A stretch of DNA of 64,000 nt, from NCBI GenBank assembly GCA_016214955.1, contig JACRMN010000017.1:1-64000 (forward strand), in the 5' to 3' direction. Under the pieces are notes generated by a model. That model was not told where the DNA came from. It saw nothing but the letters and a program-made list of their open reading frames with translations, and did not search any database. Positions 1 to 64,000 of the stretch are shown in pieces. This stretch comes from Deltaproteobacteria bacterium (lineage in GTDB: Bacteria; Myxococcota; Myxococcia; Myxococcales; Anaeromyxobacteraceae). The translations under genes and the position numbers were made by a program. The stretch's first letter is position 1. Each line of letters starts with the position of its first letter.

Positions 1-1
1 C

Positions 2-265
2 GCCGACGCCGAGCTCTGCGATCAGCTCCGCCGCGCCAGCAAGTCCGCCTTCCTCAACCTGGCGGAGGGACTGCCCGCCGACTCGGCCGGCCTGCGCCGG
101 CGCGCCTTCGCGCTCTCGGCCGGCAGCCTCTGCGAGGCCGCCGCGGCGCTCGACCTGGCCGCCGCCACCGGCCTCGCGGACTCCGCCGAAGCGGCGGCGC
201 TCATCGCGCTCGCCGCCCGGGTGAAGCGCATGCTGCGAGCGCTCACCGCACCACGAGTCCCGTGA
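2..265 (+). CDS. Four-helix-bundle (S23-type) protein, 5' end outside the window
   Basis: The frame is open from base 2 to a TGA at 263-265 and gives the last 87 residues of a small helical protein. It aligns by eye with the complete protein encoded opposite at 243-659: both share a DQ-x-LRA, SA-x-LN-x-AEG, RAFA and CEA pattern typical of the four-helix-bundle family first described from 23S rRNA intervening sequences. The family is thought to have a structural or RNA-associated role, but its function is unknown. The 3' end overlaps the tail of the convergent paralogue by 23 bp. The start lies upstream of the window. Confidence 0.7.
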   Translation, partial: ADAELCDQLRRASKSAFLNLAEGLPADSAGLRRRAFALSAGSLCEAAAALDLAAATGLADSAEAAALIALAARVKRMLRALTAPRVP

Positions 266-659
266 GCAGGGCGACGAGCCTGTCGGCGAGGCGGAGCACC
301 TCCGCGAGGCGCGCCTCGCCGACCTCGCCGGAGAAGGCGGCGATCTCGACCGCGGCGGTCGCCTCGACGCACTCGGCGCGGGCAATGGCGAAGGCGCGAG
401 CCTTGTCGGCCCGGCTGACCCTGCCCGCGCCCTCGGCGCAGTTGAGGGCGGCCGACTGCGCGGCGCGCAGCGCCTGGTCGCGGAGGTGAGTGGAGCGGAT
501 GGAGCAGGACCGGACGGCGACGAGGAAGTCGCGGGCGACCTGCCAGGCGATGAGCTTGTGGTGGGGAAGAACGGGAGTGGAAGAGCGGGAAGGAGGTGCG
601 GCGGTGACGGGAGAGGGCGAGGACTGCGAGGGAGTGCGGTGAAGCGCGGTGTCGGCCAT
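243..659 (-). CDS. Four-helix-bundle (S23-type) protein
   Basis: This 138-residue protein has about 30 poorly ordered N-terminal residues (Ser/Pro/Ala-rich) followed by the family core: a helix with VARDFLVAVRS, then RDQALRAAQSAALNCAEG, then a RAFAIARAECVEA helix and an amphipathic C-terminal helix. Length fits the S23-type family (about 120 residues). The ATG at 657-659 is supported by a strong AAAGGAGG ribosome site 8 nt upstream. That site lies inside a hairpin (664-702), which suggests translation may depend on RNA structure. Function is not known for this family. Confidence 0.75.
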   Translation of the reverse strand: MADTALHRTPSQSSPSPVTAAPPSRSSTPVLPHHKLIAWQVARDFLVAVRSCSIRSTHLRDQALRAAQSAALNCAEGAGRVSRADKARAFAIARAECVEATAAVEIAAFSGEVGEARLAEVLRLADRLVALLTGLVVR

Positions 660-663
660 GGAC

Positions 664-702
664 GAGGCCTCCTTTCACCCCATCGGTGAAGGAGGCCGAG
701 GC
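664..702 (-). promoter_or_regulatory. Hairpin that sequesters the ribosome-binding site of the S23-type gene
   Basis: An inverted repeat with arms 666-679 and 685-697 (13 of 14 positions paired, one bulged base) and a 5-nt loop CCATC encloses the AAAGGAGG site of the leftward gene starting at 659. In the transcript the ribosome site would be paired with the upstream arm. It could act as a translational switch or as an attenuator; no U-tract follows it, so a simple terminator is less likely. Confidence 0.45.
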
Positions 703-738
703 CATGGCCGGCGCGCGTGACCTACCGTGAACTCCGCG

Positions 739-930
739 CGACCCCGACCGCGACCGCGACCGCGACCTCGACCTCGACCCCGACCGCGACCGCGACCGCG
801 ACCTCGACCCCGACCGCGACCGCGACCGCGACCTCGACCCCGACCCCGACCGCGACCCCGACCCCGACCCCAACCCCAACTCCGACCCCGACCGCGATCG
901 CGACCGCGACCCCGACCCCGAACTCGACCC
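739..930. repeat. Hexanucleotide tandem repeat tract (CGACCG/CGACCT/CGACCC)
   Basis: About 190 bp is built from 6-bp units of the form CGACCN, with a higher-order 30-bp period (five units) visible from about 740 to 840 and decay toward the right. One forward frame would read alternating Asp with Arg, Pro or Leu and closes with a TAG at 965-967, but it has no ATG, GTG or TTG start after the TGA at 728. All six frames are open or nearly so because of the composition. I treat it as a microsatellite. The rest of the gap 660-973 holds the hairpin described separately and no gene. Confidence 0.85.
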
Positions 931-973
931 CTGCCCCTCGCCTTCCACCCCGCTCTGCGCTACCTAGCTCTGC

Positions 974-2188
974 GTGGGACGCCCCGCCGATGACCTGGCC
1001 CGCTGGATGCCCCGCCTGCTCGCCGTCTGGCGCCGCGGGCGCAAGGGGCCGCAGCGGGGCCCGCGCCCGCCCGCCGACGGCCTCACCCCGCAGGAGCTGG
1101 CCGAGGTGGCCGGCGCGGTGGAGCGGCTCTCCCACGGCCTCACCCGCGACCGCCGCCTCGCCGGCGCCCGCTACCTGGACGACGAGCGGCTGCTGGGCGC
1201 CTACCTGCTCTTCTACTGGCCGGTGAGCTACCTGCAGGCGCGGGGCGTGCTCTCGGAGCTGCCGGCGCCCCCGCGCACCGTGCTCGACCTGGGGAGCGGG
1301 CCGGGGCCGATGGCGCTGGCGGCGCTCGACGCCGGCGCCGCCCTGGTCACCGCCGCCGACCGCTCGGAGCGGGCGCTGGCAGCCGCCCGGTCGCTCGCCG
1401 AGGCGGCCGGGAAGAAGCTCGCCACCCGGCGCTGGGACGGCGCCCGCGCCCAGCCGCTGGCCGAGCTCTGTGGCGCCGCGCGGCCCGACGCCGTCACCCT
1501 GGGCCACGTGCTCAACGAGCTGGGGAGCGGCGAGTCGGCGCTGGAGGCGCGGGCGGCGCTGCTCGGCGATGCCGCGCGGCTGGTGGCCCCGGGCGGCTCG
1601 GTGGTGGTGGTGGAGCCGGCGCTGCGAGAGACCTCGCGCGCGCTGCTGGCGGTGCGCGACCGGCTGGTGGCCGGCGGCCTGGCGGTCCGCGCCCCGTGCC
1701 TCTTCCGAGGCCCCTGCCCGGCGCTCTCCAAGGAGAGCGACTGGTGCCACGCCGAGCGGCCGGTGGAGCCGCCAGCGGTGGTCGCCGAGATCGCCGCCGC
1801 CGCCGGCCTGCGCCGCGAGGCGGTGAAGATGAGCTACCTGGTGCTGGCGCCGCCGGGCGAGCCCTGGGCCGAGCCGCCGCCGGGCCGGGTCTTCCGCATC
1901 GTCTCCGAGCCGCTGCCCGGCAAGGGCCGGCTGCGCTACATGGGCTGCGGGCCCGAGGGGCGCATGGGCCTGGCGCTCCAGGAGAAGCACGTGGGCGACG
2001 CGAACCGGCGCTTCGGCGCGCTGCTCCGCGGCGACGTGGTCGAGGTGAGCGAGGTGGAGCCGCGCGGCGACGGGCTGCGGCTCGGGCCCGGCTCGACCGT
2101 GCGCGTGCTGGCCGGGGCGGGCAGCCCGCTGCCCCCAGGTGGAGGGGGACCGCAGGTGGGTGGCGCGACCGGCGGCGGGCCGGGATAG
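974..2188 (+). CDS. Rsm22/METTL17-type small-subunit ribosomal methyltransferase
   Basis: The 404-residue protein has an N-terminal helical part (about 1-110), a Rossmann SAM-binding core starting VLDLGSGPGPMALAAL, and a C-terminal extension. Cysteines at residues 242, 248, 258 and 325, within CLFRGPC, DWCH and MGCGPEG, match the spacing of the four Fe-S-binding cysteines of mitochondrial METTL17/Rsm22. Family members act on or help assemble the small ribosomal subunit. The start is uncertain: GTG at 974 gives the full frame, and an ATG occurs at 1007; no good Shine-Dalgarno is visible for either. The last 20 residues are Gly/Pro-rich and probably disordered. Confidence 0.82.
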   Translation: MGRPADDLARWMPRLLAVWRRGRKGPQRGPRPPADGLTPQELAEVAGAVERLSHGLTRDRRLAGARYLDDERLLGAYLLFYWPVSYLQARGVLSELPAPPRTVLDLGSGPGPMALAALDAGAALVTAADRSERALAAARSLAEAAGKKLATRRWDGARAQPLAELCGAARPDAVTLGHVLNELGSGESALEARAALLGDAARLVAPGGSVVVVEPALRETSRALLAVRDRLVAGGLAVRAPCLFRGPCPALSKESDWCHAERPVEPPAVVAEIAAAAGLRREAVKMSYLVLAPPGEPWAEPPPGRVFRIVSEPLPGKGRLRYMGCGPEGRMGLALQEKHVGDANRRFGALLRGDVVEVSEVEPRGDGLRLGPGSTVRVLAGAGSPLPPGGGGPQVGGATGGGPG

Positions 2189-2227
2189 ACTGCCGCGCCG
2201 AACGACCCCCGGATCGCAAAGGACGCC

Positions 2228-2608
2228 ATGACCCGCACCCTCGTCGCCGCCCTCGCCCTCGCCCTCGGCACCAGCGCCGCCGCCCAGACGCCGGCCCCCG
2301 CTGCCGCGCCTGCGGCCGCGCCGCAGACCCGCTACGCCAACCTCAAGGTTATGGGCTGCGAGGAGTTCCTGAGGCTCGCCGAGCCGGAGCGCGCCGCCGT
2401 CGTCTGGTACATCTCCGGCGACTTCAAGGAGGCGGGCCGCACCGCCGCCCGCTTCGACCTCAACCTGGCCGGCACGGCGGTCCCCGAGGTGGTGCAGGGC
2501 TGCACCCAGAAGCCGCAGGCCAACCTGCTCTACACGGTGGTGAGCTGGTTCAAGGCCCACTCGCCCAAGCCCGAGAAGAAGGGCAAGAAGGCCGCAGCCA
2601 AGAAGTAG
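2228..2608 (+). CDS. HdeA/HdeB-like periplasmic protein
   Basis: The 126-residue product has a signal peptide (residues 1-20, ending SAAAQ), an Ala/Pro linker, then an HdeA-like core with two cysteines in MGCEEFL and VQGCTQK, the pair that forms the disulfide in the E. coli acid chaperone HdeA. The spacing and the ACTQ-like motif before the last helix support the family. A Lys/Ala-rich tail (KKGKKAAAKK) is added at the C terminus. The ATG at 2228 follows AAAGGA. The predicted role is a periplasmic chaperone or envelope stress protein; acid specificity is inference. Confidence 0.68.
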   Translation: MTRTLVAALALALGTSAAAQTPAPAAAPAAAPQTRYANLKVMGCEEFLRLAEPERAAVVWYISGDFKEAGRTAARFDLNLAGTAVPEVVQGCTQKPQANLLYTVVSWFKAHSPKPEKKGKKAAAKK

Positions 2609-2680
2609 CTCCGCCGCCGGCCCGTCCGGACCCGCAAGATCCGCCAAGCGCCCGGCGCCGGGCCTCCGTAGGCTCCGCGC

Positions 2681-3253
2681 ATGAGCGACCCCACCGTCCC
2701 CTCGGCCACCGGCTTCCTCGCGGCGCTGCTCGACCCCGGCCCCGCCCCGCTCGCCGGGAGCAACGCCGACCTCTACGATCCGCTGCTGGGCGACTGGGAC
2801 GCCGAGGTCATCGACCACCGGCCCGGCGAGCCCCCCCACCGCCAGAGCGCCGAGATGCACTTCGCGCGGGTGCTGGAGGGGCGGGCCGTCCAGGACCTGT
2901 GGATCGCGCCGGCGCGTGGCGAGAGGGCCGGCGCCGGCCGCCCCGGCAACCGCTACGGCACCACCCTGCGCGTCTACGACCCGGCGCTCGACGCCTGGCG
3001 CATCACCTGGTGGAACCCGGTGACCGGCGTCGAGAACCGGCTGGTGGGGCGCCGCGTCGGCTCCCGGATCGTGCAGACCGGCAGCGACGCCGACGGCAGG
3101 CTGGTGCGCTGGGTGTTCGTCGAGGTCGGTCCGGACCGCTTCCACTGGAGGGGCGAGGGCTCCGGCGACGGCGGCCAGACCTGGACCTGCGAGACCGAGT
3201 TCCTGGCGCGGCGCCGCGGGGCGCCGCCGCTCACGACGCCATCGCCGCGCTGA
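2681..3253 (+). CDS. Hypothetical protein, DUF1579-like fold possible
   Basis: A soluble 190-residue protein without a signal peptide. Repeated Trp- and Tyr-containing strands (LYDPLLGDWDAEV, YGTTLRVYDPALDAWRITWWNP, WVFVEVGPDRFHWRGEGS) suggest a beta-barrel of the lipocalin-like type seen in DUF1579 and related proteins that measure ligand or substrate binding. I cannot assign a substrate. The gene ends inside the end of the convergent DUF3667 gene (23-bp overlap, 3231-3253). Confidence 0.6.
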   Translation: MSDPTVPSATGFLAALLDPGPAPLAGSNADLYDPLLGDWDAEVIDHRPGEPPHRQSAEMHFARVLEGRAVQDLWIAPARGERAGAGRPGNRYGTTLRVYDPALDAWRITWWNPVTGVENRLVGRRVGSRIVQTGSDADGRLVRWVFVEVGPDRFHWRGEGSGDGGQTWTCETEFLARRRGAPPLTTPSPR

Positions 3254-4310
3254 CTACCACCGTCCCCAGGAGCGTGAGGCTCAGGAAGGTGAGGTAGGCG
3301 ACTCCCAGGGCGAAGAACTTGAGCGCGGTGAGGAGCTTCCCCTGGCCGTAGTAGATCCGCAGCGCCCGCCACACGTACCAGGTGGCGTAGGCCCAGCCGG
3401 CGAAGGCCGCCAGGCCGCCCAGCCATCCCAGGCCCGTCCAGCGGGCCAGGGTCCGCACCGCCATGGCGGCGATGGCCACCAGGAAGAGCGCGGCGTGGGC
3501 GTGGAGGAAGAAGACCAGGTGCTCCACGTAGTAGCGCCGCGGCCGCCAGTAGACGGCCTTGAGGAACAGGGCCATGAGCGGCAGGAACACGAACATCATC
3601 CGCGGGATGTTGGCCACCACCGTGCGGTAGAGGGTGCGCCCCCTGTCGCCGACGTTGCGCTTGCAGGCCTCGATGAGCGCCGCCTGGATGCGCGGGCTGC
3701 CGGTGACCTCGATGCCCTCGCAGGCCTTCTCCGGCGGCACGTCCAGCTTCCGATCCGCCCCGGGCGTCTCCCCGGACTTCTCCAGCCTCCGGGCCACCTG
3801 GTCCAGCACCGCCAGCTTCTCGGCCGGAGCCCCGGAGGCCCGGGCCTCCTCGGCCGCCCTGGCGACCTCGCGCTGCGCCTCCTTGCGGGCCTCCTCGCTC
3901 ACCTCCAGCGGCATCTCCCCGTCCCCGAAGCGGAGCCTGTCGAAGGCCGCCAGCGTGAAGAAGGCCAGGCTCAGGACCAGGTAGAGGCGGAAGGGGGGCA
4001 GGTAGCTGGCGCGCCGCTCGGCGAAGTACTCGGCGGTGAGCCGCCCGGGCCGGAGGGACAGGGCGTGGAGCGTCCGCCAGAGGCGGCTGTCGAGGTGGAT
4101 GAGCGCGTCGCGGGCGTCGAAGAGGAGGGTGGAGAGCGCGCGGGCGCTGCCGCGCACCTGCTGGCCGCAGCGCGCGCAGTAGGGGCCGAAGAGCGGCGCG
4201 TCGCAGTTCCTGCAGACGCTGGCCGGGGCGGTGGCGAGCGGCTGGCCGGCCGGCGCCGGGGCCGCGGCGGCCGGCGTCGCGGGCGGCCGCGTGGAGATCG
4301 GCTCGCTCAC
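3231..4310 (-). CDS. DUF3667-type membrane protein with N-terminal zinc ribbon
   Basis: The 359-residue protein starts with a Pro/Ala-rich leader, then a zinc ribbon CRNC-x10-CARCGQQ (about residues 34-52), a DUF3667-type region (LIHLDSRLWRTLHALSLRPGRLT), one membrane segment (YLVLSLAFFTLAAF), a charged coiled segment of about 90 residues, and four C-terminal membrane helices. The GTG start overlaps the stop of the upstream ABC ATPase gene in a GTGA (4307-4310), so the two are translationally coupled. Function unknown; coupling suggests a role with the ATPase, but the fold is not that of an ABC-2 permease. Confidence 0.75.
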   Translation of the reverse strand: MSEPISTRPPATPAAAAPAPAGQPLATAPASVCRNCDAPLFGPYCARCGQQVRGSARALSTLLFDARDALIHLDSRLWRTLHALSLRPGRLTAEYFAERRASYLPPFRLYLVLSLAFFTLAAFDRLRFGDGEMPLEVSEEARKEAQREVARAAEEARASGAPAEKLAVLDQVARRLEKSGETPGADRKLDVPPEKACEGIEVTGSPRIQAALIEACKRNVGDRGRTLYRTVVANIPRMMFVFLPLMALFLKAVYWRPRRYYVEHLVFFLHAHAALFLVAIAAMAVRTLARWTGLGWLGGLAAFAGWAYATWYVWRALRIYYGQGKLLTALKFFALGVAYLTFLSLTLLGTVVVSAAMAS

Positions 4311-5293
4311 GCGCCGGCCACCTGGCGCGAGGAGCGGAAGAGCTCGCGCATGACCTCCTCGAGCGGCGGGTCCTCCACCGTGAGGTCGGCCACCGGCAGC
4401 CCCGAGAGGATCCGGCCCACCGCCGCCGAGACCTCGGCGGCCGGCACGCGGATGACGGCCTGGACCCCGTCCTGGCTCACCAGCTCGCCGAAGCGGCCCA
4501 GCTCCACCGCGCTGGCGGCGCGGGTGAGCCGCACCAGGATGCGCTTGTCGGGCCGCACCCGCAGGGCCAGCTCGCGCAGCTCGCCGTCGTGGATGAGCCG
4601 CCCCTGGTCGATGACCACCACCCGAGGGCACAGCGCCGCCACGTCCTGCATGTAGTGGCTGGTGAGGAGCACGGTGGCCCCGTACCGTTCGTTGTAGGCC
4701 TTGATGAAGCCGCGCACCGTGGCCTGCATGGAGACGTCGAGGCCGATGGTGGGCTCGTCGAGGAAGAGCACCTGGGGCCGGTGGAGCAGCGCCGCCGCCA
4801 GCTCGCACTTCATCCGCTCGCCGAGGGAGAGCTGGCGGGTGGGCTTGTCGAGGAGGCCGGTGAGGTCGAGGAGCTCCGTCAGGCTGGCCACCGTCTCGCG
4901 GAAGCGGTCGCGGGGGATGCCGTACACGGCCCGGTTCATGGCGAAGGTCTCGGCCGGCGGGAGGTCCCAGAGGAGCTGCTGCTTCTGGCCCATCACCAGG
5001 GTGATCCGGGAGAGGAAGGCGGTCTCGCGGCGCAGCGGCACGTGGCCCGCCACCCGCACCTCGCCCGAGGTGGGGTGGAGGAGGCCGGCCAGCATCTTGA
5101 GGGTGGTGGTCTTGCCCGCCCCGTTGGGACCGAGGAAGCCGACCCGCTCCCCCGGCGCCACCTTGAAGTCGATGCCGTCCACCGCCTTGACGATGTCGTA
5201 CTTGCGGTGAACGAGGCTGCGCAGCGCCGCCGCCAGGCCGGGCGGCCGGCGGTGGACGCGGTAGTGCTTGCACAGGGCCGAGACCTCGATCAC
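4307..5293 (-). CDS. ABC-2-type transporter ATP-binding protein
   Basis: The 328-residue ATPase carries Walker A GPNGAGKTTT, a Q-loop region VMGQKQQLLWDLP, the signature LSLGERMKCELAAALL, Walker B VLFLDEPTIGLD and the switch SHYMQDV. The sequence around RRPPGLAAALRSL-x-HRKYDIVKAVDGI is typical of a subfamily (COG4586) whose members normally sit next to two ABC-2 permeases; none is found here. I chose the GTG at 5291-5293 (protein begins VIEVSALCKHY) because family members start there and the 62 codons upstream look random. It is divergent from the ParB-like gene. Confidence 0.85.
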   Translation of the reverse strand: MIEVSALCKHYRVHRRPPGLAAALRSLVHRKYDIVKAVDGIDFKVAPGERVGFLGPNGAGKTTTLKMLAGLLHPTSGEVRVAGHVPLRRETAFLSRITLVMGQKQQLLWDLPPAETFAMNRAVYGIPRDRFRETVASLTELLDLTGLLDKPTRQLSLGERMKCELAAALLHRPQVLFLDEPTIGLDVSMQATVRGFIKAYNERYGATVLLTSHYMQDVAALCPRVVVIDQGRLIHDGELRELALRVRPDKRILVRLTRAASAVELGRFGELVSQDGVQAVIRVPAAEVSAAVGRILSGLPVADLTVEDPPLEEVMRELFRSSRQVAGA

Positions 5294-5390
5294 GGCCCCG
5301 AACTTAGGGGAGAAGCGGCCCCCGGACAACCGCAGGCCCGGACGGAGCGGGCCGTGGCGGGCGCCGGGCCCCCCCGCCATAATCGGGACC

Positions 5391-6365
5391 ATGGCTGCCA
5401 AGAAGAGGCCCGTCACCAAGAGCGGACGCCCGCGCAAGCGCAAGGGCGTGAAGCTGGTCCCCACCGCGCTCGACCCCAAGGAGCTCTCCCTGGCCGATCC
5501 CCCGCCGGAGCTGGCGGCGCTCCGCGACCAGGTGGAGGCCGACGGGGGCGCGGTGCTGGCCTGCTACCGGGAGCCGCTGGGCGGCCACGCCTTGCTCTTC
5601 GCGGCCCTGCCCATCGACAAGGTGGAGCGCACCGCCTTCCAGCGCGACGTCTCCGACGCCCACGTCCGCAAGCTGACGCTGGCGATGGACAAGACCCGCC
5701 GCTACCTCGACCCCATCATCGCGGTGCGCGAGGACGGGGCCTACCGCAGCCCCAACGGCGGCCACCGGCTCACGGCCCTGAAGGAGCTGGGGGCGCGGAC
5801 CATCCTGGCCCTGCTGGTGCCCGAGCCCCAGGTGGCCTACCAGATCCTGGCGCTCAACATCGAGAAGGCCCACAACCTCCGCGAGAAGGCGCTGGAGGTG
5901 GGGCGCATGTACCGCGACCTGGCGCAGAAGAGCGACCTCAAGGAGACCGACCTGGCGCTGGAGTTCGAGGAGGCCGGCCTCTGCACCCTGGGCTTCGCCT
6001 ACGCCGAGCGGGGCCGGCTCTCGGGCGGCGCCTACGCGCCCATCCTCCGCAAGGTGGACGCCTTCCTCGACCAGAAGCTCTCGGCGGCCCTGGCCGAGCG
6101 GGAGCGGCGGGCCCGGGTGGTGCTGGCCTTCGACGAGGCGGTGGCCGGCGCGGTGGAGAAGCTCAAGGCCAAGGGGTTCGACTCGCCCTACCTCAAGGCC
6201 TTCGTGGTGGCGCGGGTGAACCCGCTGCGCTTCATGAAGGGGGAGCCGCCGCCCTTCGACGAGCTCTTCGCCACCATGACCCGGCGGGCCGCGGGCATGG
6301 ACCCGGGCAAGGTGAAGAGCGAGGACGTGGCCCGCAGCGGAGGCCCGCCCGAGGGCGAAGCCTAG
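5391..6365 (+). CDS. ParB/Spo0J-like nuclease-domain protein
   Basis: The 324-residue protein has a basic N terminus (MAAKKRPVTKSGRPRKRKG), then a ParB-like region with LPIDKVERTAFQRDVSD, a PIIAVREDGAYRSPNGGHRLTALKELG box (the GxxRxxA-like core, here GGHRLTA) and a helical C terminus. It lacks an obvious parA neighbour, so it is more likely an accessory ParB-fold DNA-binding or CTPase-like regulator than the chromosome partition ParB. Start: ATG at 5391. Its TAG stop shares the palindrome CTAG (6362-6365) with the stop of the convergent response-regulator gene. Confidence 0.72.
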   Translation: MAAKKRPVTKSGRPRKRKGVKLVPTALDPKELSLADPPPELAALRDQVEADGGAVLACYREPLGGHALLFAALPIDKVERTAFQRDVSDAHVRKLTLAMDKTRRYLDPIIAVREDGAYRSPNGGHRLTALKELGARTILALLVPEPQVAYQILALNIEKAHNLREKALEVGRMYRDLAQKSDLKETDLALEFEEAGLCTLGFAYAERGRLSGGAYAPILRKVDAFLDQKLSAALAERERRARVVLAFDEAVAGAVEKLKAKGFDSPYLKAFVVARVNPLRFMKGEPPPFDELFATMTRRAAGMDPGKVKSEDVARSGGPPEGEA

Positions 6366-7126
6366 CCACCGCCCCGCATCCGCTCCTTGAAGGCGCGGGC
6401 CCGGTCGCGCGCCACGGTGAGCTCGGCGCCGTCCTTCAGCCGGGCGAGCAGGCTGCCGCCGGGCAGGGCCGAGACCTCGCGGATCCAGGCGACGTTGACG
6501 AGCGTGCCCCGGTGGATCCGCAGGAAGGCGCGGGGGTCGAGGCGGCGCTCCAGCTCGGCGATGCTCTCGTCGACGCAGTAGCGCTTGCCGCCCGAGACCG
6601 CGAAGGTGAGCCGGTCCTCGGCCGCGAAGTGGGTGACCTCCGGGAGGTCGAGGAACCAGAGCCGGTCGCCGAGGCGCGAGGCGATGCGGGCCGGGTAGGC
6701 GGGGGGTGCCGCGGGCGCAGCGAGCTCGCGGAGGAGCGCCCGCAGGTCGGGGAGCCCCGGCCCGCCGGGCGACCGCAGGCGCTCGACGCGGTCGAGGGCG
6801 CGGGCCAGCAGCGCCGGCTCCACGGGCTTCAAGAGGTAGTCGACCGAGTTGACCCCGAAGGCCTCCAGGGCGTGCTCGGCGTGGGCGGTGGTGAAGACCA
6901 CCGCCGGCTGGAGCGGCAGGCGCGCCAGCACCTCGAAGCCGGAGAGGCGCGGCATGTGGATGTCGAGGAAGCAGACGTCGGGCGGCGCGGCGGCGAGCGC
7001 CGCCACCGCCTCCTCCGGCTCGGTGGCCTGCCCCACCACCCGCACCCGGCCGGTGGCCGCCAGCAGCCTCGCCAGCCGCTCGAGGGCCAGCGGCTCGTCG
7101 TCCACCAGGTAGGCGGAGAGGGTCAT
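6362..7126 (-). CDS. LytTR-family response regulator
   Basis: The 254-residue protein has a receiver domain (residues 1-120; acidic pair VDDE, phospho-acceptor Asp55 in CFLDIHMPRLSG, FTTAHAEHA and the conserved Lys in YLLKPV) and a C-terminal LytTR DNA-binding domain (about 150-254, with HFAAEDRLTF, FLRIHRGTLVNVAWI). It is the cognate partner of the LytS-type kinase encoded immediately upstream; the genes overlap by ATGA at 7123-7126. LytTR regulators usually control secretion, envelope or extracellular traits; here the secreted protein at the head of the operon is a possible sensor or target. Confidence 0.9.
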   Translation of the reverse strand: MTLSAYLVDDEPLALERLARLLAATGRVRVVGQATEPEEAVAALAAAPPDVCFLDIHMPRLSGFEVLARLPLQPAVVFTTAHAEHALEAFGVNSVDYLLKPVEPALLARALDRVERLRSPGGPGLPDLRALLRELAAPAAPPAYPARIASRLGDRLWFLDLPEVTHFAAEDRLTFAVSGGKRYCVDESIAELERRLDPRAFLRIHRGTLVNVAWIREVSALPGGSLLARLKDGAELTVARDRARAFKERMRGGG

Positions 7127-8187
7127 GGCCGCGGCACCAGCATGCCCACCACGCAGCGGCCCTCGCGGCGGGAGACCGAGAGGTGCGCCCGGGCGCCGAA
7201 GAGGGCGTCGAGGCGGCTCACCAGGTCGTCGAGGCCGCGGCCCGCGGGGATGGCCGCGAGGTCGAACCCGGGCCCGGTGTCCGAGACCTCGAGGAGCAGG
7301 GCGCCGCCCCGGGGCGCGGCCGCGACGGCCACCTCGCCGCCGCCGCGCTGCGGCGCCACGCCGTGCTTCACCGCGTTCTCGACGAGGACCTGGAGCGAGA
7401 GGGGCGGGACCTCGGCCAGGCGCAGCTCCTCGGGGACGTCGATGGAGGAGCGCAGCCGCTCGCCCAGCCGCGCCCGCTCGATGTCCAGGTAGGCGTCCAG
7501 GAGGGCCAGCTCCTCGCGCAGCGGGACCAGCGGGCGCCGGCCGCCGTCGAGTGCGGCGCGCAGCAGGGAGGAGAGGCGTGAGAGCAGCCGCTCGGCGCCC
7601 GGGGGGTCGACGGCCACCAGCGCCGCCGCCGAGTTGAGGGCGTTGAAGAGGAAGTGGGGGTGGAGCCGCGACTCCAGGGAGCGGAGCCGCGCCTCGGCCG
7701 CCAGCTTGCGGACCCGCTCCTCGGCGACCTGGCGCCGGTGGAGCTCCGCCTCGGCCTCCTCGGCGCGCGCCCGCAACGACTCGTTCACCGAGATGCCGAG
7801 GCCGAGCACCAGCGAGATGGGCAGCCCCAGCCGCAGCGCCTGCCCCCAGGTCCACCAGAAGCGCCCGCCGTCGACGAGGCCCGCGCCGAGGAGCAGCACC
7901 TGGGCGAGCAGCGAGCCGCCGGCGGTGACGGCGACGAGGCCGAGCGTCAGCAGCCAGGCCGGCGGGCGGGCGCCGCGCGTCAGGCGCGCCAGCAGCGGCG
8001 GGAGGAGGAGGATGGCGGGAGCCGCCGTGAGGTTGGCGTAGGCCACCACCAGCGCCGCCCACCGCCACCCGCCCAGGCCCGCGGGCTCCCGCCCCCCCTG
8101 GGTGAGCACGAGCGCCGCCAGCAGGACGACCAGGTTCGTCCAGACCAGCCCCGTGAGCCAGCGGCGCCGCGCGCTCATTCGCCTCAC
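7123..8187 (-). CDS. LytS-type sensor histidine kinase
   Basis: About 354 residues: four predicted membrane segments in the first 135 residues, a coiled linker (about 138-170), the His_kinase motif RLHPHFLFNALNSA (His178) and an ATPase domain with VLVENAVKHGV (N box), DTGPGFD and GRGLDDLVSRL. There is no separate periplasmic domain, so it probably senses through the membrane or a partner. Start is GTG at 8185-8187 overlapping the upstream stop as GTGA, or ATG at 8176-8178 three codons later. Operon: secreted protein, kinase, regulator. Confidence 0.88.
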   Translation of the reverse strand: MRRMSARRRWLTGLVWTNLVVLLAALVLTQGGREPAGLGGWRWAALVVAYANLTAAPAILLLPPLLARLTRGARPPAWLLTLGLVAVTAGGSLLAQVLLLGAGLVDGGRFWWTWGQALRLGLPISLVLGLGISVNESLRARAEEAEAELHRRQVAEERVRKLAAEARLRSLESRLHPHFLFNALNSAAALVAVDPPGAERLLSRLSSLLRAALDGGRRPLVPLREELALLDAYLDIERARLGERLRSSIDVPEELRLAEVPPLSLQVLVENAVKHGVAPQRGGGEVAVAAAPRGGALLLEVSDTGPGFDLAAIPAGRGLDDLVSRLDALFGARAHLSVSRREGRCVVGMLVPRP

Positions 8188-8969
8188 CGCGGGGCCGGCT
8201 CGAGGACGCTCTCGCGGAACACGTGCATGGGCTGCGCCGCCTCCTGTCCCGGCAGCTTCAGCTCACCGTACACCACCTCACGGATGGTGGCGTACTCGAC
8301 CATGCGCGTGGAGGTGGAGACCCAGATCTGGCCCCAGTAGTGGCTCAGGCCCGCGATGCGCACCCCGCCGGCGTCGATCCGCAGCGGGTTGAAGAAGGCC
8401 GTGTAGTCGATGACGGCGCAGTCCACGCCGTTGCGGCGGGACCTGCCCACCCAGACGAGCCGGACGTCGCGGTTCTGGAAGGAGCCGATGCCAGGCAGCG
8501 CCAGGTCCTGGTCCCGGGCCACCTGGTAGGGCTGGTTGAGGCGCAGGTGGGGGAACTGGCGCTCGCCGAAGGCCTCGAGCATGGCCACGTCCCAGACCAG
8601 GTTCCGCTCGTGGACCGCGGCCGGGGGGAAGCCCCGGAAGAAGTCGGGCTCGAAGAGGCGGCCGCTCCCCCGCGGGTAGCGGAGCCCCTCCATGAATTCG
8701 CGCCGCTCGCCGGCCGGGAGCGGGTCGGTGGGTCCCTGGGCGACGCGGGCCACGACGTCGCGCCAGGCCACCTCGCCGCCGGGGAGCCCGCGGGTGTACT
8801 CGGCGGTGAGCTGGTGGCGCTGGACGACCTCACCCGCCGGGCCGGTGGCGGTGTAGAGGTTGGTGAAGCGGTAGGTGCGCGGACCCCGCTCCTTCACCTC
8901 CGCGGTGCGGGGCAGGGTCCAGCTCGCGGCCAGGGTCGCGGCGAGCGCGAGGGTTCCGGCGATCGACAT
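8184..8969 (-). CDS. Secreted protein of unknown function leading the LytS/LytR operon
   Basis: The 261-residue protein has a short N-terminal hydrophobic signal (MSIAGTLALAATLAASW) and a predicted beta-rich mature part. No known domain is recognised. Its ATG at 8969 follows AGGAGGT at 9-nt spacing, a strong translation start. It overlaps the kinase gene by GTGA. Because the kinase has no extracytoplasmic domain, this protein may be an accessory sensor or a target co-regulated with the system; that is inference from position only. Confidence 0.65.
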   Translation of the reverse strand: MSIAGTLALAATLAASWTLPRTAEVKERGPRTYRFTNLYTATGPAGEVVQRHQLTAEYTRGLPGGEVAWRDVVARVAQGPTDPLPAGERREFMEGLRYPRGSGRLFEPDFFRGFPPAAVHERNLVWDVAMLEAFGERQFPHLRLNQPYQVARDQDLALPGIGSFQNRDVRLVWVGRSRRNGVDCAVIDYTAFFNPLRIDAGGVRIAGLSHYWGQIWVSTSTRMVEYATIREVVYGELKLPGQEAAQPMHVFRESVLEPAPR

Positions 8970-9059
8970 GGCGTGTGACCTCCTGGGCGCAGTCTGGCCG
9001 CGCAGCGGAGGTCGCGCCCGCCCCTTCCGACGAGGGGTGGCGAACGCCGACGAGGGGCC

Positions 9060-9081
9060 GCCCGGCAGGGACGAGCCGGGC
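9060..9081 (-). terminator. Candidate terminator hairpin after the MFS gene
   Basis: A perfect 7-bp inverted repeat (GCCCGGC / GCCGGGC) with an 8-nt loop lies 18 bp beyond the stop of the leftward MFS gene and upstream of the next leftward operon. It lacks a T-run, so it is a weak candidate. A direct repeat CCGACGAGGGG occurs twice just beside it (about 9028 and 9047). Confidence 0.35.
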
Positions 9082-9098
9082 GCCGGGGAGGGCCCGGC

Positions 9099-10379
9099 TC
9101 AGGCGGTCCGGCGCCGCCCCTCGGCCTCGTCCGGCTCCTTCCGCTTCCCGCCGATGCGGATGGTGACCTCGCGCGAGGCCACGTCCACCGAGAAGTGGGC
9201 GTAGGAGAGCATGGCCAGGAAGGTGGCGAAGAGCAGCAGGCCGGTGGCGGTGCGGTAGGCGGCCTGGTAGGAGCCGGTGGCGTCGGCGATCTTGCCGGCC
9301 AGCACCGGGCCGAAGACGCCGCCCACGCCCCAGGCGGTGAAGAGGATGCCGTAGTTGAGCCCCAGGCTCCTGGTGCCCCAGTGGTCGGCGGCGCTGGCGG
9401 GGAAGAGGGAGAGGCAGGCCCCGTAGTTGAAGCCCACCAGCGCCGAGCCGAGGAGGAAGCCGGCGGTGGTCTCGTAGTTGGTGAAGAAGAAGAGGTTGAT
9501 GGCCTGGATGAGGCACACGAAGGCCACGGTGATCATCCGGCCGATGCGGTCCGAGGCCACGCCCGCCGCCACCCGCCCGCCGGCGTTGAAGACCGCCAGC
9601 AGCGCCACGAAGAGGAAGCCGCTCTGGATGGTGCCGCCCGACTGCACCGCCACGATCTTGGCCAGGTGGCCGATGATCATCAGGCCGGCGGTGGCGGCGC
9701 AGGCGTACTGCAGCCACAGCGACCAGAAGGTGGGCGAGCGCAGCATCGCCTTCCAGGAGCCGTCGCTGGTGTTGCCCTTGCCGGCCACCGAGGCCACCGC
9801 CGGCGGGTTCCTGATGAGCTGGGCCAGGAGCACGGTGGTGAGGAGGAAGGCCGCGCCCAGGATGCGGAAGGAGCCGGCGGCGCCGTGGCGGCCGAGCAGG
9901 TACCTGGAGAGCGGGGCGATGTAGACCGGGGCCACCCCGAAGCCGGCGACCACCAGGCCGGTGATGAGCCCCTTCTTCTCCGGCGGGAACCACTTCACCG
10001 CCGCCGGCGTGGCGGCGGCGTAGCCCAGGCCGATGCCGGTGCCCGCCAGGAGGCCGAAGCCCAGCAGCGCCGGCAGCGCCGTGGCCGGCGTGGCGAAGCT
10101 CGCCACCAGCAGGCCGGCGCCGGTGAGCGCCGCGCCCACCGTGGCCACGATGCGGGGGCCGAAGCGGTCCTGCAGGCGGCCGGCCGGCACCATCATCACC
10201 GCGAAGCAGGCGATGGCGATGGTGTAGGGCAGCGTGGCCTCGGTGCGGCTCCAGCCGAACCCGCCGCGCTCCAGCGGCTCGGTGAGCTGCTTCGCGAACA
10301 CGCTCCACGCGTAGAGGATGCCGAGCGCCAGGTTGAGGCCGATGCCCGCAGCGGTGACCAGCCAGCCCTTCCGTGCCAT
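9099..10379 (-). CDS. MFS transporter, OFA (oxalate/formate antiporter) family
   Basis: The 426-residue protein has 12 predicted membrane helices and the OFA start WLVTAAGIGLNLALGILYAWSVF. It also has MFS loop motifs (GRLQDRFGPR after helix 2, ASDRIGRM in the second half). OFA members exchange small carboxylates or act in metal and antibiotic export; the substrate here is not deducible. The ATG at 10379 follows GGAGG with 4-nt spacing. Cytoplasmic C-terminal tail is Arg/Glu-rich. It stands alone, divergent from the EamA gene across a 253-bp gap. Confidence 0.87.
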   Translation of the reverse strand: MARKGWLVTAAGIGLNLALGILYAWSVFAKQLTEPLERGGFGWSRTEATLPYTIAIACFAVMMVPAGRLQDRFGPRIVATVGAALTGAGLLVASFATPATALPALLGFGLLAGTGIGLGYAAATPAAVKWFPPEKKGLITGLVVAGFGVAPVYIAPLSRYLLGRHGAAGSFRILGAAFLLTTVLLAQLIRNPPAVASVAGKGNTSDGSWKAMLRSPTFWSLWLQYACAATAGLMIIGHLAKIVAVQSGGTIQSGFLFVALLAVFNAGGRVAAGVASDRIGRMITVAFVCLIQAINLFFFTNYETTAGFLLGSALVGFNYGACLSLFPASAADHWGTRSLGLNYGILFTAWGVGGVFGPVLAGKIADATGSYQAAYRTATGLLLFATFLAMLSYAHFSVDVASREVTIRIGGKRKEPDEAEGRRRTA

Positions 10380-10632
10380 TCGACCTCCGGCCCTGCGCGC
10401 CGCGACGTGCGGGGAGTCGCGGGACGCTAGCGCACCACCTGGGGAGGCCCACGCGACGCGTGGCCGCATCGCGCGCCGCGCCATCGCCGCGAAACGGCTG
10501 CGCCGCCGCCTTCCCCGGCTGCGCGGCGTGGCTCCGGCGCCGTGCTGGCGGGCCCGCGGCGCCAGGTCCTGGTCGGGGAGGGGCGCCGGTGCGCGCAGGA
10601 GTTTCGCCGCGGGGGTGATAGCCTGCGCGCCC

Positions 10633-11505
10633 ATGCCGCCCCGCCTCGGCGCCTTCCTGGCCATCGTCTTCTGGGGAGTCGCGTTCGTCTTCACGAAGCG
10701 CGTGGTCTCGGAGATCCCCCCGGCGGCGCTGGTCTTCGCCCGCGCCTGCCTGGGGACGCTGCTGCTCCTCGGCCTCCTCGCCTGGAGGGGCGAGCGGCTG
10801 CTCCCGCCGCGCCGCGCGCTGCCGCAGCTCCTGGTCATGGGCTTCATCGGCGTGGCCTTCCACCAGATGCTGCAGGCGGAGGCGCTGCGCTTCACCAGCG
10901 CCATCAACACCGGCTGGCTCATCGGCCTCATCCCGGTCTGGTCGGCGCTGCTGGCGGCGGCGCTGGGCCGGGAGCGGTTCGGGCCGCTCAAGGTGGTGGG
11001 GCTGGCGGTGGGCTTCGGCGGCGCGCTGCTGGTGGTGACCCGCGGCCACCTGGGCGGGGGCTTCCTGGCGCTGCCCTCGACGCGCGGCGACCTCCTGGTG
11101 CTGGCCAGCACCGTGAACTGGGCCGTCTACTCGCTCATCGGCCTCCGCACCATCCGCGAGCTCGGCCCCACCCAGGCCACCGCCGGCGCCATGATGCTGG
11201 GCGCGGCCATGCTGCTGCCCTTCTTCCTGGCGGCGGGCGGACCGGCCCTCTTCCGCGGCCTCACGCCGGTGGGGCTGGCGGCGCTGCTGGCGCTGGGCTT
11301 CCTCAGCTCCGGCCTCGGCTACCTGTTCTGGTACGGCGCGCTGGAGAAGATCGAGGCCACCAAGGTGGCGGCCTTCCTCTACCTCGAGCCGCTGGCCACC
11401 CTGGGGGCGGCGGTGGTGCTGCTGGGCGAGCCGGTGGGCGTCGCCACCGTGGCCGGTGGGGCGCTGGTGCTCCTGGGCGTGGCCATCGTGCAGCGGGCGA
11501 AGTAG
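10633..11505 (+). CDS. EamA-family (DMT) transporter
   Basis: The 290-residue protein has ten predicted membrane helices in two EamA repeats (first FLAIVFWGVAFVFTKRVV, second LVLASTVNWAVYSLIGL) and the typical ending PLATLGAAVVLLGEPV. Members export amino acids or metabolites, or act as flippases. I chose ATG 10633; a GTG at 10615 is in frame but lacks the hydrophobic start. The stop is one base from that of the convergent lipoprotein gene. Confidence 0.87.
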   Translation: MPPRLGAFLAIVFWGVAFVFTKRVVSEIPPAALVFARACLGTLLLLGLLAWRGERLLPPRRALPQLLVMGFIGVAFHQMLQAEALRFTSAINTGWLIGLIPVWSALLAAALGRERFGPLKVVGLAVGFGGALLVVTRGHLGGGFLALPSTRGDLLVLASTVNWAVYSLIGLRTIRELGPTQATAGAMMLGAAMLLPFFLAAGGPALFRGLTPVGLAALLALGFLSSGLGYLFWYGALEKIEATKVAAFLYLEPLATLGAAVVLLGEPVGVATVAGGALVLLGVAIVQRAK

Positions 11506-11506
11506 C

Positions 11507-12310
11507 TCAGCGGGGCGAGGCCAGGCGCGGGCCCGAGACCGGCTCGGCGCCGGCGGGTGCGGCGCAGGCGGCGCAGCCGGAGAGGAGCGTGTTCTTCCCG
11601 TCGAGCTGGAGCTCCAGCGGGCCGTCGCGCGGCGCGAGCCAGACGGCCCAGCAGGTCTCGCCACCGCCGGGCCCGGTGGCGCGGGCCACGGCGCCGACGC
11701 GGCCGGGCGGCAGGCGGACCGTGAAGCGGCCGTCGGGACCGGCGCGCGCCGAGGCCGACGCCGCGGGCAGGCCGGAGAGGAGGAAGGCGCAGGAGCGGAA
11801 GCGGCCCGCCGCCTCCTCCAGCGCCGCCAGCTCCCGCTCCTTCTCCTCGGCCCTCCGCGCCGCGGTGCGGGCCGCGGCGTGGGCCGCCCGCTTCTCCTTC
11901 TGGAAGCGCTCCTCGGCGGCTCGCATCTCCTCGCGGTTGCGCGGCCGCACCCGCAGCGCCAGGCGGCGGCCCAGGTCGGTGTCGCCGAGGGCGCGCCAGC
12001 GGGCGTCGGCCCGGTCCTGCTCGGCGAGGAGCCGCGCCCGCTCGGCGGCCAGCGCCTCGCGCCCGGCCCGGCCCTGGGCGCGCCCGGCCTCGGCCTCGGC
12101 GGCGCGCCGCGCCAGGAACGGGGCCAGCGTCGCCTCCGGCAGCACGAGCACCTCGCCGGCCGCCGGCTGGTCGGGGCCGCCGCGCCCGGGGAGCAGGAGC
12201 CGGCCCGAGAGCGAGCGCTCCGGCGAGGCCGGAGGCGCCTCGGCCCGCTGGCAGGCGGCCGCGGCGAGGAGCAGCGCGGCCGCCCGGAGCGGCATGGCGG
12301 ACAGGCGCAT
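11507..12310 (-). CDS. Putative lipoprotein with a charged coiled-coil
   Basis: The 267-residue protein has a signal peptide ending LLLAAAACQ, a plausible lipobox with Cys20 (weak because of Ala at -3). Residues 60-170 are an Ala/Arg/Glu-rich coiled-coil, followed by a possible small beta domain (DGRFTVRLPPGRV, typical of carboxypeptidase-regulatory-like folds) and a CAAC pair near the C terminus. Its ATG overlaps the stop of the subtilase gene (TGATG at 12308-12312), so they are co-translated. Function unknown. Confidence 0.6.
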   Translation of the reverse strand: MRLSAMPLRAAALLLAAAACQRAEAPPASPERSLSGRLLLPGRGGPDQPAAGEVLVLPEATLAPFLARRAAEAEAGRAQGRAGREALAAERARLLAEQDRADARWRALGDTDLGRRLALRVRPRNREEMRAAEERFQKEKRAAHAAARTAARRAEEKERELAALEEAAGRFRSCAFLLSGLPAASASARAGPDGRFTVRLPPGRVGAVARATGPGGGETCWAVWLAPRDGPLELQLDGKNTLLSGCAACAAPAGAEPVSGPRLASPR

Positions 12311-14499
12311 CAGCGCACCGTGACCCGCACGGTGGCGGCGGCGGAGACGGCGCCCAGGTCGTCGCGCACCGTGTAGCGGAAGGAGTCGGTCCCGCTGAAG
12401 CGCCTCGCCGGCGTGTAGAGCACGGTGCCGTCGCTGCGCGCCGTGGCCTTACCGTACCGGGGCGCGGTGACGATGGTCACCGTCGCCGGCGCGACGGTGC
12501 CGTCGACGTCGGTGTCGTTGGCCACCACCCGGATGACCACCGAGGTGTTGCGCGCCGTCGAGGCCACGTCATCGGCGGCCACCGGCGGGTCGTTCACCGG
12601 CGCCACGGTGAGGGTGACGGTGGCGGCGGCGCTGGCGGCCAGGCCGTTCCAGGCCTGGTAGCTGAAGGCGTCGCTGCTGTTCCAGTTGGCGGCGGGCCGG
12701 TAGGTGAAGCTGCCGTCGGCGGAGAGGGTGAGGGTGCCGTGGGCCGGGCCGGAGACCAGCACGGCGCCGAGGCTGCGGCCCGCCGGGTCGCTGTCGTTGG
12801 CCAGCACGCCCGGCGCCGCCACCGCCAGTGCGGAGTCCTCGGCACCGGCGTAGGCGTCGGGTGCGGCGCTCGGGGGCGCAGGCGGAGGGGTGACGGTGAG
12901 GGTGGCGGTGGCCGCGGCGCTCAGGGCCGAGCCGTTGCTGGCCTGGTAGGTGAAGGCGTCGGCGCCGGCGAAGCCGGCGTCGGGCGTGTAGCTGAAGCCG
13001 CCGTCGGGCTGGAGGGACAGCAGGCCGTGGGCCGTGCCGGAGACCAGCACGGCCGAGAGCGGCAGACCGGCGGGGTCGCCGTCGTTGGCGAGGACGCCGG
13101 GCGCGGCGAAGGCTGCCGAGGTGTCTCCCGGCAGCGAGAAGGCGTCGTCGGCGGCGGTGGGCGGGGCCGGCGGCGGCGGGGCGGCGAGGCGGTCGCGTGC
13201 CGCCAGGGCGTCGAGGAAGCCGTAGCCGGAGGCGGTGTCGGGGCCGGCGGTGCCGAGGTCGCGCGCCGAGCCGGTGAGCGCCGCGCGCAGGTCGGCCACC
13301 GTGGCGGCGGGGAAGGCGCTGCGCAGGAGCGCCAGCGCCCCGGCCACGTGGGGCGCGGCGATGGAGGTTCCGGAGACAGCCGTGTAGAGGCCGAAGCGGT
13401 CGGCGGTGTTCACGTACAGCCCCGGCGCCACCACCGTGGGGTAGACGCCGCCTCCGCAGGCCGAGGGGCCGCGGCTCGAGTCGCCGGCGACGAGGCCGGT
13501 GTTGCTGGCCGAGCCGACGGCGATGGACTCGGGGTAGTTGGCCGGGCTCACGCTGGTGCTGCCGCCGGGGCCGAAGTTGCCGGCCGCGAACACCACCGGG
13601 ATCCCGGCGGCGGCGAGCGCCCGCACGTCGGACTGGAACTCCAGGTTGCAGCCGGGGCTGCCGAAGGCGAAGGAGCCGTTCACCACGTCGGGCGCGTCGT
13701 CGGTGGCCGGGTCGCCGTCGGGGTCGAGGAGCCACTGGAAGGCGAGGTGGATGGCGGTGGCGGTGGCGCTCCCGGAGTCGTTCCAGATGCGGGCCGCCAT
13801 CCAGGTGGCGTCGGGCGCCACCCCGATGGCGGTGCCCCCGGCGTCGCCGCCCACCAGCACGCCCAGCGTCCAGGTGCCGTGGCCGGTGAGGTCCACCGGC
13901 GAGGCATGCTGGCCGTAGGGATCGAACCAGCCGCCAGAGGGACCCCGCCAGCGGCCCGAGAGGTCCGGGTGGGTGGCGTCGGCGCCGCTGTCGAGGGTGG
14001 CCACCACCACCCCCTGGCCGGTGACGCCGTCGGCCCACAGGCCGGGCGCGTGAACCGCGGTGAGGTTGGGCTCGGGAGGGCCGGTGGGCGCGGCGGTGGG
14101 GACCACGTCGATCTCGTCGGGGGTGACGGCTGCCACGTCGGGGTGGCGCGCCAGCTCGGCGATCACCTCGGGGGTGGCCGTCACCGAGAGGCCGTTGATG
14201 ACCCAGAGCGGCCGGGCCGCGCCGGCCCGCCCCTCTCCGCGGCGGGCCTCGAGGAGCCGGAGCACCGCCCCCTGGCGCCGCCCGGCGTGCTCCCGCAGCG
14301 CGCGCACCGCCTCGCGGCGGCGCGTGCCGCGGGGGAGGCCGGCGAGGCGCGAGAGGTCGGCCCCGTCGCGCAGGTGGACCACCACCGGCAGCGCGTGGTC
14401 CGGCTGGCGGGCCGCGGCGGCGGCCACCTCCGGCGAGAGGGCGGCCGGCGCGGCGGCGGTCAGGCCGGGGAGCAGGGCGAGGAGCAGGGCGGTGCGCAT
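12310..14499 (-). CDS. Secreted subtilisin-like serine protease with three Ig-like repeats
   Basis: A 729-residue S8 peptidase. Order: signal peptide (1-16), inhibitor-I9-like propeptide (about 20-130), catalytic domain with Asp170 (VVATLDSGAD), His207 (GHGTW), oxyanion Asn308 (FAAGNFG) and Ser379 (SGTSIAAPHVAG), a proline hinge near 440, and three Ig/cadherin-like repeats, each opening with a D-D or D-A-Y start and containing VLANDGDPAG, VLANDSDPAG or VVANDTDVDG. The triad is complete, so the enzyme should be active. GGAGG precedes the ATG. It may process the neighbouring secreted proteins; that is inference. Confidence 0.9.
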   Translation of the reverse strand: MRTALLLALLPGLTAAAPAALSPEVAAAAARQPDHALPVVVHLRDGADLSRLAGLPRGTRRREAVRALREHAGRRQGAVLRLLEARRGEGRAGAARPLWVINGLSVTATPEVIAELARHPDVAAVTPDEIDVVPTAAPTGPPEPNLTAVHAPGLWADGVTGQGVVVATLDSGADATHPDLSGRWRGPSGGWFDPYGQHASPVDLTGHGTWTLGVLVGGDAGGTAIGVAPDATWMAARIWNDSGSATATAIHLAFQWLLDPDGDPATDDAPDVVNGSFAFGSPGCNLEFQSDVRALAAAGIPVVFAAGNFGPGGSTSVSPANYPESIAVGSASNTGLVAGDSSRGPSACGGGVYPTVVAPGLYVNTADRFGLYTAVSGTSIAAPHVAGALALLRSAFPAATVADLRAALTGSARDLGTAGPDTASGYGFLDALAARDRLAAPPPPAPPTAADDAFSLPGDTSAAFAAPGVLANDGDPAGLPLSAVLVSGTAHGLLSLQPDGGFSYTPDAGFAGADAFTYQASNGSALSAAATATLTVTPPPAPPSAAPDAYAGAEDSALAVAAPGVLANDSDPAGRSLGAVLVSGPAHGTLTLSADGSFTYRPAANWNSSDAFSYQAWNGLAASAAATVTLTVAPVNDPPVAADDVASTARNTSVVIRVVANDTDVDGTVAPATVTIVTAPRYGKATARSDGTVLYTPARRFSGTDSFRYTVRDDLGAVSAAATVRVTVR

Positions 14500-14518
14500 G
14501 GATCCTCCGGGGAGCGGT

Positions 14519-14965
14519 TCACCGTACGGCGATGGGCCCGGCCCGCACGGCGCCGAAGGTCACCGAGACCTGGCCGCCGGGGCGGACCGCGCCGCGGACG
14601 TTGGGGTAGAGGACGAAGCAGGGCGCGTCCTTCTGCAGGAGGACGCTGCGCTGGGCGCCGTGGTGCGGCGCCTCCAGCGCGCGGCCGCCGCGCCCGGTGA
14701 GGAGGCCGGGCGCCTTCCCGCCCTCCAGCAGGTGCCTGGCCTTCTGCGGATCGCGCACCACGAACCGCAGATCGACCATCCCCCCGCCGCCGACGACGCC
14801 CACGCGGGTGATGGAGATGCCGAAGCGGTCCAGGAGCTCGCCGGGCGACAGCGAGCGCTCGCCGCCGGCGCGGGCCCCCAGGGCCGGCGAGGCGAGGAGC
14901 AAGCAGAGGAGCGCAGCTGCCGTGCGGGGTACGCGGCGCGTCGTCGGGCAGGTGGTCGGTCGCAT
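14519..14965 (-). CDS. Small secreted protein of unknown function
   Basis: This 148-residue protein has a signal peptide (basic start, then AAALLCLLLASPALGA) and a mature part with a hydrophobic strand pattern (ISITRVGVVGGGGMVDLRFVVRD; APCFVLYPN; QVSVTFGAV). No family recognised. It lies between the strong hairpin after the multicopper-oxidase cluster and the subtilase gene (19-bp gap), so it probably shares transcription with the protease and may be its substrate or inhibitor, which is only inference. Confidence 0.6.
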   Translation of the reverse strand: MRPTTCPTTRRVPRTAAALLCLLLASPALGARAGGERSLSPGELLDRFGISITRVGVVGGGGMVDLRFVVRDPQKARHLLEGGKAPGLLTGRGGRALEAPHHGAQRSVLLQKDAPCFVLYPNVRGAVRPGGQVSVTFGAVRAGPIAVR

Positions 14966-14989
14966 GGTGGTGTCGTTGCTCCGGGGAAT

Positions 14990-15048
14990 GAGGGAGCGCC
15001 GGAGAGCCGTTGGAGGGTGGCCGGCTCTCCGGCGGAGGGTGCTCCCTC
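14990..15048 (-). terminator. Strong two-step hairpin ending the multicopper-oxidase operon
   Basis: Two nested perfect inverted repeats: outer arms GAGGGAGC (14990-14997) and GCTCCCTC (15041-15048), inner arms 14998-15008 and 15023-15033 (11 bp). The outer arm overlaps the stop of the 988-residue cupredoxin gene. The structure is very stable but is not followed by a T-run, so it could be an intrinsic-like terminator, an attenuator or an mRNA 3'-end stabiliser between the oxidase cluster and the protease genes. Confidence 0.55.
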
Positions 15049-18013
15049 AAGGTCCGATGGTGGAGCGCCTGGTGGAGACGAAGGCGTCCAGGTAGACGGC
15101 GCCGGTGGCGGCGCCCAGGCCGCCCAGACCGGCGGCCAGGCCGAGGCGCACCGTCTCCAGCCGCCGGTTGCCGGTGGCCGGGTTGGCGGTGACCGTGGAC
15201 TGGCTGCCGGAGGGGCCGGCGGTGAGCTGGAGCCGGGCCGGAGCGCCGGCGTTGGCCGCCCGCCACGCGATCTCGACGGGGCTGGGCACCGCGGAGGGGA
15301 TGGTGACCCAGCCGGTGCTGGTCATGGTCCCGGCGTTGGAGAGCGCCCCGGCGCGCACCTGGTAGGTGAAGCCGGCCCCGGCGCTGCCCTGCCGCCGGTA
15401 CTGCACCTGGAGGATGGTCGCGCCGGCGGCGTCGAGCCCGGCGAGCAGCGTGGGCGTGGCGGTGTTGTTGGGGAGGGAGGAGCTGGGGTTGAACCAGAAC
15501 CGGGCGTGGTAGCTCGTCTCCTGCACCGGTGTGGTGTCGGTGAGGTACCGCGCGGCGGTGCCGCCGCCGAAGGCGGCGCGCAGCACCTGGGCACCCGCCG
15601 AGGCGGGGAAGCCGCCGGGCGTGGCGACCACCGAGAGGCTGGCGCCGGTGGCCGAGGCCCAGCCCCAGGGGATGGCGCCCGACTCGAAGCTGTTGGCGAA
15701 GAGGGCGTCGGGCAGCACCACGTCGACGGTGGTGGAGAGGGTGCCGCTCCAGTTGCCGGCGCCGTCGCGAACCCGGGCCGTCAGGGTGTGGGTGCCGGCG
15801 GTCCAGGAGGTGAAGTCCACCGTGGCCGTCACCGGGCCGGTGCCGGTCATGGCCCGGCCGTTGCCCGCCCCGGGGTCGGCACCCTCGAACCACTCGCCGC
15901 CGGCGATGCCGGTGGCGGTGTCGCTGCCGGTGGCGGTGAGGGTGAAGGCGGTGTTGCTGCTGAAGGGCGCGGTGGTGGTGTTGGTGGGGCTGGGCGAGGC
16001 GGTGAGCGTGGCGATGGCGGGCGCGGTCCTGTCCACCAGCAGCGTGGCGCTCGCCACCGGGCCCCAGTTGCCGGCGGCGTCGCGGCCGTGGACCCAGACG
16101 GCGTGGTTGCCCTCGGCGAGCTGGATCACCGTGGAGAGCGGGATGTCGCCGAAGGCGTTCTCGCCCGGCTGATTGAAGGCGCCGTCCACCGGGATGAGGC
16201 CGAAGCCGGAGCCGTCGGCACCGGGGGTGTCCAGGAAGGCCTCGCCGCCGGCCACGGTGGACTCGCCATCGGAGAGCGCGGCGGTGACCCGCACGGCGGC
16301 CGTGGAGGAGTTCACGCCCACCTTGCCGTTGGAGGGGTTGGGCGAGAGGGCCACCAGGCTGGTGGTGGGGCCGGCGCGGTCCAGGAGCAGGCTGGCGGTG
16401 GCGGGGAGGCCCCAGTTGCCGAGGGCGTCCTGGCTGCGGACCGCCACGGCGTGCGGGCCCGATGCCAGGGTGGCCAGGGTGGCCGCCGGGATGGTCCCGG
16501 TGATGCTGGCCACCGGCCCCTGGTTGGCGGGGGTGACGGCGAGCGGCTGTGGCGCGCCGCCGTCGACGGTGAGCTCGGCCGCGGCGATGGCGCCTCCGCC
16601 GCTGCTCCGGTCGTCAGCGGTGGCGGAGAGGGCCACGTCGGCGGTGCCGTTGCTCACCCAGGGTGCGAGCGCCAGCCCGGTGGTGACCGGGCCGCCGCCG
16701 TCGATCACCAGCACCGCGAAGGTGGCCGAGCCCCAGCCGCTGCCGTCGAGGGCGCGCACGTAGACGTTGTGGTTGCCGGAGGCCAGGGTCGAGAGGGTCG
16801 AGGCCGGCAGGGTGGCCGAGGCGGTGCTGCCGCTCAGCGCCATGGGCGTGCCGGTGCCGCCCGCGCCCAGGGCGTCGAGGAAGTACTCGGCCGCGGAGAC
16901 CGAGCCGGTGCCGGCGGCGACGGTGGCGCCGAGCGCCACGGCCGCGGTGCCGGTGCTGGGGTTGGGGGTGAGCGTGACGTTGCTCACCACCGGGCCGGCG
17001 GCGGGCGGCGGCGCGGTGCCCACCGCGAGGAAGGTGAGCATGCCGCCGAAGCCGGCGGCGGTGCCGAGGCCGCTGGTGTTCACCAGCATCAGGCTCGCGT
17101 CGTAGAGCGGGTACCGGGCTCCGGCGGGCGCCGTGGGCGGCACCGCCACCAGGGCGTCGAGCGTCTGGCCCGGGGCCACCGTCTCGGCCACGGCGCGGCG
17201 GGGGATGGAGAGCGGGTTGCCGTCCTGCGCCACCAGCGTCTGGTCGAGCCCGAGCAGCGCCATGGAGTGGTGCTGCAGGCCGGCGTTGAGGTAGCGGAGT
17301 AGGGTGGCGGTGCCCGGCGCCGCCGGGACGAGGTCGGTGGCCGGGAAGGCCTTGCCGTTGATGAGCCGCCAGCGTGGGTTGAAGTTGCGCAGGTCGAAGG
17401 TGGCCGGGCCGGCGGCGAAGGCCGGATCGATCTCGGAGAGCACCAGCAGCGCCTCGTCGGCGAAGGCGGTGGCCGGGTCGTCGTAGGCCTGTCCGGCGGC
17501 GGCCGGGCGGACCACCAGGGCGCCGAAGAGCCCCATGGCGGCCTGGTGCTGCGCGGCGCGCACCAGCGCCGGGTCGGCGGTGTCGTGGACCAGCGGGCCC
17601 GCCTGGTAGAGGTAGGTCCCGGGGCGCAGCGCCGGCAGCACGTAGGTGGCGGTGCCGGAGGTGGGCGCGGCCTCGGGGCCCCCCGCCGGCTGGTCCTGGC
17701 CGGCGAAGAGCAGCGTGGTCGGCTCGCCCAGGGTGTTGTGCAGGTTCACCGTCAGCGTATCGCCGGCGGTGGCGACGAGGGTGGGGCCGGGCAGGCCGGC
17801 CGCGCCGGTCTCGGTGTCGGAGTAGCCCCACACCGGGATGGCCGCGGCGGAGCCGGGGACGGAGACCGTGCCGGTCTTGGCCCACAGGTCGCAGACGACG
17901 GAGCCGGGGGACACGGTGCAGGCGGCCGGGGTGGGAAGGGCCGGGTGCGCCGCCAGCGGGGCGGCGAGCAGGAGGAGGCCGGCCGGGAGCAAGCGTCGGA
18001 GGTTCTGGGTCAT
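15047..18013 (-). CDS. Cupredoxin-type (multicopper-oxidase-like) protein with Ig-like repeats
   Basis: The 988-residue secreted protein has a signal peptide (to LAAHP), two cupredoxin-like domains (about 30-330) that align with the downstream half of an MCO, and then repeated bacterial Ig-like units of about 100 residues with the recurrent NPS-x-G or SNGT-x-DVAL opening and a VRALDGSGWG, VRSQDALGNWG, VHGRDAAGNWG or VRDGAGNWSG close. The C terminus (from about 770) resembles a lectin or galactose-binding-like jelly roll. The copper motifs are degraded: LQHHSMALLGL replaces HxHG, and no HCH motif remains. It may be a structural or surface-binding partner rather than an enzyme. Confidence 0.72.
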   Translation of the reverse strand: MTQNLRRLLPAGLLLLAAPLAAHPALPTPAACTVSPGSVVCDLWAKTGTVSVPGSAAAIPVWGYSDTETGAAGLPGPTLVATAGDTLTVNLHNTLGEPTTLLFAGQDQPAGGPEAAPTSGTATYVLPALRPGTYLYQAGPLVHDTADPALVRAAQHQAAMGLFGALVVRPAAAGQAYDDPATAFADEALLVLSEIDPAFAAGPATFDLRNFNPRWRLINGKAFPATDLVPAAPGTATLLRYLNAGLQHHSMALLGLDQTLVAQDGNPLSIPRRAVAETVAPGQTLDALVAVPPTAPAGARYPLYDASLMLVNTSGLGTAAGFGGMLTFLAVGTAPPPAAGPVVSNVTLTPNPSTGTAAVALGATVAAGTGSVSAAEYFLDALGAGGTGTPMALSGSTASATLPASTLSTLASGNHNVYVRALDGSGWGSATFAVLVIDGGGPVTTGLALAPWVSNGTADVALSATADDRSSGGGAIAAAELTVDGGAPQPLAVTPANQGPVASITGTIPAATLATLASGPHAVAVRSQDALGNWGLPATASLLLDRAGPTTSLVALSPNPSNGKVGVNSSTAAVRVTAALSDGESTVAGGEAFLDTPGADGSGFGLIPVDGAFNQPGENAFGDIPLSTVIQLAEGNHAVWVHGRDAAGNWGPVASATLLVDRTAPAIATLTASPSPTNTTTAPFSSNTAFTLTATGSDTATGIAGGEWFEGADPGAGNGRAMTGTGPVTATVDFTSWTAGTHTLTARVRDGAGNWSGTLSTTVDVVLPDALFANSFESGAIPWGWASATGASLSVVATPGGFPASAGAQVLRAAFGGGTAARYLTDTTPVQETSYHARFWFNPSSSLPNNTATPTLLAGLDAAGATILQVQYRRQGSAGAGFTYQVRAGALSNAGTMTSTGWVTIPSAVPSPVEIAWRAANAGAPARLQLTAGPSGSQSTVTANPATGNRRLETVRLGLAAGLGGLGAATGAVYLDAFVSTRRSTIGP

Positions 18014-18025
18014 GGCGGTCTCCGG

Positions 18026-19300
18026 CTAGGGGCAGGCGTTGGGGAGCGGAGGGTCGACCCGGACGTAGGTGATGGGGCCGGCCATGGTCATTCCCCAGGC
18101 GGTGATCTGGAAGAGGGCGTGGTTGTGCGAGATGACGTAGTACTCGCCGCACTGGTTGAGGGTGTTGGCGTTGGGCAGGAGTGGGCCGAGCACGCCGAGG
18201 TACGGGCTGCCGCTGTACCAGGGGCCGAACTGCAGGTTGGCGGGGTCGGGCACCGTCACCGGCACCGGGTTGGCCTCCGAGTAGGCCTCGGCGTCGTACC
18301 AGCGGAAGAGGACGTCCCAGGTCTGGCCGGGGCCGACGTTGACGGCGAACTTCTCGAAGGAGAGGTCCTGCCCGGTGGCGCTCTCCAGCGCCCGGCCGTC
18401 GCGGCCGATCACCAGGCCGTTGTTGCCGTGGGGGTGGAAGGGGAAGCTCTCCGATCCCACGTTGAGGTAGCGGATGGACCCGGGCCAGGGGTGGCCGGTG
18501 GGGTCGAAGGGGTGGATGCGGGCCAGGGCGCCGTAGGGCTGGCTGGGTAGCCAGTCCACGAAGTTGTCGGCCACGGTGTCGGGGAAGCCCCGCCCGTTCA
18601 GCATCCAGTAGCGCGGGTGGTAGTTGTTCATGTTGAAGGTCCGGCCGGCCTCGACCGCCTGGTGGAGGTAGGGGTCGATCTCCGAGAGCAGCACCATGAA
18701 CTCCTCACCAGGCGTGAAGGTGCTGTCGGCGCGGGCGTTCATCCGCGCCGGGTCGGCGGGCCGGACCACCAGGGCGCCGAAGAGGCCGAGCCTGACCTGC
18801 TTGTGGGGCGCGGTCCCGCTCTCGTAGACGAAGGTGCCGGGACGGCCGGCGACGAAGGAGTAGGTGACGCTGCCCCCCGGCGGCGCGGTGTCGGTGAGCG
18901 AGGTGAGCGTGGCCCCGCTCCACTGCGGCTGCGCCGGGGACCCGTTGGCCGTCACCCCCTCCTGGCCCGGGAACATGATGGAGACCGGCTCGGGCAGGAG
19001 GTTCTTCAGCACCACGGTGACCGTGTCACCCTGGGTGACGCAGAGCACCGGCCCCGGGTGCTGGAAGGGGCCGTCGCCCGCGGCGTAGCCCCACATGAAC
19101 ATGGTGTTGGCGTCGGGCAGGGTGATGTAGCCGGGCCGCGCCGTGAGGTTGAAGGTGGGCGCGCCGGCGGCGCCGGTGGTGCAGACCAGGCCCACCGCCT
19201 GCGCCGCCGCGGGCGCGGGGGCGGCCAGGAGGGCGAGGGCGGCCAGCGGGGCGGCGAGGCCAGAGAGGCGCCGGGCGTGAGGCGAGGAAAGGGTGCGCAT
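18026..19300 (-). CDS. Multicopper-oxidase-type protein, carries HPHG and HNH motifs
   Basis: 424 residues with a Sec-type signal (to about residue 34) and two cupredoxin-like domains. Domain 1 has lost copper ligands (EPVSIMFPGQEG, GTFVYESGTAPHK). Domain 2 keeps FHPHGNNG (His289, His291) and YYVISHNHALFQITAWGM (His392, His394), the pairs expected for half of a type 2/type 3 copper centre. The type 1 His that normally precedes the HPHG motif is Phe. It lies 15 bp downstream of the Tat-exported MCO, which holds the other two His pairs, so the two may form one active enzyme. GGAGGAG precedes the ATG. Confidence 0.78.
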   Translation of the reverse strand: MRTLSSPHARRLSGLAAPLAALALLAAPAPAAAQAVGLVCTTGAAGAPTFNLTARPGYITLPDANTMFMWGYAAGDGPFQHPGPVLCVTQGDTVTVVLKNLLPEPVSIMFPGQEGVTANGSPAQPQWSGATLTSLTDTAPPGGSVTYSFVAGRPGTFVYESGTAPHKQVRLGLFGALVVRPADPARMNARADSTFTPGEEFMVLLSEIDPYLHQAVEAGRTFNMNNYHPRYWMLNGRGFPDTVADNFVDWLPSQPYGALARIHPFDPTGHPWPGSIRYLNVGSESFPFHPHGNNGLVIGRDGRALESATGQDLSFEKFAVNVGPGQTWDVLFRWYDAEAYSEANPVPVTVPDPANLQFGPWYSGSPYLGVLGPLLPNANTLNQCGEYYVISHNHALFQITAWGMTMAGPITYVRVDPPLPNACP

Positions 19301-19315
19301 GGGCTCCTCCGCGGC

Positions 19316-20749
19316 CTACAGGTCGAACTGCTCGTTGGGGATGGTCTGCGGCGGCACCGTGCCCGCCGGGTAGACGCGGACCTCGGTCATCTGCCCGCCG
19401 AAGCCGCCGGCCAGGTTGGCCGAGCGCTTCAGGGAACGGTTGAAGAGCAGGTAGGTGGTGGGCGCGGTGACCGGGGGCGCGGTGAAGATGGCGTCGATGC
19501 TCTCGCCGGCGCCGAAGTTGACCGTCTGGGCCTCGTAGCCGGTGGGTGTCCCGTCGCGCCCCTTCATCGGGGTGGCGTCCTTGCCCACCACCCGCATCCG
19601 CAGGCCGGCCAGGGTCATGGAGGCCTCGCGGAATCCCAGGTTGGCGAAGCGCAGCAGCACCCGCTCGCCGGCGTTGCACTGCACCAGCGCCGAGAGCGGC
19701 TGGTAGCGGAGGTGGTCCCAGGCGCCGGCCGGCTCGCCGGCCCGCGGCTGCGGCGGGAGGAGGTCGCCGCCCGGGTCGGTGACGGGGTGGAACGGGTCGA
19801 TGGAGCCGTTGGGCGCCAGCGTGTCGGGGTGGACCCGGCCGTTGAGGAGCGCGAAGTCGGGCCGGTAGTCGGACCACTCGGGGAGCTGGATGTGGGCGTC
19901 GCACCAGTGGGCCTCGGCCCACACCTCGGTGAGCATCATGGCGAACTCGCGGTCGTAGGCCGTCGAGCCGTCGAGGTCGTTGTAGGCGTAGCCCATGGGC
20001 GCGCCCGGGGCGGCGTTGCCGCCCAGCCGGGCCACCGGCACGGAGGGGCCGTTGCCGGTGAAGTTCTGCTTGGCCCTCACGAACACCGGGCCGGTCATGC
20101 CCATGTGCACGTGCTCCACGTCCTCGACGTGGCAGTGGAACATGTAGGTGCCGGGGTCGCGGGGCCGGTACACGTAGCGGAAGCGCCGCCCCACCGGCAC
20201 CGCCACCGAGCCGGTGGGCTCGCCGTCGAAGAAGGTGATGACGTTGCGGAAGCCGTGCCAGTGCACGGTGTGGGCGTCGGTCAGGTCCGGCCGCATCCCC
20301 AGCCCCAGGTTGGTGAGGTCGAGCCAGAACCCGTCGGTGATGCGGCGGCGCGTCAGCGGATCGGTGGCCGGGGTGCTGGGGTCGAACTCGTCGAGGTAGA
20401 AGAGCGGCGCGGTGTGCTGCGCCTTGAGCTTCTGGTCGGCCCGCTGGGCGTCGCCGAGCAGGGTGACGTTGCGGAAGCCGAAGATGTAGGTGGTGTACGG
20501 GGCCGGCGCGTAGCTGTCCGGGTGGAAGTAGGAGATGGGCGGTCCGGGGGGCAGGGACATCCAGCCGTCGGTGCCGGCGAAGAAGAGGTCGGGCGGGTCA
20601 CCGGGAGCCGCCAGCGCCACGCCGCTGGGCAGGAGCCGGCGGGCGAAGTCCGGCACCAGGCCGGTGCCGGCGGCGAGGGCCAGGGTCCCGCCCAGCCCCT
20701 TGAGGAAGCTGCGCCGGGCGAGGAGCCTGCGAGGAAGGTGCTTGCGCAT
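19316..20749 (-). CDS. Tat-exported multicopper oxidase
   Basis: 477 residues from the ATG at 20747-20749, chosen because AAGGAG lies 8 nt upstream; a GTG three codons earlier overlaps that site. The Tat signal RRSFLKG-x-GGTLALAAG is clear. Domain 1 carries HTVHWHGF (His163, His165) and MFHCHVEDVEHVHMGM (His205, Cys206, His207, His213, Met218), so it supplies a type 1 copper site and two His pairs of the trinuclear centre. The second domain lacks the usual HPxHLHG (it reads FREASMTLAGLRMRVVG). The Tat route suggests folding with copper before export. Confidence 0.85.
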   Translation of the reverse strand: MRKHLPRRLLARRSFLKGLGGTLALAAGTGLVPDFARRLLPSGVALAAPGDPPDLFFAGTDGWMSLPPGPPISYFHPDSYAPAPYTTYIFGFRNVTLLGDAQRADQKLKAQHTAPLFYLDEFDPSTPATDPLTRRRITDGFWLDLTNLGLGMRPDLTDAHTVHWHGFRNVITFFDGEPTGSVAVPVGRRFRYVYRPRDPGTYMFHCHVEDVEHVHMGMTGPVFVRAKQNFTGNGPSVPVARLGGNAAPGAPMGYAYNDLDGSTAYDREFAMMLTEVWAEAHWCDAHIQLPEWSDYRPDFALLNGRVHPDTLAPNGSIDPFHPVTDPGGDLLPPQPRAGEPAGAWDHLRYQPLSALVQCNAGERVLLRFANLGFREASMTLAGLRMRVVGKDATPMKGRDGTPTGYEAQTVNFGAGESIDAIFTAPPVTAPTTYLLFNRSLKRSANLAGGFGGQMTEVRVYPAGTVPPQTIPNEQFDL

Positions 20750-20791
20750 GATATTCACTCCTTGTGACGCTCGTTGGCGTGGGGGTTCGGC

Positions 20792-23700
20792 TCAGGGCAC
20801 GGTGCCGCCGGAGAAGTTGTCGGCGCGGCCGCCCGAGGGCAGGAACAGCCCGATGCGGCCCGGCCCCGCGGTGAAGGCCTCGGCTCCGGTGGTGGGCAGC
20901 TGGACGCTGCCGATCAGGGTGGTGGCGCCGGCGCTCGTCTGCCAGGCCCACAGGGTTCCGGCGGGATCGACGAGGGCGGTGAGCCGGTCGCCGGCCGCGA
21001 AGGTGGCGCCGAGCGTGCCCCGGGTGGAGTAGGTGACGCCGTAGTTGGTGGTGGTGGCCACCACCACGCCGGTGCCGGCCTGGTAGCGGACGCGGATGGC
21101 GCTGGCGTAGGTGCCGAGGAGGAGCGAGCCGCTCTGCTTGAGGTAGAGCGCGCCGCCGGAGAGGGCCGCGGCGTTGGAGAGGGTGAGCGCCGCGCCTTGC
21201 TTGGCGCCGAAGACCGGTCCGCCACCGGCGGCCCCGTTCCAGGCCGCGCCGCCGCCGCCGGAGCACAGCAGGCCGGCGAGGCCGGTGTTCACCAGGAAGG
21301 CCTGGTTGGCGTTGACCCGGGCGCAGGCCGCGCCGCCGATCACCGGCTGCTGCCAGTTGCCGCCCAGGCTGGTGGCGTTGGCGCGGTTGAAGGCGTCGAG
21401 GAGCGCCAGCGCCGGCAGGGCCGGCCCGCCGCCGCCGCCCGTGCCGGTGCCGATCTCGTCGGCGCCCATGTCGAACGCCGCCGGGCTGCCCTGCGGGCGC
21501 GGGTTGTCGTCCACGTCGATGGCGGGCGCGCTCACCGTCAGCGCCCCCACCGTCTTGCTGGCGGCGCCGGTGTTGTAGGCGGGCGAGGTGGTGCCGGAGA
21601 GGTGGTAGTTGCCCAGGAGCTCTGGCGGCAGCTCCACCGCCACCAGGATGGCGCCCAGGAAGGCGGGGTTGTTGCGCCAGGGCGCGAAGCTCACCGAGGT
21701 GTCGTAGGTGGAGACCACCTGGGGGTCGGCCGAGCCGTTGCTGGCGTCGGGCACGGTCCCGGTGGTCACCTGCAGGATGGAGCTGGTGGGCGAGAGGACG
21801 CCGCTGCCGTCGGCGGTCCCCATGTCCCAGTAGTTGATGGGGGTGGCGTCGCCGGCTGCGCCGATGCCCACCGAGCCGTTGCCGACCCGGCTCCCGGCCC
21901 GGTTGTCCCAGAAGACGTTGTTGAACAGCAGCGGGTTGGAGAAGGCACCGCCGCCCGCCGCCTGCAGCATGACGCTGTTGGCGCCGGTGGAGAGGCCGGC
22001 CGGCGCCGGGATGCCGGTGCTGGTGATGGCCGTGGCGGTGGTGATGTTCTTCATCACCGTGTTGTTGAAGAAGCGGACGTCGCTGGTGTCGTTGAGGCTG
22101 ACGCCGCCGCCCTCGTGGGTGGAGACGTTGTTGACGATGAAGTTGTTGTAGACGTTCATCGGGGCCCGGCCGGCCATGAGGAAGCGCAGGCCGCCGCCGT
22201 CGTCGTTGGCCAGGTTGGCCTGGATGAGGTTCTCGTGGATGGCCACCGGGCCCGAGCCGGGCGAGAGGGCCTGCGGATCGGCGGGCAGCTCGCCGGCGAT
22301 CATCACGCCGCCTGCCTCGTCGTAGGAGCGGTTGAAGTAGATGCGGTTGTGGTGGATGTCGCCGCCGGGGCTGAGGCCCACCGCCGAGAGGCCGCCGCCG
22401 TACTCGGCCGAGAAGTTGCCGCAGATGTCGTTGTGGGCCACCTCGTAGCCGTCGGAGCCGGCGAAGATGCCCACGCCGCCCGCCAGGTTGGTGCCGGCGT
22501 TGGCGAGGATGCGGTTCCAGGCGATCCGCACGCCGGTGTTGTGGTTGGCCACGCCGGGGTTCTGCAGGTTGGGCGTGCCCAGCCGGATGGCGCCGCCGTA
22601 GGCGCCACCGTTGTTCTGGAGGACGTTGTTGGCGATCTGCAGGTTGTCGATCCAGGCGTTGGCGAAGATGCCGCCGCCCTGGGTGATGACGTTGGGCGGC
22701 AGGCCGGTGGGGGTCCCGCCGATCTGGTTGATGTTGGCCGGGAAGCCCTGCTGGTCGCCGCCGCGGATGTCGAAGCCGTCGATGGCGGCGCGGTAGCGGC
22801 CGGTGGGGGTGCGGGCGTGGGCGGCGGCGTACTGGCCGGCGCTGCCCAGGAGGTAGATCACCTGGCCCTCGTAGACCGTCTGGTTGCCGTCCCAGGTGCC
22901 GAGCAGGGAGCCGACGCGGGTGCGCCAGGCGGTGGCCAGGTCGGTGTCGCCGCCGAAGGCGCTGCCGTCGAGGATCGAGCCGGGCACGTAGGTGGTGCCC
23001 TGGAAGCCGCCCGGCCCCACGCCCTGCAGCTTGAGCGGGAAGCTCACGACCAGGTTCTCGTAGTAGGCGCCGCGCGGGTTCACCCGCGGGTCGGGGTCGG
23101 GGACGCCGGGGAAGACCACCACCAGGTTGCCGCGCGGGTCGGCGGCGAAGGCCGCGGCGGCGTCGATGCCGGCCTGCACCGTGGTGTACACGGTGGCGGG
23201 CGAGGAGGCGGGCACTGGCGGCGGCGGGGGCCCGCCGGGCGCCTGCACCCGGAAGATGCGCGGGTTGTAGCCGCTGCCGACGACGTGCAGGGTGATGCCG
23301 TTCACCGAGCGCTTCCCGTTGGCCCCCGCGATCTGGAGCTGGTGCGGGCCCACGGCCACCGAGCCGGGGATGGCGAGCGTGATCTGCGTGTCGGTCCAGG
23401 AGGTGTAGGCCGAGGCCGCCAGGGCGGTCCCGTCCAGGGTCACCGTGCCGGTGCCGCGCGCGGCGCCGAAGCCGGTGCCGGTGATGGTGACGCTGCGGGT
23501 GGCGCCGGTGCCGTACACGTACGGGACCGAGACCCGCAGGAGCTGGGGCGTGGTGGCGTCGAGGGCGCAGGTCACCGGCGTCGCCAGCCCGCCGGGCAGC
23601 TGCACCGTCACGCCCACCTGCGTGGGCGCCAGGTCGGCCGGGACCAGCAGGCCGGGGAAGGCCTCGAACTCGGCGGAGATGGTGCGGAACTGCGGGTTGT

Positions 23701-26700
23701 AGTTGGGGTTGAGCCGCCCGGGGATGCCCGGGTCGTTGCCCACCATGCGGTAGAGGTTGGCGCAGACGCCCGAGGGGGTGGGGCAGCTGATGCGGTTGGT
23801 CGACGGCACCAGCACGTCGAAGAGGCCGTTGTAGTCCGACTCCACCGTGGTCACGAGCCGGTTGGCCCAGTCGTAGATGCCCACCGGGGCGAAGGGCACG
23901 CCGCCCTTCTCGCCGTAGAGCAGCGACTTCGGGTCGGCCGAGAAGTTGAGGTCGTCGACGATGAGGCCCCAGAAGCGGCCGGGGATGGGGACGTCGGTGA
24001 AGTAGTTGAAGGTGGGGGCGATGGAGCGCCCGTAGCTCACCCGCACCAGCTTGGTGCTGCAGAGCGGGCGCGCCTGTCCCTCGAACGGGCTGCCGCCGCC
24101 GCCGGCGAAGTCCGGGTTGTGGGTGGGCGTGGAGGCGGGCACCGAGACGCTGGCCGGCAGGCCGTTGACGTCGGCGAGCTCGATCGAGGTGGCCGGGTAG
24201 CCGTCGGCGCCCACGCCCTCGACGTCCACGATGTGCAGCGGGCCGGCGCAGTCGGGCGGCGGCACTTGCGGCACGTACTGGTCGCCGGTGAAGATGTTGA
24301 TGTCCTCCTCGCGGGTGACCTTGTAGAGCGGGCGGCCGGTGACCGGGTCGCTGGGCACCGTCACCTCCACCAGGTAGTCGCCCGAGGTCATGGCGGCGTG
24401 GGGCGCGCCGTCGGCGCAGACGGGGATGCCGTCGGCGTCGAGCACCGGCAGGCCGGTGGCGCCGTCGAGCTGGATGCCGGCCTGGCAGACGTCGCCGAAG
24501 CCGTAGTTGCCGTCGACGGTGGAGAAGCCGTTCTGGAACTGGACGCCCATGAGCGGGCCCTCGAGGCACTCGGCGCCGGCGTCGAGGGGCAGGACCTGCT
24601 CGTCCACGCCGTGGACCAGCGGGGTGCCGTTGACGTCGCGGGCCACGCAGCCGGTGGGCCGCTGCCAGGTCTCGGTGAGGTAGGCGTTGAGCAGCGTGCC
24701 CCTCTTGAAGGCGCCGCCGGCAGGCTCGAGCTCGTAGCGGCCGGTGGCGTCGCAGGCGTCGGCGGTCGTGCCACAGGGCACCGGCGCCCAGAGGTAGATC
24801 CAGAGGTTGGGGATGCCGGGCTGCCAGTCCTCCACCGCCGCGTAGCGCGGATCCAGCTCGTTGCGGGTGGTGTCGTAGCTGACCGTGCCCACGATTCCGC
24901 CGTGGCGCGGGTCGAGGCCGCCGCTCGTCCCCTGGGCGTCGTAGGCGTGCACGCCCCAGTCGAGCCGGCCGCCCAGGCCGATGATGGGCAGCACGCTCAC
25001 GTCCACACCGGCGCCCAGCAGCGTGGTCTCGGTGGGCTGGTTGTCGGCCTGCCAGGTGACGCCGGTGGTGTAGAAGGCGTCGGCGTAGGCCTCCACCACC
25101 AGCCACTGCGTCATGGGGTAGGCGTTCTTGAGGGAGTAGTAGCCGCTGGCGTCGGTGGTCACCAGGGTGGCGCCCCGGTCCATCACCGAGTTCTCCCGCT
25201 TCTTCATCACCACCGGGAAGCCGGCGATCCCTGGCTCGCCCGGATCCCTCTTGCCGTTGCGGTTCAGGTCGTTGAAGACGTAGCCGTCGATCTTGGTCCA
25301 CCAGCCGGCGAGCGGGAGGATGCCCAGGTCCACGGTCTCGCCGTTGGCGACGGTGACGTTGACCAGGTCGAGGAGGTAGTTGAGGTCCTGGTCGAACCAG
25401 GTGAGCGTGTAGCTGCCGTCCGGGACCTGGCCGATGGTGAAGCGGCCGTTCTGGTCGGCGCGGCCCACCCAGGCGAGCGTGTCGCCGGCGCCGAGGTCGG
25501 TGAGGGTCACCCAGGCGTACGGGACCGGCGCCTCCAGCCTGGCGCCGGCCAGGCCGCCCCAGATGCCGCCGGGGAGCGCCAGGCCGCCCTTGGCCGGGAC
25601 GTACACCTTGACGGACTCCACCACGCCGGTGATGGTGCCCGCGCCCGCGAAGCCGGCCGAGCGGCGCTCCTGCGGGACCTGGGTCGGCGGGAAGGTCTCG
25701 ACGTAGCCGAAGAAAGGCGTCGGGAAGGGCTCGCCGGCAACCACGAACTCGGTGTCGAGGCCGGTGGCGCCCTCCATCACCCAGGCGTCCCAGTCGAGGT
25801 TGCCCTCGAGCGTGGTGGTCTGGGCCCAGTGGGTGCCGCCGGGCGGGACGACGGAGAGGGCGTAGCGGTTGGGGCCGAGGTTGGGGATCTCGAGCTTGCC
25901 GTGGATGGCGGCGCCGGCAGGGACCGGCTGCCCGTTTTCCATGGTGAGGCCGGTGCCGTCGGCCGGGCAGCGGCCGCCGGGCCCGGAGGGGGCGACGGTG
26001 CCCACGTCCACGGCGCCGCTCACCACGTAGCACTTCGAGAGGCAGATGCCGCCGGTGCCGGCGATGGGCGTGGGCGAGTAGTCGGGCGGCACGAGGATGA
26101 CGTTGCCGAGGGCGTCGCGCTCGTACTCGGTGCAGAGCGGGTTGCCGAAGACGTCGGTGGTGACGAAGTCGATGTAGTCGGTGATGTGGCCCTGGAAGCC
26201 GGCCAGGCCGCGCTCGGCCGGCACGTCGGGCGCGCCGTTCACCGGCGAGATGTCCTCGAAGACCGCGGCCTGGATGGTGGCGGTGGGAAGCGGCGTGGGC
26301 TGCATCGGCACCGGCACCGCGATCGGCACGCCGCTCCCGGCGGGGACGGTGAAGTGGGCGCCGTCGAGCTTGTAGCCGTCGGCCCGCACCGAGACCAGGT
26401 ACCGGCCCGGCGGCAGCGTCAGCCCCAGCCCGGCGAAGTCGGCCTGGTCGCCCTGGGCGACGATGGGGCTCGAGCCCGGCACGCCGGCGATGGAGGTCCA
26501 GAGGCAGGAGGCGGGGTAGCCCGGCGAGCCGGGCGAGCAGCCATCGGCGGGGCTGCGCTGCGAGGTCACGCCGGTGTTGTCGAGGTTGATCACGTACTGG
26601 AAGGCCAGGATGGGCGTGTCCCTGGTCACGCCGGCACCGCCGAAGGCGCGGGGCTCGGTCCGGGCTGCTGCCGGGAGCACGCTCACCGGCGCCTGGGCAG

Positions 26701-26788
26701 CGGCGGGAGCGGCGGTCGCCAGTGCGGCCAGCAGGCAGAGGAGGTGCAGGGCCGGGTGGGAGGTGCGCGCGGAGGGGAGTGTCGTCAT
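20792..26788 (-). CDS. Giant secreted parallel beta-helix protein with SdrD-like and IPT domains
   Basis: About 1998 residues from the ATG at 26786-26788 (GAGGTAG upstream; signal peptide ends APAAAQA). The N-terminal 900 residues hold several carboxypeptidase-regulatory or SdrD B-type beta domains (for example GYVFNDLNRNGKRDPGEPGI with DASGYYSL). Next comes an IPT/TIG-like domain (SVTITGTGFGAARGTGTVTLDG). A parallel beta-helix follows, with many NN-x-x-x-NNGG-like rungs (about 1250-1650), and the C terminus resembles a concanavalin-type jelly roll (DAFNRANATSLGGNW). First gene of the multicopper-oxidase operon. It is probably an extracellular scaffold or adhesin; no catalytic site is recognised. 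Confidence 0.8.
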   Translation of the reverse strand: MTTLPSARTSHPALHLLCLLAALATAAPAAAQAPVSVLPAAARTEPRAFGGAGVTRDTPILAFQYVINLDNTGVTSQRSPADGCSPGSPGYPASCLWTSIAGVPGSSPIVAQGDQADFAGLGLTLPPGRYLVSVRADGYKLDGAHFTVPAGSGVPIAVPVPMQPTPLPTATIQAAVFEDISPVNGAPDVPAERGLAGFQGHITDYIDFVTTDVFGNPLCTEYERDALGNVILVPPDYSPTPIAGTGGICLSKCYVVSGAVDVGTVAPSGPGGRCPADGTGLTMENGQPVPAGAAIHGKLEIPNLGPNRYALSVVPPGGTHWAQTTTLEGNLDWDAWVMEGATGLDTEFVVAGEPFPTPFFGYVETFPPTQVPQERRSAGFAGAGTITGVVESVKVYVPAKGGLALPGGIWGGLAGARLEAPVPYAWVTLTDLGAGDTLAWVGRADQNGRFTIGQVPDGSYTLTWFDQDLNYLLDLVNVTVANGETVDLGILPLAGWWTKIDGYVFNDLNRNGKRDPGEPGIAGFPVVMKKRENSVMDRGATLVTTDASGYYSLKNAYPMTQWLVVEAYADAFYTTGVTWQADNQPTETTLLGAGVDVSVLPIIGLGGRLDWGVHAYDAQGTSGGLDPRHGGIVGTVSYDTTRNELDPRYAAVEDWQPGIPNLWIYLWAPVPCGTTADACDATGRYELEPAGGAFKRGTLLNAYLTETWQRPTGCVARDVNGTPLVHGVDEQVLPLDAGAECLEGPLMGVQFQNGFSTVDGNYGFGDVCQAGIQLDGATGLPVLDADGIPVCADGAPHAAMTSGDYLVEVTVPSDPVTGRPLYKVTREEDINIFTGDQYVPQVPPPDCAGPLHIVDVEGVGADGYPATSIELADVNGLPASVSVPASTPTHNPDFAGGGGSPFEGQARPLCSTKLVRVSYGRSIAPTFNYFTDVPIPGRFWGLIVDDLNFSADPKSLLYGEKGGVPFAPVGIYDWANRLVTTVESDYNGLFDVLVPSTNRISCPTPSGVCANLYRMVGNDPGIPGRLNPNYNPQFRTISAEFEAFPGLLVPADLAPTQVGVTVQLPGGLATPVTCALDATTPQLLRVSVPYVYGTGATRSVTITGTGFGAARGTGTVTLDGTALAASAYTSWTDTQITLAIPGSVAVGPHQLQIAGANGKRSVNGITLHVVGSGYNPRIFRVQAPGGPPPPPVPASSPATVYTTVQAGIDAAAAFAADPRGNLVVVFPGVPDPDPRVNPRGAYYENLVVSFPLKLQGVGPGGFQGTTYVPGSILDGSAFGGDTDLATAWRTRVGSLLGTWDGNQTVYEGQVIYLLGSAGQYAAAHARTPTGRYRAAIDGFDIRGGDQQGFPANINQIGGTPTGLPPNVITQGGGIFANAWIDNLQIANNVLQNNGGAYGGAIRLGTPNLQNPGVANHNTGVRIAWNRILANAGTNLAGGVGIFAGSDGYEVAHNDICGNFSAEYGGGLSAVGLSPGGDIHHNRIYFNRSYDEAGGVMIAGELPADPQALSPGSGPVAIHENLIQANLANDDGGGLRFLMAGRAPMNVYNNFIVNNVSTHEGGGVSLNDTSDVRFFNNTVMKNITTATAITSTGIPAPAGLSTGANSVMLQAAGGGAFSNPLLFNNVFWDNRAGSRVGNGSVGIGAAGDATPINYWDMGTADGSGVLSPTSSILQVTTGTVPDASNGSADPQVVSTYDTSVSFAPWRNNPAFLGAILVAVELPPELLGNYHLSGTTSPAYNTGAASKTVGALTVSAPAIDVDDNPRPQGSPAAFDMGADEIGTGTGGGGGPALPALALLDAFNRANATSLGGNWQQPVIGGAACARVNANQAFLVNTGLAGLLCSGGGGAAWNGAAGGGPVFGAKQGAALTLSNAAALSGGALYLKQSGSLLLGTYASAIRVRYQAGTGVVVATTTNYGVTYSTRGTLGATFAAGDRLTALVDPAGTLWAWQTSAGATTLIGSVQLPTTGAEAFTAGPGRIGLFLPSGGRADNFSGGTVP

Positions 26789-26979
26789 GGCTACCTCGGG
26801 GTGGAGTCGCTGCGGTTGCGCCGGGGAGCGGGCGGCGTCCCGGCGGCGGGCCGGGCGCGCGGGGCGAGGCTTGCGGGAGGAGCCGCGCGCCTTGCTGCCG
26901 GCGCGCGGTTCCCACCCGCCGGCGGAGGGCACACGAGTGCCCGCCGCCGCGAACCCCTGGGGTCGCAGGTATGCATTTC

Positions 26980-27009
26980 GCCCTCGGCAGTGCCGCCCTC
27001 GGCACCGCC
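26980..27009. repeat. 15-bp tandem duplication upstream of the oxidase operon
   Basis: CGCCCTCGGCAGTGC is followed directly by CGCCCTCGGCACCGC (13 of 15 identical). It lies about 190-220 bp upstream of the beta-helix gene and could be a pair of regulator half-sites or a slippage product. Confidence 0.5.
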
Positions 27010-27080
27010 CGTACGTTCACGATGCGTGGAGTACGCCTACCCTTGGCCTTCCACGACGCAACGTGGAGGTGCTCATGAGA

Positions 27081-27094
27081 TTGATCCAGATCAA
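27081..27094. promoter_or_regulatory. FNR/CRP-family binding site, perfect consensus
   Basis: TTGATCCAGATCAA matches the FNR consensus TTGAT-N4-ATCAA exactly. It lies 293 bp upstream of the leftward oxidase operon start and 252 bp upstream of the rightward secreted-protein gene. An oxygen- or NO-sensing FNR/Dnr-type regulator is the expected ligand; which promoter it controls cannot be told from sequence. Confidence 0.55.
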
Positions 27095-27345
27095 GCCTGG
27101 ACCCCCGCAAAGCCGAAGGGTCGACAGGCACCGAACGTGAAGGGCCGGCATCCAGCGCCGTGACTTCGCGGCGGTAACGAACCCTTGCCGCTCTCTCGCG
27201 GCACACCCACACGGACCGCGAAGAGAATCTTTCCTCGCAGGTGCGGGTGCAGCGCTTCCGGCAGCGCCGCTCCGGTGATCCCCCGGAGCGGCGCCCCGCT
27301 CCTCGACCTTGCCCCCGCGCCGCCGGCCGTGCTGTCCTCCGGGCC

Positions 27346-27852
27346 ATGTCTCCCGCGGGCCTGGCGGCCCTGGTGCTACTCCTCCCCGGAGCCGGAGTCC
27401 CGCCGGCGCGCCCGGTGGAGCACGAGCTCCCCAGCTTTCGCATCACCGCGCCCGCCGGCTTCCGCCTGTCGGAGAGGAACGACTGCGTCCGCGATCCCCA
27501 GGTGCCGCCCGACTACTGCTACGGCCTCTACCGCTTCGAGGACGGCCAGGGACGCTGGTTCCAGGTGCTGGTGGACTACCCGCCCACCGAGGCCTCGGCC
27601 CACGCCTACTGGACCCTGGCGCCGACGCCCGAGGGCGACGGGATCGCCATCGCCGCCGAGGAGCCGCTGCGCCGCTGCCCCATGACCCTGGCCGGCGACT
27701 CCGGCTGCGGCCCGCAGCGCGGCTTCCGCATCGCCGCCTGGATCGAGCTGCGCGGGCACCACTACCTCTTCGGCTTCGGTCACGAGCGGAGGCGCAAGGG
27801 CGTGGACCTGGGGCCCTTCCGGGATCTGGTCCGCAGCATCCGGGTGCGCTGA
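27346..27852 (+). CDS. Secreted protein of unknown function
   Basis: A 168-residue product with signal peptide (SPAGLAALVLLLPGAGVPPA) and a compact mature domain (residues 30-168) that contains four or more cysteines (NDCVRDPQ, DYCYG, RRCPM, SGCGPQ), likely disulfide-bonded. The ATG at 27346 was chosen because it directly precedes the hydrophobic signal; the open frame extends further upstream without signal character. No family recognised. Confidence 0.62.
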   Translation: MSPAGLAALVLLLPGAGVPPARPVEHELPSFRITAPAGFRLSERNDCVRDPQVPPDYCYGLYRFEDGQGRWFQVLVDYPPTEASAHAYWTLAPTPEGDGIAIAAEEPLRRCPMTLAGDSGCGPQRGFRIAAWIELRGHHYLFGFGHERRRKGVDLGPFRDLVRSIRVR

Positions 27853-27975
27853 TCCCGGCCACCCGGGTGGGCCCTGTGCGTCGTCCGGCGCCGTTGCCCG
27901 CCCGCCTGCCGGACCGGCATAATCCCGGCCTCCCCCCAGCCGCCTTCCAACTTCTCCCACAGTGAGCGGGGCCAC

Positions 27976-29050
27976 ATGAGCGGGAACCTGCACTTCTTCA
28001 AGGGCTCGATCTACGTGACGGTGGTCGGCCTCCTGCTGGCCGCCGGCCTGGGCTGGCACCTGCACGGCACCCCCGCCGGCATCGCCGCCACCGTCTTCAT
28101 CTCCAGCATGCTGGCGGTGCTCGAGGTCTCGCTCTCCTTCGACAACGCCGTGGTCAACGCCTCGGTGATGGAGGAGATGACCCCGCTCTGGCGCCACCGC
28201 TTCCTCACCTGGGGCATGGCGGTGGCCGGGGATGCGGTTCGTCTTCCCGCTGGTGGTGGTGAGCGTGGTGGCCCGCATCGGCCCCTTCGAGGCGGTGCGC
28301 CTGGCCACCTTCGAGCCCGACGAGTACGCCCGCCTCCTCACCAGCGCCCACGTGGCCCTGGGCGCCTTCGGCGGCTCCTTCCTGGGCATGGTGTGCCTCA
28401 AGTACTTCTTCGACGCCGAGAAGGACATCCACTGGATCGGCCTGCTGGAGCGCCGGCTCTCGCGGCTCGGCAAGTTCGAGGCCATCGAGCTGGGCTTCAT
28501 GATGATCGTCCTCTGGGTCTTCTCCCGCTCCTTCCCGCCCGCCGAGGCGCTGGAGTTCATGGTGGCGGGCGTGTTCGGCCTCATCACCTTCATCGCCGTG
28601 GACGGCATCGGGGCGGTGATGGAGCCGGAGGAGGGCGGCCACAAGCGCGACATGCACCAGGCCGGCCTGGCGAGCTTCGTCTACCTCAACGTCCTCGACG
28701 CCAGCTTCAGCTTCGACGGCGTCATCGGCGCCTTCGCCCTCACCAACAACCTCTTCGTCATCGCCATCGGCCTGGGCATCGGGGCCATGTTCGTGCGCAG
28801 CCTGACCATCATGCTGGTGGAGAAGGGGACGCTGGCCTCCTACCGCTACCTGGAGCACGGCGCCTTCTACGCCATCGGCGCCCTGGCGCTCATCATGATG
28901 CTGGGGACGCTCCACCACGTGCCCGAGGTGGTCACCGGGCTCATCGGCGCCGGCTTCATCGCCGTCTCGCTCTGGTCCTCCATCCGCTTCAACGCCGCCC
29001 AGCGCGCGGCGGAGCGGGCCGTCGAGGACACGGCGGTGAAGGAGAGCTGA
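27976..29050 (+). pseudogene. DUF475 (TerC-like) integral membrane protein, frameshifted
   Basis: The 5' part (27976 to about 28228) encodes MSGNLHFFKGSIYV and the motif LEVSLSFDNAVVNASVM up to RFLTWGMAVA. The rest of the same protein is in the +1 frame from 28232 (MRFVFPLVVVSVVARIGPFEAV) to the TGA at 29048-29050. Related proteins read IAVFGMR at this junction, so a 5-nt deletion (loss of the Val-Phe codons region) or sequencing error fits. All downstream motifs (NVLDASFSFDGVIGAFALTNN, YLEHGAFYAIGALA) are intact. The family is related to TerC/Alx metal or ion transporters. If real, the gene yields a truncated protein unless a frameshift or internal ATG start at 28232 is used. Confidence 0.8.
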
Positions 29051-29051
29051 G

Positions 29052-29894
29052 TCAGCCAGCCGCCAGCAGCGCCGCGCCGGCCACCACCAGCAGCGCCCCG
29101 CCGAGCTGGCGCCGCGGCACCGGCTCGCCCAGCGCGGCGGCGATGGCCTGGGCGAAGACCACCGAGGTGTTGCGCAGGGTGAGGGCCGGGCCAGCGCCGC
29201 TCTCGGCCAGGCCGCCGAGGAAGAGGAGGAAGGAGCCGGTGAGGAGCGCCCCGGCCGCGAGCCAGCGCAGGACCTCGCCGCGCCCCGGGGCCGCCCCCCC
29301 GCCGCGCAGCCGGGCCGCCAGCCAGGTGAGCGGCAGCGCCACCAGCAGCGCCACCGCGAAGAGCGGGGCGCGGGCCGCGCCGTTGACGAGCGCCCGGTCG
29401 TAGCAGAGGTGGTAGCCGGCGATGGCGCCGGCGCTGGCCGCCGAGAGGAGGAGCCCGCCGGGGCTGGCGTGCTGCCGCCCGGCCCAGGCCACCAGCACCA
29501 CCCCCAGCGCCACCAGCGCCGCGCCGCCGGCGCCGCGCGCCGTCACCGGCTCGGCGAGCAGCAGCGCCGCGGCCGGCCAGACGAGCGCCATGGCCCCGCC
29601 GCGGGCGATGGCGTAGACGGCGCCGTAGCTGGCCCGGGCCAGCGCGCCGGCCAGCGTCAGGAAGTAGAGCCCCTCGAAGAGGCCGGCGGCCACGGTCCAG
29701 GCGAGCCCGGCCCGGGTGGGGAAGCCGGCGCCGGGGAAGAGCAGCGCCGCCGCCGCCGCGAAGAGGAGGCCGGCGGCCACCACCCCGGTCACGGCCCAGC
29801 GCGGGTCGCGCTCCCGCTTCAGCAGCGCGTTCCACGAGGCGTGGAGCAGGGCCGAGAGGAGAAGCTGGGCGGGGCCGGCGATCACGGAGGGCAA
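29052..29894 (-). CDS. EamA-family (DMT) transporter
   Basis: About 280 residues with ten predicted membrane helices in two repeats (LLSALLHASWNALLKRE and IAGYHLCYDRALV). The N-terminal HASWNALLK motif is typical of one DMT branch. The start is uncertain: TTG at 29892-29894 or GTG at 29883-29885 (three codons later); no Shine-Dalgarno decides. Convergent with the DUF475 gene (stops one base apart). Substrate unknown. Confidence 0.8.
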   Translation of the reverse strand: MPSVIAGPAQLLLSALLHASWNALLKRERDPRWAVTGVVAAGLLFAAAAALLFPGAGFPTRAGLAWTVAAGLFEGLYFLTLAGALARASYGAVYAIARGGAMALVWPAAALLLAEPVTARGAGGAALVALGVVLVAWAGRQHASPGGLLLSAASAGAIAGYHLCYDRALVNGAARAPLFAVALLVALPLTWLAARLRGGGAAPGRGEVLRWLAAGALLTGSFLLFLGGLAESGAGPALTLRNTSVVFAQAIAAALGEPVPRRQLGGALLVVAGAALLAAG

Positions 29895-29993
29895 TCATGG
29901 CGGGACGGGCGGCGCCGGGTCCATGCCACCCCCGGGCGACCGCATCCGGTGAATTGCATTTCGGGAGCCCGCGGTGGAGCATCCCGGGACCCG

Positions 29994-30875
29994 ATGGTCC
30001 TGCGCATCCTCCAGATCATCCTGCCGGTGTTCGTGATCGTCGCCGGCGGCTGGATCTACGGCCGCGTCCGCGGCACCGAGATCGGGGGCCTCAACCGGCT
30101 CAACATGGACGTCTTCACCCCCTCGCTCATCCTCGGGGCCCTCTCGTCCAGGAGCTTCGAGCTCGGCGCCAACGCCGGGCTGGTGGCCGGGGCGCTGCTG
30201 GTGGTGCTCCTCTCCGGCCTGGTGGCCTGGCCCGTCGCCCGCTGGCTCCGGGTGAGCCCGCGCACCTTCGTGCCGCCGATGATGTTCAACAACTGCGGCA
30301 ACATGGGGCTGCCGCTGGCGCTGCTGGCGTTCGGCGAGGCGCGCCTGCCGGCGGCGGTGGCCATGTTCGTCACCTCCAACCTGGTGCACTTCACGGTGGG
30401 TGCGCACATCGTCCGCAAGGACGCGCACGTGGGCCGGCTGCTGCTCTCGCCGATGATCCTGGCCACCGCCGCGGGCGTGGCGCTCTCGGTCACGGGGGTG
30501 GGCCTGCCGGGCTGGATCGGCATCACGGTGCGGATGGTGGGCGACGTGGCGGTGCCGCTCATGCTCTTCACGCTGGGCATCCGCATGGTGGCCACCCGCA
30601 TCGACGGCTGGGGCGTGGGGCTGGCCGGCGGGCTGGTACGCCCCATCGCCGGCCTGGCGGTGGCCCTTCTGCTCGGGCCGCTCCTGCACCTCTCGCCGGT
30701 GCACCAGTCGATGCTGGTGCTCTTCTCCAGCCTGCCGCCGGCGGTGCTCAACTTCCTGCTGGCCGAGGAGTACGGGCAGGAGCCGGCCCGGGTGGCCTCG
30801 ATCGTCCTGGCCGGGCACCTGGTCAGCCTGGCCTTCGTGCCGCTGGGGCTGTGGCTGGCGCTGCGCGGCGGGTAG
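29994..30875 (+). CDS. AEC-family (auxin efflux carrier-like) permease
   Basis: The 293-residue protein has about ten predicted membrane helices and the family landmarks NRLNMDVFTPSLIL near residue 35-48, MMFNNCGNMGLPLALLAFG in the first half and the LFSSLPPAVLNFLLAEEYGQ helix in the second half. Bacterial AEC members carry malate, malonate or other small carboxylates. The ATG at 29994 gives a normal first helix (LRILQIILPVFVIVAGGWIYG). Transcribed divergently from the EamA gene, 99 bp apart. Confidence 0.85.
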   Translation: MVLRILQIILPVFVIVAGGWIYGRVRGTEIGGLNRLNMDVFTPSLILGALSSRSFELGANAGLVAGALLVVLLSGLVAWPVARWLRVSPRTFVPPMMFNNCGNMGLPLALLAFGEARLPAAVAMFVTSNLVHFTVGAHIVRKDAHVGRLLLSPMILATAAGVALSVTGVGLPGWIGITVRMVGDVAVPLMLFTLGIRMVATRIDGWGVGLAGGLVRPIAGLAVALLLGPLLHLSPVHQSMLVLFSSLPPAVLNFLLAEEYGQEPARVASIVLAGHLVSLAFVPLGLWLALRGG

Positions 30876-30895
30876 CCGGTTCCCGGCCGCCGCGC

Positions 30896-32263
30896 CTACG
30901 CGATCCCTCGCTCCATCTCCCGCCGGAGCTTCACCGCCTCGGCCCCGGAGTCGAAGGACACGTCGGCCCAGGTGACCGGCTTCCCGGCCGGCACGGCCCG
31001 GAGCAGCTTCACGCCGTGGGCGAGGCCGATGGGCAGGCCGTCGAGCCGGACCGAGTCGGCGGCGGTCATGAGCCGGCCGTAGACGCGGTGGCCGCCCTCG
31101 CCGTCGAGGGTCTCGCCGGCGGCGAGGTCGCGCTTGGCGGTGGCCACGGCGTCGGCCAGGAAGGCGCGCGGCGCGCCGGTGGGCTCCTTGCGCAGGCCGG
31201 CCGAGGCCACGCTGATGCCCAGCTCCAGGCCGATGAGGTGGAAGGGCTTGTACATGGAGCTGTAGCGGCCGGTGTCGTCGGTCACCAGGCCGTACTCCTT
31301 GAAGCAGCGCTCCACGTAGGGCGAGTCGGCGCGGAAGGTGACGTAGACGCCCCAGCGCAGATCCCGGAACACCGGCCGGCCGTCCCGCTCCAGGCTGGAG
31401 ATCACCTCCACCTGCCCGGCGTGGTGGAGCTGGCCGCCGTCGCTCCGCGGCCGCAGCACCCTGGCCAGGTCGTCCACGCCGCAGGGCGGGAAGGAGAGCC
31501 CCTCGGGCGCGGGCGCGAGCCCGGTGGCGTTGGCCACCGCCGCCATCTCGATGGCCGACTTGGTGCCGTCGAGGAACGAGTTGAACATCTGGGCGTTGAA
31601 GTCGCCGGCCGCCACCTGCTCGGGCGTGAAGCCGTAGTGCTTCCAGACGGTGTCGGGCGTCGACTGGTGGTAGCCGGGCAGGTACTTGGTGCCCTTGCCG
31701 GCGGCCACCACCTCGAAGCCGCTGGCCCGCGCCCAGTCCACCATCTCGCAGATGAGCGCCGGCTGGTCGCCGTAGGCCAGGGAGTAGACGATGCCCGCCT
31801 GCCGCGCCCGGGCCGCCAGGATGGGGCCGCAGAGGGCGTCGGCCTCCACGTTCACCATCACCACGTGCTTGCCGTGCCGGCAGCACTGGAGCACGTGGCG
31901 CACGCCGGCGGCCGGGCTGCCGGTGGCGTCGATCACCACCTCGACCGCGCCGTGGGCGATGGCCGCCGGCACGTCGTCGGTGACCAGGGTGGTTCCCGTG
32001 ACCTCGGCCTCGCCCAGCGACCGGGCCGCGAAGGCCTCCTCCGGCCAGCCCACGCGGCGCAGGGCCTCGCGGGCGCGGTCCGGCTGCAGGTCGGCCACCG
32101 CCAGCAGGTGCAGGCCGGGCGTGCGCCGGACGCGGGACAGGTACATGGAGCCGAACTTGCCGGCGCCGATGAGCACCACGCGGAGCGGGCGCCGGGAGGC
32201 CGCCCGCTCCTGGAGGAGCGCGTGGAGGTTCACGAGGCGTCGACGGAGGTCACTTGTAGACAA
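30896..32263 (-). CDS. NAD(P)-dependent oxidoreductase with C-terminal SAF-like domain
   Basis: About 455 residues. A Rossmann fold with VVLIGAGKFGSMYLSRV (residues 29-45) is followed by a homoserine-dehydrogenase/Gfo-Idh-like catalytic domain (VVIDATGSPAAGVRHVL, AYGDQPALICEMVDWAR) and a SAF-type C terminus (AGETLDGEGGHRVYGRLM, IGLAHGVKLLRAV). The gene follows the TRAP permease in the same operon, so the enzyme likely acts on the imported compound. The TTG start at 32261-32263 overlaps the permease stop by 14 bp; a GTG at 32231-32233 is an alternative. Confidence 0.82.
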   Translation of the reverse strand: MSTSDLRRRLVNLHALLQERAASRRPLRVVLIGAGKFGSMYLSRVRRTPGLHLLAVADLQPDRAREALRRVGWPEEAFAARSLGEAEVTGTTLVTDDVPAAIAHGAVEVVIDATGSPAAGVRHVLQCCRHGKHVVMVNVEADALCGPILAARARQAGIVYSLAYGDQPALICEMVDWARASGFEVVAAGKGTKYLPGYHQSTPDTVWKHYGFTPEQVAAGDFNAQMFNSFLDGTKSAIEMAAVANATGLAPAPEGLSFPPCGVDDLARVLRPRSDGGQLHHAGQVEVISSLERDGRPVFRDLRWGVYVTFRADSPYVERCFKEYGLVTDDTGRYSSMYKPFHLIGLELGISVASAGLRKEPTGAPRAFLADAVATAKRDLAAGETLDGEGGHRVYGRLMTAADSVRLDGLPIGLAHGVKLLRAVPAGKPVTWADVSFDSGAEAVKLRREMERGIA

Positions 32264-34142
32264 GCCCGGGGAGCCAGAGCCCGATCTCCGGGAAGAGGTA
32301 GAGCAGGGCCAGCGCCAGCACCTGGATGGCCATGAAGGGCATCATGCCGGCGAAGATCTGGTTGAGGGTCACGTGTGGCGGCGCCACGCCCTTCAGGTAG
32401 AAGGCGGCCATGGCGACCGGCGGCGAGAGGAAGGCGGTCTGGAGGTTGAGGGCCACCAGGAGCCCGAAGAAGAGCGGGTCGATGTGGAAGTGGCCAAGCA
32501 GCGGCAGGAAGATGGGCATGAAGATGACGATGATCTCGGTCCACTCCAGCGGCCAGCCCAGGATGAAGATGATGAACTGGGCCAGCAGCATGAACTGGGT
32601 GGGGGTCATGTTGAGCGAGAGCACCCACTTCTCGATGATCTCCTGGCCGCCCAGCAACGCGAAGGCCGCCGAGAAGATGCTCGAGCCCACGAAGAGCCAG
32701 CACACCATGGCCGTGGTCTTGGCGGTGAGGTAGACCGACTCCTTCACCACGTCGAAGGTGAGGCGCCGATAGGCAGCGGCGAGCAGCATGCCACCGCCGG
32801 CGCCCATGGCCGCCGCCTCGGTGGGCGTGGCCCAGCCGAAGATGATGCTCCCCAGCACCGCCAGGATCAGGATCGCCAGCGGGAAGAACGAGCCCAGCAT
32901 CATCTTGAAGACCTCGAGCCGCTCGAAGGTCTGGTAGGCGTAGAGGATCACCAGCAGCAGCACGAAGATGGCGAGCACGATCCAGAAGGCCAGCGGCGCG
33001 GGCACCCGACCTCCCTCGGACACCACCGGCGCCGCCGCCGCCTCGCGCGGCCGCGAGCGGTCGACCGAGTACCGGGACTTGGCCTCCTCCTTCTTGGCCT
33101 CGGGCGGCACCTCCACCCCGGACTCCTCGTCGGTGGAGGGCCCGTCGTCGAACGAGCCCATCTCCTGCAGGCCGCTGGTGTCCACGACCTCATGGGCTGT
33201 CACGGCGTTGTAGACGATGCCCGCTCCTGCCAGCAGGGCAAGGACCGGGAGCAGCGCGATGAAGAGCTGCTTCCTGGCGGCCCCTGCCGGAACGCCGGCC
33301 TGCCGGCCGGAGACGGCGCCGAGGAGGGCGGGCAGCGTCCGGCGCGGCTGCCCGCCGCTGAGCTGGCGCGCCAGCGGAGAGAGCTCGATGTGCCGCTCCG
33401 ACGCGGCCGGCAGCGGGGCCCACTCCGGCTTCAGCTTGGCGACGACCACCACGTACCCCATGTAGAGGCCGGCCAGCATGATCCCGGGGAAGAAGGCGCC
33501 GGCGTAGAGCTGGACCACCGACACCGAGGCGGTGGCGCCGTAGAGGATGAGGAGCACCGAGGGCGGGATGAGGATTCCGAGCGTGCCGCCGGCGGTGATG
33601 ACCCCGGCCGACAGCTTGACGTTGTAGCCGGCCTTCAGCATCGCCGGCAGTGCCAGGAGGCCCATCAGCGTCACCACCGCGCCGATGATGCCGGTGGCGG
33701 TGGCGAAGACGGCGCAGGTGGCCAGCGTGGCCACCGCCAGGGAGCCCGGGATCCTCCCGATGGCGAGGTGCAGGCTCTTGAAGAGCCGCTCGATGAGGTT
33801 GGCCCGCTCGACGAGGTAGCCCATGAAGACGAAGAGCGGCACCGCGATGAGCACGTCGTTGGTCATGACCGCGTAGGCCCGCTGGACCATGAGGTCGAGC
33901 GTCTGGCGAACCGCCAGGTCCGGGTTCGACGAGCGATAGGCAACGAAGGTGAAGAGCACCCCCATGCCCATGAGCGTGAAGGCGGTGGGGAAGCCGAGCA
34001 TGATGGCCACCACCACTAGGGCCAGCATGAGGAGGCCGTAGTGGCCCTGGCTCATGTGCGACAGCGGCATGAACCACAGGGTGGGAATGACGATCAGGGC
34101 CATGAGGGTGAAGCCGAACCACAGCTCTTTCCGGAGCTTCAC
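32250..34142 (-). CDS. TRAP transporter large permease, DctM type, with a central insertion
   Basis: 630 residues, about 200 longer than typical DctM proteins. The N-terminal half (GFPTAFTLMGMGVLF, FVFMGYLVERANLIERLF, GTLGILIPPSVLLILYG) and the C-terminal half (GWATPTEAAAMGAGG, WTEIIVIFMPIFLPLL, LNLQTAFLSPPVAMAAFYLKG) are normal. Between them (about 235-430) sits an insertion with two extra membrane helices (LFIALLPVLALLAGAGIVYN and FWIVLAIFVLLLVILYAY) and an acidic/basic hydrophilic loop. The GTG start overlaps the small-subunit stop in GTGA (34139-34142). Acts with the small permease and binding protein in Na+-driven uptake. Confidence 0.9.
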   Translation of the reverse strand: MKLRKELWFGFTLMALIVIPTLWFMPLSHMSQGHYGLLMLALVVVAIMLGFPTAFTLMGMGVLFTFVAYRSSNPDLAVRQTLDLMVQRAYAVMTNDVLIAVPLFVFMGYLVERANLIERLFKSLHLAIGRIPGSLAVATLATCAVFATATGIIGAVVTLMGLLALPAMLKAGYNVKLSAGVITAGGTLGILIPPSVLLILYGATASVSVVQLYAGAFFPGIMLAGLYMGYVVVVAKLKPEWAPLPAASERHIELSPLARQLSGGQPRRTLPALLGAVSGRQAGVPAGAARKQLFIALLPVLALLAGAGIVYNAVTAHEVVDTSGLQEMGSFDDGPSTDEESGVEVPPEAKKEEAKSRYSVDRSRPREAAAAPVVSEGGRVPAPLAFWIVLAIFVLLLVILYAYQTFERLEVFKMMLGSFFPLAILILAVLGSIIFGWATPTEAAAMGAGGGMLLAAAYRRLTFDVVKESVYLTAKTTAMVCWLFVGSSIFSAAFALLGGQEIIEKWVLSLNMTPTQFMLLAQFIIFILGWPLEWTEIIVIFMPIFLPLLGHFHIDPLFFGLLVALNLQTAFLSPPVAMAAFYLKGVAPPHVTLNQIFAGMMPFMAIQVLALALLYLFPEIGLWLPGLVYK

Positions 34143-34789
34143 GGCTTCACCTCCTTCGCCGGGTCGACCGTCTCGCCTTCCTTCTTCACCACGTACTGGT
34201 CGAGCGCGGCGATGTCCTCGTCCTTGACGTTCACCATGGCCTTGAGCTTGTCGACGTCCACCTCCACCACGTCCTCCTTGCGCGAGGGCCACTCGCCGCT
34301 CCTGAGGCAGATGACGCAGCGGGCGATCTCTGCGACCCCCTGGACGAGCAGCAGCGCGCCGGCGAAGGGGATGAAGGTCTTGAAGGGGTAGATGAACGGC
34401 CCCTCGGCCATGATCCCCGAGCGCTCGCGGATGGCCCAGGACTCGCCGGCGTAGATGTAGCCGGCGTAAGCCAGCGCCACCGCTCCCGGGAGGAAGAAGA
34501 AGATGTACAGCGTGAGGTCGAGGCCGGCCTGGACCCGCGGCGAGAAGAAGCCGTAGAGCACGTCGCCGCGGACGTGCCCGGCCTTGGAGAGCGTGTAGGC
34601 GCCGGCCATCATGAACATGATCCCGTACATCTGGATCTGGGCGTCGAAGCTCCAGGCGTGCGGGGCATCGAAGAAGCGCCGCGACATGATCTCCCAGACC
34701 ATGAGCGCGGTGAGCCCGACGATGAGCCACGAGAAGAGCTGGCCAATCCGGGTGCTGATCTTGTCGATGGTGAGGAGGATCTTCTGCAT
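34139..34789 (-). CDS. TRAP transporter small permease, DctQ type
   Basis: 216 residues with four membrane helices (LFSWLIVGLTALMVWEIMSRRF, IQMYGIMFMMAGAYTL, LDLTLYIFFFLPGAVALAYAG, FIPFAGALLLVQGVAEI) and the family motif R-x-DVLY-x-FFSPR after helix 2. A hydrophilic C-terminal tail of about 50 residues (DVVEVDVDKLKAMVNVKDED) is longer than usual. It follows the binding-protein gene after a 97-bp gap that holds a perfect inverted repeat. Confidence 0.9.
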   Translation of the reverse strand: MQKILLTIDKISTRIGQLFSWLIVGLTALMVWEIMSRRFFDAPHAWSFDAQIQMYGIMFMMAGAYTLSKAGHVRGDVLYGFFSPRVQAGLDLTLYIFFFLPGAVALAYAGYIYAGESWAIRERSGIMAEGPFIYPFKTFIPFAGALLLVQGVAEIARCVICLRSGEWPSRKEDVVEVDVDKLKAMVNVKDEDIAALDQYVVKKEGETVDPAKEVKP

Positions 34790-34831
34790 CGGGGGGGGCC
34801 TTCCGGGGCTGGGCGAGGCGCAGGATCAAGA

Positions 34832-34869
34832 ATCGGCCGTCCGACCGTGAAAGGGGCCGGACGGCCGAT
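34832..34869 (-). promoter_or_regulatory. Intercistronic hairpin between TRAP binding protein and permease genes
   Basis: A perfect 12-bp inverted repeat, ATCGGCCGTCCG / CGGACGGCCGAT, with a 14-nt loop lies between the stop of the binding-protein gene (34887) and the start of the small permease (34789). Such structures commonly reduce read-through or protect the 5' message, giving more binding protein than permease. Confidence 0.6.
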
Positions 34870-34886
34870 GGACGAGGTGGTGGCTG

Positions 34887-36029
34887 CTACTTCTTCCTGG
34901 GGAAGAAGTGGTTGAGCGCCATCCTCATGTCCACGTTGGTGTCGGCCTGCCAGCGGGCGGCGCGGGCGGCGAACTTCTTCTGGGAGTCGAGCACCTTCTT
35001 GAACATCGGGTCGGCTGCGGCCTTCTTGGCGATGACCTGGTCCCAGATGTCGAGCTGCTTCTTCAGGATGGCGTCCGGGGTCTTGTAGAACTTGACGCCG
35101 TTCTTGGTCTGCAGCTCCTCGTAGTCGGCCGAGTAGCGGTCGATGGCCTTCCACGACATGTCGGCGGAGGCCGCCTCCACCGCGTAGGCGATGATCGACT
35201 TCAGCTCGGCCGGGAGGGAGTCGTACTTCTTCCGGTTGAAGGTGATCTCGAACTGCTCCGAGCACTGGTGGAAGCTCTGCAGCATGCAGACCTTGGAGAC
35301 GTCGGCGAAGCCCAGCGCCTTGTCGGAGGAGGCGTTGTTGAACTCGGCGGCATCGAGCAGCCCGCGGTCCATGGCCGGCACGATCTCCCCGCCGGGCAGC
35401 GCGTTCACCGCCGCGCCCATGGCCGTGAAGATGTCGATGGAGATGCCCACGGTGCGGTACTTGAGCCCCTTCATGTCCTCGAGCTTGCCGACCGGCTTCT
35501 TGAACCAGCCGAAGGGCTGGGTGGGCATGGGGCCGTAGGGGAAGGAGACCACGTCGACGTTGATCGACTTGTAGATCTCCTCCAGCAGTTCCTTGCCTCC
35601 GCCGTACTTGTGCCAGGCCAGCAGCATGTTGGGATCCATGCCGAAGGCCGGGCCCGAGCCCCACAGCGCCAGCGCCGGGGCCTTGCCGTAGTGGTACACG
35701 AGCACGCCGTGGCCGCCGTCGAGCGTTCCCTTCGACACCGCGTCGAGCAGGTCGAAGGGCTTCACCACCGCCCCGGCCGGCAGCACCTCGATCTTGAGGC
35801 GCCCGCCGGTCATCTCGTTCACCTTCTTGGCGTAGTCGAGGGCGTACTCGTGGAAGATGTCCTTGGTGGGCCAGGTGCTCTGCCAGCGCATGCTGATGGG
35901 CGCCTGGGCCACGTGGATGGTGGGCAGCGCGGCGGCCGCCGCCACGCCGGTGCCCACGGCGGCCTTCTTCAGGAAGCTGCGCCTGGATGCATTCACCGTC
36001 GGTTCACGCGTCGTCTTCTTGCTCTTCAT
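34887..36029 (-). CDS. TRAP transporter substrate-binding protein, DctP/TakP-like
   Basis: 380 residues with a Tat signal RRSFLKKAAVGTGVAAAAALP. The mature part is DctP-like: ISMRWQSTWPTKDIFHEYALDYAKKVNEMTGGRLKIE, VLVYHYGKAPALALWGSGPAFGMDPNMLLAW and GLKYRTVGISIDIF with the conserved Arg (YR-x-VG) that binds the substrate carboxylate. The YGK-x-PA / GSGPAFG-x-D-x-NMLLAW pattern is that of the TakP group, which binds alpha-keto acids or related anions. GAGGAG lies upstream of the ATG at 36027-36029. First gene of the operon with both permeases and an oxidoreductase. Confidence 0.9.
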   Translation of the reverse strand: MKSKKTTREPTVNASRRSFLKKAAVGTGVAAAAALPTIHVAQAPISMRWQSTWPTKDIFHEYALDYAKKVNEMTGGRLKIEVLPAGAVVKPFDLLDAVSKGTLDGGHGVLVYHYGKAPALALWGSGPAFGMDPNMLLAWHKYGGGKELLEEIYKSINVDVVSFPYGPMPTQPFGWFKKPVGKLEDMKGLKYRTVGISIDIFTAMGAAVNALPGGEIVPAMDRGLLDAAEFNNASSDKALGFADVSKVCMLQSFHQCSEQFEITFNRKKYDSLPAELKSIIAYAVEAASADMSWKAIDRYSADYEELQTKNGVKFYKTPDAILKKQLDIWDQVIAKKAAADPMFKKVLDSQKKFAARAARWQADTNVDMRMALNHFFPRKK

Positions 36030-36371
36030 CGGCAGGCTCCTCGGCTGGTGGTTGGATGCCCGTCCCCTGGGCCAAGCGCGGGTTGCAGCGTCCCGGCATC
36101 CTAGATTTTCGTTTTCATCACAGGCAAGGCGACGTCGGGGGCCCTTCGGGGCGGAGGGCGGTCTGGGCGGATTTCTCCTGCGCGGGTGCGCCTCGCCCGC
36201 CCCTTCCGGGGCCGTGAGGATCTCGACGAAGCGCACGGCGCGTCCGTGACGCGCTGCGGTGATGGGTGCACCGGGCTCGATGGCGCCGGCGCGAGCGGTC
36301 TCGGGCGGTGGCCTGCCGCGCATCGAAGCGCCGGCAGTGAAACGGCGCGACGCCCGGAGTAGCATCGCCGC
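36030..36371. other. 342-bp divergent intergenic region between TRAP operon and quinone oxidoreductase
   Basis: No gene seen. It holds the likely TRAP promoter (entry at 36098-36127) and presumably the start of the rightward quinone-oxidoreductase transcript, for which no clear -10/-35 pair is visible. A short AT-rich patch at 36101-36118 stands out from the GC-rich surroundings. Confidence 0.55.
36098..36127 (-). promoter_or_regulatory. Candidate sigma-70 promoter of the TRAP operon
   Basis: On the minus strand TTGCCT and TAGGAT are separated by 18 bp, with an unusually A/T-rich spacer for this genome. Each box matches the consensus at four of six positions. The leader to the ATG at 36029 would be about 60 nt. 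Prediction only. Confidence 0.4.
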
Positions 36372-37346
36372 ATGCCCATCGCCCTCCGCTTCCACCGCAC
36401 CGGCGGCCCCGAGGTCCTGCAGGTGGAGGACCTGCCCGCCGGCGAGCCCGGCCCCGGCCAGGTCCGCGTGCGCCACACCGCCATCGGCGTGAACTACATC
36501 GACACCTACCACCGGACCGGCCTCTACCCGCTGCCGCTGCCGGCCGTGCCCGGCTCCGAGGCGGCGGGCATGGTGGAGGCGGTCGGCGCTGGCGTCACCC
36601 TGGTGGCCCCGGGCGACCGCGTCGCCTACGCCGGCGGTCCGCCGGGCAGCTACTGCCAGGTGCGGATCATGCCCACCGACAGGCTGGTGAAGCTGCCGCC
36701 GGGCGTGAGCGACAGGCAGGCGGCCGCCATGCTGCTCAAGGGCATGACGGTGCAGTACCTGGTGACCCGCACCTTCGCGGTGAAGCCCGGCGACACGGTG
36801 CTGCTCCACGCCGCGGCAGGGGGCGTGGGCCTCATCGCCTGCCAGTGGCTGAAGGCCATCGGCGCCACGGTCATCGGCACCGTGGGCACCGACGAGAAGG
36901 CGGCGCTGGCGCGCGCCCACGGCTGCGACCACACCATCGTCTACACGCGCGAGGACTTCGCGGCCCGCGTGAAGGAGCTCACCGGCGGCCGCGGCGTGCC
37001 GGTGGTCTACGACCCGGTGGGCAAGAGCACCTTCCAGGGCTCGCTCGACTGCCTGCAGCCGCGCGGCATGATGGTGAGCTTCGGCAACGCCTCCGGCGCC
37101 GTGCCGCCGGTGGACCTGCTGCAGCTCTCCTCGCGCGGCTCGCTCTTCGTCACCCGGCCCACCCTGGTCTCGTACACTTCCAGCCGGGCCGAGCTCGAGG
37201 CCACCGCCGCCGATCTCTTCGAGATGGTCTCCGCCGGCAAGGTGAAGGTCGCCGTCTCGGCGACCTACCCGCTGGCCGAGGCGGCCCAGGCCCACCGCGA
37301 CCTCGAGGCCCGCAAGACCACAGGCTCGCTGGTGCTGGTGCCCTGA
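36372..37346 (+). CDS. Zinc-independent quinone oxidoreductase (MDR family)
   Basis: 324 residues. The N-terminal GroES-like domain holds FHRTGGPEVLQVEDLP and IGVNYIDTYHRTGLYPLPLPAVPGSEAAG, typical of the QorA group, without the zinc-ligand cysteines of alcohol dehydrogenases. The Rossmann domain has LLHAAAGGVGLIACQWLKAIGATVIGTVG (AxxGGVG nucleotide loop) and ends PLAEAAQAHRDLEARKTTGSLVLVP. The predicted reaction is NADPH-dependent one-electron or two-electron quinone reduction. The single gene is followed by an unrelated CBS protein gene. Confidence 0.92.
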   Translation: MPIALRFHRTGGPEVLQVEDLPAGEPGPGQVRVRHTAIGVNYIDTYHRTGLYPLPLPAVPGSEAAGMVEAVGAGVTLVAPGDRVAYAGGPPGSYCQVRIMPTDRLVKLPPGVSDRQAAAMLLKGMTVQYLVTRTFAVKPGDTVLLHAAAGGVGLIACQWLKAIGATVIGTVGTDEKAALARAHGCDHTIVYTREDFAARVKELTGGRGVPVVYDPVGKSTFQGSLDCLQPRGMMVSFGNASGAVPPVDLLQLSSRGSLFVTRPTLVSYTSSRAELEATAADLFEMVSAGKVKVAVSATYPLAEAAQAHRDLEARKTTGSLVLVP

Positions 37347-37481
37347 CAGGCGGCCCGGCGGGAGCCCCGCCCGCCCCGCGGCGAGCGAGCACGCCCCCGG
37401 CGGAGTGCCCCCATCCGGCCGCCCCCGGGGTGCGGCGCCCGGGCCGCGCCGTCCCTACCTTTCCCTCACGGGGAGGTAGCC

Positions 37482-37901
37482 ATGGCCACCATCGAGAAGC
37501 ACGTGACCCGCGCGGTGATCGCGCTCGAGGAGAGCACCCCTTGCTCGGAGGCGGCCCGCATCATGGCCGACAAGAAGGTGGGTTCCGTGGCCGTGCGCCG
37601 CGGCGGCCGCGTGGTGGGCCTGGTCACCGAGCGCGACCTGGTGGGCCGGGTGCTGGCGCGCGGCGCCGCCTCCGCCCTGCCCATCGGCGAGGCCATGCGC
37701 ACCGACCTGCCGGTGGTGGACCACCGCACCGGCGAGCGCGAGGTGGCCGAGCTCATGAAGACCCACTTCACCCGCCACCTGCTGGTGAGCGAGCGGGGCG
37801 AGGTGCAGGGGGTCATCTCGATGCGCGACGTGATCCAGCTGATGCTCGACGAGAAGCAGTACCTCATCGATCAGCTCCAGACCTACATCGACGGCCGCTG
37901 A
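37482..37901 (+). CDS. CBS-domain protein
   Basis: A 139-residue protein formed almost entirely of two CBS motifs: SEAARIMADKKVGSVAVRRGGRVVGLVTERDLVGRVLARG and EVAELMKTHFTRHLLVSERGEVQGVISMRDVIQ. Such pairs bind adenine nucleotides and act as energy sensors for partner proteins; the partner is not obvious here. GGGGAGGTAGCC precedes the ATG, a strong start. Confidence 0.9.
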   Translation: MATIEKHVTRAVIALEESTPCSEAARIMADKKVGSVAVRRGGRVVGLVTERDLVGRVLARGAASALPIGEAMRTDLPVVDHRTGEREVAELMKTHFTRHLLVSERGEVQGVISMRDVIQLMLDEKQYLIDQLQTYIDGR

Positions 37902-37917
37902 TCGGCCCGGTCGCCGG

Positions 37918-39189
37918 TCACTTCGGGTCGAACCGGCCCGCCGCCTTGAGCAGCCGCAGGGCCGCCAGCCGGGCCTTCAGGTCCTCGGCCACGTTGGCGA
38001 TCTCGGCGGTGAGGAGCTGGTTCTGGGCGTCGGAGACCTCGAGGTAGGTCGCGGCCCCGGCCCTGTAGTTCACCTCGACGAGCCGGTGGTTCTCGCGCGC
38101 CAGCTCCACCGTCTCCTTGGCCTTCTGGCGGTTGGCGAGGGCGGCGTCGAGGTCGAGCTTGCCGCGCACCACCTCCTCGCGGGCCCGCACCTCGGCGGCG
38201 CGCAGGCTGGCCTCGGCCTCGACCCGCTTGGCCCCTGTCTCGCTGAGCTCCGCCTCGCGCAGCGTGCCGTCGAAGAGGGTCCAGGAAGCCGAGAGGCCGA
38301 TCGCCCAGGAGGCGTGCTCCTGGTTCAGGCCCTTCGGGTCCTGCCAGACGTACCGGCCGAAGGCGCCCACCGAGGGCAGGTAGCGCGCCCAGACGGCGCC
38401 GCGCGACCGCTCTGCGACGGCCACCGCCTCGCGGGCCGCCAGCACGTCGGGCCGGGCCACCGCCGAGGCCTCGAGGTCGCCGGCCATGGCGGCGGGCGGC
38501 TGCTCGGGCGGGATCTCCACGTCGAAGTCGGTGTCCCTGCGGTCGAGGAAGGTGGCGAGCGCGGTGCGGGCCGAGTCGAAGCCGGCCTGGGCCGCCTTGA
38601 GGTCGGCCTCGGCCCTGGAGCGGTCGATCTCGGCGCGGAGCAGCGCCACCTTGGGGGTGGTGCCGGCCTGGTAGCGCACCCGGGCGTCCTTCTCGTGGTC
38701 CAGCGCCACCGCCAGCTGCTTCTCGGTGATGCGCACCGCGTACCGGGCGCCCACCGAGCCGTAGTAGAGCTGGGCCACGCCGAAGAGGATCTCGCGCCGC
38801 GCCGACTCCAGGGTCCACTCGGCCTGCGCCTGGCCGTGGCCGGCCGCGGAGATGCCGAACCAGAGCGAGGGGGCGATGAGCGGCACGGTGGCCTGCACCT
38901 GACCGGTGACCACCTCCCCGGGCTGCAGGACCACGGTGAGGGCCGGGCTGAGCGGGAAGGCCAGCCGGGAGTCGTTGCGCAGGTAGGTCCCGCTCGCGGT
39001 CACCTGCGGCAGGTGATTGGACCACGCCTTCCAGCCGATGGTCCGGGCCGCGTCGAGGCGGCCCCGCATGGCCTGGAGGTCGGCGCTCCGGGCCTGGGCC
39101 TCGCGGACGGCGTCGTCGAAGGTGAGGAGCTTGGGGCCGGGCGCGGCCTGCGCCAGGAGGAGCGCGGTGACCAGAGACAGAGCGTTCAT
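37918..39189 (-). CDS. TolC-family outer-membrane efflux channel
   Basis: 423 residues with a signal peptide (MNALSLVTALLLAQAAPG) and the two repeated OEP halves: each has a long coiled-coil (SADLQAMRGRLDAARTIGW, EAELSETGAKRVEAEASLRAAEVRAREEV) and strand-forming segments. It is the last gene of the RND operon (adaptor, pump, channel) and should form the outer-membrane duct. A GC-rich 16-bp perfect palindrome (39202-39217) lies 13 bp upstream of the start, and GGGAAG serves as the ribosome site. Confidence 0.9.
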   Translation of the reverse strand: MNALSLVTALLLAQAAPGPKLLTFDDAVREAQARSADLQAMRGRLDAARTIGWKAWSNHLPQVTASGTYLRNDSRLAFPLSPALTVVLQPGEVVTGQVQATVPLIAPSLWFGISAAGHGQAQAEWTLESARREILFGVAQLYYGSVGARYAVRITEKQLAVALDHEKDARVRYQAGTTPKVALLRAEIDRSRAEADLKAAQAGFDSARTALATFLDRRDTDFDVEIPPEQPPAAMAGDLEASAVARPDVLAAREAVAVAERSRGAVWARYLPSVGAFGRYVWQDPKGLNQEHASWAIGLSASWTLFDGTLREAELSETGAKRVEAEASLRAAEVRAREEVVRGKLDLDAALANRQKAKETVELARENHRLVEVNYRAGAATYLEVSDAQNQLLTAEIANVAEDLKARLAALRLLKAAGRFDPK

Positions 39190-39201
39190 GGGCTTCCCTC
39201 A

Positions 39202-39217
39202 CCGGCCCGCGGGCCGG
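39202..39217. repeat. 16-bp perfect palindrome before the tolC-like gene
   Basis: CCGGCCCGCGGGCCGG sits in the 134-bp gap between pump and channel genes, close to the ribosome site. It may form a small mRNA hairpin that lowers expression of the channel, or it may be a chance GC palindrome. Confidence 0.35.
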
Positions 39218-39323
39218 CTCTTCTCGATGGCTTCGTGCGCGTGGTTGTGGCCCGAAGCCGGTGTGAAAGCAAGCGCCGCGTGGGGAGTGCGACTGCACGC
39301 TGGGGCCGGGTGCCGGTCACGGA

Positions 39324-42300
39324 TCAGGCCCCCTGCGCGGTGGCCGCGGTGGCCGGAACCGCCGGCTCCGGGGCCGTTTCCGGCTCGACCTCGGGCGGCA
39401 GCAGCCTGTAGAGCACCGGCGTCACCACCCGGGTGAGCACGGTGGAGGAGACCAGGCCGCCCAGGATCACCAGCGCCAGCGGCGAGTAGAGGGCCGAGCG
39501 CTCGAAGGCCAGCGGCAAGAGGCCGCCGATGGCGGTGAGGGTGGTGAGCAGGATGGGTACGAAGCGGGTCTCGCCGGCCTGCTGGATGGCCTCGTCGAGG
39601 GGCACCCCCTCGCGCCGGAGCAGGTTGGTGAAGTCGACGAGCAGGATGGAGTTCTTCACCTCGATGCCCATGAGGGCCACGAAGCCGATGGCGGCGGTGA
39701 AGCTGAGCGTGTAGCCGGAGAGGAAGAGCGCCGCCATGCCGCCCACCACGCCCAGCGGGATCACCGAGGCCACGATGAGCGTGGAGCGGAAGGTGCGGAA
39801 CTCCAGGATCAGCACCGCCAGCACGCCCAGGGCCGCCACCAGGATGGCGGTGGAGAGGCCGCCGAAGCTCTCCTGCCGGCTCTCGTACTCGCCCGCCGGC
39901 TGCAGCCGCACGCCGGCCGGCCAGGCCTCGCCGGCCAGCCGGTCGAGCACCGCCCGGGTGACGCGGTCGGTGTTGTGCCGCTCCAGCACGTGGGCGGTGA
40001 CGGTGGCGCTGCGGCTCTTGTCGTGGTGGTAGATGCGGGCCGGCGAGGGCTCGAGGGAGAGGCCGGCCACCTGGGCCAGCGGCACCGGGCCGGCGGCGCC
40101 GGCGAGCTGCACCCGCTCCAGCACCTCGAGGCCGGGGCGCGGCCCGCCGGGCAGGGCGGCGGGCGCGTCGCGCGGCAGGGTCACCCGGATGTCGTAGGGC
40201 TCGTCGGTGCCCTCCTCCCGGTACTGGCCGGCCACGATGCCGCCCACCGCCAGGCGCACCGCCCGGTCCACGTCGGGCACGACGACGCCGGCCAGCGCGG
40301 CGCGCTCGCGGTCGATCCTGACCCGCAGGTCGCTCTTCCGGTCGCGGGCCGGGTTGCGGACGTAGCGGGTGCCGGGCGTCTCCCGGAGGATGGCCTCCAC
40401 CCGCGCCGCCGCCGCCTCGATGCGGGCCGGGTCCTCCCCCAGCACCCGGATGGCGACGGGTGCGTCCACCGGCGGTCCGTTCTCCAGCTCCTTGAGCTCG
40501 ATGGTGGCGCCCGGGTAGCCGCCGAGCTCGCCGCGGATCTTCCCCAGCACCGCGTCGATGACCCCGGGCTCGCGCGAGTCGACCTCGGCCAGCACCTCGG
40601 CCAGGCTGGCCCGCTCGTTCTTCTGCGGCAGGTTGTAGTAGATGCGCGGGTTGCCCCTGCCCAGGTTGACGGTGACGTTCTTCACCTCGGGGTGGCGGGC
40701 CAGCACCCCCTCGACGAAGCGGGCCGCCCGGTCGGCCTCCCGGAGGCTGGCCCCCTCGGCCGCCTCGGCCACCACCAGGAACTGGGGCAGGCCGGCCTTG
40801 GGGAAGAGGCTGAAGCCGATGAGCGGCACCAGCGCCAGGCTCCCGGCGAAGAGGAGAGCCGCCGCCGAGAGGGTCAGCGCCGGCCGGCGGATGGCCTGGG
40901 CCAGCACGCGGCGGTAGGAGCCCTCGATGAGCCAGGTCATGGCGCGGAAGACGCGGTTGCCGTGCTCGGGCTCCGGCACCAGCAGGCGGCTCGCCAGGAA
41001 GGGGACGATGGTGAGCGAGACCAGGAGCGAGGCCAGGATGGTGAAGACCACCGCCAGGGGCATGGAGCGGATGAAGAGGCCGGGGGCGCCGGGGAGCATC
41101 ATCACCGGCAGGAAGGCGAACACCAGGGTGGCGGTGCAGCCCAGCACCGAGAGGGTGATCTGCCGGGTGGCGGCCACCGCGGCGTCGGCCGGCCGCCAGC
41201 CGCGGCGCACGAAGCGGGTGACGTTCTCCACCACCACCACCGAGTCGTCCACCAGGAGGCCCAGCGCGATGACGAAGCCCACGATGCTGAGCTGGTTCAC
41301 CGAGAAGCCGGCGAAGCGCAGCCCGGCCAGGCCGATGGCCAGCGACAGGGGGATGGAGATCATCACCACCAGGGAGGCCCGCAGCCCCAGCGGCAGCAGC
41401 GTCACCAGCACCAGCAGGATGGCGAGGGCGAAGTCGCGGGCGAAGCCGCCCAGGCGGTGGGAGACGTTGCCGGCCTGGTCGAAGGAGGTGCCCAGCGCGA
41501 CGCCCGGCGGCAGCTCCCGGCGGAAGGCGTCGAGCACCTGGCCCAGCGCCCGGCGCACCTCGAAGAGGTTCTGTCCCTCCTTCATGGTGGCGGCCACCAG
41601 CACCGCCCGCCTCCCGTCGAAGCGGGCCAGGTGCGTGGGCTCGGCGTCGGCCAGGGTCACCTCGGAGAGGTCGCCGACCCGCACCGCCCGGCCCTCCACC
41701 GTGCGCACCGCCGTCTCGGCGATCTCCCGGACCGAGCGGTAGTCGCCGCTGGTCTTCACGGCCAGCTGCCGCGCCCCGGCGTCCACCGAGCCGGCGGGGA
41801 TGCTCCGGGCGTCGGCGCCGATGGCCCCGATGACCTCCAGCGGCGAGATGGCCGCCGCCGCCATCCGGTCCACCGCCAGCGCCACCCGCACCTCCTGGCG
41901 CGGCAGCCCGCCGATCTCCACCTCGCCCACGCCGCGCACCGCCTCCAGCCGCTTCTTCAGGTCGCGCGCCAGCCGGTCGAGGGTGCGGGTGGGGGCCTCG
42001 TCGGAGGCCAGGGCCACCTGCAGCACGTTCACCTTGGCGGCGTTGAACTCCTGCACGTCGAGCCGCAGGAGCTCCGCCGGGAGCGTGGGGCGGAGCGCCG
42101 TCACCTCGCGCAGCACGTCGTCGCGCTTGCGGGCCGGATCGGTGCCGGCGGTGAACTCCACCTGGATGGCGGCCACCCCGTCCTCGATCTGGGTGCGCAG
42201 GCTCTTCACGTCGTCGAGGGCCTTGAGGCGGGTCTCGAGGGGATCGACGACCAGCCGCTCGACGTCGGTGGGCGCGGCGCCGGGGAGCACCGCCACCACC

Positions 42301-42437
42301 GCGTAGTTGGGGTAGGGGAAGGTCGGGTCCTCCGACTTGGGGATGGCGAGGAGCGAGGTGACTCCCAGCCCCACCAGCAGGAGGAAGACCACCAGGGTGA
42401 ACTGCCAGCGGCGGACGGAGAACTCGGCGACGTGCAT
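39324..42437 (-). CDS. RND-family inner-membrane efflux pump
   Basis: 1037 residues, full RND length, 12 predicted membrane helices and two large periplasmic loops. Proton-relay residues are present: LGLLVDDSVVVVENV (the Asp-Asp pair of AcrB helix 4) and MGIEVKNSILLVDF (the Lys of helix 10). Sequence details (SEDPTFPYPNYAVVAVLPGAAPTDVERLVVDPLE) put it in the hydrophobic/amphiphilic efflux type rather than the metal CzcA type. It works with the adaptor (14 bp upstream) and the TolC-like channel (downstream). Substrates unknown. Confidence 0.93.
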   Translation of the reverse strand: MHVAEFSVRRWQFTLVVFLLLVGLGVTSLLAIPKSEDPTFPYPNYAVVAVLPGAAPTDVERLVVDPLETRLKALDDVKSLRTQIEDGVAAIQVEFTAGTDPARKRDDVLREVTALRPTLPAELLRLDVQEFNAAKVNVLQVALASDEAPTRTLDRLARDLKKRLEAVRGVGEVEIGGLPRQEVRVALAVDRMAAAAISPLEVIGAIGADARSIPAGSVDAGARQLAVKTSGDYRSVREIAETAVRTVEGRAVRVGDLSEVTLADAEPTHLARFDGRRAVLVAATMKEGQNLFEVRRALGQVLDAFRRELPPGVALGTSFDQAGNVSHRLGGFARDFALAILLVLVTLLPLGLRASLVVMISIPLSLAIGLAGLRFAGFSVNQLSIVGFVIALGLLVDDSVVVVENVTRFVRRGWRPADAAVAATRQITLSVLGCTATLVFAFLPVMMLPGAPGLFIRSMPLAVVFTILASLLVSLTIVPFLASRLLVPEPEHGNRVFRAMTWLIEGSYRRVLAQAIRRPALTLSAAALLFAGSLALVPLIGFSLFPKAGLPQFLVVAEAAEGASLREADRAARFVEGVLARHPEVKNVTVNLGRGNPRIYYNLPQKNERASLAEVLAEVDSREPGVIDAVLGKIRGELGGYPGATIELKELENGPPVDAPVAIRVLGEDPARIEAAAARVEAILRETPGTRYVRNPARDRKSDLRVRIDRERAALAGVVVPDVDRAVRLAVGGIVAGQYREEGTDEPYDIRVTLPRDAPAALPGGPRPGLEVLERVQLAGAAGPVPLAQVAGLSLEPSPARIYHHDKSRSATVTAHVLERHNTDRVTRAVLDRLAGEAWPAGVRLQPAGEYESRQESFGGLSTAILVAALGVLAVLILEFRTFRSTLIVASVIPLGVVGGMAALFLSGYTLSFTAAIGFVALMGIEVKNSILLVDFTNLLRREGVPLDEAIQQAGETRFVPILLTTLTAIGGLLPLAFERSALYSPLALVILGGLVSSTVLTRVVTPVLYRLLPPEVEPETAPEPAVPATAATAQGA

Positions 42438-42451
42438 GGCGGCCTCCGGCG

Positions 42452-43531
42452 CTACGGAACCAGGCGCACCCGGGCCCCGTCGGCGAGCCGGTCGGCGCCG
42501 TCGGTGACCACCTTCTCCACGCCGTCCAGCCCGCCCGAGAGCGCCGCCCGGTCGCCGGCCAGGAAGGCGATGCGCACCGGCACGCGGCGGGCGCGGTCCC
42601 CCTCGAGCGCGAAGACCGCGCCGCTCTCGCCGTCGCCGTCCCGCAGGGCGGCGAGCGGCACCGTGCCCTGGGCCGGCACCTCGCGATCGATGGCGACGCG
42701 CGCCGCCAGGCCGGCGAGGAGCGGGGCCCCGAGCGGTGCCGGGTCGAAGGCCACCTCCACCTGCCAGGTGGCGGTGCCGCGCGAGGCCTGGCGCGCCACC
42801 TCGGCCACGCGGCCCTGGAGCGGCAGGTCGGGGCGGGCGTCGAGGGTCACGGTGGCGGGGAGGCCGGGCACCAGCCCGAGGATGTCGCGCTCCGGCACCG
42901 CCGCCCGGACCACGAAGCCGCGGCCGGTGCCGGAGAGCTGGACGATGGGCCGCCCCGCCCCCACCACCTCGCCGGGCTCGGCCAGGCGCCGGTCCACCCA
43001 GCCGTCCTCCGGGGCCACCAGGGTCGTGTGACGAAGGGTGAACTCGACGGATCGGGCCTGGGCCTCGGCCACCGCTGCCGCCGTCTCCAGGTCCTGCAGC
43101 GCGGCCGGAGGGAGGCTGCCGCCGGCCGAGAGCGCCCGGGCCCGCTCCAGGTCGCGGCGCGCCTTGGCCGCGGCCTCGGTGGCCTGGCGCGCGCCCTGGG
43201 CCACGTCGGTGGCGTCGAGGGAGGCCAGCACCTGGCCGCGGCGCACGCGCTCGCCGGCCTCGACCCGCACCTCGGCCAGGATGCCGCCGGTGCGGAAGGC
43301 GAGGGCGTACTCGCGCTTGGCGGCCACCGCCCCGGTGGCGCGGACCGGGCGGGCCACCGGCCCGCGGGCCACGGGCTCGGCCCGGACCGGCACCGCCGGG
43401 TCGGGCCCGGCGGCGGGCGTGGCGGCGCGGGCGCGGTCGCCGCAGCCCGGGAGCAGGAGGAGGGCGGCCAGGAGGCCGGCGGCGGCTGCCAGGGCGGAGG
43501 CGGCGAGGCGGCGGGAAGGGCTGAGCGGCAT
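42452..43531 (-). CDS. RND periplasmic adaptor (membrane fusion) lipoprotein
   Basis: 359 residues from the ATG at 43529-43531, chosen because it precedes a lipoprotein signal ending LLLLPGCG. An in-frame start further up would run through the operator. Order: signal, barrel-sandwich/lipoyl half (YALAFRTGGILAEVRVEAGERVRRGQVLASLD), alpha-hairpin (about 115-170), second lipoyl half (TTLVAPEDGWVDRRLAEPGEVVGAGRPIVQL) and beta-barrel domains. First gene of the efflux operon and divergent from tetR. Confidence 0.9.
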   Translation of the reverse strand: MPLSPSRRLAASALAAAAGLLAALLLLPGCGDRARAATPAAGPDPAVPVRAEPVARGPVARPVRATGAVAAKREYALAFRTGGILAEVRVEAGERVRRGQVLASLDATDVAQGARQATEAAAKARRDLERARALSAGGSLPPAALQDLETAAAVAEAQARSVEFTLRHTTLVAPEDGWVDRRLAEPGEVVGAGRPIVQLSGTGRGFVVRAAVPERDILGLVPGLPATVTLDARPDLPLQGRVAEVARQASRGTATWQVEVAFDPAPLGAPLLAGLAARVAIDREVPAQGTVPLAALRDGDGESGAVFALEGDRARRVPVRIAFLAGDRAALSGGLDGVEKVVTDGADRLADGARVRLVP

Positions 43532-43558
43532 GTCGGGCTCCCGGGGCGGCGCGCCCCG

Positions 43559-43581
43559 CAATGTGTACGCCGTGCACATTG
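43559..43581. promoter_or_regulatory. TetR-type operator (23-bp palindrome)
   Basis: An inverted repeat with 11-bp half-sites, CAATGTGTACG and CGTGCACATTG, around a central C; only one position breaks the symmetry. It lies midway between the efflux operon and tetR and covers the predicted -10 of the efflux promoter. Confidence 0.8.
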
Positions 43582-43604
43582 CCAACCGATGTGACTGGTG
43601 TCAA
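43576..43604 (-). promoter_or_regulatory. Predicted sigma-70 promoter of the efflux operon
   Basis: Minus strand: TTGACA (perfect -35, 43599-43604), 17-bp spacer, CAATGT as -10 (43576-43581). The -10 overlaps the end of the TetR palindrome, so binding there should block transcription of the adaptor-pump-channel genes. Confidence 0.6.
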
Positions 43605-43616
43605 CATGATCGGGCC

Positions 43617-44300
43617 ATGACGCCCCCTCTGGAGCGGGACAGCTACCACCACGGCGATCTGCGCCACGCGCTCGTCGAGGCGGCCGTGAAGCTCATCGCC
43701 GAGCGCGGCGCCGAGGGCTTCAGCCTGCGCGAGGCCGGGCGGCTCGTCGGGGTCTCCCCGACGGCCGCCTACCGCCACTTCGCCGACAAGTCGGCCCTGC
43801 TCGGCGCCGTGGCCAGCGACGGCTTCTCCCGCCTGGCCGCTGCCATGGAGAAGGGCATGGCCCGCGCGCCCGGAGCGGCCGGCGGCCCGGAGCGGGCGGT
43901 GGCCCGGATGGCGGCGCTGGGCGAGGCCTACGTGGACTTCGCCCTGCGCCACCCTTCCCACTTCCGCATCATGTTCGGCCCCTGGCTGCGCGAGACCGAG
44001 TGCGTCCCGGGGGTGGGCCCCTCGGGCAAGGACCCGTTCCAGCTGCTGGTGGAGACCCTCGACGAGGCGGCCGCCGCCGGCGTCATCCCGGCGGAGGCGC
44101 GCGCCGGCGCCGAGGTGGTCGCCTGGTCGACGGTGCACGGCTTCGCGGCGCTGGTGGTGGACGGCACGCTGCCGCTCTCCGCCCGGGAGCGGGCCGCGGC
44201 GCTGCGCCGGGTGCTCACCGGCGTGCTGCTGGCGCTGGGAGCCGACGCCTCCCGGCTGCCGCCTGTGGAGGCGGTGAAGTTCGCCACGCGCTGCAGCTAG
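43617..44300 (+). CDS. TetR/AcrR-family transcriptional repressor
   Basis: 227 residues. N-terminal helix-turn-helix: HALVEAAVKLIAERGAEGFSLREAGRLVGVSPTAAYRHFADKSALLGAVA (residues 17-66). C-terminal ligand domain of the WHG type (PSHFRIMFGPWL, WSTVHGFAALVVDG). It should repress the divergent efflux operon and itself through the palindrome at 43559-43581. A possible own promoter, TTGCCA-17-CAACAT (43579-43607), also overlaps the operator. Its TAG shares a CTAG with the stop of the convergent TPR gene. Confidence 0.92.
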   Translation: MTPPLERDSYHHGDLRHALVEAAVKLIAERGAEGFSLREAGRLVGVSPTAAYRHFADKSALLGAVASDGFSRLAAAMEKGMARAPGAAGGPERAVARMAALGEAYVDFALRHPSHFRIMFGPWLRETECVPGVGPSGKDPFQLLVETLDEAAAAGVIPAEARAGAEVVAWSTVHGFAALVVDGTLPLSARERAAALRRVLTGVLLALGADASRLPPVEAVKFATRCS

Positions 44301-47300
44301 GGCTGGCCGCCCATGTACTCGATCTCCTGCTCGATGTCCCTGCGGTCCTCGGCGTCGGGCTTGAGCCGCAGGTAGCTCTTGAAGGCCTGCACCGCCTTCT
44401 GCCGCTGCCCCTTCACCTTGAAGGCGAAGCCCAGGTAGTAGTGCGGCATGGGGTTGTCCTTGTCGAGGGTGGCCGCCTTCTCGTACCAGGGCAGGGCCTG
44501 CTGCGGGCCGCTCGACTCGTGCACCGCCCGGGCGATCCGGTAGTAGAGCGCCACCATCCCGGGATCCGCCTTGAGCGCGTCCTTGTAGATCTGGATGGCG
44601 CGCGGCGCCTCGCCCATCTTCAGCCGGCAGTCGGCCAGCAGGATGCGCAGCCGCTGCTCCCTGGGCGCGACCTGGATGGCCTTCTCGAACCAGCCCACCG
44701 CCTCCGGGCAGGCCTGCTGCCCGGCGAGCAGCACGCCGAGCTTCTCGGCGGCCGCCACCAGCCTGGGGTCGATGCTCAGGGCGGCGCGGTAGGCGGCCTG
44801 CGCCTCGGCCGGCTTGCCGGCCTTCTCGTAGGCCACGCCCAGCCACAGCGGGTAGAGGCCGTTCTTCTTGTCGAGGTCGAAGGCGCGGGTGAGCTGCTCC
44901 GCGGCCGGTACGGCGTCGCCCTTCTCCAGGAGCGCCCGCCCCAGCCAGTAGCGGTTCTCGGCCAGCGCCACCTCGACGTTGCTGGCCGCCAGCAGGTCCA
45001 CGTAGGCGGCCTCCACCTTGCCCTGCTCCAGCTGCACCGCGCCCAGCCGGGTCCGGGCCAGCGCCTGGCGCGGGTCGGCGGCCACGGCGGCGCGGAACTC
45101 CTCGGCGGCGCCGGGCAGGTCGCCCTCGCGCCAGCGCAGCGTGCCGAAGAGCACCCGCGCCTCGGTGAGCCGCGGGTCGAAGCGCACCGCCCGCTCCAGC
45201 GCGCCGCGCGCCGCGGCCGCGTCGCCGCGGGCCAGCGCCTCGCGCGCCACGCCCAGGTGGCTGGGCGCGTGGGTGGGGTCGAGCGCCAGCGCCTTCTCGT
45301 AGGCGCGCCGGGCGCCCTCGGCGTCGCCGCGGGCCAGCCGCAGGTCGCCCAGGCCGGCCTGGGCGTCGGGCTCGCCCGGCGCCTTCTCGGCCGCCAGCCC
45401 CAGCGCCGGGGCCGCGCCCTCCACGTCGCCGGCGGCCAGGCGGCTCCTGCCCAGCGCCAGGTGCGGCTCCCAGTAGCCGGGGTCGGCGGCCGCCTCGGCG
45501 AAGAGCTTCTCGGCCTCGGCGCGCTTGCCGCCCTGGGCCATCACCAGGCCGCGTGCGTAGGTGAGGCGCGGGCTCTTGCCCCACTTGGCCACCGCGGCGT
45601 CGAGGGCGTTGACGGCGTCGAGGACCCGTCCGGTGCCAGCCAGGGCCCGCGCGTGCAGGTCGGAGATCTCGGCGTCGCCGCTGGCGAGCGCCGGCTGCAG
45701 CGCCGCCAGCGCCCGGTCGGGCGCGTTGCGCCGCAGGAGGAAGCGGGTCAGCGAGGCGCGGGCCGGGGCGTAGGCCGGATCCTCCTGCACGGCCTCCTCC
45801 AGCTCCTTCTCGGCCGCGGCCAGCCGCCCCTCGGCCTCGGGTCCGGCCACCTGGCGCGCCAGCAACTCGCCGTGGAGCTGCCGGGCCCGCGCCCGCTCCC
45901 GCGGGCCGAGCTGCGCCTTGCCCTCGGCGGTGAGCGCCGGCTCGAGGCGCGCCTGGGCGGCGGCCAGGTCGCCGGCGGCGAGCGCCAGCGCCGCCAGCTC
46001 CAGCGAGGAGGAGAGGTGAGCCGGGCCGGCCTCCAGCGCCTTCTTGAAGTGGCCGGTGGCGGCGGCGGAGTCGCCCCTCTGCAGGGCGGCGAGGCCGAGC
46101 GCGTGCGGCGCCCGCGGCCCGGGCTGCTGCTGGGCGAGCCGCTGCAGGAGTCCCTCGGCCCGCCCCGTCTCCTTGCGGGCCAGCGCCACCTCGGCGAGGA
46201 GGAACAGGGCGTCGTCGTCCTTGGGAGCCTTGGCCAGCCAGCGCTCGAGCTGCCCCAGGGCGGCGGGCGGCGGCGGCTGGCCGGTGGCGAGCGCCATCGA
46301 GACCTGGGCCTTCAGGGTGTCGGCCTGCTGCGGGGCCTGCTGCATCAACTCGGGCAGGAGCTGCTGGGCCTGGGCCAGCACCTCCGGCGCGACGCCGGTG
46401 CGGCGCGCCATCCAGCCGGTCACCTGCACCTGCAGTCCCTTGGCCTCGCGGTCCACGGCCGAGAGCGATACCGCGCGGGAGGCCAGCTCCAGCGCCGCCT
46501 GCGCGCCGGGGAAGCCGTCCTCGGCGAGGCGGCTCCGCGCCTGGGCGCAGAGCCTGGCGCCGGGGCGGTTGGGGCCCACCTGCCCGCGGATGAGGCGGTG
46601 GAAGAAGACGCCGTAGTCGGTGAGCCCCACCGACAGGCCGCCGCCCACCAGCACCAGGACGAGCGCGGCCGGGATGGCGATTCGCCCCCAGCGCGGCAGG
46701 CGCGAGAGCCCGGCGTCGAGCCGGACCCGCAGCGTGGCCAGCCTGTCGGCCAGGCCGGGCCCGCGCGGCGCGGGCGGCCCGTGGTCGCCCGCCGGTTCGG
46801 CGGCCACCACGGGGACGGTCCGCCCCGACGGCGCGGCGCCGGCGGGGGGTCCCTCGATGAGCCTCCGGATGGCGGCGTCGAAGGCCGGCACGGTGCCGAT
46901 GCTCCTCCACTCGTCGCGGCCCTCGCCGGCGACCTCCTCGTTGCCGAGGAGCTCGCCGCGCACCAGCATGTCCACGACCTCGCCCTCGGGGAACGGGCCG
47001 AAGACCTTGCCGGAGCGGCGGCGCACCCGCCAGGCGGCGCCGGACTCGGCGGCCCGCTCGGGCTGCGCCCGCGCGGGCGGGGGAGGAGGCGGGGCGCCCT
47101 CGCCGAAGAGGGCCTCCAGCTCCTCGCCCTCGGTGCGCGCAGCGGCGGACGGGAACGGATCGGCGGGCGGCGGCACGGAAGGCGGATCGGGATCGGCTGG
47201 GACCGGCAGCGGATCCTCGTTGGCGGAGGGCGGCGGGGTCCCCAGGTCCACCTCGCCGAAACCCAGCGGCGCCGCGAAGGGCTCCTGCCCCGAGGAGGAG

Positions 47301-47875
47301 CCGAAGGGCGGCGCCTGATCCTCGACGGGCGGCGCGGGCGGCAGCGGCACGGGGCGCTGGGCGTCCGGCGGCTTCGCAGGGAGGGGCGGGGGCGCGGGCG
47401 GAGGCGGAGGGCGGATGGGGTCGGTGTCGGGCGGCTCCGCGAACGCGGCGGCGTCGGGCTGCGGGAGCGGCACCGTCCCGAAAGGCGGCGTGGGGGCCGG
47501 CTTCTCCTCGCCGAAGGGCGTGGCGAAGCGCATGGTGGCGCCGCCCAGCGGGTCGGCGCCGGCGGCCTCGGGGAAGGGCGGCTGCGCAAAAGCGGCGGCG
47601 TGCTCTCCGGGAGGCGGCGGCGTGGCCACCGGTCCGGCGGCGAACGGCGAGTCGAAGGTGGCGGTGTGGCCGCCGAGCGGCTCCTCGGCGCGGGGAGCGG
47701 GCGCGCGTGCCGCCGTCGGCAGCGGCACCGGCGTGGGGCCCGTGGCCACGGGCACCGCCGGCCGTACCGGAAAGGCCGCCTGACACTTGGGGCAGCGGAC
47801 GTTCAGCCCCGCGGCCGGGATGCGGCGGTCGTCGACGTTGTAGGAGGCCTTGCAGCTCGGACAGGCGATGCGCAT
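44297..47875 (-). CDS. Zinc-ribbon / GYF / TPR membrane protein
   Basis: 1192 residues. Domains: an MJ0042-type zinc ribbon at the N terminus (CPSCKASYNV...CPKCQAAFPV), a disordered Pro/Ala-rich stretch (about 40-285) with repeated phenylalanine motifs (ATFDSPF, AAFAQPPF, MRFATPFGEE), a GYF_2-like domain (WRVRRRSGKVFGPFPEGEVVDMLVRGEL), one membrane helix (IAIPAALVLVLVGGGLSVGL) near residue 405, then about 20 TPR units to the end. The architecture is common in myxobacteria, often linked to motility or polarity complexes, but the role of this copy is unknown. The ATG at 47873-47875 starts at the zinc ribbon. Confidence 0.85.
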   Translation of the reverse strand: MRIACPSCKASYNVDDRRIPAAGLNVRCPKCQAAFPVRPAVPVATGPTPVPLPTAARAPAPRAEEPLGGHTATFDSPFAAGPVATPPPPGEHAAAFAQPPFPEAAGADPLGGATMRFATPFGEEKPAPTPPFGTVPLPQPDAAAFAEPPDTDPIRPPPPPAPPPLPAKPPDAQRPVPLPPAPPVEDQAPPFGSSSGQEPFAAPLGFGEVDLGTPPPSANEDPLPVPADPDPPSVPPPADPFPSAAARTEGEELEALFGEGAPPPPPPARAQPERAAESGAAWRVRRRSGKVFGPFPEGEVVDMLVRGELLGNEEVAGEGRDEWRSIGTVPAFDAAIRRLIEGPPAGAAPSGRTVPVVAAEPAGDHGPPAPRGPGLADRLATLRVRLDAGLSRLPRWGRIAIPAALVLVLVGGGLSVGLTDYGVFFHRLIRGQVGPNRPGARLCAQARSRLAEDGFPGAQAALELASRAVSLSAVDREAKGLQVQVTGWMARRTGVAPEVLAQAQQLLPELMQQAPQQADTLKAQVSMALATGQPPPPAALGQLERWLAKAPKDDDALFLLAEVALARKETGRAEGLLQRLAQQQPGPRAPHALGLAALQRGDSAAATGHFKKALEAGPAHLSSSLELAALALAAGDLAAAQARLEPALTAEGKAQLGPRERARARQLHGELLARQVAGPEAEGRLAAAEKELEEAVQEDPAYAPARASLTRFLLRRNAPDRALAALQPALASGDAEISDLHARALAGTGRVLDAVNALDAAVAKWGKSPRLTYARGLVMAQGGKRAEAEKLFAEAAADPGYWEPHLALGRSRLAAGDVEGAAPALGLAAEKAPGEPDAQAGLGDLRLARGDAEGARRAYEKALALDPTHAPSHLGVAREALARGDAAAARGALERAVRFDPRLTEARVLFGTLRWREGDLPGAAEEFRAAVAADPRQALARTRLGAVQLEQGKVEAAYVDLLAASNVEVALAENRYWLGRALLEKGDAVPAAEQLTRAFDLDKKNGLYPLWLGVAYEKAGKPAEAQAAYRAALSIDPRLVAAAEKLGVLLAGQQACPEAVGWFEKAIQVAPREQRLRILLADCRLKMGEAPRAIQIYKDALKADPGMVALYYRIARAVHESSGPQQALPWYEKAATLDKDNPMPHYYLGFAFKVKGQRQKAVQAFKSYLRLKPDAEDRRDIEQEIEYMGGQP

Positions 47876-47989
47876 GAAAATCCTTGGCTTTTCGAAGCCT
47901 AGCACCGGCTCTTCCCGGGCGGCAACAAAGGACGCTCGGCCCCGTGCTAAAGCTCTCCCGCTGACAGCGCCGCAACGGAGCCCGCCGCC

Positions 47990-48844
47990 GTGAAGCCCGC
48001 CTCGCCCCTCCTCGAGCGCATGCGCGAGTGGACCTTCGCCCTGGCCGGCCCGGGGGCGCAGGAGCGGCTCTCGCGGCTGACGCAGAAGGCCCGCAACGAG
48101 TACGGCGTCGACCCCTACGGCTTCGACCTCGACTACGCCATCGGCGCCATCGCCCCGTTCCTCTGGCTCTACAAGAAGTACTTCCGCGTCCAGCTGCACG
48201 GCATGGAGAACGTGCCCCGCTCGGGCCGCTTCCTGCTGGTGGGCAACCACTCGGGCCAGCTTCCCCTCGACGCCGCCATGCTGGGCGTGGCCTGCCTCAT
48301 GGAGATGGACCCGCCGCGGGCGGTGCGGGCGCTGGTGGAGAAGTGGGTGCCGACGCTGCCGTTCGTCTCCACCTACTACGCCAGGCTCGGCCAGGTGGTG
48401 GGCACGCCGGAGAACTGCCGCCGCCTCCTGCGGGCCGACGAGGCGCTGATGGTCTTCCCCGAGGGCGTGCGCGGCCTCAACAAGCCCTGGAGCCAGCGCT
48501 ACCAGCTCCAGGACTTCGGCCCGGGCTTCCTGCGCCTGGCGCTCGAGACCGACTCGCCCATCGTGCCGGTGGGCGTGGTGGGCGCCGAGGAGCAGGCCCC
48601 CAACCTCTTCAACCTGGCCTTCGTGGCCAGGCTGCTCTCGATGCCCGCCTTCCCCATCACGCCCACCGGGCTGCCCTTCCCGCTCCCCACGCGCTACCAC
48701 CTCTGGTTCGGCGAGCCCATGCGCTTCGGCGGCTCGGCCGACGACGAGGACGCGGTGCTGGCCGCCAAGGTGGAGGAGGTCCGCGGGGCGGTGCGCGGGC
48801 TCCTGCAGCGGGGACTGGCCGAGCGCCAGGGCGTGTTCACCTAG
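47990..48844 (+). CDS. Lysophospholipid-type acyltransferase
   Basis: 284 residues. The acyltransferase core has FLLVGNHSGQLPLDAAML (the His-x6-Asp catalytic motif) and LMVFPEGVRGLNKPW (the FPEG motif). The N-terminal segment before it (about 1-70) has a hydrophobic patch AIGAIAPFLWLYKKYF that may anchor to the membrane. The GTG start at 47990 follows ACGGAG. Immediately followed by an NAD-dependent epimerase-type gene (8-bp gap), so both likely act in one lipid pathway. Confidence 0.88.
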   Translation: MKPASPLLERMREWTFALAGPGAQERLSRLTQKARNEYGVDPYGFDLDYAIGAIAPFLWLYKKYFRVQLHGMENVPRSGRFLLVGNHSGQLPLDAAMLGVACLMEMDPPRAVRALVEKWVPTLPFVSTYYARLGQVVGTPENCRRLLRADEALMVFPEGVRGLNKPWSQRYQLQDFGPGFLRLALETDSPIVPVGVVGAEEQAPNLFNLAFVARLLSMPAFPITPTGLPFPLPTRYHLWFGEPMRFGGSADDEDAVLAAKVEEVRGAVRGLLQRGLAERQGVFT

Positions 48845-48852
48845 GTCGAGCG

Positions 48853-49812
48853 ATGGCGAGCGGACCCCAGAGCGAGTTCCCCGGCATGCCGGCGGCGGTG
48901 TGCATCACCGGCATCGCCGGCAACCTCGGCAAGGCGCTCGCCAAGCTGCTCCACGGCGAGACCCGGCTCATCGGCATCGACCGGCGCCCCTTCCGCGAGG
49001 CGCCGCGCGACGTCGAGCACCACCAGCTCGACATCCGCAAGAACAAGGTGGACGAGGTCTTCCGCCGCGCCCGGCCCGAGGCGCTCATCCACCTGGGAAT
49101 CATGCACGACCCGCGCATGCCGCGGGCCGAGGCCCACAGCTTCAACGTCATCGGCACCCACAAGATCCTGGAGACCTGCGTCCGCCACGGGGTGAAGAAG
49201 GTGGTGGTGCTCTCCAGCGCCAACGTCTACGGGCCGCGGCCCGACAACTCCAACTTCCTGCCGGAGGAGACGCCGCTGATGGCGGCGGCCACCTACTCCG
49301 ACATCGCCGACCTCGTGGAGGTGGACATCTACGCCCAGTCGTTCGTGTGGCGCCACCCCGAGATCGAGACGGTGATCCTGCGGCCGGTGCACATCGTCGG
49401 CCCCACGGTGAAGAACGCCCCCAGCAACTACCTGCGGCTCTCCCGGCCGATCACGGTGATGGGCTTCGACCCGATGGTGCAGCTCATCCACGTGGAGGAC
49501 GTGTGCCGGGCGCTGGCCCTGGCGCTGCGGCCCGGGCCGCGGGGCGTCTACAACGTGGTCGGGCCGGGCGAGGTGCCGCTCTCGGCGGCGCTCTCCGAGC
49601 TGGGGCGGCGGCCGATCCCGGTTCCGGCGCCGCTCCTGCGGCCCCTGCTGGCGCGCGCCTTCCGCTCCCGGCTGGTGAGCTTCCCGCCCGACGAGCTCGA
49701 CCACATCCAGTACCTGTGCGCGGTGGACGGCTCGCGCGCCGAGCGGGACCTGGGCTGGCGGCCGGCGAGGTCGCTGCGGGAGACCATCCGCAGCGTCCTG
49801 GTTCCGGGGTAG
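48853..49812 (+). CDS. Extended SDR / NAD-dependent epimerase-like protein
   Basis: 319 residues. Nucleotide loop ITGIAGNLGKALAKLL (TGxxGxxG), DIRKNKVDEVFRRARPEALIHLGI, VVVLSSANVYGPRP. The usual YxxxK pair is altered: the position reads TYSDIADLVEVD, so the active-site Lys is missing (Ala). This may be an atypical or non-catalytic member. It follows the acyltransferase gene in the same direction and may modify or bind a lipid intermediate. Confidence 0.82.
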   Translation: MASGPQSEFPGMPAAVCITGIAGNLGKALAKLLHGETRLIGIDRRPFREAPRDVEHHQLDIRKNKVDEVFRRARPEALIHLGIMHDPRMPRAEAHSFNVIGTHKILETCVRHGVKKVVVLSSANVYGPRPDNSNFLPEETPLMAAATYSDIADLVEVDIYAQSFVWRHPEIETVILRPVHIVGPTVKNAPSNYLRLSRPITVMGFDPMVQLIHVEDVCRALALALRPGPRGVYNVVGPGEVPLSAALSELGRRPIPVPAPLLRPLLARAFRSRLVSFPPDELDHIQYLCAVDGSRAERDLGWRPARSLRETIRSVLVPG

Positions 49813-50453
49813 GGCGGCTCCGCCAGACGCGCCACCCCGTGTGCACGCGCCGCTCCGCCGGACGCGCCACCCCGCGTGCACGCGCCGCTCCGCCGGACGC
49901 GCCGGCCTCCGCCGCTGGTCCTCGGGCGGGCGCTGCACGCGGCCGCGCGAACGCCCTCGGCACGGGCGTCTCGCAGACGTCGGGGCGCGGACGACGGGTC
50001 ACCGCTCGGCGTTGCCGCGCCCACGACGGCTGCTCGACGCGGACGGGCACCCGAGCCGCGCGGATGGCAGGCGCTCCCTTGCGCCCTGCGGAGGCGGCTC
50101 CGGCCGGCGCGCCGGCTGCGCGGCTCGCGACCGTGCTCAGATGACTCGCGGGCGGACGGGCCTTCGTCCCCGCCCGGAGCGTCCGCGCGTGCGGTCGGAG
50201 ACGGCCGCAGGACGAAGCGGCCTGCATCGACGGTGCGCCACGGCCGGGAGAGAGACGCGGGCTAGCGCAGTGGCGAACGGAGATGCCCGGCCGCTGCGGA
50301 CGGCGCCCGGTCGCAGTACGGCGCCCGTAGAGACGCGGCGCGAGGACGGGGACGAAGGCCCGGAGCCCACCGCTCCCGTCGAGAGGCGCGGAGGGGTCCG
50401 CCCGCCACCGCCAGGTGTGCACCGCGCGCGCTCCGCGGTTATCCTCCGGCCGC
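49813..50453. other. 641-bp region without a recognised gene
   Basis: It contains a 35-bp tandem repeat at its left end and otherwise GC-rich sequence open in several frames on both strands, none with family features or a ribosome site. It separates the SDR gene from hslO. Confidence 0.5.
49815..49902. repeat. 35-bp tandem repeat, about 2.5 copies
   Basis: Units begin at 49815, 49850 and 49885; the shared core is GCTCCGCC-x-GACGCGCCACC followed by CCG-x-GTGCACGCGC. Copies 1 and 2 differ at only a few positions and the third is truncated at 49902. There are no spacers, so it is not a CRISPR array. It may be a tandem duplication within a decayed coding or regulatory region. Confidence 0.75.
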
Positions 50454-51335
50454 ATGCCGAGGGACCACCTGGTGCGCGGGATCTTCCCGGAAGCCGGCCT
50501 GCGGGCCATGTTCGTCCGCGTCGGCGACACCGCCCGCATGGCCCGCATGCTCCACGGCCTGGCGCCCACCGCCGCCCACCTCTTCGCCGAGGGGCTCTGC
50601 GGCGGCCTGCTGGTGGCGGCGCTGCAGAAGGACAGGGCCCGCATCAACCTGCAGCTCGAGTGCGACGGCCCCCTCCGCGGCCTCTTCGTGGATGCGGCCC
50701 CCGCCGGCCAGGTGCGCGGCTACGTGCGCGCGCCGGCCATCCACTTCCCCGGCGACCCCGTGCAGGGAGCCCGCGCCGCCCTCGGCGGCTCCGGCTACCT
50801 CTCGGTGATCCGCGACCAGGGGCAGGGCAACTTCTACCGGGGCTCGGTGCAGCTCCAGGCCCTCTCGCTGGCCGGCGACCTGCGCCGCTACTTCGCCGAG
50901 AGCGAGCAGGTGGACACCGCCCTCGACCTGCAGGTGCTGCCCCGCGGCGACGAGCCCCTCGGCGACGTGGCCGGCCTCCTGCTGCAGCGGCTCCCCGGCG
51001 GCGACGCCGAGGCCGTGGCGGCGGTGCGGGCCCGCGTGGAGGAGGGGGCCTTCGCCCGGGCGCTGGCCGGCAGCGGCTCGGCGCAGGAGGCGCTGCGGCT
51101 CGTCGTCGGCGAGGGCTTCGAGGTGCTGGCCGACACCGAGGTGGCCTACGTCTGCGGCTGCTCCCAGGAGCGGGCCCGGGCCGCCATCACCGTGCTGGGG
51201 CGCGACGGGGTGTCGGAGCTGCTCGCCGACGAGCGCAAGGCGGTGGTGGCCTGCGAGTTCTGCCGTGCCCAGTACCTGGTGGAGGAGGCGGAGCTGCGCC
51301 AGATCCTGAGCCGCCTCTCCGAGGCAGGGGAGTAG
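50454..51335 (+). CDS. hslO: Redox-regulated chaperone Hsp33
   Basis: 293 residues: N-terminal substrate-binding domain (HLVRGIFPEAGLRAMFVRV, GYLSVIRDQGQGNFYRGSVQL) and C-terminal zinc switch with CGC and CEFC pairs (CxC-x(~30)-CxxC). Oxidative stress releases zinc and activates the holdase. The ATG at 50454 fits family length; a GTG/ATG further upstream lacks homology. It is followed 57 bp later by the phosphoribosyltransferase gene. Confidence 0.93.
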   Translation: MPRDHLVRGIFPEAGLRAMFVRVGDTARMARMLHGLAPTAAHLFAEGLCGGLLVAALQKDRARINLQLECDGPLRGLFVDAAPAGQVRGYVRAPAIHFPGDPVQGARAALGGSGYLSVIRDQGQGNFYRGSVQLQALSLAGDLRRYFAESEQVDTALDLQVLPRGDEPLGDVAGLLLQRLPGGDAEAVAAVRARVEEGAFARALAGSGSAQEALRLVVGEGFEVLADTEVAYVCGCSQERARAAITVLGRDGVSELLADERKAVVACEFCRAQYLVEEAELRQILSRLSEAGE

Positions 51336-51392
51336 TCCCGTTTCCCCGGGCGCGTGCTACATTTCCACGACCCCGTTCACCGGAGGCGCGTC

Positions 51393-52106
51393 ATTCCCGC
51401 GAAGAAGAAGCAGACCCGCGCCGCAGCCAGGCCCCCCCGCAAGGCCGCCCCGGCGGCGCGCCGCAAGGCCGGCGCCAAGGGCCGCCCGGCCGGGAAGAAG
51501 CCATCCGGAAAGAGGCCGGCCGGGAAGAAGCGGTCCGCCCGCCGTCTCCTCAGCGAGCAGCCGCTGGGCGCCGGCGTTGGCGACGCCCACGCGGTGAAGC
51601 GGCTCCGCATCCCGCCCCAGCAGTCGCGGGCGCGCCCCCAGACCAAGGTGCGCGAGGTCTCCTGGCTCCAGTTCGGCGACTTCGCCCGCGACCTGGCCGA
51701 TCGCATCGCCCTGCGCTACCGGCCCGAGGTGATCCTGGGCGTGGTCAACGGCGGAGTCTTCCTGGGCGGGGCGCTGGCGGGCTCCTTCCAGGCCGAGTTC
51801 GTGCCGGTGAAGATCGACAGGCGCTCCGGCCTGCCCCTGGAGCGGCTCCCCTCCCTGGCCGGCAAGAAGGTGCTGGCGGTGGACGACGTCACCGTCTCGG
51901 GCCGCACCCTCTCGCGGGCCAGCCTCGCCGCGGAGAAGGCCGGCGCCGCCGAGGTGCGCACCTGCGCCCTGGTGGTCCGGCCCAAGGGCAGCCACTCCGA
52001 CTTCTTCGCCCTGGAGACCGACGAGGTGGTGGTCTTCGGCTGGGACTACCAGCTCGACGCCGGGGCCGGGCCCGGCGGCGCCGATCCCGGAGAGGTGGGC
52101 GTGTAG
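51393..52106 (+). CDS. Phosphoribosyltransferase-domain protein with histone H1-like tail, ATT start
   Basis: 237 residues if translation begins at ATT 51393, which sits 6 nt after GGAGG. The alternative, GTG at 51354, has no ribosome site and would add 13 atypical residues. N-terminal 55 residues are Lys/Arg/Ala/Pro-rich ([31 protein letters not shown]), like histone H1 tails of myxobacteria. The rest is a type I PRTase ([35 protein letters not shown], and the PRPP loop [14 protein letters not shown]). Substrate unclear. It precedes selB by 10 bp. Confidence 0.75.
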
Positions 52107-52116
52107 CCGAGGCCCC

Positions 52117-54060
52117 ATGCGGCTCGTCCTCGGCACGGCCGGACACATCGACCACGGCAAGACGGCCCTGGTCCGGGCGCTGACCGGCATCGACACCGAC
52201 AGGCTCGCCGAGGAGAAGCGGCGCGGCATCACCATCGAGCTCGGCTTCGCGCACCTGGCGCTGCCCGGGGGGGCGGTGGCCGGGGTGGTGGACGTCCCTG
52301 GCCACGAGCGCTTCGTGCGCTCCATGGCGGCCGGCGCCGGCGGCATCGACCTGGTGGTGCTGGTCATCGCCGCGGACGAGGGGGTGATGCCCCAGACCCG
52401 CGAGCACCTCGACATCTGCCGCCTGCTGGGCGTGCCCCGCGGGCTGGTGGCGGTCACCAAGAGCGATCTCCTGCCGGAGCTGGGGACCGAGTGGCTGCCG
52501 CTGCTCGAGGAGGAGATCCGCGCCGCCACCAGGGGCACCTTCCTTGAGGGAGCGCCCATCGTCCCCTGCTCGGCGCGCACCGGCGAGGGGCTCCCGGCGC
52601 TGCTGGCCGCCATCGCCCAGCAGGCCCAGGGCATGGCCGAGCGACCGGCCGACGGCCCGCTGCTCCTCCCCATCGACCGGGCCTTCACGCTCAAGGGCTT
52701 CGGCACCGTGGTCACCGGCACGCTCCTCTCCGGCTCCATCTCCGAGGAGGAGCACGTGGCCCTCCTGCCGGCGCCGCCCGGCGGCCCCGAGCTGCGGGTG
52801 CGCACGCTGCAGGTCCACTCCCGCCCCACGACCAGGGCGCTCGCCGGCCAGCGCACCGCGGTGAACCTGCCGGGTGTCGAGGCCCAGGCCATCTCCCGCG
52901 GCCAGGTGCTGTGCCGGCCCGGCGAGATCCCCGCCTCGCGGATGCTCGACGTCGAGCTCTCCCTGCTGGCGGCGGCGCCGCGGGCGCTGCGCCACCGCGC
53001 CCGGCTGCTGCTGCACGTGGGCACCGCGCAGGTGGAGGCGGCGGTCTCGCTCCTCGACAGGCCCGAGCTGGCGCCGGGGGCCACGGCCCACGCCCAGCTC
53101 CGGCTCGACGAGCCGGTGGCGGCGCTGCCGGGCCAGCGCTTCATCCTCCGGGGCTTCGCGGCCATCGAGGGGCGCGGGCGTACCGTGGCCGGCGGCCGGG
53201 TGCTGGCCATCGCCGCCCGGCGCCGGAGGCGGGGCCGGCCCGACGAGCTGGCCCAGCTCCAGGTGCTGGCCGGCGGCGACGCCGACGCGCGCCTGGCGGC
53301 GCTCCTGGCCCAGGCCGGGCCGGCGGGCCTCACCGAGGCGCAGCTCGTCGGGCGGGCGGCGCTCTCGCCGCGCGCCGTGGCCTCGGGGCTGGAGCGGCTC
53401 GGCGCCCGCGGCGAGGCGATGCTCTTCGACAGGGATCACCGCGCCTACGCCTCCGGCCAGGTGGCGAAGGCGCTCGCCGAGAAGCTCCGCGGCGCGGTGG
53501 CCGCCTTCCACAAGCAGAAGCCGCTGGCCGCCGGCATGGGCAAGGCCGAGCTCCGGGGCCGACTGCCGCCGGTGGTGGACGCCAGGCTCTTCCAGCGCAT
53601 CCTGGTCCAGCTCGTCGACAGGGGGGCGCTGCTCGCCGACGGGGAGCTGGTGCGGCTGCCGGAGCACCGCGCCGCCGGGAGCGGCGGCAGCGGCGCGGCC
53701 GTGAAGGCCCGGGTTGCCGAGGCGCTGGCCCGGGCCGGCCTCACCCCGCCTGCCCTGGCGGAGCTGCCGGGGGCGCTCTCCGCCAGCGCCGCCGACGTCC
53801 AGGCGGTGGTCAAGCTGCTGCAGGCCGAGGGGACCATCGTCCGGGTGTCGCCCGAGCTCTCCTTCGACGCCGCGGCGGTGGCCGGCCTGCAGGAGCGGCT
53901 CACCGCCTGGCTGCGCGAGAGGAAGGAGATCAGCACCCAGGAGTTCAAGGAGCTGGTGGGGGCCACCCGCAAGCACGTCATCCCGCTGGCCGAGTACTTC
54001 GACCGGCAGAAGGTCACGCTGCGGGTGGGCGACAGGCGGGTGCTGCGGGGCGGGGGGTAG
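52117..54060 (+). CDS. selB: Selenocysteine-specific elongation factor SelB
   Basis: 647 residues. GTPase motifs: GHIDHGKT (9-16), [17 protein letters not shown] (59-66), TKSD (114-117). Two beta-barrels follow, with [22 protein letters not shown], then the SelB-specific C-terminal winged-helix repeats (about 390-647, ending [41 protein letters not shown]) that bind the SECIS RNA. Delivers Sec-tRNA to UGA codons. selA lies 9 kb away at the right edge in the same direction; selC is not in the window. Its stop abuts the sensor-kinase ATG. Confidence 0.95.
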
Positions 54061-56625
54061 ATGGACCGGCGCTGGCTCGACGGCCTGCCGGTGCCCACCG
54101 CCGTCATCCGCGACGGCGTGGTGGTCTACGTCAACCCCTCGGTCATCGCCCTCACCGGGGTGCCGACGGAGCAGCTCCTCGGCAAGCGCTTCGAGGCCTT
54201 CGTCTCGCCCCGCGACCTCGAGCTGGTGGTCGACAGGCAGGCGGCCCGGCTCCGCGGCGAGACCGTGCCGGCCTCCTACCAGGCCGAGCTGGTGGTCGCC
54301 GGCCGCCGCTTCATGGCCCAGATCCACGCCGCGGTGGTGGGCGGCGAGATCGTCCTCCAGCTCCTCGACGTCACCGACGAGGCCTCGCGCGGCATGCGGC
54401 TCGCGGCCCTGGCGCAGTTCGGCGCCATGGTGCAGCGGGAGCACCGCGACGAGGACGTCTACCGCGGCGTGCGCGAGGGGCTCATGGCCCTGGGGCTGCG
54501 CTGCGTGATGGTGTCGCCGCAGGGCGAGGAGCTGGAGGTCGCCTTCGTCAACACCGACCGTGAACGACAGCAGGCCTGGGAGCGGGCGCTGGGGGCCCCG
54601 CTGGGCGGCGCGCGCCGGCCCTGGACCCCGCTGCTGCGCACCGCCTGGCGCGACGGGGTCTCCTTCTGCGACGACTACGTGGGCGAGGCGGCCCGCTTCA
54701 TGGGCGTCGAGCGGCGGGCCCTGGCCGGCGCCGACCTGCCCCTCAACGCCGTGGCGGTCCGGGTGGACGTACAGGGCCACCCCACCGCGCTGCTGGTGGC
54801 GGTGGGCGACTGGCTGCGGGCCGAGGACCGGCCCGCCTTCCGCCTCTTCGGCGCCCAGATCTCGGCGGCCCTCGACGCCGCCCGGGCCATCGCCGCCCTC
54901 TCCCGGCGCAACGCCGAGCTGGCGGCCCTGAACCAGCTCGCCGGCGCCTCGGGGCTGGAGAGCGACCTCCCCGGCTTCCTGCAGCGGGGCAGCGAGCTGG
55001 TGCGGGACACCCTGGGCTGCGTCAACCTCGCCGTCTACCTCCTGGTCCCCGACGGCCAGTCGCTGGAGCTGGTGCACGTCACCACCCCGGCCCCCGACCT
55101 GGCGCGGCACCTGGGCCGCCCGCCGCGGAGCGGCCCCTTCGTGGGCCAGGCGCTGCGGGACGGCGCCTCCCTGGTCCGGCTCTCCCGGGAGCTGCCGCAG
55201 CCCGCCGCCCGGGTGATGGAGGGGATGGGGATCGCCACCGTGGCCGCGGTCCCGCTGCGCTACCGCTCCACCGAGCGGGGGGTGATGGTGGCGGCCTGGG
55301 CCCAGGCCCGCACCACGGCCGAGTGCAACCTGCCGCTGCTCGAGGCCATGGCCTCCCACTTCGCGGCCGCCGTCTACTCCCACCGGCTGGTCGGCGACCT
55401 GGAGACGCGGGTCGGCGAGCTCACCCTGCTCAACGAGCTGGCGCGCGCCGCCGCCACCCTCGACCCGGTGCGGCTGCTCGAGGATGCGCTGCGGCGGGTC
55501 GCGGCGGTGTTCCGCTGCGAGGTGGGCGCCGCGCTGCTGGTGGAGGGCGACAGGCTGCTGCCCACCGCCCGGCTCGGGCTCGGCCCGGAGGGGGCGGCGC
55601 TCACCGGCGAGGCGCGGGTGGGCGAGCCGCTGGCCGGCCTGGCGGTGGCCGAGCGGCGCCCGGTGCGCTTCCCCGGCGACGTGGAGGAGACGGAGCGGCT
55701 GCGCCTCTTCCGCCACCGCGAGGGGATCCACCAGACGGTGGCCGTGCCCCTGCTGGTGAAGGACCGGGTGCTGGGGGTGCTGGTGCTGGCCCGGCGCCGG
55801 CCCGAGCCCTTCGGCGACGGCGAGGTCTCGCTGCTCTCGGCCATCGGCGCCCAGCTCGGGGTGGCCGCCGAGAACGCCCGCGCCGCCGCCGAGCTGGCCC
55901 GCACCCAGGCGCAGCTCGTGCAGCGCGAGCGGCTGGCGGCGCTGGGCGAGCTGGCGGCGGTGGTGGCCCACGAGGTCCGCAACCCGCTGGGCGTGATCTT
56001 CAACTCGCTGGGGGCGCTGCGCCGCCAGGTGCGGTCCGACGGCGACGCCCCCATGCTGCTGCAAATCGTCGGCGAGGAGGCCGACAGGCTCAACCGCATG
56101 GTGGGCGACCTGCTCGACTTCGCCCGCCCCTCGAAGCCCAGCATCCGGCCCGAGCCCATCCCCAACCTGCTCGACCAGGTGCTGGCCTCGGCGCTGGCCA
56201 CGGCCGGCGGCGCGCCCGGCGTCACCGTGGTGCGCGAGGTGGACGAGGGCCTGCCGTCGGTGCCGGTGGACGGGCGGCAGCTCCGCCAGGCGCTCCTCAA
56301 CGTGGTGCAGAACGCCATCCAGGCCATGCCCGGCGGCGGGATCCTGACGGTGCGGGCACGGCGCGAGGGGCACCAGCTCTGCCTGGAGCTCGCCGACACC
56401 GGCCCCGGCGTCCCGCCGCACCTGCGCCAGAAGGTCTTCGAGCCCTTCTTCACCACCCGCGCCACCGGCACCGGGCTGGGGCTGGCGGTGGTTCGGCGCG
56501 TGGCCGCCGACCACCGCGGCACCGCGTCGGTGGACAACGGCCCCGGGGGCGGCGCGGTCTTCTCCCTGCGGCTGCCCCTCGACGACGGTCCTGGCGCGGT
56601 TGAAAAGCCGGCGGACCTGGCGTGA
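54061..56625 (+). CDS. Soluble PAS/GAF sensor histidine kinase (NtrB-like)
   Basis: 854 residues. A PAS domain (about 1-110: LDGLPVPTAVIRDGVVVYVNPSVIALTGV) is followed by two to three GAF-like regions (about 115-600), HisKA with VAHEVRNPLGVIFNSL (phospho-acceptor His637) and HATPase (QALLNVVQNAIQAMPGGG, DTGPGVPPHLR, GTGLGLAVVRRVAADHRG). No membrane segment. It begins directly after the selB stop and is 1 base from the start of the sigma-54 regulator, its likely partner. Confidence 0.92.
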   Translation: MDRRWLDGLPVPTAVIRDGVVVYVNPSVIALTGVPTEQLLGKRFEAFVSPRDLELVVDRQAARLRGETVPASYQAELVVAGRRFMAQIHAAVVGGEIVLQLLDVTDEASRGMRLAALAQFGAMVQREHRDEDVYRGVREGLMALGLRCVMVSPQGEELEVAFVNTDRERQQAWERALGAPLGGARRPWTPLLRTAWRDGVSFCDDYVGEAARFMGVERRALAGADLPLNAVAVRVDVQGHPTALLVAVGDWLRAEDRPAFRLFGAQISAALDAARAIAALSRRNAELAALNQLAGASGLESDLPGFLQRGSELVRDTLGCVNLAVYLLVPDGQSLELVHVTTPAPDLARHLGRPPRSGPFVGQALRDGASLVRLSRELPQPAARVMEGMGIATVAAVPLRYRSTERGVMVAAWAQARTTAECNLPLLEAMASHFAAAVYSHRLVGDLETRVGELTLLNELARAAATLDPVRLLEDALRRVAAVFRCEVGAALLVEGDRLLPTARLGLGPEGAALTGEARVGEPLAGLAVAERRPVRFPGDVEETERLRLFRHREGIHQTVAVPLLVKDRVLGVLVLARRRPEPFGDGEVSLLSAIGAQLGVAAENARAAAELARTQAQLVQRERLAALGELAAVVAHEVRNPLGVIFNSLGALRRQVRSDGDAPMLLQIVGEEADRLNRMVGDLLDFARPSKPSIRPEPIPNLLDQVLASALATAGGAPGVTVVREVDEGLPSVPVDGRQLRQALLNVVQNAIQAMPGGGILTVRARREGHQLCLELADTGPGVPPHLRQKVFEPFFTTRATGTGLGLAVVRRVAADHRGTASVDNGPGGGAVFSLRLPLDDGPGAVEKPADLA

Positions 56626-56626
56626 G

Positions 56627-58036
<1,410 letters not shown>

Positions 58037-58064
58037 GGGACCGAAACCGGGCTACGGGGCGACT

Positions 58065-58104
58065 GGCTCCAGGCTACCGGGGTCGAAGCCTGAAGTCCGG
58101 AGCC
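58065..58104. terminator. Hairpin between convergent regulator and nuoN genes
   Basis: Outer arms GGCTCC (58065-58070) and GGAGCC (58099-58104), inner arms AGGCT (58071-58075) and AGCCT (58087-58091). It lies between the stops of the two convergent operons and could end transcription in both directions, though no T-run is present. Confidence 0.4.
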
Positions 58105-58111
58105 TCGAGCC

Positions 58112-59596
58112 TCACCGCACCACCGCCGCGGCGGCGCGGGCCAGCGAGGCCACCGGCTCGGAGCCGATGCCCAGCACCACCACCGCCGCCACCGCCACGG
58201 CCAGCGCCACGGAGAGCACCGGCGAGGTGACGCCGGCGGGCTCGCCCTCGGCGGCCGGCCGCATGTACATGTAGACCACCACGCGCAGGTAGTAGTAGGC
58301 GCCCAGCGCGCTGGTGAGCACGCCGACGACGGCCAGGGCGAGGTACTGGGCGCCGACGGCGGCCTGGAAGACCAGGAGCTTGGCGACGAAGCCCGCGGTG
58401 GGCGGGACGCCGGCCAGGCTGAGCATGAAGACCGTCATGGCGAAGGCCAGCAGCGGGCGGCGCCGCGAGAGGCCGGCCAGGCGCTCCAGGTCCCAGGCGT
58501 CGGCGGGCTCGTCGCCCGGCTGGCCGTTCGACTCCAGCGCGCCGACCACCGCGAAGGCGCCGATGGCGCTGGCGGTGTAGGAGGCCAGGTAGAAGAGCAC
58601 GCCGGAGAGGGCGCGCTCGCGCACCGCCGGCAGGCCCGCCGCCAGCACGCCCAGCAGCAGGTAGCCGGCGTGGGCGATGGAGGAGTAGGCCAGCATGCGC
58701 TTGACGCTGCGCTGGGGCACGGCGAAGAGGTTGCCCACCAGCATGGTGAGCAGCGCCAGCACCGCCAGCACCCTGGGGAAGGCGGAGTCGGCGGCCCCGC
58801 CGGTGGCGGCATAGGCGGCCAGCACCGTGCGGGCCAGGATGGCGAAGGCGGCGGTCTTGACCCCCGCGGCCATGAAGGCCGTCACCGGGGTGGGGGCGCC
58901 CTCGTAGACGTCGGGCGTCCACACGTGGAAGGGCACGGCCGCCACCTTGAAGGCCAGGCCGGCCGCCACCAGCACCAGGCCGGCGCTGAGCAGGGCGCTG
59001 CCGCCGGCCTGCAGCGGGCCGCGGGCCACGTCGGAGAGCAGCGTCGAGCCGGTGGCGCCGAAGACCAGCGAGGTGCCGTAGAGGAGCAGCGCCGAGGAGA
59101 AGGCGCCGAGGATGAAGTACTTGAAGGCGGCCTCGGCCGGCTTCTTGCCCCGGCGCATCCAGGCGGCCAGGGCGTAGGTGCTGAGGCTCATGATCTCGAT
59201 GGCCACGAAGGCCACCAGGAGGTCGCTGGCCATGCCCAGCAGGCTCATGCCCGAGGCCGCGAAGAGCGAGAGGGCGTAGAACTCGCCGCGCTCGGCGCCG
59301 CGGGCGTCGAGCCAGGAGGCGGAGACCAGCGCTGCCAGCGCCAGGCCGAAGGAGACGGTGATGGTGACGAAGGCGGAGAAGGCGTCGGCGGTGGCCTGGC
59401 CGGCGAAGACCTTGCCCGGCGTGGCGCCGAAGGCGGTGAGGCCCGCGGTGGCCGCGAAGAGCACGGTCAGGAAGGCCTGGTAGCCGCGCTTGCCGGAGGT
59501 GAGGAAGACCTCCGAGAGGAGGAGGGCGATGCCGCCCAGCGCCAGGATGGCGACCGGCGCGAGGGCGAGCACGTCCTGCGAGGAGACCGTCGGCAT
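58112..59596 (-). CDS. nuoN: NADH-quinone oxidoreductase subunit N
   Basis: 494 residues, 13-14 predicted membrane helices, antiporter-like fold. Landmarks: the Glu in [20 protein letters not shown], the broken helix with the conserved Lys near [28 protein letters not shown] and [17 protein letters not shown]. Part of the proton-pumping membrane arm of complex I. Last of three genes (L-M-N); the gap to nuoM is 1 bp. Confidence 0.94.
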
Positions 59597-59597
59597 G

Positions 59598-61205
59598 TCA
59601 GTGGCTCCCTCCGGCCGGGGGCATGGCCGCGAGCGCGCCGGGCGCGGTGGTGGGCTCGAGCGCCAGGGCCGGCTGCTGTCCGCCGACCGAGGGCGGGCGG
59701 CCGGGGTCGCGGGTGCGCAGGCGGCGGTCGGCCTCCTGCATGCGGGTCACCAGCCGATCGACGGCGGGCCTGGCCGGCGCGAGGAAGGGCTGCGGGGCGA
59801 GGCCCATGACCACGATGAGGACGATCATGGGGGCGATGACGAAGGCCTCCCGCAGCGACAGGTCGGGGAGGTGGCGGTTCTCGTCGCTGGTGATGGTGCC
59901 GAAGAAGACCCGCTCCACCAGCCAGAGCATGTAGACCGCGCCCAGGATGACGCCGGTGGCGCCGAGCACCGCCAGCAGCTGGGTGCCCGGCATCCGGCCC
60001 AGCCAGGTACCGGCCAGGATGAGGAACTCGCCGACGAAGCCGTTGGTGCCCGGCAGGCCGACCGACGAGAGGGTGACCACCACGAAGGCGGTGGCGATCC
60101 AGGGCACCTGCTTGGCGATGCCGCCGTACTCGGAGATGAGCCGGGTGTGGCGCCGCTCGTAGAGCATGCCCACCAGGAGGAACAGGGCGCCGGTGGAGAC
60201 GCCGTGGTTGAGCATCTGGTAGACGCCGCCGGTGAGCCCCTCGGCGGTCAGGGCCATGAGGCCCAGCATCACGAAGCCGAGGTGCGAGACCGAGGAGTAG
60301 GCCACCAGCCGCTTCATGTCGCCCTGCACCAGGCACATGAGCGCGCCGTAGATGATGCCCACCACCGCCAGCACCGCGATGGCCGGCCGGAACTGCAGCG
60401 CAGCGTCCGGGAAGAGCGGCATGGCGTAGCGGAAGAAGCCGAAGGTGCCCATCTTCAGGAGCACGCCGGCCAGGATGACGGAGCCGGCGGTGGGGGCCTC
60501 GGTGTGGGCGTCCGGCAGCCAGGTGTGCACCGGGAACATCGGCACCTTGACGGCGAAGGCCACCGCGAAGGCCAGGAAGAGCCACTTCTGCGCGTCGGCG
60601 CCGACCCGGAGCGCGTCGCGCACCACCAGGTAGTCGAAGCTGCCGCCGGCGTGGAGGGCCGCGTAGATGATGGCGATGAGCATCAGCACGCTGGCCACGA
60701 AGGTGTAGATGAAGAACTTCACCGTGGCGTAGAGCCGGTTCTGCGAGCCCCAGACCCCGATCAGCAGGTACATGGGGATGAGGACCGCCTCCCAGAAGAC
60801 GTAGAAGAGGACGAGGTCCAGGGCCGCGAAGGTGCCGATCATCGCCGTCTCCAGCACCAGCACGGCGATGAGGAACTCCTTCACCCGCTCGGTGACGCTC
60901 CAGGCGGCCAGGATGACGATGGGCGTGAGCGCGGTGGTGAGCATCACCAGCAGCAGCGCCACGCCGTCGAGGCCGACGTGGTAGCCGATGCCGGCCGAGG
61001 CGATCCAGGGCACCTTGAGGGCGAACTGGAACTCGGCGGCGCCGGGCCGGGAGTCGAAGCCGGCCCAGAGCGCCAGCGAGACGCCGAAGGTGGCCAGGGT
61101 GACGAAGAAGGCCCAGCCGCGGTGCTGCCCGGGCTCGCCGGCCGGGAGGAAGGCGGCGATGAGGGCGCCGAGGAGCGGCAGGAAGATGACGGCGGTGAGC
61201 AGCAT
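59598..61205 (-). CDS. nuoM: NADH-quinone oxidoreductase subunit M
   Basis: 535 residues with 14 predicted helices. Conserved Glu in [19 protein letters not shown] (equivalent to NuoM Glu144), Lys in the [32 protein letters not shown] segment, and [18 protein letters not shown]. The C-terminal tail (about the last 50 residues) is hydrophilic and Pro/Arg-rich, an extension beyond the usual end. Separated by 3 bp from nuoL upstream. Confidence 0.95.
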
Positions 61206-61208
61206 GGG

Positions 61209-63227
<2,019 letters not shown>

Positions 63228-63341
63228 AGGGAGGTGGAAACGTCTACCCTCTCGTGACGAATCAGGCAACTGCCTTCCTCGCCCTGGCCCACCCCCGCCC
63301 GGAAACGGGAAAGCGCCGGAAAGCCGTGCTATCTCCAGATC

Positions 63342-64000
63342 ATGCCCCACGGCCCCTCCGAAGACCTGGCCGCCGAGGCCCGGAAGCTCCCCCGGGCCGA
63401 CAGGCTCCTCCAGACGGCCGAGGCGGCGGGGCTCGTCGCCCGCCTGGGGCACGGCCCGGTCATGGATCGGGTGAGGGCGCTCCTCGAGGCGGAGCGGGAG
63501 CGGATCCTGGGCGGCGGTGCCTGCCCGCCGCCGGCTGAGATCGAGGCCAAGCTGCTGGAAATCCTCGCGGAAGATTCCCGGGGCGGGCTGCGGAGGGTCA
63601 TCAACGCCACCGGCGTCGTCATCCACACGAATCTCGGGCGGGCACCCCTCTCCGAGGCGGCGGTGGAGGCGATGCGGGCCGCCGCCGGCTACGTGAACCT
63701 GGAGTACGACCTCCGGGCCGGCGAGCGGGGCGACAGGTACGATCACGCCGCCGCCGCCCTGTGCCGCCTGACGGGTGCGGAAGCGGCACTGGTGGTGAAC
63801 AACAACGCCGCGGCCGTCATGCTGGCCCTGGCCAGCCTCTCGGGCGGCCGTCCGGGGGCCGCCGGGGCCACCCCGGTGGCGGGAGGGGCGCCGGACGCCG
63901 GCACGCACGCGCCCGAGGTCCCAGGCACGGGCCCCCGGCCCGAGGTCCCAGGTACGGGCTCCCGGCCCGAGGTGATCGTCTCGCGGGGGCAGCTCGTCGA
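63342..64000 (+). CDS. selA: L-seryl-tRNA(Sec) selenium transferase, 3' end outside the window
   Basis: The first 219 residues are present. The SelA N-terminal domain (about 1-75) and the PLP fold start (RRVINATGVVIHTNLGRAPLS, GYVNLEYDLRAGERGDRYDHAA, ALVVNNNAAAVMLALASLSGGR) are clear. Between SGGR and EVIVSRGQLVD, which are adjacent in normal SelA, lies an insertion of about 40 residues (PGAAGATPVAGG..., with EVPGTGPRP and EVPGTGSRP) coded partly by a 27-bp tandem repeat. The catalytic Lys lies beyond the edge. SelA converts Ser-tRNA(Sec) to Sec-tRNA using selenophosphate. Confidence 0.93.
   Translation, partial: MPHGPSEDLAAEARKLPRADRLLQTAEAAGLVARLGHGPVMDRVRALLEAERERILGGGACPPPAEIEAKLLEILAEDSRGGLRRVINATGVVIHTNLGRAPLSEAAVEAMRAAAGYVNLEYDLRAGERGDRYDHAAAALCRLTGAEAALVVNNNAAAVMLALASLSGGRPGAAGATPVAGGAPDAGTHAPEVPGTGPRPEVPGTGSRPEVIVSRGQLV
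63915..63968 (+). repeat. 27-bp tandem repeat inside selA
   Basis: Two copies (63915-63941 and 63942-63968) with two differences, coding EVPGTGPRP and EVPGTGSRP, followed by GAGGT that starts a third. The repeat keeps the reading frame and builds the last part of the selA insertion. Confidence 0.85.

Follow-up and report, generated by a model that had tools for sequence, protein, structure and literature searches.

A multicopper oxidase ligand set divided between two adjacent bacterial genes and a proposed heterotrimeric oxidase with one trinuclear centre

Canonical multicopper oxidases carry all four of their H-x-H pairs in one chain, and to our knowledge the whole trinuclear ligand set of the characterised members is encoded in one gene. 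The window analysed here, a stretch of 64,000 nucleotides of contig JACRMN010000017.1 from a member of the Anaeromyxobacteraceae, raises the question of what two adjacent genes make when each of them encodes only half of these pairs. We refer to them as genes A and B, and to the neighbouring genes considered with them as C, D and E.

The divided ligand set

The coordinates of the genes and of their ligand blocks are collected in Table 1. Both the Cu-oxidase_3 and the Cu-oxidase_2 domains were detected in A as well as in B, and the two genes are separated by a gap of 15 bp (19315-19301). The initial annotation had assigned to A a Tat signal, the motifs HWHG and HCH...H...M, a type 1 copper site and two His pairs, and to B the motifs HPHG and HNH only, at 15 bp from A; all of these were located as described. 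It had also claimed that the pairs missing from each chain are absent elsewhere in that chain, and this held when the two sequences were checked, since the only other H-x-H in A is H213-V-H215, which overlaps the type 1 His, while B has no type 1 site and no H-x-H pair beyond H289-P-H291 and H392-N-H394. The four pairs and the type 1 site are complete only when A and B are combined.

Table 1. Features of the operon and its surroundings in the window (all on the minus strand).
Feature	Position	Strand	Description
Gene A	19316..20749	-	477 aa, Tat-exported, two cupredoxin domains, the first with the type 1 Cu site and two H-x-H pairs
A, Tat motif	20699..20716	-	RRSFLK, residues 12-17
A, ligand block 1	20252..20272	-	H160-T-V-H163-W-H165-G; type 1 His, then H-x-H pair
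A, ligand block 2	20096..20137	-	H205-C206-H207...H213...M218; H-x-H pair with type 1 Cys, His and Met
Gene B	18026..19300	-	424 aa, secreted, two cupredoxin domains, the second with the remaining two H-x-H pairs
B, ligand block 1	18425..18436	-	H289-P-H291-G
B, ligand block 2	18119..18127	-	H392-N-H394
Gene C	15047..18013	-	two ligand-free cupredoxin-like domains, then Ig-like Big_13 and other domains
Gene D	20792..26788	-	giant secreted protein with CarboxypepD_reg, SdrD_B, TIG and beta-helix; upstream of A
Gene E	14519..14965	-	small secreted protein; downstream of C or C-D
Subtilase	12310..14499	-	Peptidase_S8 with cadherin/Ig-like repeats

A third gene, C, which was absent from the initial annotation, starts 12 bp after B. 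Its cupredoxin-like part (approximately residues 40-335, window 17896-17009) has a Cu-oxidase_3-type fold, and no H-x-H pair was found in C. The three genes are paralogues (119 bits for B and C, 56 bits for A and C, 50 bits for A and B), and with Cu-oxidase-family cupredoxin domains in each of them (Cu-oxidase_3 in A, B and C) they belong to the multicopper oxidase superfamily.

Conservation, neighbourhood and origin of the operon

A scan of GTDB genomes with a profile of B gave 271 relatives, of which the best 80 were kept, and these come from Chloroflexota, Actinomycetota, Bacillota, Acidobacteriota, Planctomycetota, Nitrospirota, Myxococcota, Desulfobacterota-type and Pseudomonadota lineages. 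Together with loci from the window's own class, these best 80 of 271 form the locus set to which the counts below refer. One pattern runs throughout the locus set, namely A with H-x-HG, HCH and the type 1 set, then B, then C without pairs; in the homologues of B the first pair reads H-x-HG or a close variant and the second H-x-H. The ligand positions of A are invariant in the 84-85 sequences that cover them, with a single Leu in place of the axial Met, and those of B in 91-92 covered sequences. Since the 12 ligand positions are invariant wherever covered, among homologues of A and B that share about 35% identity, the division of the ligands is not due to chance.

The initial annotation had reasoned that homologues of either gene occurring alone in many genomes would count against a complex, and apart from one case at a contig edge none were found in the loci and genomes compared. 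A adjoins B in every locus of the set whose contig continues for 1.5 kb or more upstream (74/74, window included). Of 195 Myxococcota genomes, 13 have A and 14 have B, the one additional genome being accounted for by a contig end that cuts the locus; of 297 Desulfobacterota genomes, the identical 13 carry both. The search it had proposed for single-chain homologues fusing both halves found none among approximately 84 loci of the set. C was found in 75 of 77 loci; of the two others, one (L051) reflects a scoring exclusion, and for the second (L035) a fused C-D frame was seen in the same genome. The view of the initial annotation that the two proteins are exported by two routes stands for the window, where A has the Tat motif and B its own signal, but is not general: the Tat signal of A is confined to the Chloroflexota/Actinomycetota-like clade to which the window belongs, and most A homologues start with an ordinary Sec-type signal.

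Gene D accompanies the operon in 78 loci of the set. It is fused to C in 15 loci and a separate frame in 56, while in three loci D and A form one open frame (L056:1221-8093, L077:2646-9884 and L099:759-9278). Because of these fusions D, A and C are taken to be physically linked, and judging from the fusions, often to C and sometimes to A, D probably anchors the enzyme outside the cell. E is found in about 60 loci and the subtilase is kept in about 30. No Pfam or NCBIfam match was found for E; a counterpart from another locus lies at L062:6103-6600. Other neighbours, named by sequence reading, are of the SCO type (19 loci), the NosL type (9 loci) and the c-type cytochrome type (15 loci).

Several further observations were made in these genomes. 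The megaplasmid of Cupriavidus metallidurans CH34 (L124, 12001-13359), a metal-resistant laboratory strain amenable to genetics, and Paraburkholderia caribensis (L125) carry A, B, E and a fused C-D gene, all of them unannotated in the plasmid-collection records. The genome that contains locus L050 (G148, Anaerolineae) holds at least three A-type genes, on contigs C7, C15 and C34, so some lineages have several copies of the system. Breaks into two frames, due to sequencing error or decay, were seen in A at L083:5073-6382 and in B at L119:9878-11153. In some Desulfobulbaceae-type genomes a canonical single-chain multicopper oxidase (816-838 aa, four H-x-H pairs) lies a few kb from the split operon (L080:16798-19314, L082:18301-20778 and L089:14963-17413).

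As for the origin of the operon, a maximum-likelihood tree of B clusters the window with Chloroflexota (support 100/82 and 100/96), while the B genes of the window's own family form a separate group; since the window is placed with Chloroflexota and apart from its own family, the operon was likely gained by horizontal transfer. Misassignment of the contig is ruled out, because another window gene near the operon is 67-81% identical to relatives in the same family.

Predicted assembly and the proposed enzyme

When the profiles of A and B were compared with solved structures, the type-C two-domain oxidases 3g5w and 2zwn were among the best matches, and in pairwise alignment the ligand block of A falls on domain 1 and the pairs of B on domain 2 of these oxidases. 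The assembly was modeled with AlphaFold2 as one chain of 1199 residues, A+B+C, which is the in-frame read-through of the window with TAG translated as Gln; the alignment had 58 rows with all ligand columns aligned, and among the rows were natural read-throughs from other loci (A-B, B-C and A-B-C). The resulting model of this one artificial chain is confident (pLDDT 81.6, pTM 0.84), and it is chiefly the linkers that score low. An A+B chain run without an alignment did not fold (pLDDT 31, pTM 0.22), which at most indicates that the confidence of the A+B+C model depends on the alignment.

Foldseek matched the model to three-domain laccases (target TM 0.71-0.75 over approximately 740-760 columns), and the type-C two-domain oxidases were among its best fold matches (TM 0.74-0.75). 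Since the laccase superposition extends over more columns than A has residues (430), the third laccase domain must fall on B, and from the model we infer that domain 1 of A pairs with domain 2 of B, as laccase domains 1 and 3 do. The central proposal of the initial annotation, one oxidase whose trinuclear ligands come from two gene products, is supported by the conserved pairing of the genes, by the confident prediction and by this superposition spanning A into B. A sequential superposition of the full-length model on six-domain ceruloplasmin fails (TM approximately 0.2), and the order A-C-B, in a ring of the two-domain-oxidase kind with this pairing, would explain this.

We consider it quite likely that the product is a heterotrimer of A, B and C with a single trinuclear centre between domain 1 of A and domain 2 of B. 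Three different subunits probably make up the enzyme, and C is counted among them on the grounds of linkage, homology and the joint prediction. The closest competing explanation is a heteromeric oxidase of A and B alone, 1:1 or alternating, in which the two share one centre, with C outside the ring as an accessory protein, for example an anchor or a copper-loading factor. The ligands require A and B alone, and C has none and is often fused to the giant D, as would be expected of an anchor. However, C has retained two cupredoxin-like domains and its homology to B, it occupies the same place in the operon in nearly all loci, and all three chains were predicted as one confident assembly, so this explanation appears unlikely, although it deserves more credit than the two that follow.

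It is very improbable that there is no common centre at all, with A acting alone as a type 1 copper electron carrier and B, by itself or together with C, binding copper or another ligand for storage or in a structural role. The two proteins could in principle act apart; against this, their invariant H-x-H pairs are exactly the complementary halves of one centre, their genes travel together throughout the loci and genomes compared, and the predicted assembly packs its domains across both chains as laccases do. Decay of a complete single-chain oxidase in this genome, by pseudogene formation or a frame break, could be suggested by the fact that A, B and C share one reading frame in the window with single stops between them, but it is refuted by the conservation of the split. 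The same split recurs in many phyla; A and B share a frame in just 21 of 82 loci, no more often than the one third that chance would give; each gene, B included, has its own ribosome-binding site and export signal; and the loci hold no fused A-B homologue.

In the type-C two-domain family three identical subunits make a ring, and every trinuclear centre lies where domain 1 of one protomer meets domain 2 of the next. In the heterotrimer that we prefer, A, B and C would have derived by divergence from a type-C two-domain oxidase subunit, and the three positions of the ring would be taken by three different proteins in place of identical subunits, with A retaining the ligands of domain 1, B those of domain 2 and C none. 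Because the ligands are on domain 1 of A and domain 2 of B only, there would be one trinuclear centre per complex: a single A domain 1/B domain 2 interface would be able to form it, giving one catalytic unit with four coppers. Electrons would pass from the reductant to the type 1 copper of A and from there by the His-Cys-His route to the trinuclear centre held jointly with B, at which O2 would be reduced to water, and D would hold the enzyme outside the cell. We infer the stoichiometry, the copper content, the O2 reduction and the surface location of the enzyme from these data, and the most economical reading is that of a secreted, copper-loaded, O2-reducing enzyme anchored through D.

What the reductant may be is a guess; the axial Met ligand, the neighbouring copper chaperone and cytochrome genes, and the taxa that carry the operon (which include Geothermobacter, Rhodoferax ferrireducens, Thiobacillus, Desulfobulbaceae, Nitrospirota and Cupriavidus metallidurans CH34) lead us to guess at a metal ion, Fe(II), Mn(II) or Cu(I). 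With CH34 among the carriers, the function is approachable by genetics. On balance we also lean towards a broader view, in which these loci represent a widespread class of heterotrimeric multicopper oxidases, each an asymmetric ring of three two-domain paralogues with one catalytic centre common to two of them, displayed on a giant secreted protein. Domain-based annotation counts the A and B genes as odd or incomplete oxidases, and so misses such an enzyme.

Comparison with known copper oxidases

In the open-licence literature we found no description of a split, heteromeric or two-subunit multicopper oxidase, which is not proof of absence. The canonical single-chain arrangement of four pairs is not that of any protein of the operon, where A has two pairs, B two and C none. 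The copper nitrite reductase NirK is a sequence relative of A and B, and resembles the proposed complex in that two-domain chains assemble as a trimer with copper bound between protomers, but its type 2 site is mononuclear, it is without the H-x-H quartet and it is a homotrimer.

Mnx (MnxEFG) of Bacillus is a multicopper oxidase that needs the products of neighbouring genes, as is proposed here. It has been described as the only characterised multicopper oxidase that requires accessory proteins, and it has a single oxidase chain (PMC5622069); MnxG alone is the multicopper oxidase, while MnxE and MnxF are without known homologues (PMC5622069). Unlike in Mnx, the trinuclear ligands of the present system sit on two chains, all three chains are cupredoxin-like paralogues, and none of them is an MnxG-like chain with complete ligands.

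The two-domain oxidases are trimers in which the trinuclear site is common to two protomers, and in type C the type 1 copper is N-terminal (PMC13151041, PMC3918160). The type-C enzymes, such as the blue copper oxidase of Nitrosomonas europaea (3g5w) and a metagenomic two-domain laccase (2zwn), have two cupredoxin domains per chain like A, B and C, and the same ligand places, with the type 1 copper and two pairs in domain 1 and two pairs in domain 2. A has the two domains and the N-terminal type 1 copper of this type, while B and C have its fold alone, without a type 1 site. In contrast to the type-C homotrimers, where every chain has the full ligand set and there are three centres, no chain here has ligands in both of its domains, and the ligands are divided so as to make, as predicted, one centre.

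Ceruloplasmin-type and other six-domain oxidases resemble the proposed A+B+C complex in having six cupredoxin domains and one trinuclear centre formed from two of them; they differ in being one polypeptide, whereas here there are three, probably in another ring order, as the failed sequential superposition suggests. If our proposal is true, the complex would correspond to a ceruloplasmin built from several genes and would represent a living intermediate between the homotrimeric two-domain and the single-chain six-domain oxidases, and the system offers a direct test of the passage from a symmetric homotrimer to an asymmetric single-centre enzyme such as ceruloplasmin.
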